NCBI GenBank assembly: GCA_935421135.1
Contig: OW285187.1
Coordinates: 30,995,818-31,059,817 of the forward strand
DNA from: Bugulina stolonifera
Lineage: Eukaryota > Bryozoa > Gymnolaemata > Cheilostomatida > Bugulidae
Direction: 5' to 3'
Length of the DNA stretch: 64,000 nt
Position numbers and translations under genes: made by a program. Each line of letters opens with the position of its first letter. Positions within the stretch are counted from its first letter, which is position 1. The notes under the pieces were generated by a model that saw nothing but the letters and a program-made list of their open reading frames with translations, was not told the DNA's origin and did not search any database. This document shows, one piece after another, positions 1-64,000 of this stretch.

Positions 1-825
1 TACATATTATATCATATTTATTTCATTTCATTCCATGCTATACATGCAGTTTTGGGTCCTGCTCAGGGAATCTTTTCTGCAAATGAGTAGATGCATGGAA
101 CAAAGCAATACTGATAAATAATGGACAATGTACATGCATGTGTGAGGCAGGTGCAATTTTACATGATTTTAATATAGCCAGGAATCATTAGTGAAGCTCC
201 AGATGGAGAAGTTGTCTTCTCCCTTATATATGGTGTCCCCCAACTCAATTACCCCAACTCCAAATGAAGATCTAAGGCTACATCAAAATATATAATATTG
301 ATATAATATTGCACCTATGCACTACGTGTATAGAACTCAGTGCAACATTACCAATTTCTACATGTATTGGTTGCATCTAATCTAACCTCTACAGTGTTAC
401 ATACGCATCTATAGCAAGTAGTATACACACACAAGCCGATAACATTCACAATTGTAACCACTATATAAAGACTAGTCCACACTAAACTCATATAATGACA
501 TGTATCATATTACATGCATGTAAACTGTGCAAATTATTGTACATGTATGTTCTTTGGCCTTCTGTATGATACATAACTGCAGTTTATAGCATATATAATG
601 ATATAATTATTATTATAGAATAACAAGTTCAGAGGATTTGTATGTAGTCACAATTTTCTCAGTGATTTCGCTTCAAGACAATACAAGAATAAATATATTA
701 ATTTTATTAAGTATTAGTGATCCATTTGATTCGCTCTCTGTTGCAAGGACGACACTCAACTATATGACACAGATATACAGTAACGATAACTTGCGATTTT
801 GAAACGACCAACATAACCGTCTGCA
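1..825. other. Intergenic, 3' flank of GPCR gene
   Basis: AT-rich sequence with no coding region I can support. On the minus strand an AATAAA polyadenylation signal lies at 703-708, about 120 bp beyond the stop codon of the GPCR gene, so the 3' UTR of that gene probably ends near 680-690. The remainder contains short acatgta-type repeats that recur throughout the window. Confidence 0.5.
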
Positions 826-2187
826 TCAGACCATTGCCACGCCCACTTCGTTAGCAGTCTGACTATCACTGACGACAGATGTGTTACGAGTGCAATCGTC
901 GTTCAGTAGTGGTGTGGCAGAAGGATGTAGATACCGTTCTTTAGTCTTATCATTCGTCTCATGCTTGAGGTTAATTGAATTGACGGAATAGTTGCTGCAA
1001 GTGTTGGATCGTTTCTGCACCGAAGTGGTTTGTCTGAGTGAAGTCAGCATTGTTGAAACTCTACGGACACTTGAATGATTGCGTATGTTTGAAATGTTGC
1101 AGCAAAATATGGAGATGAATGTCTTACGGAATTGTCTGCTCATGATTGTATATAGAATAAAGTTACTGGTGAAAGCCGCAATTGTTAAGAGGTCTACAAT
1201 ATCTCTGGTAAATTCGGAATATAATTCCATACGTTGATTGCCTCTTGCGTATAAGAGAAATATTCCTTCTGGAAGCTCAATAACCAGGAACACTATTACG
1301 ACTGCAAGAAGCATAGCTGTAGTTCTATTGTGTTCACGGTGTCTCTTTGAATCTTCGACGTTGCCTCTCTTCAAAAGTTTTATTCTGTTCTGCTCCGCTG
1401 ACCTCATTTGATAGATAAGTGGAATGGTGAGGATGGTAAGTAAAGCAGCGGGAATAACTTTGGACAATGAGCCATACAAATAAGCATTGAAATCAAAATT
1501 CCTCTTTCCAGTTACAGTATATAGAGTCATTACGATGGTCGAGTTCTTTTCAGGATCACAGATAACATCTGTATACATTTTAACGTGCATATCAAGCCAC
1601 GAAGGAATGGAAACGAGTGAATTAGCAATGACGAGTACAAGGGAAGAGATTTTAGCATTCCTCATCGTCAAGTATTGTTTGCCATTAACCAGACTAAAGG
1701 TTAGCCATCTGAAACTGGCTACGGCAATAGTATGCCAAACAGCAATAGAGTGGAGCAATATGGTGAATCCTCTGACGAAATATAGAAGCTTAGCATCTAT
1801 TTCATCTTCAACAAAATAAGGGTCCATCTCTGGTTTATACTTGATTATAAAGAAGATCACTGTCATTGGTAAATATATCACACTCAGCAGCATTTCAGCG
1901 ATGGCTATAATTGTCATCAAAAAATTGACTGGGGAAGTTGCCATCTTCTTTCGAGACAATACAATGGCATTAGCAAGATTCGTTAAAAATACAACAATGC
2001 AGATGATGGTGGAAAGATATCCATGAATTGATCTGTATTCAGCTATTGCTTTGTAAAATCTTTTATCGGCGTCACTGAATTGATCAAAATTAGCCGGTGG
2101 ATCCCAACATCCAGTCTTATTTGTAATAAACAACATCGTCAAATTCCCAACAGGCATTGTCATGTTCTCTGCCGTGACAATGTCCAT
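826..2187 (-). CDS. Rhodopsin-class peptide GPCR (FMRFamide/sex-peptide-receptor/srw-like)
   Basis: Single-exon 453-aa seven-transmembrane receptor. The N-terminus carries three N-glycosylation sequons (NMT, NLT, NKT). TM1 begins near residue 57 and contains the Asn of NLANAIVLSRKKM. TM3 ends in SFRW where most rhodopsin-class receptors have DRY; aromatic-Arg-aromatic variants are typical of the srw/FMRFamide-receptor group. TM6 has the family signature FLVIELPEGI and TM7 has NFILYTIMSRQFRKTF, which substitutes for NPxxY and leads into a short helix 8. A Cys pair (FCC) follows and could be palmitoylated. The roughly 90-residue cytoplasmic tail is Ser/Thr-rich. By family, it should be a plasma-membrane receptor for an amidated neuropeptide signalling through G proteins. 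The ligand cannot be deduced. The start is the first Met of the open frame; an upstream non-coding exon is possible. Confidence 0.88.
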   Translation of the reverse strand: MDIVTAENMTMPVGNLTMLFITNKTGCWDPPANFDQFSDADKRFYKAIAEYRSIHGYLSTIICIVVFLTNLANAIVLSRKKMATSPVNFLMTIIAIAEMLLSVIYLPMTVIFFIIKYKPEMDPYFVEDEIDAKLLYFVRGFTILLHSIAVWHTIAVASFRWLTFSLVNGKQYLTMRNAKISSLVLVIANSLVSIPSWLDMHVKMYTDVICDPEKNSTIVMTLYTVTGKRNFDFNAYLYGSLSKVIPAALLTILTIPLIYQMRSAEQNRIKLLKRGNVEDSKRHREHNRTTAMLLAVVIVFLVIELPEGIFLLYARGNQRMELYSEFTRDIVDLLTIAAFTSNFILYTIMSRQFRKTFISIFCCNISNIRNHSSVRRVSTMLTSLRQTTSVQKRSNTCSNYSVNSINLKHETNDKTKERYLHPSATPLLNDDCTRNTSVVSDSQTANEVGVAMV

Positions 2188-5100
2188 ATTGGGTCTGAAT
2201 TCTCACCAAATATTCAACATCTGAAAAAGAAGTTTGCATAATGAGACAGTTTAGATGAATGATCAATAACATTCAGTAATGTGCCCAATAGAACGATTCC
2301 AGGTTTGAGACAATTTAGCCTTAAAGATGAATGCATCATGTGTGTGGACTACATGTACAATACACAGGAACATTAGCTTAGACATCACCTACATGTAGGT
2401 ACAATGTACGTAACAATGTGAATAACCGACTAAATTTGTGCGCACCATAGTGACCTTTCAGGTCATGCTGCTATTTGCCCCGATTACAAACACATATACC
2501 CAAATCTAACAAATAAAATATTTATTGTGTTCTTGAATCAGGAAAACACAAGAAGCTACGTTGCACATTGCAATGAGATATTCTATTAGGCCAACATAAA
2601 TAAAACATTGTGGAGTGAGCTCAATTATGATTCCTCATTGATAAAAAACGGACTCCATTAAATATGCGTTTATCCCTCAAAACTGGCTGCAACAAACACA
2701 TTGCATGCTGACGTGATTTTTCTCTAGAGAAACTTTAATTGTATCTATGAGCTAATTTAAACATTAGTTAATATGAAGTTGATTAAACAACTAAATATAT
2801 TTGCACAACACGGGAAATATCGCTTAACAAGATAAAAGAGATGAATATGTCAAAGGTTGATCAATATGTTACAATCATGAATGCTATTTATGTCTTTACT
2901 ATTTCCCAAACAGTGCATAACATGTTGTGTGTGAGCAGAAGGGCTCTAAATTTTATAGATGTGTAGAGGTCATGGTTGTATTGTATATTACAGTGGAAAG
3001 GCAACTCTTGTAGTAGAACTACTTTTACACCTACTGTTAGACCCATATTCTTATCATCATTGCACTGTTTTATGTTTAGAAAATTGTAACACTGATGGGT
3101 TTTAAAATTATGTTTACCAATAGTGTACGTGTTGTACATGTATATGATCAATCTACAGTTACACACAAAGAAAATTTCTGTCTGCAGGCTTACCAAATCT
3201 CCGCCCCCCCCCCCCCAATTCTGCATGAGACTCTCTGACTTTCAACTCAAACTTTGGTACCCCATCCAATCCGAATTGGACATCTCTTACCCAACAGTGT
3301 TAAACTTCCTTGATTTTCACCAGTGGGACTTCGAAGCCTTCCCGCTGGTATGTATCAGTAGACAGCGAGGCCTGTCTATGTGTATCATTCAATATACATG
3401 ATGATATGTGAATGTAATAGCAAATTAGTTATCACACGATTGCCTGTAATTGCCCTTCAGAACTAGGACTAAGTTGATATTACCATATTCCCAATGGTAG
3501 TATACTGCCCTAGGCCTCCGTTATGTACTGACCATTACTTATAGCACGGACATGGTACCTTGTGATACATTCTATATTATATGAAGTCAAGTCTACATGT
3601 GCAAGTAACAACATTACAATATACAATGCTGTAACCTCTGATGACAGTAAATCTGTCATTTCAAATAGTACAGTTGCCATCATACCGACTGCTTCATAAC
3701 TATACTAGAATTCTCTTTATAGTAGAATTATTCTGTTCGTGTGACGTGATGTTGAGCTACTTTACATAGACATTTTGTTTTTGTGTTCTATTTTGGTCGT
3801 GGTCAACAGTATGGTCAATGAAATACATAGAATGGATCTCCGTGTTATATTTGAAGGGAAGTAATTTCATTCTGGATGTTTTCACCATTCACTACTTCAC
3901 TTGACTGAGTATAACACATTTTGCATTTCTTAGTTTGAAGTAGGCAGTTTTTGGATTGCTGCAAAATTTATCCAAAGCAATTTTATAACAAATTTTATAT
4001 AAAAAGTGCTGGGATAACACATGACACTGGTTTGTGTTAACTTCAGCTGTAAACCCCCAGGTTCAATTATATACAACCCACTCTTGAGATGAGGTATTGG
4101 GGTAATAAACAACACACACACATTTACACTAACAGAAAATAATGTCACCAAACAAAGTACATCCTTACAAAATACTCAAACAAACTCGATGACCGCAATA
4201 TGTGACAGATTTTCTGCTTTTGCTGTTTCCCATGTGTATTTGAAAATGCCAGAGGTTCAACTCATAACTGTGCAGCTCAACCTGGATATAGCTACAGTGT
4301 TCAAATAAAACCCTATACAGTACTGCAACATGTAGACTTATACAGTACCTTAATATGTGGACATATTATACTAGATTTAAATAAAATATTTACAGCTAAC
4401 TTCTATCAATTTTTGATTTTATTTTAGTCTCATAGTATAATTCAACTATTTAATTTACAACGCTGCTCTTTTAGCTCTAATTGCCCAATCTGAACAGCAC
4501 TAAAGTAGCCTGTTAACAGGCCTACAGGTATTTCTGAGAAACCATAGTACACTCAGATATTCCAAAGGAATATTATTTTGTGTACCAGTTCAAGGATGTG
4601 ATGCTTATCTAGGTTGATCTTTTGTAATTACTTACTAATTCTACCCTTTTGGTTTGAGTTATTTTAAATGTCACGTGAATAAGGTGATTATATAACTGGT
4701 TGTTTTTCCTCCTCCTCCTCAATTCAGTACAGTAACATATACAAGGGGAATGTCAAACAATTACCTCACTCAAGTGGTTGCTATACTGTATACTCCTGCT
4801 TATCATACTGTTGCTTCTCATAAAAAGTTTATTTTAAAAAGTTATATTTGCTTGTTTGCCTTGTATCTAATTTATATGAGAGATCGTTGTTGCTGTAATG
4901 CTGTATGTCTTAAATGTAAAACACGGACCAAGAATAGAAAACATGGGTGTTAAATTTAAAATACTTTAACTAAACCGATGTTCTTTTACTTCTTTACAGC
5001 TAATGACAACGGAATGGCATTAGATTCTCTTGGTGCTCTGTTTATATAATACAGTGAAAAGCTAGTAAACCTCTTGGCTTTCACTCAAGCTAAAATTTCA

Positions 5101-8100
5101 TAATAATTATTCACACAGTTCCCTATGTTCATGTCTACATCTATGTGTGTATGGTTACATCACCAACTTTAGAATAGCAAATTATTTTGTGGATTTTGTC
5201 TATCTATGGGATTACTTCAGTAACTAGTGTTTTGTTAGTCAATTCTAAACCAACAGAGATTACTGACAGACAATTGCTTATAATGAGTTGTGTGTACTCT
5301 AATAAATACCACTAATAATGTCAGATTTGTTTCTATGAAAATAATTACAGTTGATGTCTACAGACAGCTTGCCCAGACAAGTAATTGTTATAAATCCTAA
5401 TCTTACATTTGGCCATAGACATGTATGACTTTTTATGTGTATAGGGTATGTGCATTACCTGTATGGACATATGAACTGTATGTCTATTGGCTCTGTGCTA
5501 ACTACATCTTTATCATTAAGAAGGCCGATGCTTGCCAACTGCTAAGTGTATTGTATTTTGTAGGGTTGATTATCACAAGAACTGTATAAGCAACTTTAGA
5601 TTACTATATTAGTATAAAATTTAGCAATGATTATGATATATTACAACAACGTAGACATCTCGGGAATGATCCTATAAAATACTATAAATATTTAATAATA
5701 ATATTTATGAACTCATCCATATAAGAAAAGGAAATATTATCCTACTCGTTATAATGAATGTTGTTGCTATCACAGTCATGTAGTTGTGTAGGAGTTTACC
5801 TTTGTGTGCAGGTTGTTTATACGGTTTGTGTTTGAAAAGTTCATGATTATTATTATTGCCAGTTTTCTAGATCCCAAGTCTGTGTAATAGTTCAGTTGAT
5901 CATAATTCTCTGCCAATCCGAGCTGTATTTAGGTTAATCTATATACAACATGCAGGTAGATGACATTGTGCAAGTATACTTGCGTTAGGCTAAGTCAGTG
6001 TACAATGATACATGCCAGCCTAGTGTACGTGTACATGTATTTAGATACGGTCTTCTATATGTACAGTATTATATTGTATGTACAGTCTTCTATATGTAAT
6101 ACTGTACAATCATGTAGGTATTTGAATAACAACCATTAATAATTCATACAGATCACCAACACCGTGAGTGCATTCTTTTTCAGAAGCACTTCTCCAGTTT
6201 CAGTCAATTCTCCAATAATGTGCACACTGGCATATTGCATTAAACGACTCGTACATGCGATAAACAACAGATTGTTACAAACTTTTATTTCTATATGAGT
6301 AAGTTACGCAATTTCTGTCAAATTTGTATATTTTTCAAGTGATAAAATTTTAGCAATGGTCTACAAAATTATATTACTATATCACTACATTATTCATGAG
6401 AGCGAATAAAAAAATCTACGTGCTTTTCGTTTTATGCCCGATAAAATAATGTTCATGTATTTGATATGCGCTGTTCTGAGAATTACTATATAGGGTACGT
6501 TTCTATGGCATAGCACAGAGCAAAGTAAGATAATATATAAAATTATATTTTGTACCTGACCTGGTACGTATGTTTACTTACAAGAGGATTAATAATATAA
6601 ATCAGTTCTCCCTCTCTTCTGGTGTCTATGCTGCTGTTCAGAAGGGTTCGGTCTCCAAGAGTGCTGTCTCTCCAACGGCAGCAGGACGAGTGTTTATGCC
6701 AGGATACATTGTATTGGCAGCAGTCAGCACCTCATGTAACAAAGCAGTAGAAAATCAATCATTTAATTACTTGTATGATCAGGGAAGCTACAAACATATG
6801 AATGATGGAAGGAAAGCGTAGTAGCGCAATTACAGCCTGTCAGTATCAAGAGGCAATCAATTAGTATTTATAGCAGCGCTTTATCTGATAATTTCTAGAT
6901 ATCTTATATTTTTGTCTATCAAATTACATGGAAATAATATAATAAATAGATAAGAATGGCATAAATATGTAACACTATACAAATTCATCATATCAAGTTG
7001 TAAACACTACTTGGTGTTATGGCAGCAGTACGAGTGCACTGTTTACTATCAGAATATGGAAATAATAACAATATTATGCACAATATTACAATATCATAGG
7101 CCTCTATGCCTATACAGATATAAAATAGTGTTGAAGAGGAGAGTATTCATTGAAAGAATTGCTGAAAACAATAATATCCTTTTTATAACCTTAGTGATTA
7201 TTTCTGTGAAGAGGTTTTTGTTTGCGGTGATGTGTGTGAACTTGGGAGCGGTCATTGGCTACTGCAACATTCACATTCCTGGTAACCCAACATTCACACT
7301 GGTATCTTCAACAGTCCATGGAAGTTGTGAGTCGGTGAATATTTGATTACGTGCGTGATCTTATTTGCTAAAATACACCGTGTTCAAGAATTTTCGGACA
7401 TTCAGTTTCTCATGAACAACATTGTGGGTACGGGGCTTAAACGCTTACAAGTAATTCTGCTATTTACAAACATGGATCTTGGTCTACGAAAGTGAGGTAC
7501 AATGTATTGATCCTTGATAGGCTGAGATGTATCACATGTTTTATCAAGGCCATTCGTGTATTGAGTACGTCATTATTACTGTTACATTACATTTGATGAC
7601 AGGAGCTATTTGTGCCGCTAATAACATGGTACCTAGGGTTCACATAAATCTAATCCCAGTATATAATTAAAATATGAAATGAGAAATAATATAATAATTA
7701 TTGAAGTAAGTAATACAATGTTGATATAATGTAATGAGCTTGCAGTCTTATAATTAAGTGTCGTGAGCCTTAGCACCATAAATATTAGTTTTTCAGATAA
7801 TTAATGCTTTGGGATATCACAAATATATACATGTATGTACAGTATGTACAGTATGTGCACATACATAATACATGCTGTACAATTAAACATGTGCGTGTCT
7901 ATTATTATAGGTCAAGGTATACGTAAACTCAGAACATCACGCCAGTACTCTGGTTTATCTAGTGATGGCTACACGGGAGATCTTTATGTAAACTTAAATC
8001 TAAGTTGAGCCAGAAACAGGAAGTTTCAACTAACTTAGGGTTCTTAAGTATTATAAACATTAGTTTCCCAGCCAACCATACTCTGAGAAGAAACATTCTA

Positions 8101-8149
8101 TTGAAATAACATAAAGTTGAGTTATACCTGTATGCCAAACATGACAACA
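2188..8149. other. Intergenic, no supported gene
   Basis: About 6 kb of AT-rich sequence upstream of the GPCR gene. A 13-base C run lies at 3204-3216. Open frames here (for example 6570-6821 and 7011-7346) are short, have no recognisable domain and no splice-compatible neighbours, so they are not annotated. The 6.6-6.75 kb stretch is less AT-rich than its surroundings, but I cannot assign it. Confidence 0.45.
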
Positions 8150-9030
8150 CTGGTATCTGAGGCACATAACCACTGGAGGGTTGTAACAGAGACCAGCAAA
8201 AGCACATGCAACTGCAAAAATAAAGAACAATGCCCAATAAATGGAAGCTACCAACTAAAGAATGCAATTTACCAAGCAATCATGACCACCAACAACAACA
8301 AAATGGAGACATACGTAGGTTTGACACAAAATACATTCAGCACAAGATACAACAGCCACATATTATCCATAAAAAAGCCAAAACAAGCAAAGTTTATAGA
8401 ATTAATAAGTTGTTCCACGGGTTTCTGCACGAATAGGATCGCGGGAAACCTGACCTAATAAACGGCCTAATCCAAAGTAGTTGGGCGGCAATGAAAAATT
8501 ACTGATGAAACAATGGAGTTTTCTCAAGATTGGCGAGCCATCCTACTGAGCACGTGGTCTGGACTATTTATGCCTCATGTAGACCAAAGATGGTAAAAGG
8601 ACACTCTTTATGCAGACTGTCAACTACTGCTGCCGACCTATATTTCCATAGCCTAAGCGTTTAGCCATAAGTTGTGCGCTCGTTAAAGAGCAACGGTTTG
8701 CCGATTTTGGTGAGAGAACCACGGCAAATGACTATGCGCATCGTTTACTGGATAAACTTGGTATATAAGAACTTTAATACAAGGACTCTACAGAGCTTCT
8801 AGGTAAGCAATTTAGGCTTCATAAGAGCAGAAGCAAAAATATGAGTTAAAATGGGAGGTATTAACCAGAGCAGCACCATACAGCACAGCTAGCAACAAAT
8901 GCAATCTCTGCATAGCTGAAAGATATTACATAAAAATAATCTGCAAAAGTTCACCAGTGACTCTCAACAGCAGGAATGAGCTAGCAGCAACACAAAATAT
9001 TTTAGAACTCACATCAAGTTTAATATTATA
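8150..9030 (+). mobile_element. Penelope-like retroelement remnant (GIY-YIG endonuclease), interrupted
   Basis: Two pieces of one endonuclease reading frame are visible. The first (about 8180-8400) encodes a Cys cluster, CNCKNKEQCPINGSY, followed by NAIYQAIMTTNNNKMETYVGL, which is the GIY-YIG core in the form carried by animal Penelope-like elements. The second (about 8845-9020) encodes YELKWEVLTRAAPYS then NKCNLCIAERYYI, the C-terminal part of the same domain. Between them, about 8410-8840 is unrelated sequence full of stops, so the element is dead. No reverse transcriptase is seen upstream. It is a 3'-terminal relic, not a host gene. Confidence 0.75.
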
Positions 9031-12000
9031 ATGTATATTAATCATTATATACTTTTTGATTCTTGTTATTATAATATAACGTATTATGGTACTATATCTC
9101 CATATATGGTCATTCTTACTCTCCGTCCATATTCTTCCTTTCAGAACACAGCAAATGCATTCAAAGCAAAGTGTGATTTTGCAGTAATAGGAACTACTAG
9201 ATAATAATGATGATATTACAGCAAATTAATTCAGTCTTGTAACAGGATGGATAGCAAACCGTGTACATTGTATATATCTAGATGTACATGTATAATGTAC
9301 AGACAAGTTGAGTATATTTTATGCATGATCTGGATACATACACCATGGCAGACCCAGTGATAAACAAGAATGATTGCATGGAAGTCTCATTGATTTTAGC
9401 AGACACATTAAATAGTGTGATGCTAAATCATGATCAGTGTTTGGAGATTAATTATATTTTAATTTGAATAAGCACTTTGTTCAGCAACTATTGATTAGTT
9501 AATTGCTAGAGGAAGAAATACATTGTTGTGTAAACTTGTAGAGAATGTAAATTTATAGAGCAAATCTGTGCAGCAGAATTAATAAAACCAAACTAGCTAA
9601 TTTTGTGTATTATAACAGCATTCTAAGCTGAAATAATAATAAAATACACCTAGTAATAATGCTAATACACTATGGAGTGAGAATAACAGGCAGGCCTACA
9701 TGTACATAATAATATATACTATTATTTTGTTTTTTCCTGAATTACTTTACGCTGCATGAGCATGTTAGCCAATGGTTTTGGTGATGCCTGTGCTTATAGA
9801 ACAGGCCCACAAGAGAAACATGTAAGACGTGAAACAACCAGACAAAATGATAGTTTGGATGTGGTGCCAGAAATAATGTTAGTTTATGAATATCACAATA
9901 GGTTGATATACAAGAGATGTATAATTAGATGTAATCTAAATTTTGTTTATCGTAACATTATATACATTTACATGCAGACAAAATATTGCCTATTTCAGCT
10001 TTCATGTGTTACATAGAAAAATAGTCTAAATATTTGCAGTAACTCAAACAAATTCTATACCGCATATGTTATAGAAATACATCAGCAGTGAGTTTTAGGT
10101 GTGGTCAGCAGTTCATTTTTAACTCAGTTGTATTATTGTAAATATAAAACTAGTTCAGCCCAGCATACAATGTGTAGCAATATTAAGTAGTCTACACACA
10201 AAGTACCTGCATGAAAAATAACACAATGTGCAGGTACTAAGCCTGGATTCCAAACCAATTCTAAACAATATCACAGGTAGGCTTGCTATAGTGATTAAAG
10301 TTATGAGAACGATGAAGAGAGAACAACTCCCAATTCAGTGTTGAATATACAGTATATATGTACTTATACACAATACACGTATGGGTACAAGCATATAGGC
10401 TCGTACAATATGTTAAATCACATGCACTGAATTTATAGTGAACAAAATGTATACACATTTCTATTTATATTCACAAAATAGTTAATTAAACTATTGAAGA
10501 AGACTAGCTATTTGCAATTCTATTTCTAAGAATGTTTGTATTATTGATTCAAACTGCGAGTAGAATCACGTAACTAATAAACAGATCTAATTCAGCCAAT
10601 AGGTGTTTAATTAAATTCAACAAAGTTAATTTATCAGCATGTAGCACTTCATGGAAGCTATCTTTTTGTACGTCAATACAAAATTCCATCAGCATAGAAT
10701 TAGACTGAGGCAAAAGATTTATTGAAAGTCTACCAACTGAATCTAATCAAAGTGAAAGGTAAAAGTTTGATGCTGTACAGCATAGTTCGCCTGGTTGAGG
10801 GTGTCCAATCTATTGATAAAAATGTAGCAATTGCTATTTTGTGTAAATGTAAAGCATAAAACCTGTGTCTATAGTGAAGGATACCTGAGGCTTTAGTAGG
10901 GGCACCTGAGGCTATAGTAGGGGTAACAAGATAGAAAAGGAGCATTTTCGGTACATTAAAAGTTACCTCTTGTTCAATACACTATTTTGAGGCTGAGAAT
11001 TTGGAAATATTGGATTTGCTGCCTGCTGGCACATTTTACCCAGCTTGGACGGAACTCTGCCCATAGGGGTGGTCAAGAATTACCTGAATTTTCTGGTTAT
11101 ATTGGTGAAATTTCAAAATGTAGCTCACAAGTACAAACTATTTGTATTGCTAAGAATAGTATGAAACTAATAAGAGTATTCAACTTTTTTATTAAATATT
11201 TTAATATTTTAAAACGTAGCGTTATAGATTGTAGTTACACATCATGTGCATATTGCAAGAATATAATGTTAAGTACATTGTATGGTTTTTTTCAACTAGG
11301 GAAAAGCAACTTCTAACTCACTTACACGATAATACTAATGTGATAATACCTTTGGGTGATACTAGGAAAGGTTGGAAGGAAAGAGATAACATTGCTGGAT
11401 TTTGTTTTAAAGAAACTGATCAGAATCATCGCAACAAACCGTACACAATGGTGAACATTTTCACAGATCATAACCCAGTATTGACTATTACAGACCTTTA
11501 GCATAAAAGAATCCTATTGTGTATAATTCGAAGTTGTCTTCTTCTTATTTATGTGTAGGCGAGGTTGAAATGTTTTGAGAGAAGACAATTTCAAGTTATA
11601 GTCAATGTGCATGAGTGCATGTCATAGATACAAAAAGAGGACTTGTATTACATGTCTTTATAATGTTAGAACAATCTACTAAACAACTAAAATAATTCAT
11701 GGTATGTTTCTTCACAGATGGTTTGTGTATAAAACTACTTGGTAACTTTAAAGCTAATTTTTACACAATCTGAGTTTTGTATTTGTGTGTAAATTGTGTG
11801 CATATACTTGGGACTTGTAGTGTATGTAACATACAACTACACCATACACCATACAACATATACTGTAGCTAGGTGCTTATAGCTATTTGAATACGTTGTA
11901 TGTTTCATTGCACCTACTACTGCTGGCAATTCTATTACATAGGTGGGAAAATACTAGAGTAGTTCAGGGCTATAACATAACATATTGCAACAATTTAGGT

Positions 12001-14193
12001 AGTGCCCACACTTTGACGGGGTGTTGCCTTTAGCTCAGGCCAGAGCCCTCATAAAACTGGTCACATTGCATATACTCAAATTCTTAAAAATTATTGTCTG
12101 GAAAAAACCCATTACTAATAATAGCACAGAACTGGAATATTTCAAAGAAAACGTAGCATGTGTGAAATATTAGTAAGTTATGTAAGTGTCCCAGGAAAGT
12201 TAGAGAGAGCCAAGTCTTAAGGGACCAATACATGTGAAGTGACATGTGCAGAGCACACTATAATTATTATTACACTGCACTGCAGTCAGCACCCCTTGGT
12301 ATGTTATCTACCATATTTCTCCTCTTTAGAAGTGAAACTAAGATCAATGGCCATACAATTATCATTTATCTCTAATCTTTGACCTTTCCCAGCATGTCCC
12401 GGACCTGAAGTTGACAGAAAAAGGTCTGCAGCTGTTTTCTCAGTCTATTATTATTAACTCATAATTCTTCTGCTTATCATAAAGTTTAATTATGGTCTAT
12501 CACCCTAAATAATATTATTGGTGATCTGGCATTGCACACAATTAAACAGGTATGTACCGTAGTGATATTTTCCATTGACTGTGTGAACGCTTTTTTAGTG
12601 CCTGTGAGTCTCTCTCCGTCTCTGCTGGGAAAGAGGATCCAGTTTACACAATATTGTCAAACACCAGACATGACATTCTGCAGATTTCAGATATTTTACG
12701 TGTAAGGCTATTACATCATAGACCATACCTGTCAAGTCTCCATGTTTTACAGGGAAACACCCAGTTTTTAAGGGCACCGCCAGGGCACTTGTAAACCTCC
12801 CTGTTTCCCCAAGGTTTTACAAAATTTTGATAAAAATCAGCAGTATCATGCAACTCCTGTTTGTATACATTGTATTTCTTCAATTTGAAACTAACTGTAC
12901 AATGTATATTAATGTTGTTTATTTTCAATTCCAGCTGTTGATATAATATTGAAAATTTTACGTAATTTTGAACCATGTGGAAAATTGATGGTGTCCAACA
13001 GTCCAATCATTCCTGAAAAGTAGAGTGATTAAAATCTCAAGGTTTATATTTCAGTTTCCTTGACATGTATGTCATATAATAGTCTGCTATAAGCACTTGG
13101 TGACCAATTGACCCAATTAAAATACTTGAACAAATAATCACCTAAAGGTCGCAATGTATGTTGTAGTAGGCAGTTAGTATTATATATCTGGCATACTCTC
13201 ACATAATATACACATAGCAATGCACCTGCTATATTATGCATACAGTTAGTACATTACATTAGCCTACAAATCGTGTTATGCATTATGTATTACCCTATGC
13301 ACATGTACAATGTATGTGTATATGTAGGGAAACATGAACTGATTAACCTGCTGTAACATAGTAATTGCCTATATATTTTTATCACCTGATATTTTTCTTC
13401 ATGAGAGATTTGGAATCATCAACAGAATGGTAAGTATAGATAGTGGTATGACCACGTCCCTTAGGACTAGATTTGGTAGCAACAAATTAGAACAACTGTA
13501 GCATGCAGTGTATACTGCTGCTGCTCACTTTTTGGTTGACTTTGAAAGCATAATTGTTGTTACCATTGGTGCTATTCTATTGTAGATTCTGTGTAGTATA
13601 TTTAAAAGTGTTAATGTGGGTTAAAGGTTTTATGATCAAATAATGACATGAGGCATGTTTACCCTTATATTTAAACTACCCTCGTGTAACCTTCACCAGG
13701 GGAAAACTAATTTGCATTCCTCTGATGATGACAGCTAGGGTTTATTTATGTATTTTTTTAACAATTTGTTAGCATAGAGAGAAGCTCCCAGGGTATCTAA
13801 CCAGGTGAAATGGGATCACTTATAGTGGCACTAAATCTTATTCAAACTTCTTATTTTAACCTTCGCTATAGCATTTCCATTTAGCATATTGTATACTTAG
13901 ATGTAATATATTTAGGCATTACATGTAAGCTTGTGTCCATTTTTTATACTAACTGTATATTATAGTAACCTATAAATGAAGAATATAAAACTATAACATG
14001 GATATAGCCCTGACTGCATGTGGATATAAAATGACCCCAACAAAAGACAAGCAAGAGGCATTATTGGGTGTAAAATGAGAATTTGTATATATATACAGCA
14101 CAGAAATCTGAGCGAGTTTGCATGAAACATTAGACCAAGTCTGTAAAGTTAGACTAACAACTACGGAACTTCGGTAGGAATACTATAGCTTCA
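9031..14193. other. Intergenic, no supported gene
   Basis: About 5 kb of AT-rich sequence. A roughly 21-bp unit (acctgaggctatagtagggg) is duplicated in tandem at about 10884-10925. A diverged dispersed repeat containing 'aagtctcc' and 'ttttac' words at 12720-12835 resembles 46826-46925. Open frames at 10987-11316 and 11244-11501 have no recognisable domain. The 3' UTR of the downstream minus-strand channel gene probably occupies the last few hundred bases. Confidence 0.4.
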
Positions 14194-17100
14194 TTAAGAA
14201 ATTCCATTATTGTTTTCATGATCTGAATTTCCATTCCAACTGAGCAGCAAGCCATCAGAGGAGGTTGGACTGGGGCTTCCTGTTGCCAGAGCTTTGGCAA
14301 ACTCTACGCTAGGTATTCGTATGGAGCTGCACACACTAGATACGGAGTTACGACGTTCATGAGTGACCTCATGGTTGAATGCATCACCGTTACCGGTGTG
14401 ACTCTCTACATGACTATCGGTAGCCATAGCAGCCATTAGCGGCACTGGCAGAATGTTTTGCGTTGTGTTGTTCACAACATCCACAGAACTGTTAGCTCTC
14501 ATAGTTGCATCCATGGCGTCCACCAGCACATCGGAAGCTGAGTCATATTCCTTTGTTGTTTCCACAATTGACGGTGGGTTTCGTAAATTCTCTGCAATCC
14601 CGCTTTTACGTTGATTTTGGCTACAAAGATACACAAAATGTTTATATTGGCTTGTTTACGATCACGTTACCATCTTATGTGCACTTCTCTACTTTGAACA
14701 AAGAATGGTTTCCACATTGGTTTGTTATCTGAAGGCCGATTGTTGAATCCGTAGAATAAATAAAACTATGGTTGGGTCTGAGTGACAACAGCATACAATG
14801 TGCAAGTGGTGTTAGCAGTACATTATTCAAACAAAACTATTAAAGTAGAAGATTTTTAGAGTTTTAAATGGGAGTTTCAAGACAAGTTACCAGTAGTGGC
14901 TCTGCAAGCTACATTAGTTGAAGGGCCACCACATGTGAACAAAGGCATATGCTACTGAGTAGCCTTCTAATGGAGAATAGAGACTAATTTGACATAGAGA
15001 AAGCAACTCAGAATTAACTGCAATGAATATTTGCCTATATGACTCCAACCATACTGTACCCAGTATAGTACATACAGTATATACACTTCATTATGTTATG
15101 ACCATCAAATCAATCAGCATGTTATTTAGCTTACAGGAAATTTTTCAGCAGAAACAATGCCATTTCCTATTTCTGGGCACCGTGTTAACATTATAAAGCA
15201 TACATAAACAGTGAGTAACTACAATAAATCTAGTTATGGGGCCTGTGAGAAAATTACCATTTGCTGTGTTGTTAATAATAAAATTTGAAGAGAATCATGT
15301 TTCTATGCACAACCATACAGCATGATATAGGCTACACAGGTTATGTATGTGCTACTCATGTACATGAATAGTAACATGGCTACAGTGAATTTATGGCTTA
15401 GCCCGTAGGGGAAGGTAGTCAATAACATTAGGTGATGAGTTACTAGCAGAGGAAGTGTGCTTTGAGCTCTACTCCACTCGGGCCCATCCATTCTAGACAT
15501 CAAGTAGGAGAGGCAGAGGCTACAGAGTGCATGTACAGGTACATGCAAGTACTAAACAGACCACGTGGGCCTATCCCTACTAACAGTGTACATATGCATA
15601 TCATGTAATATGACAGTACATTGTAGGGGATAAAATGGGTAGCATGTAGGGGGCTGAGTAGTGGGAGCACTCACCCGTTTAAGTTATTCATTCCTTGCAT
15701 GAGCCCCATAGACATCTGCATCATAGACGCCAGTCCTGCTGAAGTGCTAGGCTTTTTTATTTGTCTCACTAAAATAAGAGTGTCAAATGGAGCAATAATG
15801 TAAAAACTTCGTAAATCAAAATTGCTTGAGAAAACTATGAGACTATATCATGCAGGGTTGCATACTTTTATAATGAATCATGGTGCTGGGCTCTGAGTGA
15901 ATGGTGAAAGAACCTTGCCGTTGTTTACAATCTGGTCCGTCAGAAATATTTCTTTTTGTATTGAAGACCATATCAGGATTGAAACGCAATTCATGAATGC
16001 GACACAGCAGCTCTATATAGCTCATGAATGATCAGACCGGAAGGTAGGCCTACAATGCAGTGTTGAATGGTTAATACATGGAGTTAAAGTATTGGTATCT
16101 TACCCAGAGGTTTACAAGCCTGTATTTCATAGTCCGGAACACTGTGGCGTTTTGCTAATCGGCTTAGGTTTTCTATATGATTCTACAGAACATGAGCATA
16201 TAGCATGTAAGGGGTGCTGCCGTGTGTACAGTAGCGGTAGGGAAGGGGAAGACGATTTAGCACAGGTACAGCAGTGAATGAGTTTACAACCAATTGTGTT
16301 TCTCCTCAACTATATAGTAGCCAGTAGTTATACTATCCTACTACATAGTAAATGATATTACCTGTGTTATTATTGATAATATTGGTTATGAGATTTTATA
16401 GATTACGTATAATATACATTATATAGGCCTAGGCTACGCAGACGCATGGGTTCAATAAGGGACATGACAGAAACTACATAATGAGAAGGTATAAGTTTTC
16501 AAAAACCCACTTCATGATTTTTGATATCATCTTCCATTTTCTCGATTTTATCCTCCAAATTTTTCCTCATCCTTTTCTGGACACGAATCCTGAACTGCAG
16601 ACGTTTCTTAGCTGTTACTAGCAGAGCTGAAAAATAAAAAAATCAAAAGATATAAGCTAACATCCGTGATTGTACTTTAATACCATGTGTGTAGTTCATA
16701 ACAGCTTTGCTGTTGGATAACATGCATGTATAGATATAGGACATATTGCAATCCACTAGCTACTGTTTCATAGATTCAGAGAAATAGCCTGATTTCCATG
16801 TAATATATACACAGCATATATCAAACTCCAGCCAAGCAGGTGCCACTGCTATACCAATAACTCTTTAAAGCAATATTTGATTAATTGACAAATATACTGT
16901 TAATACATTTCGGTCAGTTGGGAATTCATGTCTACCTGGACATATAAATTATTCAGATCAGCACAATGTAGCCGTTCTGTAGTGCTAATCGGGTCAATTC
17001 ACACTGAATACCCATATGACTATCTAAAATACCACATATCCCTTTCAATGGACCCAGCATACATGTCTGCTGTGCACATGTGAGAAGCTATCTTACATAA

Positions 17101-20100
17101 TCACACCGACAGCAAACCTCTGCTGTCCCCTCGAATGAAAGTGCTATTGGGGAGTTGCCTACCATTGAACACCCGTAGTATTCTCCATAGCAGGAATATA
17201 ACCAACACAGTGGCTCCATTGTTTACACCGTCCAGTGATATACCATCAATGAAGTATAAATCCATTGCAAATGAGATAAATATAACTATCCCATCTATCA
17301 CCTACAAGTTTAGAGTAATCATGAAAGACAACACTGAGTTTATGATAAATATCACTGACCTGGTGACATCTGTTACCAGTTGCTAATGAATTTTCGCTTA
17401 TTGATTATGACTGGTTACTGCTAAGGCTAAGTCGTTAAACAAAATATTATGGTTGTATGTAATTAAATGTTTCATAAATGATTTAGGATTTGTGGTGTCC
17501 GGGTTGGTGATTTCAAAACGTTGTTTTTAAAGAAGGACTTTTTTCAACTGTACAGTGATTGTTATTCCTCCCAACACTATTCTACAGCAACCACAATTAA
17601 GATTATCTGCTCCACAATGTCATAATATGATGTAATCATAGTATCCTATATACAATGTAGCACATACACTATTATATTATATAGCATATACTGTAAAAGC
17701 ATGCTATTAGGGCTGCAATGAAAAAAGTTGAAAATAAATCTTAAAACAACAAAAACTGAAGTTCTGTTTCGCTCACATTAGAAGTTGAGAGGCAAATGGT
17801 AGAATTTCGTGCCTAACATACTGTATAGTGAAGAAAGGGAGAAAAATTTCCAGGTCATGGAGGAAATCTCAACAGCTATCACTCACCTCAAGCTTGCCTT
17901 TGAAGTATTTGATTCCCAAAGCAAATATTTTCAAGATTACCTGTTCCAGAAAGATAAATACACATGGGATCAATAACTATTACAAAGTGCTACACACAGT
18001 GGTACTTGGTTCGTCTACAATCTCATATTATCATAAAATTCAATGATACTTCAGCAGAGCAGAGTGAATCACAATCTATTGGTGGATGATGATATGACAA
18101 TATTCAACAGAAATATAATATACAAAAACAATAAAAAGATACCCAATTAAATAGTCTAGAATATGTACATGTATATTATATCTGCAGTATATCTAATGAA
18201 TATAATCGTTGTATCGAAGATGATAAGGCAATAAACAACGAATCTGTGAAAATTTATGCCCATTCTAAATATAGGCTATACACACTATTTATTTTGATGT
18301 TCAATTACTGTGAAAGTCACTTTATTAAGCAGTTTGACATCAAAGCATAATAATTTTTGGTATAGAATTGATGTGCCTTATCTTGCCAACCTATTTTAAT
18401 TGATTTCCCAAATAACTGTATGAGATGGTGATAAGGGATGACCAATGGAGGGGTCATTGCTGGGGCACATACTCGACTAATCACTCACCTCTACCACCAT
18501 AACGGCTAGGATGACCACACTAGCTATATGTAGCACATGGCCAACGTTGCCTAAGACAGCAATGGTTGGGTTAGAACCTTCTTTGGCAGGGCCAGCAGCT
18601 CTCTTGTGCCTACTATGCTGTTGCATCTCATCCTTCATAAATCCAGAGCTGTTACTCTGCCCAGAATCGAGTCTCCATAAACAACCACCTTGCTCTAAAT
18701 ATCTGGTGATGATTACAAGGTTCGACTCATTGTAGTGGCTCAGATCCGGGTTCCCATCACAGTTTGCCTGCAGTGCCCTAGACAGCTCGCTACTTGCTTT
18801 CTTTCCATCCTCCAGATGCACTTGGAAAGATTGAAAGCAAACATAAACAAGATGATCAATCATGTATTATATTAATTCATGTGTCATTTGTGGAAATTAT
18901 GGTAATAAAAAGTTCAATTCCTATGATTGATATTATGCTAAATGTCAGAATCATTGCAGACATTTAAAATAAATTTGTTAGTATAGCAGATTTCAAACAT
19001 GGTAATGCTCATTATCATATATATGGCAAGAGAAGAAATAATTCTTGATGATAAATCATGTGCTTGAGAGATTAGTTAATTATTCATAATAAAAAATTAA
19101 ATACTAAGATTAGATCAAGTTCAGACCATCTTTATGATGGTATGGTATGCTGGTAGGGATATACTACTCAAGTAGGGGCGGTAGCTACTGAGCATGAACT
19201 TCAATATTGTGATCAATAGTTATAATTTATGAAAGTCAACAATATTGGTATGGCTAAAATAATTCCTTATACATTATATTATTATACGGTACAAACTGTG
19301 CCATGCGGCAGTGCTCTGTAACCTGTAACGTACTACATGTACATGTACATGTTAGATTGAGGGCAGTGGACTGCTAGTGATTGCTCACAGTGTAGGATGT
19401 TGAGATCCATCAATAACATTACTAGCAGTATTACCACATCAACTATCACCAGAACAACAAGGAATATTTCCAAAGGTGTGCTTTCCAGAACTCTCTCGAG
19501 GCGTGCTCTAAACCTACAGACATTACATATAATATGTATACGCATAGTATACTCTAATTCTACAAACATTACATATACGCATAGTATACTCTAATTCTAC
19601 AAACATTACATATACGCATAGTATACTCTAATTCTACAAACATTACATATACGCATAGTATACTGTAATTCTACAAACATTACATATACGCATAGTATAC
19701 CTAGAAAAATATACACATGCGCATGTAGCCTACACGATGTACCCACAACCTGCTGCCTACTGAAACAGTTAATACAATTGTCATGTGACTACAAGTAGAA
19801 GCCTCAAGTGCCTAACCTTTGGATAAATACAATAAATTGATGAAAGATAATATACTGGGAAAACGTTCAAATTTACGCTTTTCTCTATGGGAAAAAGAGG
19901 TGAAACTGAATTTGAAAAGTTGACCGAAGAGTAAAGGATGAAGACGTAGTAAAGCAGGTATAACTACTTGGTGTTGGAGTGGTCCAGCACATCATCATGC
20001 AGGCATTTTAGCTCTTCCAAAACAACTTCAGTATCAACGCTGTCTTCAGCAAGCGCCTTAGACAGCTTTTCATCCAGTTCCAACTTCTTGGCGTCAGTTC

Positions 20101-21772
20101 TATCATTTGACCTGCAGTTATATACGAAACTCTAATAAATGCTGCCGATATATTAAAGTATTTGCTCAGCGATATGCATAAATAAAATACTATGAGTAAC
20201 ACACCGATTTTGGATTAGATAAATTGCAGTTAATAAACTTTACAATTCTACACGTGTGTATAAGCTAACATGCAGAATTGACCAGTTTTATGAATCTACT
20301 AATGCATCTACTATGTATCTACATATCATGTGTCTACAAATGCGTCTACATAATGTGTATATATGTCTACAAGTTTCTACAATACGTCTCCGTGTGCCTA
20401 GTTACCAGGATAAAATCTTCTCCAATATATCCATATCAGGTAGTGCTTGCAGACCCATGTGAATTTCTGTTGCGGTTAAATCCAATAAAGATGTGTGCTG
20501 TTTACACATGGTCCATGACCCTTCTACATACAGTATAAGTGTGTATTCGGTACTCTGACACCCAGTAATGCATCAGGACTATTATAATGTAATTATGTAA
20601 GCATACATGTGCATGATATTTAGCTTGCAATGCTGTAAACCCACTTGCAGCATCTACAATATTAGCTAGTTGTTTGCTGACCACACCGATTAGCCAATCA
20701 CAGTCGTAGGCCAAGCAGCACTGTATAGAATATGGATGATATATATACATTGCAGATGGTTAGAAGATAATTATATATACATGGTCATTTGTGTATGCAT
20801 TGTGTGACCTGTAATGAACCCATGTTGATGCACAGGGTACAATGCATATTGTATTTAATTTCTACTCTGCTGGAACAGTTATTATAACGAAAACTATTGG
20901 ATTATTACTTATTAGTACCCAGTAAAATATGATATTTATAGCACTTGATTGTACTTGTTGGATACTACATTACATGTGTATGCATATCCAAGAGTTGCCC
21001 CACCTTTCCAAGAAGCTGGCCATTCTATAAATTTGAGTCTAAAATATACATGTGTGATGTGCCCTGAAAATCTATCATTCAGATCATATATTAATACCAG
21101 GAGTTATATATATTTGATCTAAGGTTTTGTAGTAGGAAAGAGTAGAAACTGGCTAACCCATAGGGAGGGATGGTGGGGTGAGGATGTCAACTGATGATGA
21201 TGTACATGTAACAGTATGGTTGACCAGCTAAAGAAGTTAAAGTGTTATGATTGTTACCATACTGCTATGTAGCCTACTCTTGTATTTTGGCTACAAGAAT
21301 AGCTATTAAATCGGCCAGTAAAATAATTATGGTAAAAGATTACAACTTGTTGAGTGAGTGCCACATCTGATCTCCAGGTCAGGCCAGATGGGTGTAATTA
21401 GCCAGTGTGGTGTAATTAGCCTTTTATAAATCAGTATTATGTTTTCTTTGACATTAAATTACTGTGTGTCATGAATTAAATCATCATTTACAATATTTGC
21501 AGAGATTAGTGGTCTTTCAATCCAATCAACTTTGTTTGAGCTAATTTCTAAGACTGATAAGATTATAGGCTACCTACTGATATTTCTATGAGGTGGAAAG
21601 CTATACAGAAAACATCTTATATAGAGCCATACAAGTAGCAATACTGAAAGAGGAGAATTCACTTTAGTAAGAAGATATATCTGGTGAAAAGAAAGAGAGT
21701 GTACAACTATATTGTATAATGGTACTTACAAGGTGAACATCCTGTCTGCCGATATTGAAGATGTACCACAAG
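14194..21772 (-). CDS. Hv1/TMEM266-like voltage-sensor domain protein
   Basis: Reconstructed exons, 5' to 3': 21730-21772, 20645-20720, 20406-20466, 19968-20111, 19389-19513 (S1), 18489-18820 (S1-S2 loop and S2), 17887-17940 (S2-S3 linker), 17163-17301 (S3 and S4), 16507-16626 (coiled coil), 15675-15768, 14194-14620. Phases match at every junction, giving at least 537 residues; human Hv1 has 273. The true start codon was not found. S1 has Asp at the Hv1 selectivity position (VIVDVVILL). S2 keeps His140- and Glu153-equivalents (HIASVVILAVMVVE). S3 keeps both Asp (VIDGIVIFISFAMD). S4 reads FLLWRILRVFNALL, so the first Arg of RxxRxxR is Leu. A charged coiled coil follows S4 directly, as in dimeric Hv1. 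Oddities are a roughly 80-residue S1-S2 loop and long N- and C-termini. Proton conduction is an inference; a non-conducting TMEM266-type sensor is the alternative. The 16507 donor is weak. Confidence 0.82.
19529..19702. repeat. 37-bp tandem repeat next to the S1 exon
   Basis: At least four copies of a 37-bp unit starting acattacatatacgc, with successive starts at 19566, 19603, 19640 and 19677, plus a diverged partial unit at 19514-19545. The array lies in the intron just 5' (minus strand) of the S1 exon of the Hv1-like gene. The partial unit supplies the actual 3' splice site, and the other units carry closely similar acceptor-like sequence (TATGTAATGTTTGTAG on the minus strand). Confidence 0.9.
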
Positions 21773-24700
21773 CTAAAATAGGTATAAAACAGAAAAGTTT
21801 GAATTTATAGAGATGCAGACGGTATGAAATTGATGAACAGAGGAAATCTCACAGCGGGTAGTTCGCATTAAAAATTAATATTTTACCTCTAGTGCGCAAC
21901 AGAATGTTGAAGGCTAGCCTGTGTTTAACCAATTCAGAATGCCATTTAAATGTGATCCTAAACCTGTTCTTGCTAATATAATCTGTAGGGAATTTACTAA
22001 TTTTTGTCATTCGTGCAAATGCAAACATTATAGTTAGGCTATGATATAACTATTACATAGCTGATGATGTAAAATAAACCTGTCACATTGAATATAATAG
22101 ACATATTATTTAGTCAATAATACCCATGCATGCCAACATAATATGTACATTTTCTAGATATTATATATTATTAAATTACCATAGCTCTACTATTGCTATT
22201 GTTATACTACCAAGATTACAAACTTACATGTGCCCAAGCACTGCTCAGTAATCCAACTTCAGAAATTAAAACACTCCTTATCCTTTAACCTCCTGACAGT
22301 GGAATGTCTGACAGTTCAGCTGCAAGTGATTTATATTAGTTAGTTCACCTAATTTACAGATGATTTAATGACCTCATAAGGCAGTTAACAATCACAAAGC
22401 TACAGGCAACTGTGACACTGCAGTTTTGCCTATAAAATACACCAGACAGTAAAAATGAAGAATTTAACAGATTGGAAATTAAAACTTCAATCACAACTAT
22501 AAAATGTATGGGCAGATACATCAGATAATCTGAGAAAGTGCTGGACCAAGTTCACCATCTAAAGTGTAAAATCAGATGAAAGGGTTTAATTTTCTTGATG
22601 TATGGATGGAGAGCCAATAAATGCTTCTAGGAATAATGCAAATCCAAAATTATTTCACTCTTGTTGCTACAAATAGGCTTCTAGACTTGCTGAGAGCCTT
22701 GTTATGTTCAGATGGTGCTGTATTACTGGATGATACTATTATGCAGCAGAAAGTTACTGTTGCTGGTGATCAATTTTTTGTATTATGTACATGTATGTCT
22801 TGTATATCTTATGTTGCTGGGTAATTGAAGGGCAACACAATTCATAATAACTTTCTTACTTCTCTATGTGCAAAATACACATTTGATGGAGAATCTACAG
22901 TAGAATCAAAGTAACTAAACATGGAGTTGAAATATTTATTCTGATACTTTACTGTAGGGTATAGGTTACCTATGCTCAGGTTGTAACGAAGGTGGTTCTC
23001 AATGCTAATAAGGACATTTTATCTGGTAAGCAAAGGCGTGCTTTTAACAGATTTCAACGATTAAGGTTGATTAAGATTGTTTTACTGAAAGCTAGAATTA
23101 ACTAATGATTGGTTTAGTTGATCTTTTGCAAGATTAAGAATAAATTAAGACTAGATAGAAAGTAGGAAAAAACTGATTACTTGACTTAATCTGGGTTTAA
23201 AATAAGATTAGATTTCTGGGGTAAGTGGTCCTATGTACAACGAATCTCATCTTTCTAATCAATTACAAGGTTGATTATGCTTGTATACAAGGGCATTTTT
23301 GTGCAGATTACTGGTTACATAGTAGGTGGAAATATACATGTGCAATTAAAAGAAGCTGTCTGCTCACAGCATAGAGTTGTCCTCTTATGCTGTATGCAGC
23401 AATCAAGCAAGGTAATTGTAGCAATTTAAGCTAGATTTGAAAAGTCAAAAGCAAATGGTTAGGATTAAGATTAACCCGAAAGCTAGAAGATTAGATTAGG
23501 GTTTAGATTTATAGCAAAAGTTTGCTGAACTGATCAGGATTCCCAACTACTGGCAATCAATTTGAGTTCAATTAAATCAATTTTAATCGATTAGCACAAC
23601 TCTGCTGGTAAGTAGGTTTAGATATTTTAAACAAATGCAGCCACAATAAAATAAAATGCTCACTAGAGTTTAGAATATAGACCATACATTTATAAACGCT
23701 AGTTATATTGGTCCAAGGAGTTGTAGTAAGAAAGAGTAGAAACTAGTTAGTCTGGGGTTGAACCCTACGCTTTGCTGAATGATGAGAACAAAGGTTAAAC
23801 CCATTAATATTTCTGAATGGTACCTCTAGCAGCAAAAAATTAATAAAATAAAATGTATAGCTGCAAATTAAGTCTTTATGTTGATGCTTGATTCTAGACT
23901 ACATGTAGATCAAAGTCAAAAATTGAAAAGTCACATTGCCCCAACCACAAGCCATAAACAACATGTTACTGAGAAAAGCATACATTATAACCTTGGCATA
24001 AATATTTGGAGCATAGGTATGTATCAGGATAAAATTTGTAATGAGCTGTGGTTGATTTCTATAATTGGATAACATGACATCATTGAATTGCATGTATGTA
24101 CAGTAAATAACTCATTTCATAATGTAAAGTCTATTTTATATAATATCTAATCTAACTACTAATTACAGGGCTGAGAGCCTATTTTATAACAGTTGTAATT
24201 GATAAGAGCAACTGTTTTTATTTACTGTACAATCCTCCGCCCAACCTTGTAAGGGCCAGCTTTTTATGTTGGACCACTCAGGTTTTTTATATATTATGCT
24301 TGCATCACTCGACCAGGTCTGAGACTTGTTTTGCGAATTTCCTGTATTAGCTCAGTTAGATTTTGAATTACAGTACAACAACTTTTGTCTCTTCATGTGC
24401 TCAGCATCTTGATAGACACTTATAGGACTACCTAGGAGTCTCCCAGCCTAGTTCTATGGAGAAACTGAGTGCCCAGAGCATTTAGTGTAGTCAGGCATAA
24501 CTTATACAAGGCCAGGTCTGGAAATAAAGGTCATTCTTACGCATGCAATAATAATCACGTGGTAGGAGCACATCGGACCTGCTGGTCAGTCGTATAAGTT
24601 GTAACCTAGGTCGCTATTGGCAACCTGGCATTGGTCAGGTCAGTCTTAAATTTTATTTTACTGGAATTCAGTGCATGTGATTGTGGTGCGTCGGTCTGTG

Positions 24701-26010
24701 TGTTACCTCTTACCTGCAATTACAATAACATATTACCTGGTAACATATCAACTGGTAAAATTATAAAGTTGTCTTCTTCTCAAATCAGGAGGAGACAACC
24801 TCGAGTTGAACTTGATTTTGTCACGAAGTTGTCTTATCCCAATTTGTCAAGCACAAAACCTCAAAAATCATCTGCTAATTTTACACTTTTATTTAACAGC
24901 AAAAAATGCTTAATAAAACTACTTATAATTTTAATGTCATATTTTAATTAAACACAAAATTTTAAAATTTATGATAGAAAACAAAATTGCTATTTAATAA
25001 CGAGGCTATAAATATTCAAAACAAGAGGAAACGAAAGTGAAAGTTGAAGTATCAGCAGCAAAGATAGTTGGCAGATGGTAGTTGGTTGGTAAATTTAAGG
25101 GTTTTGATAATAATAGGGGATAAATTCAAGGTTAGATACATAATAAAATTTACATTGTATATAGCAAACTTGAAATGTTGGGAGCACTAAAGATTAATCG
25201 ATAGATAGTAAAGGACTGAGAAACACCCTTTACTACTCAACTCTTACTCTACTCGTCTCCATTCTTTCTCTAAGAGTAGGGTAGAGTTCCTGTATGAGAA
25301 GAATAACTCTTCTTATACAAGAACTCTTCTCATACTGTAACACTTCTATGTCTGTGTTACTCTGACTATGCTCTACGAATTTAAAGTTTTTAATGTTTCG
25401 CTTCATGTCAGTTGTTTTTATTAGTAATCAAATAATAATCATAATTAATAGAGAGACCTGGGTTGGTTTCTTCTTGGATCCCCTTGACATTACTGCTCCA
25501 AATATCAGTTAGAATTACACATTACATCTGAATACAGTAAACATGGTATTTATGACACTACAACATTACGATTTTCACATATACGCATATGACTTTCATT
25601 GCAATACAGGGTGATTTGTGTTTACATGCAATACATGTAGATCGGGTCAGACCAGGGAAGTTCGAGATGGGGATTATAGTCCTTAGTTCATTAGTATAGC
25701 AGTGGAGGTAGTCAAGCATCCCGAGTAGGTTACCTGGTGATGGGAAACAACAATATTCAATAATTTATTTTATTGAGTTTGACGGATACTCTGTCAAATA
25801 GTTGTAATCCAATTATAATAAAATTATAATTTGAATGACAACCATAACCATGTATAAATAGTATATAATACAAATAATTTAGAAATATATGCTAATAGTG
25901 TGAACCTTAAAATATTGTACTAATTAAGGCAGCATTAATCTCATCTCGATCACATTTTGCTTAAAAGCAGATATTGATGTTCTCCTTGCATCGGAATCTA
26001 GTCCAAATCT
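21773..26010. other. Intergenic, upstream of Hv1-like gene and of TAB1
   Basis: About 4.2 kb between divergently transcribed genes. It must hold the unlocated first exon(s) and promoter of the Hv1-like gene and the promoter of TAB1. A possible minus-strand donor is at 22205-22220 (CACAT then GTAAGTTTG), but no in-phase start exon could be built. Fragments of a dispersed repeat with the words 'gtagtaagaaagagtagaaact' in diverged form occur near 21130 and 23720. 24.2-25.4 kb has several short inverted repeats but no gene I can support. Confidence 0.4.
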
Positions 26011-29000
26011 ATGAATCATTCTAACAACACGCCTCTCAACTCTGAATCAGAGCGTTTGGGTAGTGTTGGACTAAATGATTGGGTGTATGTTAACGTTACT
26101 GAGAGCGGAGACCATTCACATTCATTAGAAAAGCAGCATAAAATGGCAGATGATATAGTCCACAGTTCTCGCTCAGATCAAGCTGAACACCAGGTGAGCC
26201 AACTCTCTGTGGTCGTCTACTTAACTTAGCTGTTAGTTTGACGTGATATGAGATAAAGTGTATGTTATAATCAAAACAGATACATTGTACTCTTTGTTGT
26301 ATCATAATAGTATTGGAACTCACCAGGTTATGATAGCATGTGGCAGTTTCACTAACTTGTGTTATAGCAATTTCTTCAAGTGTGAAGGCTGGTTTATAGT
26401 TAGTTTGTATAATAATTTAAACATTTAGTACTTTGAAAGAAACTTTAAAGAAAAAGTGTTACATGGGACAGTGTATATAATATATTACCTAGGTTAGAAT
26501 TACGTTTTATCCAAAAAAAAATTGGAATTCCAACAATAAACATATTGGTCTTCATATTACGCTTTCCACTATATTGTGATATAAGACGCTATATTATATA
26601 ATGATTATTCTGTCGTTGAACTGCTCATATATTTTTATCATTGAGTTGTTAAATGAAGCGTAAGCCTCAGATATAAGGTAAACATTAGTTAGAAAGGTAA
26701 TCTGTGAGCATTTCTTAACTCGGTTTATTGCTATTTTGAAGGAAACAAAAACATGGCTAGATGACCTTCCAGTTGATAAAGAACATTCCGGAGTTGGGTT
26801 TTCTTACAACCAGGAGTATAAAGATGACGGGTATAAGCATCAGTATCACGTCTTTGAAGATAAATGCCTACGTTTTAAGTAAGTAGCAGTGTTTGGTAAA
26901 TTTTATACACCCATGGCATTGATAAAACGAGAAACTTGGCCACATTTAGGCCTATCTCTCTATTTGGTAATAAAAGAAATTGAAGTTTCATGGCTAATGT
27001 ATTATACGTTTGATTATTAGTCTCAAAGTATTTTGGCAATTAATTCCAATATCTGTAAATTAATATTGTGCAGCAAACTTTCATCAAGCTGAATGCTAAT
27101 CCTCCCTAGTTAGTTGCTTTGTTTGGCTAGTTGTATTCCAGAATGTACCATATCTCTTCTGTTAAAATAGAGTATCTGAGAGCTGCTATCTGTATGGCGT
27201 ATTTGATGGGCACAGTGGCACTAAAGCGGCAGAATTCATCGCACAAAGATTACCTGCAGAAATCCTCCTTGGCCAATTAAATACAGTCGAGAGTGATGAA
27301 GATATTCAGCAAGTGCTACGGCAGGTAGACGTTATGTGATTCATATGTATTTAATCGTAGCTTGGGGTCAATTATCAATTAGCATATATGGTTAGTGGAA
27401 AGTAGAATGGAAATGTACATGTACATCATAAATGTGATATTAATTTTGTAGGCATATCATACGGTGGAGAATTCATATTTTGCATCTCTTGATGACTTGA
27501 TTGCAGAGAGAACTTCCCTACAGGAAGAGATCGAGACCTATAAAGATACTCCTGTAGGTTGTCTTCTATTATAGTTTCTATTACTTAGGGTAGTTCTTGT
27601 TGATTAGTACGAGGTACAAAGCTGAAGCAACTACGGCTGCACTAGTACAAGTACATAGAAAGCAGATCCACATTTACATTGTATCATGTTAAGATGGAAT
27701 GGTTTGGGATTGTCTTCTCAACACATGTGATTGAACATGAATAGACAACTCCCAAAGTTTGCACATGTAGAGATCATCTTTCAAGATACATAATAACATA
27801 CATGTAGATACTGTATTAGTTATTTTTAAGTGCATATCTAAATATGCTGTATGTTGGTTAAGAATTATACAAGTGCAGTGTATTCCTTGCAGCTGCAGCT
27901 GAAACCTGAGCTGGTCGAAAGACTTCGAGTTGTTGATGATGAATTGTCCAGTGGGTCTTCGGCTTTGGTGGCTTTGATATATAATGGGAAGATGTATGTT
28001 GCCAATATTGGTATGTTAAAACAACTGCTTGTATTTTGCAGGCATATTCTACCACCATTTCACCGATTACATACTGCTTTGTTATCACTTAGTATTAGAG
28101 TTGTAAAAATAAAATGTATTTTTACCGATTTTTGGCTAGACGTTTGATGCAAAAAAGACTACATACATGTATTCATCTACTTATTCTAATATTGAGCGTG
28201 TATGTGCAACTGTATGGTAATAGGTTCACTCTTCGAAAATCTCTTCAATATGATGGATGGATTCCTGTTTACAATTTAGGAAACAGCCGTGCCTTGCTGT
28301 GCCGAACGGAAAGTGGCAAATTACGAGTTGAAAAGCTCAATGATGATCACACCTTAGAAAATGAAGAAGAGGTGGAAAGATTGCATAAACTCGGGTTTCC
28401 ACGAGAACAACTGACCAATAGCACGAGGTTTGGTCAACAACTTTATACACGCTGCATCGGTGACTACAGTGTCAAAGGTGGTTACAAGGATAATGAGCAG
28501 ATGAGGTAAGCTGGACTCATGATATTGTGTATAATGTGACTGTTGCACAACAACAATACATAAAGCTGCTTGTATAGGCTGTGTTGTGTGCAATCATTAA
28601 CTTTGTGATATTTGTGAGTCGTTTTCTACTACATGTATAGTATATCTCTGTATCTATCTCAATGTAGTTACATACTTTTAATTGTCTTCCCCTGTTCAAC
28701 ACATTTTGTCATTTGTAAAGAAGACAACTCCAAAGTTTTTGTGATGGCCTGTTGTTGCAATTTGTATGTATTATATATGTTATAATGTGTGATACAGTTG
28801 GTGTGTCTGTGTTATTAGTGAAATGATAACTTAGAGTTGCCATATTGTATGTTGCCTCTCACTTACTCTTGTTGACTAGGTGTGCTATATCAGAACCTGT
28901 GATAGCTGTACCAGATGTAGAGGAACCAATTCAGCTGGATGCATCATGTAACTTCCTCTTGCTCATGTCTGATGGAGTGTACAGAAGTATAGTCGACTCA

Positions 29001-29669
29001 ACTGAAACTAGTCATGTTAATGGTGATATTGCTGGCATGGTGGCTTCCGAGTTCCCACGCCAGTCCACACTGAATGGGGTGAGTCAGGCGGTAATTGACA
29101 GAATCACCAGAACACACCATGATGCCTTTGCTCTAGCTCGTCCTGGAGACAGCAAGCACAGTAAATGTTCCTCTAGAGACGACATGACACTGTTGATTAG
29201 AAACTTCAACTATAGTTTGAGATCACAAAGCAACGAAAAACTTCCTCATCCAAACACTGCCTCTCTAACATCGCTACCTTCACCCCAAAACGTTAGTAGC
29301 GGCAGCGAACATGGTACACCTACTGACCCGTCACCAGCTACTAACACCAATTCATCCACATATAACTTTGCATCCAATCCGTTTTTTGCTCAATTGAAAT
29401 CCACTCCGATGCAGTCCATTCTAGACACGCTAAATATTGACCCCAACCTAGACTCGTTTGCCGACTCAATAAAGTCTACAGGAAGTGTGAGCACATTAGA
29501 TCTAGATGCTGACGGTAAAATAGAACCGTATGTTAGCTTTGATGACTTGGATACTGCAATGGCAGCCATGACTGAGAAGCAGCGGCAAGACTTTGAGCAG
29601 CGTCTTCTTCCTAAGATGGACTGTGAAACTATTATGGAACATCCTGAAGGGGTTCATGAAAGTGGTTAA
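26011..29669 (+). CDS. TAB1: TAB1, TAK1-binding protein 1 (PP2C-like)
   Basis: Seven exons: 26011-26193, 26742-26878, 27171-27324, 27452-27553, 27893-28010, 28280-28505, 28880-29669. All junctions are GT-AG and phase-compatible, giving 569 aa (human TAB1 is 504). TAB1 binds and activates the kinase TAK1 in TGF-beta, IL-1 and TNF signalling upstream of NF-kB and p38. Order: an extra N-terminal stretch, the PP2C-like fold from WLDDLP (about residue 66) to DDMTLLIRNF (about 416), a Ser/Thr/Pro-rich linker, and a C-terminal EPYVSF (about 522-527) resembling the TAK1-binding PYVDF of human TAB1. Family anchors are LPAEILLGQLN, MYVANIG, TRCIGDYSVKGGY and HHDAFA. Unlike the human pseudophosphatase, it keeps FDGHSG (Asp119), MSDG (Asp338) and RDDMT (Asp407). 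Activity is not implied, because the N-terminal metal-binding Glu/Asp motif is not evident. It could be called a diverged PP2C, but the TAB1-specific motifs make that unlikely. Confidence 0.95.
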
Positions 29670-30237
29670 CCTTTTTTGCTGTATACATGTATTTGCTATT
29701 GATTTTATTTGTACAATGACTTTATTTTCATTTTTGAATGGACTTATTATTACAATATTATCTATACCTATTTACAGGAATAAAATTCATGGTTTCATAT
29801 ACATGTATAAATCCAGTAGACACTAACCTAAGACAATCACACAACATCAATACATTAATTAACTAGTTCCAGCCGTGAATCTTTTCCTGGGAGTTGTAAT
29901 CCCTTGTACAGTCATAGTGGTAGGGGAGAGCAATTCCAAGCAAAGAGTGAACAACATGAGCTGGTAATCCAAAATATTCGATAAAATGGTATAAAAAGAA
30001 ATAATTTCTCAAGCATGAAAATAAATAGTCTAGCTAATGCATCAACTTTAGTCAGCTCCATATTCTGAATACATTAAAATATATGTCAATTCTACACAAA
30101 GCAGAGAGAGAGAAACCAATGGGACATGTCCTCTATCTGTACACATCCATGCTGATTTTGCATGACTACATAATATATCATACAGTACAATACCAAGAAT
30201 AAAATAGAGACGTGTACTATTGTATCTTCAATGAGGG
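29670..30237. other. 3' UTR of TAB1 and convergent intergenic space
   Basis: Contains an AATAAA polyadenylation signal at 29779-29784, about 110 bp after the TAB1 stop codon, which fits a short 3' UTR. The rest separates TAB1 from the oppositely oriented UBE2S stop codon; nothing else is recognisable. Confidence 0.6.
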
Positions 30238-32432
30238 TTATAGCCTCTTCAACTGTTTCTTTTTGTCATTCTTCCTCTTAGTTGTAGCTTTTATGTCTAA
30301 GGCAGCCTTCTTTGATTGTGTAGGGTCATCAGATTGCATATCCTTCCTAATTCTGAAATCAAACACACCATATAATGCACAAACCTTGAGGAGGGAGTGA
30401 CTTTCACAATCGCCAATATCATAAGCTGTAAATGTACAAATATATGCACTGACACCTATACAGAAGAGACTCCATTCAAAGATACAAGCATGAGTCGGCA
30501 CCACACAAGAAAATATTTTGTACTAAGTCGAGTATAGAGGAGTAGTATAGAGGAGCAGCCGTAGCCTAGTGGCTAGAGCTCTGGCCTTGCATGTGGGAGA
30601 CCCAGGTTTGATTCCTATGATTCCCATTGGTGGTGTTAGGAAGGGCATCCAACCTTATAGCGTTTGTGTGCTCCATTAGATACTTTGCCATTGGTGAAGT
30701 GCCTTCCCCACCCCAAATTGTAGAAAAAACGCCGATCTCTTTAGATCATTGCTTTCTTACCTGAGATTAATGGTGGGAAGTAAAACCAAAACTAGTAAGT
30801 TTTGTGTTAAGAGTGTATAAATGCATAATAAATTATGTTATGTATTCTTAATATTGAAGAGAACTCACTTTGATGGTCTCGCATGTATTTCAGTGTGTAG
30901 CTTAGCTCTGCTGCAGAAATCATCATAATGTTCTAGTAATAGTTTTCCTGCCTCCTCATTCAAAGCAGATTCCGGGTTGGGATTGATTAGCAAGCATTTG
31001 ATGACCTGGTATTATATAGAACATGCATGTACATATGGGTTTAGTGCAACAGAATACATCACCTAGTCAAGGGGAGATATCAAAGTAGGTAGCCAGCAAT
31101 CTACTGTATACAGTTCAGAATTGTCAAGAGAAAAAGTAACGGTTAGATTATCACAAAGAAATTAATTGCTCCACCAGAAAAACACTATGCCAAAAGAATC
31201 CTACACTTACATGGAGGCTGGTTCCTCGCTTAACTTCCGCACTGTGCAGAGCATTTCTGTGCTGGAAGCATACACGACCAAAATCTTAAATTATTCATAA
31301 ACTTACTAATAAAACATGTTTGATGCCTAGTTTAGGGTCCCAGTCCTTCTTGAGTGCATTTACACAGATCTCTCCATTACTGGCCACATTGGGGTGAAAT
31401 ATTTTAGTAACAAAGAATCCTTTTGGAGGTTCTGTAGGAAAGGAGGTGCCGAGTACCAGCTTCATGTGAAATGAACCCCCAGCATAAGGTGTTCCAGCTA
31501 AAATCATAATCAAGTGATAAACAAAAGGAAACATTATATAATCTCTTCTTACAGCAACACAAATTAAATGAGGTAATCCTACATCCTATATTTATATAAT
31601 ATATCAATCACCACTGCTCTGTGTCACCTTTCATTGGAAATATTTCAAGAATGGGACGATATTGCTATGGGTATTGTATTATAAAATGGGGTTCTAACAG
31701 AATAATTTCTAAATACGATTGTGGAGCGCTGTAGGCTATGTGAATGCATTGAATTAAACCTATCAAAAACAGCGGGTTTCCGCGCATAACAAAACTAAGA
31801 TGAATTAGCAAGTTAGGCCTACGACTAAGTTAAACCACAGGCCAGGAGCCCGTCCATATGTCAGACGCCATGTAACTTTCACCTGCAACTTAAACACGTC
31901 TAATGGGTTATGAAACTGTTGAAATTATAGAGGTTATTATTCCTGCACTGGCACGGCTTGGTACTTACATGGGCCATCAATAACAGCTTGAATGTCAGTG
32001 ATGTCTTCCTCGTTTGTAATAACTCGAATACCCTCAGGAGCATCAGTGATCAAATCACTTATCTCCCTAGTTACAATTCTAATAATTTGAGGAGAGAGAT
32101 TTTCTACATTGCTCTAAAAACATTATTAACAGAGTATAAGATGCTGTTGACCAAAATCTTCACAAGGATGGCAGCTGTTTGGATAATGGAAATTCTAGGC
32201 TTACAATTACAATGTCGGCATATTATAAATATACAGCGGCAACCATACTAGGCCTACATGGTCAAGGAAATGCACAGACATTAACAATATTATCCTCCCT
32301 TTCCTTGCTAAATATGACAAAAAATCTCATTGTTAATGAGTACACCAGGCATTGTGAACTTACACATTTGTCCACCATTTACTTGGAGTATGAATGACAT
32401 CAAATAACAAAGTAGCAACTTACTGTAGACAT
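30238..32432 (-). CDS. UBE2S: Ubiquitin-conjugating enzyme E2 S
   Basis: Five exons, 5' to 3': 32424-32432 (only MST), 31969-32113, 31307-31497, 30869-31005, 30238-30352. They join in phase to 198 aa (human 222). The UBC core runs from [14 protein letters not shown] through [16 protein letters not shown] and the HPN motif (residues 86-88) to active-site Cys96 in [13 protein letters not shown], then [17 protein letters not shown]. The C-terminal extension is Lys-rich and ends in LKRL, matching the LRRL tail by which human UBE2S docks on the anaphase-promoting complex. By family it elongates Lys11-linked ubiquitin chains on APC/C substrates during mitotic exit. The tail is shorter than the vertebrate one but keeps the terminal residues. 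The 9-nt first coding exon is supported by the GTAAGT donor and the matching phase. Confidence 0.96.
30540..30790 (+). mobile_element. tRNA-derived SINE in UBE2S intron
   Basis: The head has a pol III A box (TAGCCTAGTGG) and a B box (GGTTTGATTCC) spaced as in a tRNA, beginning at about 30556. About 30 bp further is TTAGGAAGGGCATCC, the hallmark of the conserved central domain of V-type SINEs of aquatic animals. It lies in the last intron of UBE2S, antisense to the gene. The cloverleaf is not intact, so this is not a functional tRNA gene. The 3' tail boundary is approximate. Confidence 0.8.
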
Positions 32433-33919
32433 GGTAAACACTTGATGTTGTAACCAACTGAGGAATCAAATCAGATAATGAGGCTCCGGAAGTTCAGAGA
32501 TAAAACTTTACTACAAAGAGATACAACATGAAAGAGTAAACATGCAGAACGATATTGCCTAATAGATTTATAGCGCAGCTATATCAATCTCACTGGAGTA
32601 GGAAAAATGTGCAATGTCTAATTAGTCCAGAAGGGTTAAATCGGACCGCACTTTGGGCCCTGGGTGGAACTAAATGATGAAGATAATAATAATATACCAA
32701 ATCACATGAAGTCACAAATGAGAGTTTGTCACACTGCTGCTAGCATCATAAACTGTGATGGGAGGGAGATAATACAATATTAAGTTCTTCACAGAGTTCG
32801 AGCTATAACACTCTGACCTATTTACTGTAGATATAATTTTTGAGCTTTGTATCTATAAAATTGTATTGTGTTATAAAATTTTATTGATAATTATAGTAGC
32901 ATTATACGTGTAGGCCTATATCATTGTTAATAAATTCATTATTATTTTTACTATTTCATTTTTTATTATAATTATTCTATAAATCTAATATAGGGTTTTT
33001 GGGATTGAATTAAAATTACTTTATATTGAATTAAAGTAAAATTCATATTAATCATAACCATATTTTTATTAATAGAATAGTTATAGATAGATAGCTAGTA
33101 GACCAACAAATAAATGTATTCAGCTTTATCAAAAGTTTATGCAAATCTATACAGGATAAGCCGACATAGTAATAACATTATGATTATTATATAATTATAG
33201 GCCTAATATACATATGAACTGCTTTAATAAATATGCATAGGATAAGGTATCCAAATTGAACTTGAAATTTCGCTACCAACAAATTAATGAAATTTTAAAT
33301 TAAAATTAATTAAAACACTCTACTGACTGTGACTTAAGCTAGAAGTCAAAAAATTATTCCCTGCCCCTGAGAGTACAGTGTTCTGTGTGTGGTATGAATG
33401 GTTGGTTAGTGAGTCGGAGTAACACACTAGACTCAAGAGCAAACCCTAAGATCGGAGTGACAGTCACAGTGAACTGACTGTGAGACACTTTTCAACTTAA
33501 TCTACTTTAAACTTTCAAGTATGGAAATCAAGTATTGGAGCACAGAATTAAAATCGGTTTTTCTTAATAATACAGCATTATATTTATTATTACACACGTA
33601 TTATAATTTGTAAAAGAGTGAAAATTCAACAGAATCATTTTGTGATCTTGAAAAATCCCATAACCGTTACAGAACGTAAACAGAAACAACCAATTAAAAT
33701 GCTAGAAATTGTGCCAGAAATTATATAGCCTGGTAGCGGTGCTACAGGTTGTATATTGCACTTTCACTCTGCGTAGAACATTGCAGAAAATGTACTATGT
33801 TTAGACTATTGAATTTGAAAATCGGGAGTTCATGATATGATTATCATAACAAAACACCACATTACATTCCACACTTTTATTTCTACCCAAATAACTTGTA
33901 GACTAATTATACTTTAGCA
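32433..33919. other. Divergent intergenic region UBE2S / ARL6IP1
   Basis: About 1.5 kb between the start codons of two divergently transcribed genes, so it should contain both promoters and 5' UTRs. It is very AT-rich, especially 32.8-33.3 kb. No canonical TATA box can be tied to either start with confidence. No ORF or repeat of note. Confidence 0.45.
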
Positions 33920-36900
33920 ATGGAGGCTGGAGATGTTTCCGAAGTTTCTACTACGCAGTCCTCAAGCGTGAGTTCATCCATTTATTTAGCAGTGGATTAG
34001 TTCAGTTGATTCTGAGTTATGCAATTTGAATTTGAATTTAATTTTCCCACTAGCCCTGGGAGCAAACAGCAACAAATATCTCAATAGCTTCTTACCAAGA
34101 ACTATTAGAGGTATGAGGATTGGATACAGCCCAGAAGAAACTGCTGGGCGGTTTTCAACCGCAACCCCTTTCCAGTCAGGCTAGACAGTCCTGTTCCGTT
34201 ATCACTGCCAATTTATTGCATTATTGATTATAATAAGTTTAATACTGTCCACCCACTGACCAACCCATGTACCATATGCGGCACACCCCTTCTTCCCTCT
34301 AGGGCGGTTCAGTGTGATGAAGAAGTTGACAGTAAGTTGACAGTAAGTAAACCAAAATGGGACAAAAACGGGGAACTCACATCATTGACTCAAGTCAATA
34401 AATAAATACAAAGACAATTGAAATTGATTCTCAAATATCCAGCTATAGCCCATTTCTTAGCTCTTGAGTCGTTCGCGGATAAAATTAATTAAATTGAGAC
34501 TAAATACCTGCACTCATACTGATACTGGGCCCCTGAACGCGCAAGACTCATTGCCTATAAAGCTGTGTGTTTACCTCACCTGGAGTACGCCAGCGCCGCA
34601 TGGGATCCATCAAGTAAGAAAGATATAACTGACCTTGAGGAGATACAGGTCGCAGCTGTACGGTTTATTTGTAACATCAAAGGTCGAGGAGATGTTGAGG
34701 CAGCCATGATCAAGCTTGAGCTACAACCGCTAGACCAGAGGAGAAAGAATCGCAGGGTAGCACTTCTACTGCGGATTCTGGAGAAGGAAGAGCAAGACCC
34801 TGCCCTCAGCGCGGCATATGATGATCTACTGGCCCAGCCAACAGTGGAAACGGTACAGACCCGCTCCCAGTCTTTGGGGCTCCAACGGTCGGTAGGGGCA
34901 AACAGCAACCGGTATCTCAATAGTTTTTTACCAAGGACTATAAGAGATATGATGATTGGAACCAACCCAAGAGTTCTAACTGAGCGGCCTACAACCGCAA
35001 CCTACACACAGTCAGGCTAGACAGTCCTGTTCAGTCAGTACTGACAAACACATATCCCCATAGTATGAATACTGTCCACTAACTGACTAACCAATGAACC
35101 ATACGCGGCACACCCCTTTCACCCTCTAGGGCGGTCCAGTGTGATGATAACATCGACAGGTCATTCGACAGGTACCTAGGTGTGATCATCCAGTCTAATA
35201 TAAATCTAAAGTTCACCTCTCACATTAGTTCAAAAATTACCAAAACTAAACAACAACTGGGTATGGTTAGGGGGCACTCCACGGATCAACCAAAGATGCT
35301 AAACTACTTACATACACTAGTCTCTGTCGGCCACACATGGAATATTGCCTGTCGAATTACCTGTCGATGTTATCATCACACTGGACCACCCTAGAGGGTG
35401 GAAGGGGTGTGCCGCATATGGTTCATGGGTTAATCAGTTATCGGACAGTATTTCAAATACCAAATTAACAACATTGAAATGATACAAAACAGCGCTGGGC
35501 GCTACATCGGTAACCTGAAAGGTAGAGTTAGCATATCTGCTGTCCTCAACGAACTTAATCTTGATACGCTTAGCAACCTGCGCAGGAAGAACCGACACAA
35601 CCTCCTCTTACGCATTTTGGCGAATGAAGGACACCACACGAAGCTCTTGCCAATACTTATGATGAGCTCATGAACAATCATCCTGCTGATGCAATTGTCA
35701 CTATTTATGCAAAAACTTCTGCCTACCATGGTAGCTTCCTGCCCAAGACTATACGTGAGCTCAAGTCACAATTACTGCAATAAACATAGCAACAAATATA
35801 TATTAGTGTAACATGTTAGCATAAGATGAACATATGACCACAGTAATCCTGACAATAACCAAAAACAGATGAGGCATACCCCTTGCATCACGCTCTAGTA
35901 TGTTCTAAAGAAGAAGACGTAAGACGTAATATATCCTAGATGATATTAACTGGAGGGCACATAAAATTTTTCATTCGATTCTTTCTATCTTCGTCTGTCG
36001 TGTATCATACATCACATGTGTCCAGGGGCCTAAAAATCAGGTTGAACCAATTCCATTGCAAAACACTTAGCTTAGAGGTTATGTCGTAGTTAGTTTCGTT
36101 TCTGCATTCCTATAGTGGTGCTATGCCTGTATCATCTTGTAGTTTGCTGTAGCTTACCTGGGACTTACATGTAGTTGACAAAAATAAAACGCAAGGCCCT
36201 GTCATTCTACATTCTTCAATATCTTTTTTAAAATGGGCTCTAGACCTGACAGTTGCACTCAAGTTTTGATCCTACTGAACTATAACACCAAGAAGTAAGA
36301 GGGGAAGAAGGCTCATCTTTGATAAATCTGTGTGCGATGTACCCCTCGGTTTCCAAATGTATCTAGTTGAGTCGCCGCCGAATGTTCATTGCAGTGAGCA
36401 GACATTTTCGCCAGTATATTAATATTATCGTAGACGCTACTAATATTGTAATGGTACGCACAGTCGTCTCTTACACCTGACACTCATTATTATGTGTGCT
36501 TACATGTATATACCTGCTTGCATTCTACATTGCTTAATTTCTATATCATTGTATATACTTGTATGATAATTACTAAGTCTTTTAGTGCCTTTTATACCCA
36601 TGTAAAGAGGCCCGATCTCTCAGAATCACTTGATATTCATTTTGTACATGAATTGGACGATTATAAGCAACTTTTGTACAACCCGACCTATTTTGGGTCG
36701 GCCGTCGGGCTTCCGGCCGCCATGTTGTTGCGCAACTTCCGGACGACCCTATGTCGTCTTTTCCCGACACTACGTCGGGCGGAAGTCCTTATACTATATA
36801 AAGGCCACTGTTTCATTGTTTGTTGTCTCAGTCTTGACTTGGCTTTCAATAAAGACACATCTATACTTGATACAGAGACTTTCACTTCCTTTTGTCATGG

Positions 36901-39299
36901 TCATTCGCTTAGCGAACCGCCTACTAGGTCGGATCACTTTCTTTCAAGGTATAGTCTGAAGGTCAGACTTGGGACCAGATGGGTCGTCTCTGGTAGTTAT
37001 TGGGCTACTGAGACCGCTCGATCTTTCATGTAATGAGAAGGCCTAGCACCACTCATAGGCACTGCAGTTTTGGGTCGGTAGTCGTCCAAGGACGACCGCA
37101 CGAGATACCAGAAACCATTACAATGTTATTGTATTATTATCTAATGTCATTAATATGTTCCCAGACATGACTCGGATTGAATGCTAAAATTCAAGCAAGC
37201 ACATCAAACTTGGTTACTCTATGCGAGATTAGCACTAACACCAGCGTGCTGCCGTGCTCTACCCAAACCTGGTAGAAATGTAGAGTGTTTACTATAGGGC
37301 TACTTTCCGAATAAAATGTTGGCCTAAATGAATACGATTGTGGACAAATCATATGAGCAATGGGCTAGTGTATAGAACCTACACAAATGTTGTTACTGAG
37401 AACAGAAAGATGTATGTGACCTGTAACTAGAGTACTAAAATAATTGTATACAAGTAAAACATAGCTGATATTTAAGTTAAAACTCACCATTTAATGATTA
37501 TTTTCTGCAGATGAATGAGTTTGAGAAGCTGTCTAAAGCGTTGAGCAGTTGGAAGGAACTGCTTGTATCATCTCAGAACATTTTACTCTGGAAGGAGCCT
37601 CACTATGCCTATTGTATTGCGGGAACCGTCAGCGTGACTTTCCTGTATGTAATGTTACAGCTTTATAACTGTCCCTTCAGATTCTGTAGTTAGTAGTAGT
37701 AGTAGTAGTAGTAGTAGCTAATAGTAAGTCAGTATACTCAACAGTTAACAATGCTTCTCATACATTTATATTGTATTTATGCTGATAGAAATACTGTTAC
37801 CTTTATTTATTGTTGTTATAATGTATAGTATGACTTGTGATCAGTAATTAACTTGTCAAACTTGCAAGGTAGAATTTTGAACCCTCTGTAATATTTTGAT
37901 AGGTCCATGCCCTTCCTTATTTGTTATGGTTATGCTTTGGCGTTTATATAGCACAAACTGGTGTTGTAGGTTTTGGTGGTGGATGAATGTATCTGTAGTA
38001 ACTACCTTAGCAACCGTATTGGCAGGTTTGACTATAGCAGACTACACTATACCCACTCTGGTACCCAAACTGTTTTCTAGAAACCCATGGTAAGCTTGCA
38101 CTTGCACTAGTGCACTAACTTACTATATACCTGTGTATGCGTTCATAATACACTTGTATGTAGGCCTATATGTATGTATACGGTCTATTTAGGGATGTGC
38201 ATGTACATTCATGTATAATATCTGCAGGGATGGCGAGAAAGAGAGACAGTATGAATCAATATGTCGCATTATTCTGGAGTATAGAAACAAATTGGTCAGC
38301 TCAGTACAGTCTATCAGGGAGATGAAAAGTTCACACCCAAGACTGGTGAGATATTCAGTTCCAAATTATAATAATGTATCTTTAAAATGTGGGCATGTTA
38401 TTCATGATAATATACATAACTATGCTTGTATGTATATGCAGTATTACATTGTAGGTGTGCAGTATGTACTATTAGCGCTGTTCTGTTGCTACTCCTCTTT
38501 GATCTACTAACAATGTTACTCAATACCCGTAGCAATAATGGTTAGTCTCAATTACAACTAGTTACAACTAGCCGGAATTCCCAGCTGCATATTATATAAC
38601 ATAATTATATTTATAACATAAATTGGGATAGAAAGATGCATGTGTTTATGTATTTTGTAGTACATAGCCTGTGCTGTTCTCATTCTGTTCATGGTTGGTC
38701 TAGTTGGATATCTCATAGATAATACATTACTCCTCTATTTGTTTGGTAAGTAACATAATATTAGACAATTGTTTAGATATAAAGAACAAAATGGCTGAAT
38801 AACAATATTAGCATGATATTAGATGAAGTAGTTTGTATATTATAATTATAATTCATCATAATTATACAATGTAATTATAATTAATATACAATAGTACATG
38901 TATACAGGCCTACAATACATTGCAGTTATGTGTAAGCAGTCTGTGGGGGTTTGTGTGACCTGTAGCCTGGAAACCATTTGTGGGATTAGAATTTGCTGAT
39001 TATCTTGCCAACTGACCATGTCCACCTATGGTATTACTTTTCTGTGTAGGCTACATTTAGGAGTTTCAACTATAATTTTCATTGTATTTTAGTAAATGAA
39101 TATTGATTTCATTACTGATACTTGTAATTATATTAGTTTGTCTGACAATAGTATTATTTCAAGTATACATATTTCAGTGTTGGCATTGGCTGAGTTTCCA
39201 GGAGCGTACTCTAAGGGATATGTGGCTTGTGCATATATAAAAGTGTGGGAGCAAGTGAAGAAGTTATTCCCTTCTAAGCAGAAACCAAAGGAGCAGTAA
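33920..39299 (+). CDS. ARL6IP1: ARL6IP1-like ER membrane-shaping protein
   Basis: Six exons: 33920-33967, 37511-37644, 37970-38089, 38228-38345, 38661-38745, 39178-39299. They join in phase to 208 aa (human 203). It aligns along its length with ARL6IP1: an N-terminal amphipathic part (ALSSWKELLVSSQNILLW), a first hydrophobic hairpin ending ADYTIPTLVPKLFSRNPW (human ADYLVPILAPRIFGSNKW), a cytosolic linker with ICRIILEYRNKL, a second hydrophobic pair of segments, and a short basic C-terminus. The family forms reticulon-like wedges in the endoplasmic reticulum membrane. Intron 1 is about 3.5 kb, far longer than the others, because retroelements have accumulated in it. An AATAAA at 39610-39615 may end the transcript. 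A later in-frame Met opens exon 2, so a shorter product is possible. Confidence 0.93.
34054..34375 (+). mobile_element. LINE 3' fragment A (CR1/Jockey-type RT C-terminus and tail)
   Basis: Encodes the end of a non-LTR reverse transcriptase ORF2 (NKYLNSFLPRTIRG, then STATPFQSG and stop), followed by a 3' UTR containing GCGGCACACCCCTT and CTCTAGGGCGG, and ends in a short direct repeat of GTTGACAGTAA. It is 5'-truncated. The same tail recurs in fragments B and C. Confidence 0.8.
34530..35160 (+). mobile_element. LINE 3' fragment B (RT C-terminal domain)
   Basis: Encodes the C-terminal reverse-transcriptase region LIAYKAVCLPHLEYASAAWD, IQVAAVRFICNIKGRGDVE and LNSFLPRTIRDMM, then the same 3' UTR as fragment A, ending near ACATCGACAGG. 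The frame is open for 151 codons, so this copy is younger than its neighbours. It has no upstream RT core and is 5'-truncated. Confidence 0.85.
35161..35785 (+). mobile_element. LINE fragment C, split by an inverted LINE tail
   Basis: The left part encodes RYLGVIIQSNINLKFTSHIS and the right part (from about 35452) encodes NSAGRYIGNLKGRVSIS and RRKNRHNLLLRIL. They are consecutive regions of one non-LTR reverse transcriptase of a family related to fragments A and B. Between them, about 35358-35450 is the A/B 3' tail in reverse orientation (CCCTAGAGGGTGGAAGGGG), meaning a tail-only copy inserted into this LINE. The frame is broken in several places. Confidence 0.75.
36447..37122 (+). mobile_element. 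Solo LTR (676 bp)
   Basis: Starts TGTAATGG and ends CCATTACA, the perfect TG...CA inverted ends of an LTR. It has a TATA box at about 36795-36803 and an AATAAA at 36848-36853, in the order and spacing of U3-R-U5. The segment 36680-36790 is rich in short inverted repeats built on CGGAAGT and GGACGAC. No internal retroelement genes or second LTR are adjacent. It sits in intron 1 of ARL6IP1, in sense orientation. A target-site duplication is not clear. The (ca)ATAAAGACACATC core recurs at 63.3 kb and the CCATGTTGTTGCGCAACTT part at 60.3 kb. Confidence 0.8.
37687..37717. repeat. (TAG)n microsatellite
   Basis: About ten TAG triplets in intron 2 of ARL6IP1, likely polymorphic in length. Confidence 0.9.
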
Positions 39300-40012
39300 A
39301 AGCTAGAAACACCAAGTCATGTACCATGAGTGCATATCAAAACCTGCCTCTTGTAGTTACTCAGTGCCCAGGGTTATCCTCTCTTTATTAGCCAGTGCAA
39401 CTCAAGTTATAAGTTATTTATTTATTAAATTATTTAGCATTGTAATTTATGCTTAGCCGGAACTCCTAGTGAATGTTAGGGTGGTATGCATGCCATCTTT
39501 CACTATGCAGTACAGTACAATCAGTGGTATATATTATTTATTTGTCTCCCCCTGAACCCCCACTGTGTTGTAGCCATATTCATCTACCTAATCTTTCCAG
39601 CACCTTGAAAATAAAGAATATTCAATACTGACAGACATTTTACATTATTTTATGTATATCATTATGTCATTTAGCCCAGCCTGCATAGGCTTGGTATCAA
39701 TTTACATCATACATGTACAGTATACTGCCTATCTAAAGGTCTATGTGAACCGAGTAGATTTATACCTGGAGTTGTCTCCTTATATAGAGGGCAAGCAACT
39801 CCCACATCATATTAGAATATTTGACACTATACAAGATATTGGAAGATTTAAACTCAAATTTACTTCCATATGTACAAACTGTTGAGCCACAGTTTGGACT
39901 ATGAAGTACTGTGTCACATTGTCATAGGTTCAACTTTTGACAGGGAGTAAACAACTCCTGTATAGAGTAGATGCAGATGCCTATATTGTACATGTTACAC
40001 GTACAATTTATA
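39300..40012. other. Tail-to-tail intergenic region
   Basis: About 0.7 kb between the convergent stop codons of ARL6IP1 and the amine oxidase gene. It contains an AATAAA at 39610-39615 for the plus-strand transcript and TTTATT words near 39415-39425 and 39535-39540 that are polyadenylation signals for the minus strand. The possible extra last exon of the amine oxidase would have to lie here, but none is evident. Confidence 0.5.
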
Positions 40013-43000
40013 CTACAAACATGTATATGAATAGTTCAGTAAACACACCTTGTTAGCAGCTCTTTTCCCAGCATGAACAGCACCACTTAGATATCCACTC
40101 CATACTTCACTGGACTCGGTGCCTGCAAACTCTAACCTAAAGTAGTGAGGAGTTATTACAGTCTACAAAGGTTACTACTTTACTAAAGCAGAATCTAGTA
40201 ACTTTAGATCCCAATTACTCCAATCGACAGCTTGAGGCCTGTCTCATGACACTCCACGTCTGTTTCTATTACATTTTACTATAATGTCTTTCTATTCCTG
40301 GAGCTCTACATGGTTGGTATAGCATGGGTGTACAGGTTACTGGTTTAGAATGGCTGATATGATGCTGGGATACCAGGAATACAATGCACTCACTTGTTAA
40401 ACGGTGTCCTCAGTTCTGTGTAGAACTTCATAGCTCCTGGAGACATGAAATCAGTTGGACAGCCTCCATTGTATTTCTCTTTAGCCCAATCCTTCTCTAC
40501 ATAGTCTATTGGCTCCTTTAGTTCAGGAATACTCATCAATTCTGATAGGCTAGAAAGAACTGTATCACGTCTTTCCTCAAACTAGTTTGGAAAATAAATA
40601 ATGAGTAGTACTCATTGAGCATTTATGTCTAGCTATTTGCTTTGGCGAAAAGATGGATTTCTTATTAGTAGTAATTCATGTATTCATGTGATTATTTTCT
40701 CACAATAGACAATTCAGTACACTGTGTGCAGTGCAAAAACTGCTATAAAGTGCACATACATGTATACTTATACAGACTTAAACTCAGACTTAGACAATGG
40801 AGTCGGATGTGAACAAATAACATACGGGTTTATCTCCCCATAGTGTTGCTTGCTCTCCTCCTATAAAGGCCACAAGAGCAGGATGACCCTGTTCTGATGA
40901 AGCATCATATGTAACACTGATAGCACCTGGAGTACCTTCTCTAGGGTCAGTTGTAACAACCTCTCCAGAATATCCTTTCATTTTCCAGTAAGCCTTTAAA
41001 AATACAGGGAAATGTCATTAAGAAGTTATCTTACCCTGCTACGAAAAGTAGGCAGAGAGGACAACTTGAAAAAACTTGCTAGCACAATAATAATTCTTAC
41101 CATTCACTCTTCTATTTCTGGTGTTGGATTGAAATATGTAGTCGCTATTCATTGGTAACTCTGCACATCATTATGCTATGATGACAATCGGAATATGATA
41201 AACATTTTGCTTCATACGTCATATCTACATGTATTCACTTACTCAATTTCAGCCAAGATGTTTACTGATTGTATTTCAGCAGTCATCTATTTTTCCATTT
41301 CAAGGGTGTGGGAATACAGTGAGTGATATGAGGTCTATGATAGTGCTATACATCATACATGTGTCTTACCTCACGATAAGTAGCAATTACTTTAGTGAGG
41401 TGACCAGTTGGCATCAGTTGGTACATTCTTGTCTTTGTAAAAGGTAGCTTAGGTTCAAACTCAATATTCAACACTTGTTGAGGTGGGAGTGCTATAATAG
41501 CATACTTAGCATGGTATATGGAATCATCAGAGCCAGTGTGTATTGTTATCTGCTGTTCTGTCTAAAATGCATTGTATGAATATGCACATGTACAGTATCA
41601 CTTACTTACATATCTTATTTCATCTTTAGTGGTAATAGAGTAATAGTACAAACCATTGCATGGTACCTTCACTATTAATAGTGGATAAATAGTACTATAC
41701 CTGTTCAATCTTCGTCACAGGTGTTGACAACCTTACATTTTCAGCACCAATAAAATCATCTACCAGCTTTTTACAAACAGTTTGTGAACCACCCTGTAGT
41801 AACCAGCACAGTATGTCTCATCACACACATTTACATGTACGAGTATATGCAGCTAGTAGTAGCTGCCAACACTGAGCACAGTGGGTCATGTAATACAGGC
41901 CTATCTTCTAAATGTAATGACTGGACGAACCACATGGGTTTCACTAAACTCACTAGACTATTGTTGAGAAACACCGGAGTGCATGTTTTGTACAAATTGG
42001 TACATCCTTGGTCAGCCCGAAACTTAATTATCCTAATGGCAATGCAGGTTAAAGAGCCAAATTCCACAGCTTATGATAATATTTTGTTCAAACTGTGGAA
42101 GAGTCGAGTGCCCGAGTTAATCAGAGCTTGCATGAAAAACCTCATAATATATAAAAAATGGCTAAACCTAATACTCTATATAATATAGCAAAATGGCCAT
42201 AATACCAGGGGTGCTTTGTGCGCAGTAGGCTCAGAGCATATCTATAGCTCGCTGGCAAAGCTTCCTTTATAGGTTGCTGAGCTGGTGTTAGTGGTAGCAT
42301 GTTCTATTCACTGTGTCAGAGACTGGTATTTTCATGGAGGTGCGAAAGACTGATATACATATAATGTAGTAAGCTAATAAGTACAATTTTTTGTTGCGGT
42401 GTGAGATGAGAACTGATGAATATAAACTCAAATGGAATACTAACTCGGTCAGCATAATTATTATAAATGCGCAACAGTAATCAACTTTACCACTCACTAC
42501 TATCTTCATCTCCTGAGCTGCACCTGGGGTTGCCTCAACGATCTTTTGGAAGCCTCCACCAGCTGCACAATAGGCAAGAAAATATAAAGCGTTGATCTGT
42601 GATGGATCCGCTCCAAACACGGTTCTTGTAGTAGCTATCACCATCTCCTTCACTTCTGTAGTTAGGAGACAATTCCCAATATAGAATTTCATGTTAATGC
42701 TATCTCTGTTATCACTATTATATACCACTGCAAGTTCTGTGGTGCATACAGCCACTTATAAATAAAAATTTCTGCTACAGGTTCTGCAGGCACATACATC
42801 GTAGATATACTATGTACTAAATGCTATTTCTGTTACCTACACGAAGCTATAATAATATACTATACAGTAATACATACATTAGACTTATCAGGACATAGTG
42901 TTATAATACATAGCAGACTTACTATCTGTAAAGGTCAACTTTTTGATCAATCCTGCAACGGTGATGGAGTCATAATATTCTGCATCTGGATGTTTCCAGG

Positions 43001-44221
43001 GATTTTCTGCACCAACAGCTTTCATCAATCTTTCCAGCTACAAGGTTGTAATATCATAAAGGTATTACTGTACATCTAATCACTAACTACTCAAATCAAG
43101 TTTGGCACTCTACAACTAGATGAGGTTGTCTTTTCCCAATTCTAAACCATTAGTTTGTAAAACTTGGTCTTTCTGAATGAGAAAAAGCACACACATGCTT
43201 CTGCCAGAAGGGTGCAATACCGTCCCATGATACCGCCCTGAAAGAAAACCGATGCTGAGAGAGGAAACATTGCTTTGATAATCAGCAACAACTACCTATT
43301 TCATTTATTATTTGTGGCCGTTATGCACATACCCTTATAATTGCTTGTCCCAAGTCAATCGTACCCGCTATACCAACAGATGGCAGATCTGAAGAGTATG
43401 TCTGTGCTTTAGCATCCGAGTTGAGACGGATACATTTGGTGCCTGTGATGTATTGTGTAAACGTCTCTATACCTAGTTCCTTCAACAGTTCTAGGACATC
43501 GTGTTGAGTTCTAGTAGAAAGAAGTTGACCATAATATTATGTGTAAATGCTTGAAAAATATTTTTACATCTATGTGTATGTCTACGATATCTACATGTAT
43601 CTACACCACACTTCTGCTCTACATTCATGACTATATCTATATACGACATGTATCGACATACACAAATTACATCTACACGCATTTATATTTTATCTACATC
43701 TGCAAGTTCATTGTACATGTATGTACGCTTAAACGTATGAGGGTAAAAGCATGTCAACCCAACATATGAATTGTTCTAACACTTACTGCCCAACCCACAT
43801 CCCTCCAAGCTCCCAACTGTGAACATCATCATTTCCATCAACATCTGCACATTTCAAATCCTGTACCAAAGTTCTACCTCCTATACGATCTGTAGTGATA
43901 TTACATGGTCAATAAATACATAATAATAATTTGATTATCAGAGCTATTGAGTTGATAGTTCCACATGAGCATGTTCTTGTACAAGTACATGTAATTAATG
44001 GTAGACCTTCTTATGGTGTGATTAGAACGGAGATAATTTCGAAGCAATTTGATCTCGTGTACACAGCCTCAAGTTCACTAGCACATTTATGAAACTGATA
44101 TACCTTTAGCTTCCAGCACACAGACTTTGAGCTGAGGGTTAGCTTTGAGTAAGGTATGAGCAGCACTTAGACCAGAGAATCCTGCACCAACACACACCAC
44201 ATCATATTCTATTGCTGACAT
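40013..44221 (-). CDS. Flavin amine oxidase, monoamine-oxidase-like
   Basis: Ten exons, 5' to 3': 44104-44221, 43787-43889, 43333-43510, 42923-43037, 42498-42655, 41701-41793, 41370-41561, 40826-40993, 40394-40581, 40013-40136. All junctions are phase-compatible, giving 478 aa. The N-terminal dinucleotide fold has GAGFSG (residues 12-17) and DRIGGRT (40-46), followed by ELGGMWVG. The middle has [21 protein letters not shown] and ALPPQQV. The C-terminus has YNGGCPT with Cys416 at the position that carries covalent 8-alpha-cysteinyl FAD in MAO, then EFAGTE and [17 protein letters not shown]. By family it oxidises amines to aldehydes with release of ammonia and peroxide. It is shorter than MAO (about 520 aa), and the C-terminal mitochondrial membrane anchor is missing unless AAC AAG is followed by a donor (GTGTGT) and an unseen last exon. 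The substrate is unknown. Confidence 0.93.
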
Positions 44222-45601
44222 GGTTAGTACTGTAATAGCTGTTACTAGCTGTCCCACTAGGTCCACTGTCTACTGAATAAGTGTACATGCAAGCAGAGAT
44301 AAGAGATTATACTTATCAATCATAATGTTATTGATCACAGTTTATTTAGCCAAAGTCCAGTCTAGCAAAGTGATACTGGGCGAGAGCTACATGTGTTTTA
44401 CCTTGTATCTACCCAGCTATATTGGCAGCACTGTGTATCCATTCTATAACTTAGCTTGATAAAATTGTAGAGAGGCCTACATGTAGCTGGAAGTAGTAGT
44501 GCAGTAACTTGAATTTTTTGGCTCATGAACCTTCATACATGTACAATGTATATACACGTATAAATAGACATGAACTACAATGGCAAAGTAATAATCATAA
44601 ACGAACAACACTGGAGCATAGCATTAATCAGCGTGCAACGCTGAGACAACCAATATAAAAATTTATTTCACTATTTGATCAAAGCCACCACAATATTGCA
44701 AAAAATTGCACTATGTGTACCATGAGTAGCCCAGACCTATTAGTACTGTGTATCTGTTTAACAAGGTGGTGTGTTAAAATAATAGGGTGAATGTGGAAGA
44801 GAAGTTGCAAGAAGACGATTTTATTCTACCGCAAAATTCAAAGAATTGGGTATGAATTCACAACCACAGCGATGATTGTTGAGAAGTTATCATACCCTAT
44901 TATGGAAATGGAGGAAAAAACAACAGCTTTTAATCACACATTTTATTACATAGTTTATAATATACTGTACAGTAGAGTGTACATTATAACACTGATAAAT
45001 ATAATTAATATGCATACATTTTCTACAACACTAATCCATATAATATGTCAAAAAGAATTTCAGGCTGATCTCATTTTTCCAGGGCCAAAGCAAGCCACCT
45101 TTATTTCATGACCTCACTCAAGGTTTTCAAAGGAAATTTTATATGTAGGCCTATTTGTATTGAGCCAATTGTAATGGGCTGAGAATCCTTGACAAAATTT
45201 AACTGTGTTCATACCCCAATGGAATATTTAGTTGTAGGGCTACATGTGTGCATATACATGTGCATGTGCTTGTAGTACAGCAGATAAAATTGCTAAATCC
45301 AGTGTGTACTGCTATGTTAAATTATTTGTCTGCTAATAGACATATTGTAAAATAATATCGTGACGATTTTTAATGGCACCTTAAACCTAATTGGTTGTTT
45401 GATTCATTTTAGGACACATATTTTAGGACACATATTTTGTACCTGTTCAGCTTTTGTTACTTTTTCAGTGAGATTTTCAAATAGGTAAAATATATGGTTG
45501 TACACAACATGTCGATGCATAATATACTGTAAAAGTTGATGTTGTCCAGATAGCTGCAACTACATGTAATATCCACCTCACCATTTTAAACAAAAAATGA
45601 T

Positions 45602-45742
45602 AATGAATAATGAAACAAGACGCATTTTCATATTTTGACTTATTCCTTATATTTCAATGCTTATCCTGATGATGCTTGGATAAGCATTGAAATATAAGGA
45701 ATAAGTCAAAATATGAAAATGCGCCTTGTTTTATTATTCATT
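45602..45742. repeat. Near-perfect 65-bp inverted repeat with 11-nt loop
   Basis: The left arm (45602-45666) and right arm (45678-45742) are reverse complements with only two mismatches (near aataat[g/a]aaac and caag[a/g]cgc). The loop is tgatgatgctt. A transcript from either strand would fold into a 65-bp hairpin. It could be a small foldback MITE, a hairpin-RNA (miRNA/endo-siRNA) source, or a recent inverted duplication. No clear target-site duplication. Confidence 0.95.
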
Positions 45743-47679
45743 ACAAAAATATTAGCTCACACCAACAGTTTTCAAAAGCTGATAACCTATAGTTTCTGTT
45801 TTGTCATAATGAGGGGCAGCTGCAAGAAATTCAAGTACAATTTTACAGAAAGGCCATTCCACATTGTACATGCAAAAGGCATACTGTACAATGTAGACTA
45901 TGGATAGCAGTCTTACATAACACAATATTGCCTAGAAGCACCTTACTAGGGTGGTCAATCATAATTAACTTCCCACTCAGTCCTATAATTATACATAGCT
46001 AATGGCTGGATAGGCTTAAAGTCTATTGCAATCTTGTGTCATACAAGGAAATACTTACAATTATGATATAAGGACACCAGCACATAGCAGCTGCAGACAA
46101 TAGGGCACATGCCACAAGCTATTACAAGCAGTTACTCTGTAATTACTTGTAATTGTGATACAGTTTGCACTTGAACGACATTTGACTTTCTCCTTTATTT
46201 GTATAACACAGATTCACTGAATGAGTACCAAATAATTTTCCCAAATTTTTTTTAGAATTATAAAAGCTATATTTGTCATTATTTTAAACTTTTTTAAGAT
46301 ATTGCACAGAAGATGCACTCCATACCCTACGAAGTCGACGTTCGACCTGTTATAACAATTATATTTTTCTGTGGAATCTGTAATGTCAGTGATATTGGTG
46401 GTATACAATTGTATATGTAATTACCTCCCCTGAGTTGCTACCATTTTCATCCCTCTATCTGGTTTATAATTGACAGACATGTTAGAGAAGTATTTTTCAC
46501 TTACATGATATATTAGCGATATAGTATGGAGTATTTATATTTAGAGTCATATCTCATTATTTTGTGCAAAAGAACAATGTTATTATTATTTGAGTAATCA
46601 CACACCTTCAGAGAAGTGGTGGGAGTCTTTACCCGCAACCCTCAGAGTTTTCCTTTCATGTGAAGGAGTAAACAATTCCTGTACAGGGTATAAAAAACAT
46701 GTTCTTGTTTGAGGGGGGGGGGGGGGGGGTGGATTAATGAACCCAGAATAGTGGTCCAGGCACCAGGCTGACTACCTATACTCATACTAACAATATCTTA
46801 AGTAGTTTTCAATCTGAAATCATACTTGCCAAGTCTCCCAATTAGAGTACCCTGTTCCCACTTTACTCAAAGCTCTCTATTTCCTCCAGATTTTCACTAA
46901 ATTTATGAATTCTAGCAACAAAGCTAAGTAATCCAATAAATATATTCACCAATAGGCAAAAACCAGTGGTTTTTTCATAATACCAGCTACTAAAGAAATC
47001 CATTCAGAAAAATGTATGGAATTTCTGTTGATCAGAATGTTAGAGAGCCTGAACCAGCGGCTTAATCTGCTAAGATGCTAAGAATATTTGAACTAGTGAT
47101 CGGTTGCTGGATTGTGTTGATAATAATCTTGTTATAGTATTAGATAATTATGGATATATCTACTCTGTAAAACAAATGAGATGATAATATATCTATGAAG
47201 CCTGGGTAGATGGAACATTTTTTGGTTGCATGAGTAGCCCCTCTCCACTTTGAAATTGATGAAAACCTGCAGGTAAATCAGTTTGCTCACACTGTTTCCT
47301 AGACTGTGTGGTTGGGGACAGATCTTCAAGAAGTAAATATCCAGCTTGCCCTTCTGGTTGCCATACGCTGCATACATGTGGATGCATCAGAACTATGTGT
47401 TTGCCTTTGTCTTCATTAAACATCAGTAAACAGATTCACATCTTTCTAATTAGGTGAAAAAATACAAACTCATGAGTAAAAGAGTGAATTTTCAGCTTAT
47501 AACCATTACCATTAGCCTTTGATTGGATAATGAATTTGTTTATATTATATAAACTGTAATACTAGACTCACTTTTATGATTTTGTTGCTTATATTTTGAA
47601 ACTAGTCTCTAATATATATTTCTGTAAGTTAATATCATTTAACTACTAAACCCACATCAACATCTTCAAATGAATTGAC

Positions 47680-47885
47680 GTATTACATGTATTTTATGTA
47701 TTTTATGTATTTTATGTATTACATGTAATTTATGTATTTTATGTATTTTATGTATTTTATGCATTTTATGTATTTTATGTATTACATGTAATTTATGTAT
47801 TTTATGTATTTTATGCATTTTATGTATTTTATGTATGTTATGTATTACCTGTATTACATGTATTGCATGTATTGCATGTATTGCT
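47680..47885. repeat. 9-bp minisatellite, ttatgtatt type
   Basis: About 200 bp of degenerate tandem copies of (t)tatgtattt with periodic tattacatg variants. A minus-strand reading frame through it (HKIHKIHKIHK-like) is an artefact of the repeat. Confidence 0.9.
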
Positions 47886-48580
47886 GTAGGGCGTACAATG
47901 TACATGTATATTGTTTGGGTTTGGGTGGTGAACTGTGTTTATGAAGATAGAAGTAAAGCATATTTTTATGTGGGTCTTGGCCACAATTATTAGCTGTCTA
48001 ACAGAAAGTGCTGCAATTTGAATTTTGTTTTCTCACGATGCACAAAGTTCAGAATTCTAAAGACAGGAAGTTTAAGATTAAACCAAGCACCAAATAGCCC
48101 TGGAATAAGACTTTGACCGAATGAATGACAATTATTTTGGTTTTCAGCACAATGATTGAAATGTATAAGGACCATTAAAGGTTTATAGAAGTTAATCCTT
48201 ATTGTATTCTTTGTCTTTGGTCTTACAAAGAACACAATTTCATTCACTGCAAGTCTTATGTAACAGAGTACAGGGAAGTTTTCTCGGATATTTTTCATAA
48301 TTGCCTGATAAAATGACACAAAACAGTTACAACAGAGTAATAGGAGGCTAGCATTGTATCGGTGACTATTACAGATAATTACCCACTAATTACATAGCTT
48401 TATGGTGTCAGACACTTGACATGCACCAGAACAGAGGAAAGAGCAGGATTTTAGCACACTTTCTTATTTCTTTACAAATAAAAGAACTCAAAACTATTAT
48501 ATTATTGGCTGAGATAAAGTATAGTTATTTAAATTTAGCCAATGAGATAACTTCCCTCCCTCCCCTACCCTGTACTTTCC

Positions 48581-48702
48581 TATAAATGCAGAGGTCTGGA
48601 GTAAACCAGCATTGTATCCTGCCTGACAGTCCAAGTGTACAGATCCAGACTAGCTAATAACTCTAGTATATACAGTATATACTGTTCTCAGAATTAATCA
48701 AG
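48581..48702 (+). promoter_or_regulatory. TATA promoter and 5' UTR exon of proline-rich gene
   Basis: TATAAATGC at 48581 is followed by a non-coding exon ending in AATCAAG at 48702, with a strong donor GTAAGTAAC. The matching acceptor TTTTGTTACAG ends at 49020, eight bases before the ATG of the proline-rich protein. This explains why the coding region is one exon. Confidence 0.7.
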
Positions 48703-49027
48703 GTAAGTAACTTCTATCTACATGCTTGTATAATCTATATAATATGTACCTGTATATTTAGTAGTTTGTTGTTAACACTTTATAAATACAATCCCTAGGT
48801 GATCGTTGATCATGTTTATAAATGCCAAAAGTTTTCTAATAGCACATCACACCAATTTATATTGTATAATTAACTTGTTTAAATCACTTTCCTGCAAAAT
48901 ATAAATTTTATATCTGGAAATACGTCATGTAGTTACTGGTCAGTCCTGCAATTGCCTTCTTATTAATATATTATTTTCCCTAATCTTTCAATAATAAGCA
49001 TAATATAAATTTTGTTACAGAAACAGA

Positions 49028-50269
49028 ATGGCTTCCCCACAGCATACAGGTGATACAGGCTTACCACTAGAGGCTATTGAAAACGGCAGGCCAGCTGATC
49101 AGACCAGAGAGAGAATGGATGCTAATGGTAGCGGAACTTTCCAAGCTGGGTCAATGAATAGTTTTTACAATACACATGCACAACCACCACCACCATATGA
49201 TGGTGGATATTGGCAAAACAGGGAACCAACCACTAACACGGGTGACACACCACTGACCCGTCCACAGCCACCACCACCATTTCGAAATCGATATTGGCAG
49301 AACGGCGAACTCGGACCGACAACTACTAATACCGGTGACACACCACTGACCCGTCCACAGCCACCACCACCATCTGGAAGTGGATATTGGCAGAACGGCG
49401 AACTCGGACCGACAACTACTAATACCGGTGACGCACCACTGACCCGTCCACAGCCACCACCGCCATCTGGAAGTGGATATTGGCAGAACGGGGAACTCGG
49501 ACCGACAACCACTAATACCGGTGACGCACCACTGACCCGTCCACAGCCACCACCACCACCATTTGGAAATGGATATTGGCAGAACGGCGAACTCGGACCA
49601 ACAACTACTAATACCGGTGACGCACCACTGACCCGTCCACAGCCACCACCACCATCTGGAAGAGGATATTGGCAGAACGGGGAACTCGGACCGACAACCA
49701 CTAATACCGGTGACGCACCATTGACCTGTCCACAGCCGCCACCAGCTTACAACAGTGTCGTGAATAATATGGGCTATGCAATGGTACCGACATTGATGAC
49801 AAATGCTTCCATCCCAGTCACTCCACCACCAGCTTACAACAGTGTCATGAATAATATGGGCTATGCAATAGCACCGACATTTGTGACAAATGCTTCCAAT
49901 CCATCAACATATGGACTGAACCGGCCTCCACCCACAGCAAATTCATCAGTATCTGCATCCCTTGCAAACTATGCTACGTCTGCAATACAAAGCCTGCCTA
50001 CAATGTCTCAGGCACTCAATGCTCCTCCTTCTACATCTGGAACAAATGCAAGAATCAGGAGAAGTAAAAAGGCTAAACAGTATTACTGTCCATGTAAGCG
50101 CTGCCTGAAGTTAGACACAATGGAACCAGAACGTGCTTACTTGAAGTTTGAGGGAACTCACGATTGTTTCTTTAACGGGTGCAAAAAAAAGTTTCGAAGA
50201 CCATCAGATTTGAAATCGCACCTCAGGTGGCATGAACAGAAGTCCAGCACTAGCAGTCGACAGCCATAA
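49028..50269 (+). CDS. Proline-rich tandem-repeat protein with PPxY motifs and C2H2 finger
   Basis: One coding exon, 413 aa. Residues about 50-245 are low-complexity and contain five to six near-identical 31-residue repeats (core RPQPPPPSGSGYWQNGELGP then TTTNTGDA), about 93 bp each at DNA level. Three PPxY motifs, the WW-domain ligand, are visible: PPPYDG near residue 57 and two PPAYNS copies within a second, longer duplication (NNMGYA). The C-terminus is basic (RRSKKAKQ) followed by CPCKRC and a single classical C2H2 zinc finger, C380-x4-C385-x12-H398-x3-H402. A nuclear DNA-binding or adaptor role is plausible, with WW-domain partners, but I do not recognise the family. The strand is settled by the splice-ready 5' leader and the finger; the antisense frame is a shadow. 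Repeat number is likely variable between individuals. Confidence 0.82.
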   Translation: MASPQHTGDTGLPLEAIENGRPADQTRERMDANGSGTFQAGSMNSFYNTHAQPPPPYDGGYWQNREPTTNTGDTPLTRPQPPPPFRNRYWQNGELGPTTTNTGDTPLTRPQPPPPSGSGYWQNGELGPTTTNTGDAPLTRPQPPPPSGSGYWQNGELGPTTTNTGDAPLTRPQPPPPPFGNGYWQNGELGPTTTNTGDAPLTRPQPPPPSGRGYWQNGELGPTTTNTGDAPLTCPQPPPAYNSVVNNMGYAMVPTLMTNASIPVTPPPAYNSVMNNMGYAIAPTFVTNASNPSTYGLNRPPPTANSSVSASLANYATSAIQSLPTMSQALNAPPSTSGTNARIRRSKKAKQYYCPCKRCLKLDTMEPERAYLKFEGTHDCFFNGCKKKFRRPSDLKSHLRWHEQKSSTSSRQP

Positions 50270-50822
50270 GCCTGCACTGGATATTGCTAGGTATCACCTG
50301 GTTATGGAGGAAGGGAGATATAAGAAGAGAAGTCACACTCTGTGAATACAGAGTATGAGACTAAATTACAGTAATTCTAGTTATAAATAACAATTATAAA
50401 CTCTAAAAAATAATAATGTGTGTTATGTTTTACTAATTCCTTGTCTGTCAGGTAATCAATTATTTAGAACAATTTGGTTCACTTTTCACTAGGATGTACA
50501 TGCTTGCTGGCTGAAAGAAGCCCTTTTTCCATATTTTTAATTTTATAATTTAGCAGTGTTCTCATTGGCTCAGCCAGTTTCAACGAATAAAAAGCTTTTG
50601 GGCTCAATGTTCTGAATTAGTTATGATAATCCTGGAATAGACTGATATATTGGTGTACTGAACAGAATCAGCAGTTGAAAATTTTTTGACAGACTTTTAA
50701 ATGGTTACAACATCAATATTATGCAAACTCATCCATAGGCATCTGAGTGACTACCTGGGCTAACATGAGGTTGAGGGCCTGCAGCTCAAGGTCAAAAGTA
50801 AATATTGTAGTCTTGAGCCACA
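50270..50822. other. 3' flank of proline-rich gene
   Basis: AT-rich, with AATAAA at about 50585-50591 as a candidate polyadenylation signal. The last six bases before the next element (50823-50828, CTCACA) are the left copy of its target-site duplication. Confidence 0.55.
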
Positions 50823-50828
50823 CTCACA

Positions 50829-52046
50829 AGTAGTATAGTCAGTGCACTTCTAGACAGACACGCACTCATTGACCCCTGTTTTCAACCAATCACAAGCCGG
50901 TATTTCCGATTTCAACCAATCACAGAAGAGCACAAAAATTTTGCACACGACCTTGCCAAGGTCACCCCAAAATCCCCCCTTCTGATTGGTCGAAAAAACA
51001 TTTGCACACTTGACCCCGAACCCGGCCACGACCCCTTCCCTCCCTCCTTCCCGCCCTCCTCCCCCTCCCCCACCTCCCACTCCTCCCCCACTCCCCGCCA
51101 CCGCCCTCGTCCCGTCCGCGCCACCGCCGTCGCCGCCGCCACCACCGCCGCCCTCACCGCCGCCGTCGCCGCCGCCACCACCGCCCTCACCACCGCCGCC
51201 GCCACCACCGCCACCGCCGCCACCGCCGCCACCGCCGCCACCACCACCGCCGCCGCCGCCGCCACCGCCGCCATCACCGTCATCACCGCCACCCCTCCTC
51301 CACCGCCGCCCACCCTCCCCCCGCAACCCCCACTCACCCGAACGACCGATCGTTTGAGGCGGTCAAGCCGCGTCCGCCCACGTTGCGTGCGGCGCCGACC
51401 GTACACGTGGAGGCGACGCCGGTGCCCCGTATCCACCGGGCCAAGCGACTAGGCAGCGGCCCGCCGCTTCTCCCGCGCCTCCCCACTCGGAAAGCTTGTG
51501 ATCTAAACGAGCGAATTCGGCTGCGCTTCGCCTACAGCTCTCATTAGCGATAAGAAGAAGTACTACGGAAGGCTTGGTTTCAGCGATAAGAAGAAGTACT
51601 ACGGAAGGCTTGGTTTATGATGTGCATTGCATTGTTAATAAAGAAATGTGTAAAGTCTTGGCTATAAATATACTGATGGGAAGAAGGGTTGTTTCTATGA
51701 TATACATTGTATTGACAACAAAGAACCGTGTGCATGTGTTAAGTCAGCATATATAATGCATTAAATAAACTTTTCGCAACGGTGACAATAGAATGAATAA
51801 AAGATTGTGTACACGTGTTAAAACACAATTGAAAGAATAAAAGACACATATTTAAAAGAGTATGTCATATCTGTTATTAGCAAGGAAGTTTGTGTGCATG
51901 TGTTAAGACAGTGTATATTATACATTAGATAAACTTTTCACAATAGTAGCAATAGAATAAATAAAAGGTTGTGTGCATGTGTTAAGTCAGCATTATGTAA
52001 TACATTAAATACACTTTTTACAACACTAGCAATAGAATGAATAAAA
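50829..52046 (+). repeat. Left terminal inverted repeat
   Basis: 1,218 bp, nearly identical to the reverse complement of 58667-59849. The outer 200 bp hold two copies of TTTCAACCAATCAC (CCAAT at 50886 and 50916) and an inverted CCAAT (ATTGG near 50984). 51.0-51.5 kb is extremely GC-rich, with long runs of CCG/CCA. The inner part has CTATAAATA near 51663 followed by AT-rich sequence. It has one difference in structure from the right TIR: a 36-bp tandem duplication (GCGATAAGAAGAAGTACTAC...) around 51547-51620. Open frames across the CCG tract encode homopolymers and are not genes. Confidence 0.95.
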
Positions 52047-52400
52047 AAGCTATATATGTAAAGGAGTATGTCATAGCTATTGTTAGCAAGAAAAGTCTGT
52101 GTACATGTGTTAAGGGCAGCATATATAATACATTAAATAAACTTTTCACAATAGTAGCAATAGAATAAATAAAGATTGTGTACACATGTTGAAATATCAT
52201 TATGATATGATTTAAACACAATTGAAAGAATAAAAGACACATATGTAAAGGAGTATGTCATAGCTATTATAGCAAGAGACAGCTGTGTGCATGTGTTAAG
52301 TCAGCACATATAATACATTAAATAAACTTTTTACAATAGTAGCAATAGAATGTATAAAAGGATGTATATAAGTGTTAGAATACCATTATATAATAATTTA
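51700..52400. repeat. Subterminal tandem repeats
   Basis: About five degenerate copies of a 120-200-bp unit containing GTGCATGTGTTAAGTCAGCA, a TAATACATTAAATAAACTTTT stretch and CAATAGTAGCAATAGAAT. The outer copies fall inside the TIR and so are also present inverted at 58.67-59.0 kb; the inner ones are only on the left. Confidence 0.85.
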
Positions 52401-52534
52401 AAAAAAATAATTTAAAAAAAAATCCTCACTGATTTGCTATCACATAAAAGTAAATGCAGAGGGAATGAGACACTACAGAGAGAGAGTGGGAGAAAGAGAG
52501 TGGGAGAAAAAAGAAAAAAACTAAAGAAAGATGA

Positions 52535-55464
52535 TTAGAGCTTTTCTTCACTGACTCGAAGGTAAGCTTCAGCTTGTGCTATTACCTCTCTGTGATACCC
52601 ATTCTTCTTGAGATGAAAAATGGCAGAGCGGTAATACTCAACTGCTCCAGAGAAAAAAGATGGGGGGAGTCTGCTTCGATCAACTAGTTCACTGACAGTC
52701 TCCTCTTCTATGGGGGTAATAGTGATGGGGTATTAAGATTGAGTTCAGACGAACAAGAAGGAGATTGCGAGCTAAGTAGCTCTCTTCCAAAAGAAAGAGA
52801 GGGTGAAGCTAAAGAAAAGGAAGAAGTGGTAGTAGTAGAAGTAGTAATAAAAGTAGGTATTGAAAGACTAGTAATTGTATTATTAGATCTTCCAAGAGAA
52901 AAAGAGGGTGAATCTAAGAAAAAGAGTGGAGCAGGTGAAGAGGTGGGAGTAGAAGTAGGTATCGAAACAGTGGTAACTGTATCATCAGATCTTTCAGGAG
53001 AATGAGAGGGTGAATGTGAAGAAAAGAGTGGGGGAAAAGAAGCAGTAGAAGGAGTGGTAGTAATGGTAGTAGTAATAGTAGTAGTTGTAAGAGAAGAAGT
53101 AGAGGTGGAAATGTCTTCATTAGTAAGAGAGTTACTGATGGAAGAAGCATCTGAATCAAAATGATGGTGAGAAGGGAGAGGAAATTGTGAAGAGCACACC
53201 CCAGACTTTACAGATCTTTCAGGAGAATGAGAGGGTGAATGTGAAGAAAAGAGTGGAGGAAAAGAAGTAGTAGAAGGAGTAGTAGTAATAGTAGTAGTTG
53301 TAAGAGAAGAAGTAGAGATGGTAATGTCTCCATTAGTAAGAGAGTTACTGATGGAAGAAGCATCTGAATCAAAATGATGGTGAGAAGGGAGAGGAAATTG
53401 TGAAGAGCACACCCCAGACTTTAAAGAGAATGGAGTAGTAGACATCCCCTTAAAGAAGGGAGGGTATACTACCCCACCAACAGTTGTTGGAGTGTATGCG
53501 GGGATGAGTATTTTGGAAGGTGGAGAGTGACCAGTGACCCTTTGCAAAAAGGATATGGTCTTTTTTAATGAATAGATATCGGTTAGAAAGCGTGTGTTGA
53601 ATGAGATGTGTCGGTGACAGGGCTTTCCATCAATATGATGATTAGATGGAAAGTTGTAGTGTCTATTCATCCCCTCATCATCTACTGTTATGTGATAGCA
53701 AAAACAGATTCGGAGCAAAAAATGTTGTTGAATGTGGACACCTCGTCGGTGCCCAACATTCTTATTGCATAAAAAGCAGGGGTCGTCCGATTCAAATGGC
53801 TTTGTTAGTGACATCTCCAGTCTTCTTTTTGTCTCATCACTAACAAAGACATAGAATCTTAGACCCCCCTTACATATCGGCTTTGCTCTGAGTCCTAAAA
53901 AAGAAAGAAAATAACAAGAATAAGTGAGAGAGAACATATGACTTACTTGTAAATCAGAAAAAAAAAAAAAAAAAAAGATTCTAAATAGACAAATAGATAG
54001 CAGATCATTCTTACCTATATCCATCCCATCTACTCCCCCACAGTCCTCAAATAAAGCAATTTCTTCTTCACCTAGTTCTGTTTCTTTTTCATTCTATAAT
54101 GTAAATAAAATGTGCAGAGACTAATTAACAAACTACATTAACATAGTCATTTGTAATATATGGTTTTTGAAGAATTTGATGAAAAAACTAGCACTCTAAG
54201 TACTAAGCAAGTCTACTAAAGCCTGTCTATTTTCTCACATAAAGAGAAATACATCATTAACATAAGAAAACCAGTTGTGATTTATGTTATATTTTTTCAC
54301 ATAGGAAAAGAAAAAAAAGTGTCTTATTGATAAAAATAATACATAAGAAAGAAAGTGCAATACTTATAATAAAAATATCACTAATCTTTAACATCTTAGA
54401 CATGGTAAGAGACTTATAGAATTAGAGAAAATCATACTATGGCTAATTAACATCTGGTTTTAAAAGGAAGCAGTCTCTTTTGACATTCTAGACATGGTAA
54501 GAGGCTTATAGTATAAAAAAGTACATCATCATTATGTGTAACTAACATGTACTTCTGAAGAAATGTCAGTAATCTCCTTTGACATCTTAGAAACCCAACA
54601 CCATAGTGGATTGAAGGTGTAATGCATGTGTGAACAAATAAGATAATAGACTAACCATTTCTGGAGATGGGATTCTTTTCCTTGAGATTCGTCTTCTGTC
54701 TTCCGAATCGTACGTAATCATATACTTCATACCTTTTTTTGATGTTTTAATTTTTCTTATATATTTCTTTCTTTGATATTTAGATGTAGAAGCCTGTAAG
54801 TATATGTAGAGTAATAAACATATACCAAAGCATGAGTCAAGTAGATGGAACTACTAATGCAACATAGTTACTAAAGAAAGAAACACTACAGTGGTATAAC
54901 CACTTATAATAAAGTTTCTAAGCTCTGGTCACACTGATTGTAGTATAGACAGAGCAGATCTCTACACACATGCTCTCATGTTGAGAATCAAAACAGTTTA
55001 ATATATAAGCTTACAACGTTTTTAAGCCCTGGACATACCAAAGGAGAATTTTACCACTACTAAAATATAATTAGCCCCAATGTTAACTCAAATGAGTAAG
55101 TTCATATTAAAATACATATTAAAATAGCTAGGATGTACTAGTATAGCCAGTACAAGTGGTAATAAACTGTTTTGATACTTATTACACTACTAGTGGTATA
55201 ACTACTCATATTGAAAATAAATCTCACCACATATAAAGCTTCTAAGCTCCGGTCACACAAATTGTAGTATAGACAGATCAGATCTCTACATACTTGCTCT
55301 CATGTTGAGAATCAAAACAGTTTAATACATAAGCTTACAAAGTTTCTAAGCTCTGGTCATACCAAGGGAGTATTATATCACTACTAAAATAGAATTAGTC
55401 CCAATGTTAACTCAAATGAGTAAATTCATACTAAAATACATATTAAAATAAGTTTACTCACCAT
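52535..55464 (-). CDS. Element-encoded basic/Cys-rich protein, unrecognised
   Basis: Proposed exons, 5' to 3': 55462-55464 (ATG only), 54656-54793, 54015-54093, 53478-53894, 52535-52707. They join in phase to 269 aa. Visible parts: a strongly basic N-terminus (KYQRKKYIRKIKTSKKG, then RRRISRKRIP) that should act as a nuclear localisation/DNA-contacting segment; an acidic stretch (LGEEEIALFEDCGG); a Cys/His cluster (DDPCFLCNKNVGHRRGVH, then CFCYH and CHRH) that may bind zinc; and a helical C-terminus (SGAVEYYRSAIFHLKKNGYH). I do not recognise the family, and see no DDE/DDD or polymerase motif. The donor at 53477 is only moderate. If intron 4 is retained, the protein instead continues into a Ser/Thr-rich repeat and stops at 52708. 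It is divergent from the ankyrin gene across the word array, suggesting shared control. Confidence 0.6.
52987..53424. repeat. Tandem duplication of about 215 bp
   Basis: Two near-identical copies (52987-53211 and 53212-53424) containing agatctttcaggagaatgag and (tag/tgg)n tracts. They lie in the proposed last intron of the minus-strand element gene, or in its Ser/Thr-rich alternative reading frame. Copies differ mainly in the length of the triplet tract. Confidence 0.9.
54886..55452. repeat. Direct duplication of about 260 bp in intron 1
   Basis: Copy 1 (about 54886-55138) and copy 2 (about 55185-55452) share ordered blocks such as TTGTAGTATAGACAGA, CTCTCATGTTGAGAATC and CCCAATGTTAACTCAAATG. 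Both sit in the first intron of the minus-strand element gene, immediately after its ATG-only exon. Confidence 0.85.
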
Positions 55465-55632
55465 ATTAATTGTTGAGTGATGTTGATTCAGAGAAATTAG
55501 TAAATATCCACAGAGTTGCAAGTCTTTACTAGGTGGTTGAGTGGTAATGATAAAAATCCTCTCTCACGCTTGCTTTTATGGAAATCTCTGTCCAATCAGA
55601 AGTGATTTGGCTTTTTTTAGTCTGATTTATTG

Positions 55633-57064
55633 CATCCCGATGTGATTCGATGTAACCCGATGTAACCCGATGTAACCCGATGTAACCCGATGTAACCCGA
55701 TGTGTTTTTGACCTCCCCGATGTGTTTTCGACCTCCCCCGATGTGATTCGATGTGTCTCGATGTGTTTTCGACCTCCCCCGATGTGATTCGATGTGTCCC
55801 GATGTGTTTTCGACCTTCCCCGATGTGACCCGATGTAACCCGATGTAACCCGATGTAACCCGATGTGTTTTTTACCTCCCCCGATGTGTTTTTGACCTTC
55901 CCCGATGTGATTCGATGTGTCTCGATGTGTTTTCGACCTTCCCCGATGTAACCCGATGTAACCCGATGTGTTTTTGACCTCCCCCGATGTGATTCGATGT
56001 GTCCCGATGTGTTTTCGACCTCCCCCGATGTGATTCGATGTGTTTTCGACCTCCCTCGATGTGATTCGATGTGTTTTCGACCTCCCTCGATGTGATTCGA
56101 TGTGTTTTCGACCTTCCCCGATGTGATTCGATGTGTTTTCGACCTCCCCCGATGTGATTCGATGTGTTTTCGACCTCCCCCGATGTGATTCGATGTGTCC
56201 CGATGTGTTTTCGACCTCCCCCGATGTGATTCGATGTGTCCCGATGTGTTTTCGACCTCCCCCGATGTGTTTTCGACCTCCCCCGATGTGATTTGATGTG
56301 TTTTCGACCTCCCCCGATGTGTTTTCGACCTCCCCCGATGTGATTCGATGTGTTTTCGACCTCCCCCGATGTGATTCGATGTGACCCGATGTGTTTTCGA
56401 CCTCCCCCGATGTGTTTTCGACCTCCCCCGATGTGATTCGATGTGTTTTCGACCTCCCCCGATGTGATTCGATGTGTTTTCGACCTCCCCCGATGTGTCC
56501 CGATGTGTTTTCGACCTCCCCCGATGTGATTCGATGTGTCCCGATGTGTTTTCGACCTCCCCCGATGTGATTCGATGTGTCCCGATGTGTTTTCGACCTC
56601 CCCCGATGTGTTTTCGACCTCCCCCGATGTGATTTGATGTGTTTTCGACCTCCCCCGATGTGTTTTCGACCTCCCCCGATGTGATTCGATGTGTTTTCGA
56701 CCTCCCCCGATGTGATTCGATGTGACCCGATGTGTTTTCGACCTCCCCCGATGTGATTCGATGTGTTTTCGACCTCCCCCGATGTGATTCGATGTGGCCC
56801 GATGTGTTTTCGACCTCCCCCGATGTGTTTTCGTCCTCCCCCGATGTGATTCGATGTGTCCCGATGTGTTTTCGACCTCCCCCGATGTGATTCGATGTGT
56901 CCCAATGTGTTTTCGACCTCCCTCGATGTGTCCCGATGTGTTTTCGACCTCCCCCAATGTGTTTTCGACCTTTCCCGATGTGTTTCGATGTTTCCCTATG
57001 TGTTTTTGATCTTTCCCGATGTGATTCGATGCACTCTGATGTGTTTCCAATGCGCTCCAATGTA
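55633..57064. repeat. 1.4-kb array of about 10-bp GATGTG words
   Basis: The array is built almost entirely from a few words joined head to tail: CGATGTGATT, CGATGTGTCC, CGATGTAACC and a double-length CGATGTGTTTTCGACCTCCCC. The AACC word occurs mainly at the left end (55645-55985). Minus-strand frames of 392-477 codons are open in all three phases because the words contain no stop on that strand; they are not genes. The array lies exactly between the two divergent element genes, each with a CCAAT box near its side (55590 and 57076). Confidence 0.95.
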
Positions 57065-57075
57065 TATGCTGTTAG

Positions 57076-57116
57076 CCAATCAGCTTTATTTGTATCTTTT
57101 TATTCACTATATAAAG
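57076..57116 (+). promoter_or_regulatory. CCAAT and TATA boxes of the ankyrin gene
   Basis: CCAAT at 57076-57080 and TATATAAAG at 57108-57116, about 90 bp before the ATG at 57202. Spacing is that of a core promoter, with transcription expected to start near 57140. Confidence 0.7.
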
Positions 57117-57201
57117 AGAGGTGGAAACAGTAGTTTAGTTAACTCTTTCTAGCTCCAGTCTGTTCTTAATAGAAATTAAAGAAGGTTAGCACACAAATAG
57201 C

Positions 57202-58649
57202 ATGGAAAGTGGATATGGATCAGGCGAGTATAGCAACAAGCTAATGACTCCTATAAACCAAGAGCTGATGAAGGTAACAGTGGAAAGATGTACAGAACAA
57301 AGCAAGTATGAGAATAAAGACTTATTTGAGGGGGTGTCTGAGCTCTTTCTCCAAAAAAGCTTACCTCTAGACTGGCAGAAATGGGATCCTTTAACCGATA
57401 TTCGTAATAAGCTTAGCACACAGTTACTAGAAGAAATTCGTTCTATCTTTTGGGAGCAAGATGGAAAAGATGAAGAGTTGTAAGTTATACATATTTCCAA
57501 CTATTTTTTTTTTTTTTTTGTTTCGTATTGTCTTTTATGATCAAAATAAAATATGATAGACAAATTTCCCATATAACTACCTCTCAACTATGTGAAAAAC
57601 AAATATCATGCTAAATGATGTAGTGAGGTACTAGAAGCAGCCCGAGATAGAGATGAGAGAGCCGTTGCACTCGCGGTATTTGTTGCGAGGAGTCACAAAC
57701 AACTGAATACAAAGAATGCGAATCGGCAGACGTTACTTCACCTAACTGTACAGTCTTATTGTTCGGATTCACTAATTCGCCTCATCATCACAAGGGGAGC
57801 GGATGGAGCAATAGCCGATGCTTGGGGTTAGTGTTTTATAGTACCAATGTTTGCATGCATTGCTTGTTAAAAAATAAAGTGTTGCAAAACTTGTAACAAT
57901 TCGGTACTTATCTATATTGCTAATGTTTATTTGGAAGGTGACACCCCCCTTCACATTGCTGCACATCTGGGTAGAGCTAAGGTTATTCATGCTCTAACCA
58001 CAAGTTTGACCAGAGCAGAAATAAAGCATCCATACTTCAGAGTTCCTTACAAATCACTTCCCCAAGACAATGTACAGAGCTACAATCATGATGGAAGGAG
58101 TGTAGTCCACCTCATTGTTGAAACAGCGCATAGCAGCAAGCATAGAGAGGCACTAAAGGTACTAAAAAAAAATACTCGGGCTGACTTAGATATGAGGGTA
58201 AGTGAATACATTACAGTGGAATAAAAGTAGAGTAGATCGAATTGATAAGTTAGATGGGGAGTTTAATTCTATTCTCTTGTTTGATATTATAGCGAATGGG
58301 AGATGGATACGCCCCATCTCACATTGCCATAGAGAATGAAGACTACGAATGTCTACATACATGTCTAAGATTGGGAGCTGATTCTGAAGTTCGTAACTAC
58401 AAAAGTGAAACCCCTCAACAACTAGCTCACCTCTACAAATCAGCAGATATGGTAAGGGACCAACAACATAAAGAAGTATAGATTTCTTGCTTTGTCCACC
58501 TTGAGTGATATTCGTCTGAGTAAAAAACTAAAATCATCTTGTAGGTAAGACTGTGTCAAGAGTTTGGAGCTGGAGCATATCAATTAGAGTATGCTGAGAC
58601 CGAAGTCGTAAACATTATAGCTCCTACGACTTCTGATGAAGATGAGTAA
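57202..58649 (+). CDS. IkB-like ankyrin-repeat protein carried by the element
   Basis: Five exons: 57202-57479, 57624-57826, 57938-58197, 58293-58451, 58545-58649. They join in phase to 334 aa. After a 93-residue N-terminus come five to six ankyrin repeats: RQTLLHLTVQ, GDTPLHIAAHLGRAKVIHAL (161-180), DGRSVVHLIVE, GYAPSHIAIENEDYECLHTC (252-271) with GADSEVRNY, and ETPQQLAHLY. The spacing, the lengthened loop before repeat DGRSVVHL and the final PxQL-type repeat followed by an acidic end (TTSDEDE) follow the IkB/Cactus plan. By family, such proteins hold NF-kB in the cytoplasm; here that is inference. Residues 2-7, ESGYGS, resemble the DSGxxS phospho-degron of IkB. The stop codon is 18 bp from the right TIR, so the 3' UTR lies in the repeat. 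Alternative: a generic ankyrin protein of unknown role. Confidence 0.78.
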
Positions 58650-58666
58650 TAAGTACCTAAACTCCT

Positions 58667-59849
58667 CTTTTATTTATTCTATTGCTACTATTGTGAAAAG
58701 TTTATTTAATATATTACATAATGCTGACTTAACACATGCACACAACCTTTTATTTATTCTATTGCTACTATTGTGAAAAGTTTATCTAATGTATAATATA
58801 CACTGTCTTAACACATGCACACAGACTTTCTTGCTAATAATAGATATGACATACTCTTTTAAATATGTGTCTTTTATTCTTTCAATTGTGTTTTAACACG
58901 TGTACACAATCTTTTATTCATTCTATTGTCACCATTGCGAAAAGTTTATTTAATGTATTATATATGCTGACTTAACACATGTACACGGTTCTTTATTGTC
59001 AATACAATGTATATCATAGAACCAACCCTTCTTCCCATCAGTGTATTTATAGCCAAGACTTTACACATTTCTTTATTAACAATGCAATGCACATCATAAA
59101 CCAAGCCTTCCGTAGTACTTCTTCTTATCGCTAATGAGAGCTGTAGGCGAAGCGCAGCCGAATTCGCTCGTTTAGATCACAAGCTTTCCGAGTGGGGAGG
59201 CGCGGGAGAAGCGGCGGGCCGCTGCCTAGTCGCTTGGCCCGGTGGATACGGGGCACCGGCGTCGCCTCCACGTGTACGGTCGGCGCCGCACGCAACGTGG
59301 GCGGACGCGGCTTGACCGCCTCAAACGATCGGTCGTTCGGGTGAGTGGGGGTTGCGGGGGGAGGGTGGGCGGCGGTGGAGGAGGGGTGGCGGTGATGACG
59401 GTGATGGCGGCGGCGGCGGTGGCGGCGGCGGCGGCGGTGGTGGTGGCGGCGGTGGCGGCGGCGGTGGTGGGGGCGGTGGCGGCGGCGGTGGTGAGGGCGG
59501 TGGTGGCGGCGGCGACGGCGGCGGTGAGGGCGGCGGTGGCGGCGGCGACGGCGGTGGCGCGGACGGGACGAGGGCGGTGGCGGGGAGTGGGGGAGGAGTG
59601 GGAGGTGGGGGAGGGGGAGGAGGGCGGGAAGGAGGGAGGGAAGGGGTCGTGGCCGGGTTCGGGGTCAAGTGTGCAAATGTTTTTTCGACCAATCAGAAGG
59701 GGGGATTTTGGGGTGACCTTGGCAAGGTCGTGTGCAAAATTTTTGTGCTCTTCTGTGATTGGTTGAAATCGGAAATACCGGCTTGTGATTGGTTGAAAAC
59801 AGGGGTCAATGAGTGCGTGTCTGTCTAGAAGTGCACTGACTATACTACT
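58667..59849 (-). repeat. Right terminal inverted repeat
   Basis: 1,183 bp, inverted copy of 50829-52046 without the left TIR's 36-bp duplication and with small length differences in the CGG/CCG tract (about 59.39-59.57 kb) and scattered substitutions in the AT-rich inner half. Homopolymeric Gly/Ala/Pro open frames across it are not genes. Confidence 0.95.
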
Positions 59850-59996
59850 CTCACATAACACTACAGTAATTTAAATATGTCAATATCTATCCATAACTAT
59901 TATGTGAAAGGACCTAACTATTTATATACTGTAGATTACCAATTGAGACTTGCTTATAACTATGTAGAACTTGCCTTTTTTATACCTGTGTTATGT

Positions 59997-60227
59997 TACA
60001 TTCACACTGCAGTTTATACCAACTACTAGCGGCCAACGCTAACCACAATGTGGTTAACTATTACTATACTATAGCTAGCACGTGTTAGTTAGCGGCGAAG
60101 GTCAAGGTTCAGCATGTTGAACTTGTTGACCCCTACCGCTCACTGGAGCATGTCACTATATAATGTAGTTATGGTTAGCGTTGGTCGCTCGCCGCTAGTA
60201 GTTGGTATAAACGGCAATGTGAATGTA
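59997..60227. mobile_element. Tc1/mariner-type MITE
   Basis: About 227 bp with terminal inverted repeats of roughly 45-50 bp: CATTCACACTGCAGTTTATA at the left and its near reverse complement ending GGTATAAACGGCAATGTGAATG at the right. Both contain ACCAACTACTAGCGG and CCAACGCTAACC (or complements). Flanked by TA on both sides. No coding capacity. It lies only about 145 bp outside the right end of the 9-kb element. Confidence 0.85.
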
Positions 60228-60283
60228 GCATAATGAGGTCAAGGTTGCAGAATTGGTTACAATTAATTTTGCATATGATTAAT

Positions 60284-60420
60284 GACTTATGTCGTTTTAA
60301 GCATCTTTTGTAAAAGGCTGGCCCTAGTTAGATCGGGCCTCGTCCTTATGGCAGACATCTTGTTGCACAGTTTCCAAACGATTCTACATCGTCCTTTTAC
60401 CGAAAACACAACAGTATTAG
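60284..60420 (+). mobile_element. Relic of the 36.4-kb LTR family
   Basis: The stretch CATCTTGTTGCACAGTTTCC, then a CATCGTCCTTTTACCGA segment, is a diverged version of CCATGTTGTTGCGCAACTTCC and TGTCGTCTTTTCCCGA in the solo LTR at 36447-37122. Only the U3-like middle is recognisable, so boundaries are approximate. Confidence 0.5.
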
Positions 60421-63118
60421 TACAGAAGCAACCTCTGGATATCTTGAAAAAAAATAGCCGTTCTAGCAATCGAAGTGGGGCCACATAAAAAAACATGTAT
60501 CTAGATCAGAATTTTGTGCTGATTTCAAATACGAGATTTCTACACCTCCTAAGGTGCCAGTTCTAGGTGTAATGACAAGTTCTAGTACTATTGTACAGAT
60601 TCTATCGATTTCGAAAATTGTTAGGTATAACCAGGACACCACTATCACACACTTCTAATGTGTTTGAGAAACTCTGTTTAAATTACATAATGTAACACTC
60701 AACAAGGGAGCACATTTTAAAATAGCATAAAGTTAGGAACAGTTTGAAAAATATCTGTTAATATCCGCTACTGAACTTGTGAAATTCCTATGAACATACA
60801 AGTCATAGATTTCTACACTATTATCCTACACCTCTCTATCCACATTTCCTACTTGTTTACATCCTACACCAATAGACTAGGCATGAAAAGTTGTGAGCAG
60901 CAACAATAATAATCCAGTTAATGAAAATACTATACCAATTAAAGTGACCTCGGAGACTGAGAGGCCTTTTAGAAGTTGATAAAAACACTCAAATACTGCC
61001 ATCAGAGTTGCTTTCAAAACTTGGTAGAAATGCATTACTTCTGGTTGCATTACTAGATATGCATGCAGGTACAGAACATGTTGCATCAAGGATCTTGAGG
61101 ATGCAGCCTAGGAATCCAGTGGCCAATTCGGTGCTGCTTGGATTAGTCGGTAATGTGATAGTTCACCTTAGAACCGCACCTCCACCTCTGAGAAACTGAT
61201 TGGTATATCAGTTGATAATGTTCATGTACATGTATTAATTCCTAGCTTGCAATTTCATGAGTTTATGTTTCTTGTAGTGCCCAGTGAACGCTTGCAATTG
61301 CCATAGGGGAGTATTTGTTGTTAAATTAGTTATAAGCATTTATCTGCATATTTAGGATATATAGATGTAAGCCGAGATGCATATATATGAGGGCCTACGT
61401 GTATATCTACTAGGAGGTTAAGAAGTACTAAATCATAATTTTTTGAAATTATAGGCCTATAATACATGTCCCTATTAATAGTACTGAATATGCATAATAT
61501 AGGCACTGTAGTTGGGACCCAAGGATGTTAGTAACCTGAAGACTGGGTTTAGTAGGCTTGTACATGTGAATGTTATACAAGCAGTTGGTGTGTTGTAATG
61601 CCCAATTATTATCCTTTACAGTTTTTTATGTTACTTGGTGTTACCATAATTTTGGTTTCAATTATGTGGAAAGCTAGAGGCTCTCACACAAATGTGTTTT
61701 TATGTAAAATGCTCTGTAAGTTATTCAATCAAAAAACACCTTGCCTCTTCCTAATATCTGGCATCATCACAGTCTACCATGCTGACTCTGAGGCTCCCCT
61801 TTGGCATTTTTCTCTTCTTGATCCCCATGAATTTTATCTAATACCCCATCTACGTTTCCTAGATACAACTACATATTGTAAGTAGGCCCCCTACATGTAG
61901 TAACAGCCCAGTGTACAAAGATTACTTGTTTTAACTGCTAGAGTTTGTAAGGAACTTCCTAAGTAGGCATGGTTATGGTTTTGTCTGATCTTTTTATATA
62001 AATTAGCAAATAATGTTTGCCTATGGTGACACAGGACTTTCAGCATGCACACTGTCTGATGGACTTGGTCATTTTATGATTTCGTTCGATTTATTAAATC
62101 TATTGACAATTTGATCACACTTTAAATATAGAGCAGTAACCACATATTATATGTACTTGTGTAGCATGAATATGTAATTCACTTAAAACACCAATAGTTT
62201 GAAATTTAACATCAAAATGTAACATTATTATGTAGTTTATTTCACCTACCACTATTAGTTATGTTCAGTACTAAAAGCAGGAAATAAATAAATTACACTA
62301 CTTATGGACATACATGGCCAATTTGAGAGCCAACGACTTTTTGGTCTACTTCCCTGTTGACATTGCATGTAGCATGATTCATTGAATATTGCTCTCTAAT
62401 ACTGCAAGTAGTCTACGTTATATAGTAGAAGGATGTATGTATGGGTATATTATCTACTGTACATGTATATAGATATAGGTGTATTACATGCACCAAAATA
62501 CCTAGAGTAATGAAGTATTGATGACTTTTAGTTGCTAGAGCCAGTTTGTTCATCAATTTTGAAGAATACTAGTTAGGAAAGTGACACAAGTTCTCCCTGA
62601 GTGAATGTTGAGACCAATTTTCTATATGCAGCACATCAGAACACATTCACACCTATTCCCCACTTTTGGGGGTTAATATGGTGAAGAGAATAACTGGTGT
62701 GTCTTTGATATTTTCACAGCAGTAAAACAAACAACTATCCATTGTTGTAGCTGTTGTATTACCTCAGTCTAACATATTATAAACATCCCACAACTCAATT
62801 CATATAACCATTAGGGTATTATAGCAGTAGCAATCCTAAACAACAATATTATAACTACATGTATCTAGTATTACTAGTCATGTCTAGTAATACTAGTAAC
62901 TGCTATTTGGCCATGTGCAGCTGTTATTATTGTGGTTACTATAGAAACCCGCAGGCACAACCACTTCTAATTGGACAGTGTTTACCGTTAGTTACGCATG
63001 AGCACTAACACTAAAGCAATCTTTTCCGGCTTATCAATGGCGATCTGACAAATGTTTGTTATTTTTACTTGCACGATAAATCAATTGACCACAAGAACTA
63101 TACTGGCACTATGTGAGG
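60421..63118. other. Intergenic, no supported gene
   Basis: About 2.7 kb of AT-rich sequence with acatgta and taggccta words. Open frames at 60877-61089, 61008-61199 and 61598-61885 have no recognisable domain or splice support. Confidence 0.4.
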
Positions 63119-63489
63119 TGTAGAAATTTGCATGTCAAAATATTTATGTATAATTAAGAGTTTCATGCAAAAAATACCTGGCCCCACCTCAATTGCTAGA
63201 AATCTTTATAAAAAGGGAGGTTGCTTCTGTACTATATATAAAGCGTGTGCTTTTACATATACATTGTCCTGTCAGTTGATGCTTGGATTTCAATAAAGAC
63301 ACATCGATACTACTTATAGAGAGACATCTTTCGTAGCTAAGATCAGTTCCAGCTCTTGGTCCCATTGAGCCTTGATGCCTGAACTATCTACTAAGGCAGA
63401 ACATACTCTTTCTCAAGAATGGTCTAAGCATCAACTCGGGACCTATGGGTGGTCTTAGTTCAGCCCATCCCTGGCCAAAAACAACTACA
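63119..63489 (+). mobile_element. Probable solo LTR (about 370 bp)
   Basis: Contains a TATATATAAAG box at about 63234-63243 and, some 50 bp later, CAATAAAGACACATCGATAC, shared with the (ca)ATAAAGACACATC region of the 36.4-kb LTR. Proposed ends are TGTAG...CTACA. Spacing of TATA, polyadenylation signal and downstream U5-like sequence is LTR-like. Ends and target duplication are uncertain, and no internal genes are present in the window. Confidence 0.55.
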
Positions 63490-63521
63490 GTACGCATTGC
63501 AAAAATATGTCAATACGCTAT

Positions 63522-63556
63522 GTTGTCATTTCAGGGGGGTCCCCTGAAATGACAAC
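63522..63556. repeat. Perfect 16-bp-arm hairpin
   Basis: GTTGTCATTTCAGGGG is followed by a 3-nt loop (ggt) and its exact reverse complement. It could be the core of a small foldback element or a terminator-like hairpin; no U tract follows. Confidence 0.9.
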
Positions 63557-64000
63557 GCGGTGCATTATTTTAAAAGAATTACCACTGTAGGCATTGGGTT
63601 AATAATCATTGAAGCATGATTCATCAATGATGAAGGCCACAATGTGTGCCTTTTTCATTGGCTAATTGTGATGTTTTCCAAGAGTCAGCCTTTATTGCAG
63701 TGATTGTCTTCTCTTGATCATTTTAACAGTGCAATTGGAGTTGTCTTCTCTTGTGCCCAGCAAAGTGAAACTCATAATGTTTCCATTGCATAGAAATTAT
63801 TTTAGACTGATGTTTAGGATGCTTTGTGATAGCACCTAGATATGTGAACAAAACTTGCATCAGCTACCTAATATAGAGATTGATATTTTAGCTGGCAAGA
63901 AATCAAAGCTAGCGAGTATTGTTATTTGCAATGCAATAGCGTTCCTGTTGGTTAAAGTGAATCCAACATGCATCATTAGAAAATACTTCTCTACTCATGA
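63557..64000. other. Right-edge sequence, no gene
   Basis: AT-rich, with two close direct copies of TTGTCTTCTC (about 63704 and 63741) that belong to a motif recurring across the window. Nothing else is supported. Confidence 0.4.

Follow-up and report, generated by a model that had tools for sequence, protein, structure and literature searches.

An IkB-bearing mobile element and its probable capsid-bearing, Polinton-like helper in the bryozoan Bugulina stolonifera

Results

Architecture of the element

The window, the whole stretch of 64,000 nucleotides of Bugulina stolonifera DNA that was analysed, contains at positions 50829-59849 an element of 9.0 kb bounded by inverted repeats of about 1.2 kb (96%). 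Structurally, these terminal inverted repeats (TIRs) consist of an outer block of 752 nt, in which 50829-51580 pairs with 59098-59849, and an inner block of 479 nt, in which 51582-52060 pairs with 58654-59132, both 96% complementary. The left terminus starts AGTAGTATAGTCAG, the right terminus closes ...CTATACTACT, and an exact 6-bp duplication, CTCACA, flanks the element (Table 1). Repeat alignment and flanks thereby confirm the 1.2-kb TIRs, the AG...CT ends and the duplication proposed in an earlier sequence-only reading of this DNA. A 6-bp duplication and AG ends are traits of Polintons.

The interior contains a CCGATGTG-type minisatellite, in which CGATGTG occurs 79 times on the plus strand, compared to three other matches across the window. 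The remaining long frames of the element are array repeats. Neither an integrase nor a polymerase or capsid gene was found inside the element, and Pfam, queried with the exons of IkB and the exon of gene 2, returned ankyrin repeats only, in agreement with the first impression of an element devoid of a visible transposase or polymerase.

Both of the intron-bearing genes originally described are present. The ankyrin gene, encoding an IkB protein, is intact, with five exons, 334 amino acids and four GT-AG introns, while the frame of the minus-strand gene 2 is broken in this copy: its long exon loses frame near the 3' end relative to another copy (L067), an observation that we count against our main reading. 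Gene 2 is an orphan for which no homologue was found; Pfam and PDB gave no credible match, and the structure prediction of its core was uninformative (pLDDT 32).

Table 1. Positions of the element's features within the window.
Feature	Position	Strand	Basis
Target-site duplication CTCACA, left copy	50823..50828	.	flank comparison
Left TIR, two ungapped blocks, 96% complementary to right TIR	50829..52060	+	
Gene 2 exon 4, long, Ser/Thr-rich, N-terminal part Cys/His-rich	52708..53894	-	predicted by eye
Gene 2 exon 3 (predicted)	54015..54093	-	splice motifs
Gene 2 exon 2 (predicted), basic, 46 codons	54656..54793	-	splice motifs
Gene 2 start codon (predicted), splice donor directly after	55462..55464	-	by eye
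CCGATGTG-type minisatellite, separates two divergently transcribed genes	55636..57010	.	
TATA-box-like TATAAAG, 5' of ankyrin gene	57110..57116	+	
IkB exon 1	57202..57479	+	
IkB exon 2	57624..57826	+	
IkB exon 3	57938..58197	+	
IkB exon 4	58293..58451	+	
IkB exon 5, includes stop codon	58545..58649	+	
Right TIR	58654..59849	-	
Target-site duplication CTCACA, right copy	59850..59855	.	flank comparison

Two classes of elements with common ends

The outermost 50 bases of the element occur 721 times in the genome with up to three mismatches (360 forward, 361 reverse), and a reversed-pattern control gave no match, so that the ends are not a product of chance. Each of the 13 elements read at both ends carries an exact 6-bp duplication; three of them share identical flanks through segmental duplication, which leaves 11 independent cases. 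Other copies with different flanks thus exist, which the sequence-only reading had proposed to look for. The element was also described there as young, which fits the best-matching copies, whose median identity of 99.3% indicates a young burst of copying. Genome-wide, 50-base probes matched 198 times for a capsid gene, 148 times for the IkB gene and 140 times for gene 2, the last of which shows that gene 2 is real.

The system is a pair of element classes, an observation that goes beyond the earlier reading: class A bears capsid and integrase genes without a recognisable polymerase, and class B, to which the window element belongs, bears the IkB gene. On C1, 28 elements have perfect 50-base matches at both ends; the capsid gene is present in 16 of them and the IkB gene in 11, and one contains neither. 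The median lengths on C1 are 10.7 kb for class A (16 elements) and 9.6 kb for class B. The two classes have the terminal repeats and the CCGATGTG array in common and are unrelated in their interiors; within the left TIR of the window, segments 50829-51552 and 51699-51877 are also present in class A. Duplications of 6 bp were found at elements of both classes, and near-identical copies exist in each. A pyrimidine-purine (YR) step lies at the centre of the duplication at 484 of 550 exact ends, compared to a share of 26.4% among the steps of host DNA within the window; on C1 the YR centre is present in 11 of 11 elements of class B and in 14 of 17 of class A. The single element of neither class (C1:17537468-17546033) consists mostly of array and repeat in the 2.3 kb examined.

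Gene content of class A

Class A encodes an integrase (rve, PF00665, 1.3e-11) accompanied by a Chromo domain (1.2e-6), and a packaging ATPase matching Pox_A32 (FtsK/A32-like, 1.9e-6, above the family cut-off). The AlphaFold2 model of the capsid protein (pLDDT 84) adopts a double jelly-roll fold and matches the capsids of PBCV-1, iridovirus, Sputnik and mavirus; by sequence, no credible match was found in the PDB. On the basis of this model, the gene is predicted to encode a double-jelly-roll major capsid protein. A protein with a weak match to the protease S273R (E 0.4) and no Pfam match is a candidate cysteine protease of adenovirus type. Frames of penton or minor-capsid size gave no match in Pfam or PHROG, and searches of viral contigs with the capsid sequence, a capsid alignment and the integrase yielded no confirmed relative. 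One pair of capsid genes differs by two synonymous and eight nonsynonymous changes, which we also count against the main reading.

In a complete class A copy (C1:14200014-14210583), the longest frames span 461, 381 and 359 amino acids, with no polymerase among them. We considered a PolB hidden in larger elements and rejected this possibility for the stretches examined: a 17-kb class A copy proved to contain a nested hAT transposon, and in four further copies of 12-15 kb the 3-kb probe taken from each matches class A or B. Since no polymerase was found in either class, as judged from the complete class A copy and the window element, class A resembles a Polinton that lacks PolB, with class B as its non-autonomous partner. 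Of the longer relatives with a polymerase or integrase that the earlier reading proposed to look for, class A provides the integrase, between the same ends, and has no recognisable polymerase.

PolB does occur elsewhere in this genome, with 11 matches to PF03175, five of them strong. The one PolB-bearing locus examined has its own rve integrase and no DNA similarity to class A or B elements in the stretch compared, outside which its termini lie. On C1 and C2, none of the PF03175 matches falls between the listed class A or B ends; further matches lie on C4, C7 and C10.

Origin and constraint of the IkB gene

The IkB protein of the element matches Ank_2 (2.4e-12) and related Pfam families, as obtained with a query splice containing two wrong residues through an error at one exon join (336 instead of 334 amino acids). 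Its nearest named relatives, identified with the same query, are bryozoan, and an insect virus or its vankyrins are therefore rejected as the source of the gene. In a tree from which Bcl-3 and viral ankyrins were left out, the element protein groups with the host protein, those of Bugula neritina and Watersipora and two unnamed proteins (support 98/100), among bryozoan IkB proteins and apart from unrelated ankyrins. The host has an IkB gene of its own on C5, with which the element gene agrees in position and phase at all three introns that can be compared. As judged from these sequences, the class B gene goes back to an IkB gene of a bryozoan and was acquired with its introns. Of the two origins first considered, a captured host NF-kB inhibitor is thus supported and a viral one is not.

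Protein identity amounts to 68.5% between element and host, 64.6% between element and B. neritina and 66.3% between host and B. neritina; that the element protein is only slightly nearer to the host gene than to that of B. neritina counts against the main reading. Compared with the host gene on C5, the element gene shows a dN of 0.15 and a dS of 1.76. A dN/dS of about 0.1 at near-saturated dS suggests an old capture and shows that selection maintained the protein, with constraint at the protein level since the split from the host gene. Within the young family, selection on IkB is not significant (one-sided p 0.07).

The element protein has a shorter N terminus than the host protein and a shorter C-terminal tail than that of B. 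neritina. It starts with MESGYGS; the corresponding sequence is SMESGYGS in the host and DSGFMS in B. neritina. The motif ESGYGS resembles the N-terminal phosphodegron of IkB, and since it is retained, the element protein may still be degradable, a further point against the main reading.

Discussion

We propose that the window element, and class B with it, is probably the non-autonomous partner of the Polinton-like, capsid-bearing class A in the B. stolonifera genome. This agrees with the initial view that the element is novel or non-autonomous and has ends of Polinton type; the likely helper with the same ends is itself Polinton-like. Class B was most likely inserted by the class A integrase, which would recognise the common ends and insert both classes. 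Class B DNA may furthermore be packaged in class A capsids, and a polymerase acting in trans, either that of the host or one from the PolB-bearing Polintons present at low copy number in this genome, could provide replication. We postulate that the element IkB, N-terminally shorter than the host protein, would damp host NF-kB signalling during multiplication of the elements.

A tentative, less favoured reading makes the two classes the obligate segments of a single Polinton-like virus whose genome is bipartite, with virion and integration genes on A, host-control genes (IkB and gene 2) on B, and infection requiring both. The identical ends, the comparable abundance (198 and 148 matches) and lengths of the two classes, their near-identical copies and the long-term constraint on IkB are all consistent with it; however, a helper-and-satellite model predicts the identical pattern, the dependence of class A on B is unsupported, and a replicase is encoded in neither class. 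Were it correct, which we regard as possible rather than probable, this would be the first bipartite Polinton-type virus, combining a polymerase-less capsid and integrase segment with an immune-suppression segment that bears a long-captured, selected host IkB, with common ends, integrase and capsids, a borrowed replicase and a combined total of about 350 copies recently inserted into a single bryozoan genome. That class B is instead a simple satellite or a derivative without autonomy, with passenger genes useless to the elements, appears unlikely. Non-autonomous elements are common, gene 2 is broken in the window and the within-family signal of selection on IkB is no more than suggestive, but the low element-host dN/dS at near-saturated dS would be hard to obtain if the element branch were neutral.

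It is more doubtful still that both classes owe their mobility to the integrase and polymerase of the PolB-bearing Polintons and not to the class A integrase. Such loci exist and the one examined has an rve integrase, yet the stretch of it that was compared, termini not included, lacks similarity to A and B, and class A holds an intact integrase between these very ends. That the region is simply an ancestral locus, or an artefact of the assembly, is hardly credible: nothing was found in favour of it, matches are dispersed over chromosomes, the 13 elements examined have exact 6-bp duplications and 11 of them independent flanks, and the host has its own IkB gene on C5.

The preferred pairing of a capsid-bearing helper with a non-autonomous partner can be set beside several known systems. 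Class A resembles Polintons/Mavericks (polintoviruses, adintoviruses) in its rve integrase, packaging ATPase, double-jelly-roll capsid and candidate cysteine protease, and both classes do so in their long TIRs, 6-bp duplication and AG...CT ends (13 of 13 elements). Typical Polintons are described as 15-20 kb long and encoding pPolB (PMC4028283); in contrast, class A measures about 10.7 kb without a recognisable polymerase, and all of those genes are missing from class B. Polydnavirus vankyrins, reported to impede NF-kB signalling in insects (PMC3757122), are likewise multicopy IkB homologues of a mobile or viral kind, and they lack the sequences through which IkB degradation is regulated. The class B gene belongs to a different host phylum, is of bryozoan origin, retains its introns and ESGYGS, and lies on an integrating element. 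Satellite viruses and virophages depend on the proteins of a helper, as class B may on those of class A; unlike these, the A/B partners have long terminal repeats in common and each exceeds 100 copies in an animal genome. Segmented bidnaviruses have several DNA segments, and the group includes a type B polymerase of the adintovirus kind (PMC11071296); they combine a parvovirus-type capsid with PolB and do not belong to the capsid elements of Polinton type. Pack-MULEs and further non-autonomous transposons that capture genes, as outlined in PMC6431247, hold host gene sequence between their ends and are mobilised in trans, whereas class B holds a complete intron-bearing gene under long-term constraint and its likely helper carries a capsid. 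Our literature search returned nothing joining Polinton, Maverick and bryozoa, or Maverick, Polinton and interferon regulatory factor, and nothing like the A/B pair appeared in the titles and abstract openings of the top matches, a set mostly outside the subscription literature.

For genome annotation, the family calls for caution, as automatic pipelines can score well over 100 mobile copies as NF-kB inhibitor genes. Virus-like transposons seldom reveal the function of their cargo; here, the cargo is a testable central immune regulator, and the same genome offers both a host relative of the donor gene and the likely integrase donor. Two questions thereby come within reach of experiment: whether elements of the Polinton kind still behave as viruses that have to overcome the immunity of an animal host, and whether they can split into partners in the manner of segmented viruses or satellites.

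Architecture of the window element and its relatives

The window element carries an IkB (NF-kB inhibitor, ankyrin) gene and a minus-strand orphan gene, gene 2, and is referred to here as class B. Its inverted repeats, about 1.2 kb long, consist of two ungapped blocks, one of 752 nt and one of 479 nt, both 96% complementary, and CTCACA flanks the element on the left and right. Both the 1.2-kb repeats and the 6-bp duplication described in the sequence-only reading are borne out. The two genes are directed outward from a CCGATGTG array, and a related array is found in class A, a Polinton-like element with the same ends. This array may serve as a regulatory or replication site.

Elements, arrays and neighbouring features (unprefixed positions refer to the window; C1 and C5 are large contigs of the genome, L numbers are genomic stretches read)
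Feature	Position	Strand	Details
Class B element	50829-59849		9,021 bp; inverted repeats and flanking CTCACA
CCGATGTG-type arrays	55636-57010; L064:3784-4031; L071		Varying length; both classes; beside predicted gene starts
MITE-like inverted repeat	59991-60233		48 bp, 90%; arms 147 nt apart; directly right of window element
Srw-type 7TM receptor, long open frame	829-2202	minus	Pfam 1.2e-35
Element without capsid or IkB marker (L071)	C1:17537468-17546033		8.6 kb; same ends and 6-bp duplication; portion read mainly array and repeat
hAT-type transposon frames	L062:2005-4681		DUF4371 and hAT dimerisation domain; nested in 17-kb class A copy
Three elements (L026-L030, L063)	C1:14200014; C1:14298523; C1:14359530		Common 10-bp flanks; duplication GCCATG
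PolB locus (L072, L073)	C1:4274000-4290900		Low-copy, Polinton-type; PolB, own rve integrase, other Polinton-like frames
Host IkB gene	C5:15180327-15180725		1.46 kb read; gene ends outside

Two classes with common ends

Pieces of two other elements, when aligned with the window element, match it in the outer repeats and one short adjoining stretch only. Among the 28 elements on C1 with two perfect 50-base ends, 16 carry the capsid gene of class A, 11 the IkB gene (one of these assignments resting on a match from a separate search) and one neither; outside this set, four capsid and one IkB marker places are listed on C1. The median length on C1 is 10.7 kb for class A (n=16) and 9.6 kb for class B (n=11). 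Genome-wide, marker 50-mers with up to three mismatches occur 198 times for the capsid, 148 times for IkB and 140 times for gene 2, counts that are lower bounds for old copies.

The further copies anticipated by the sequence-only reading are abundant: the terminal 50-mer has 721 genome matches at up to three mismatches (control, 0), and the first 29 bases of the element end occur exactly 550 times. Exact 6-bp duplications are present in 13/13 elements with both ends in hand, which represent 11 independent insertions. The three copies at 14.20, 14.30 and 14.36 Mb of C1 have identical flanks and the same 6-bp duplication, suggesting that the DNA around the element was copied once it had inserted. 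Of the 550 exact ends, 484 have a pyrimidine-purine step at the centre of the target duplication; in the host portion of the window, such steps make up 26.4% of all dinucleotide steps. Of 29 C1 elements found with the exact 29 bases, 26 are also in the list with pyrimidine-purine centres; the other three belong to class A by marker.

Class A genes and the search for a polymerase

The interior of class A encodes a capsid protein, an integrase with a chromodomain and an A32-type ATPase, together with a probable cysteine protease, for which the match is weak (E 0.4). The capsid model was computed from database protein P0001, which matches 99% of the class A capsid at 100% identity, and shows a double jelly-roll. 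Among solved structures, the capsids of PBCV-1 and iridovirus match it best, and those of Sputnik and mavirus are listed too. The viral model library gives its best E-value for an uncharacterised protein from a Cotesia bracovirus (identity 25%, TM only 0.37), which we take to be Maverick-derived.

Longer relatives had been proposed as the place to look for an integrase and a polymerase. Class A, at about 10.7 kb, supplies the former; no polymerase was found in a class A copy of 10.6 kb read from end to end, in which the longest frames are 461 (capsid), 381 (unassigned) and 359 aa (integrase). The genome contains 11 matches to PolB (PF03175), five of them strong, with some on C4, C7 and C10; none of those on C1 and C2, the two contigs covered by this check, lies between listed class A or B ends. 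The one PolB locus read has no DNA similarity to either class within the stretch read, which stops short of the locus ends, and is a candidate supplier of replication, no more.

Origin of the IkB gene

The element IkB gene comprises five exons encoding 334 aa, with GT-AG introns. The named database entries that match it best are cact of Bugula neritina (70% over 87%) and an NF-kB inhibitor alpha-like protein from Watersipora (59% over 85%). An IkB gene of B. stolonifera itself, here called the host gene, shares 76-78% protein identity with the element in the three ankyrin exons read and 48% in exon 1. The three comparable introns are identical in place and phase, so what was captured was DNA and not a spliced transcript. 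The host frame extends upstream of the element start, and the first residue of the element protein corresponds to the Met in host ...SASMESGYGSG....

The phylogenetic tree called for by the sequence-only reading, built without Bcl-3 and viral ankyrins and containing long branches for the outgroup and for protein P0046, places element and host firmly with B. neritina, Watersipora and two unnamed proteins (98/100). The element and host proteins have in common the string LHLTV and an insertion of one residue, both absent from B. neritina and Watersipora; the unnamed protein P0044 likewise has an insertion at this site. Support for the element-host pair is only 70/75, and the tree tests do not reject pairing B. 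neritina with the host (p-AU 0.13) or with the element (0.35).

Selection on element genes

Between element and host IkB, dN is 0.15 and dS 1.76 over 206 ankyrin codons, and 0.22 and 2.17 over 299 codons, the dS values being near saturation and indicative only. These sequence comparisons give good support to an old capture and to selection since then, as a neutral element branch would give far higher dN.

Among 30 IkB copies (the window copy and its 29 best-scoring matches, a choice that favours intact copies similar to it), the frame is intact in 28 and carries a stop in two, all 30 keep the splice sites of each of the four introns, and pairwise identity has a median of 99.3% and a minimum of 98.7%. 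Stops are present in some copies beyond these 30. Changes within the young family comprise 17 synonymous, 26 missense and two nonsense. Selection during the burst is only suggested by the nonsynonymous deficit against the neutral ratio of 2.73 (p 0.07 one-sided, 0.13 two-sided). For gene 2, capsid, integrase and ATPase, the nonsynonymous-to-synonymous ratio falls below 2.73 in 7/8 pairwise copy comparisons, which involve small numbers, overlapping pairs and a neutral value borrowed from the IkB gene. In the eighth, a capsid pair, two synonymous changes stand against eight nonsynonymous ones. Another capsid copy has two gap positions.

A probable paired system of elements

Polintons, vankyrins and non-autonomous elements that capture genes have all been described before. 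A search of the literature that reached few subscription papers (and included PMC11071296, PMC4028283, PMC6431247 and PMC11071308) gave no account of a capsid element lacking a polymerase together with a same-ended, IkB-bearing partner. Because ends, duplication length and target preference are common to both classes, the simplest reading is that a single integrase, encoded by class A alone of the two, would act on both. Class B may be carried along as a satellite or form a second segment. Vankyrins hold back Rel proteins in insects (PMC3757122); by analogy, the IkB product of the element would probably restrain Rel proteins as well.
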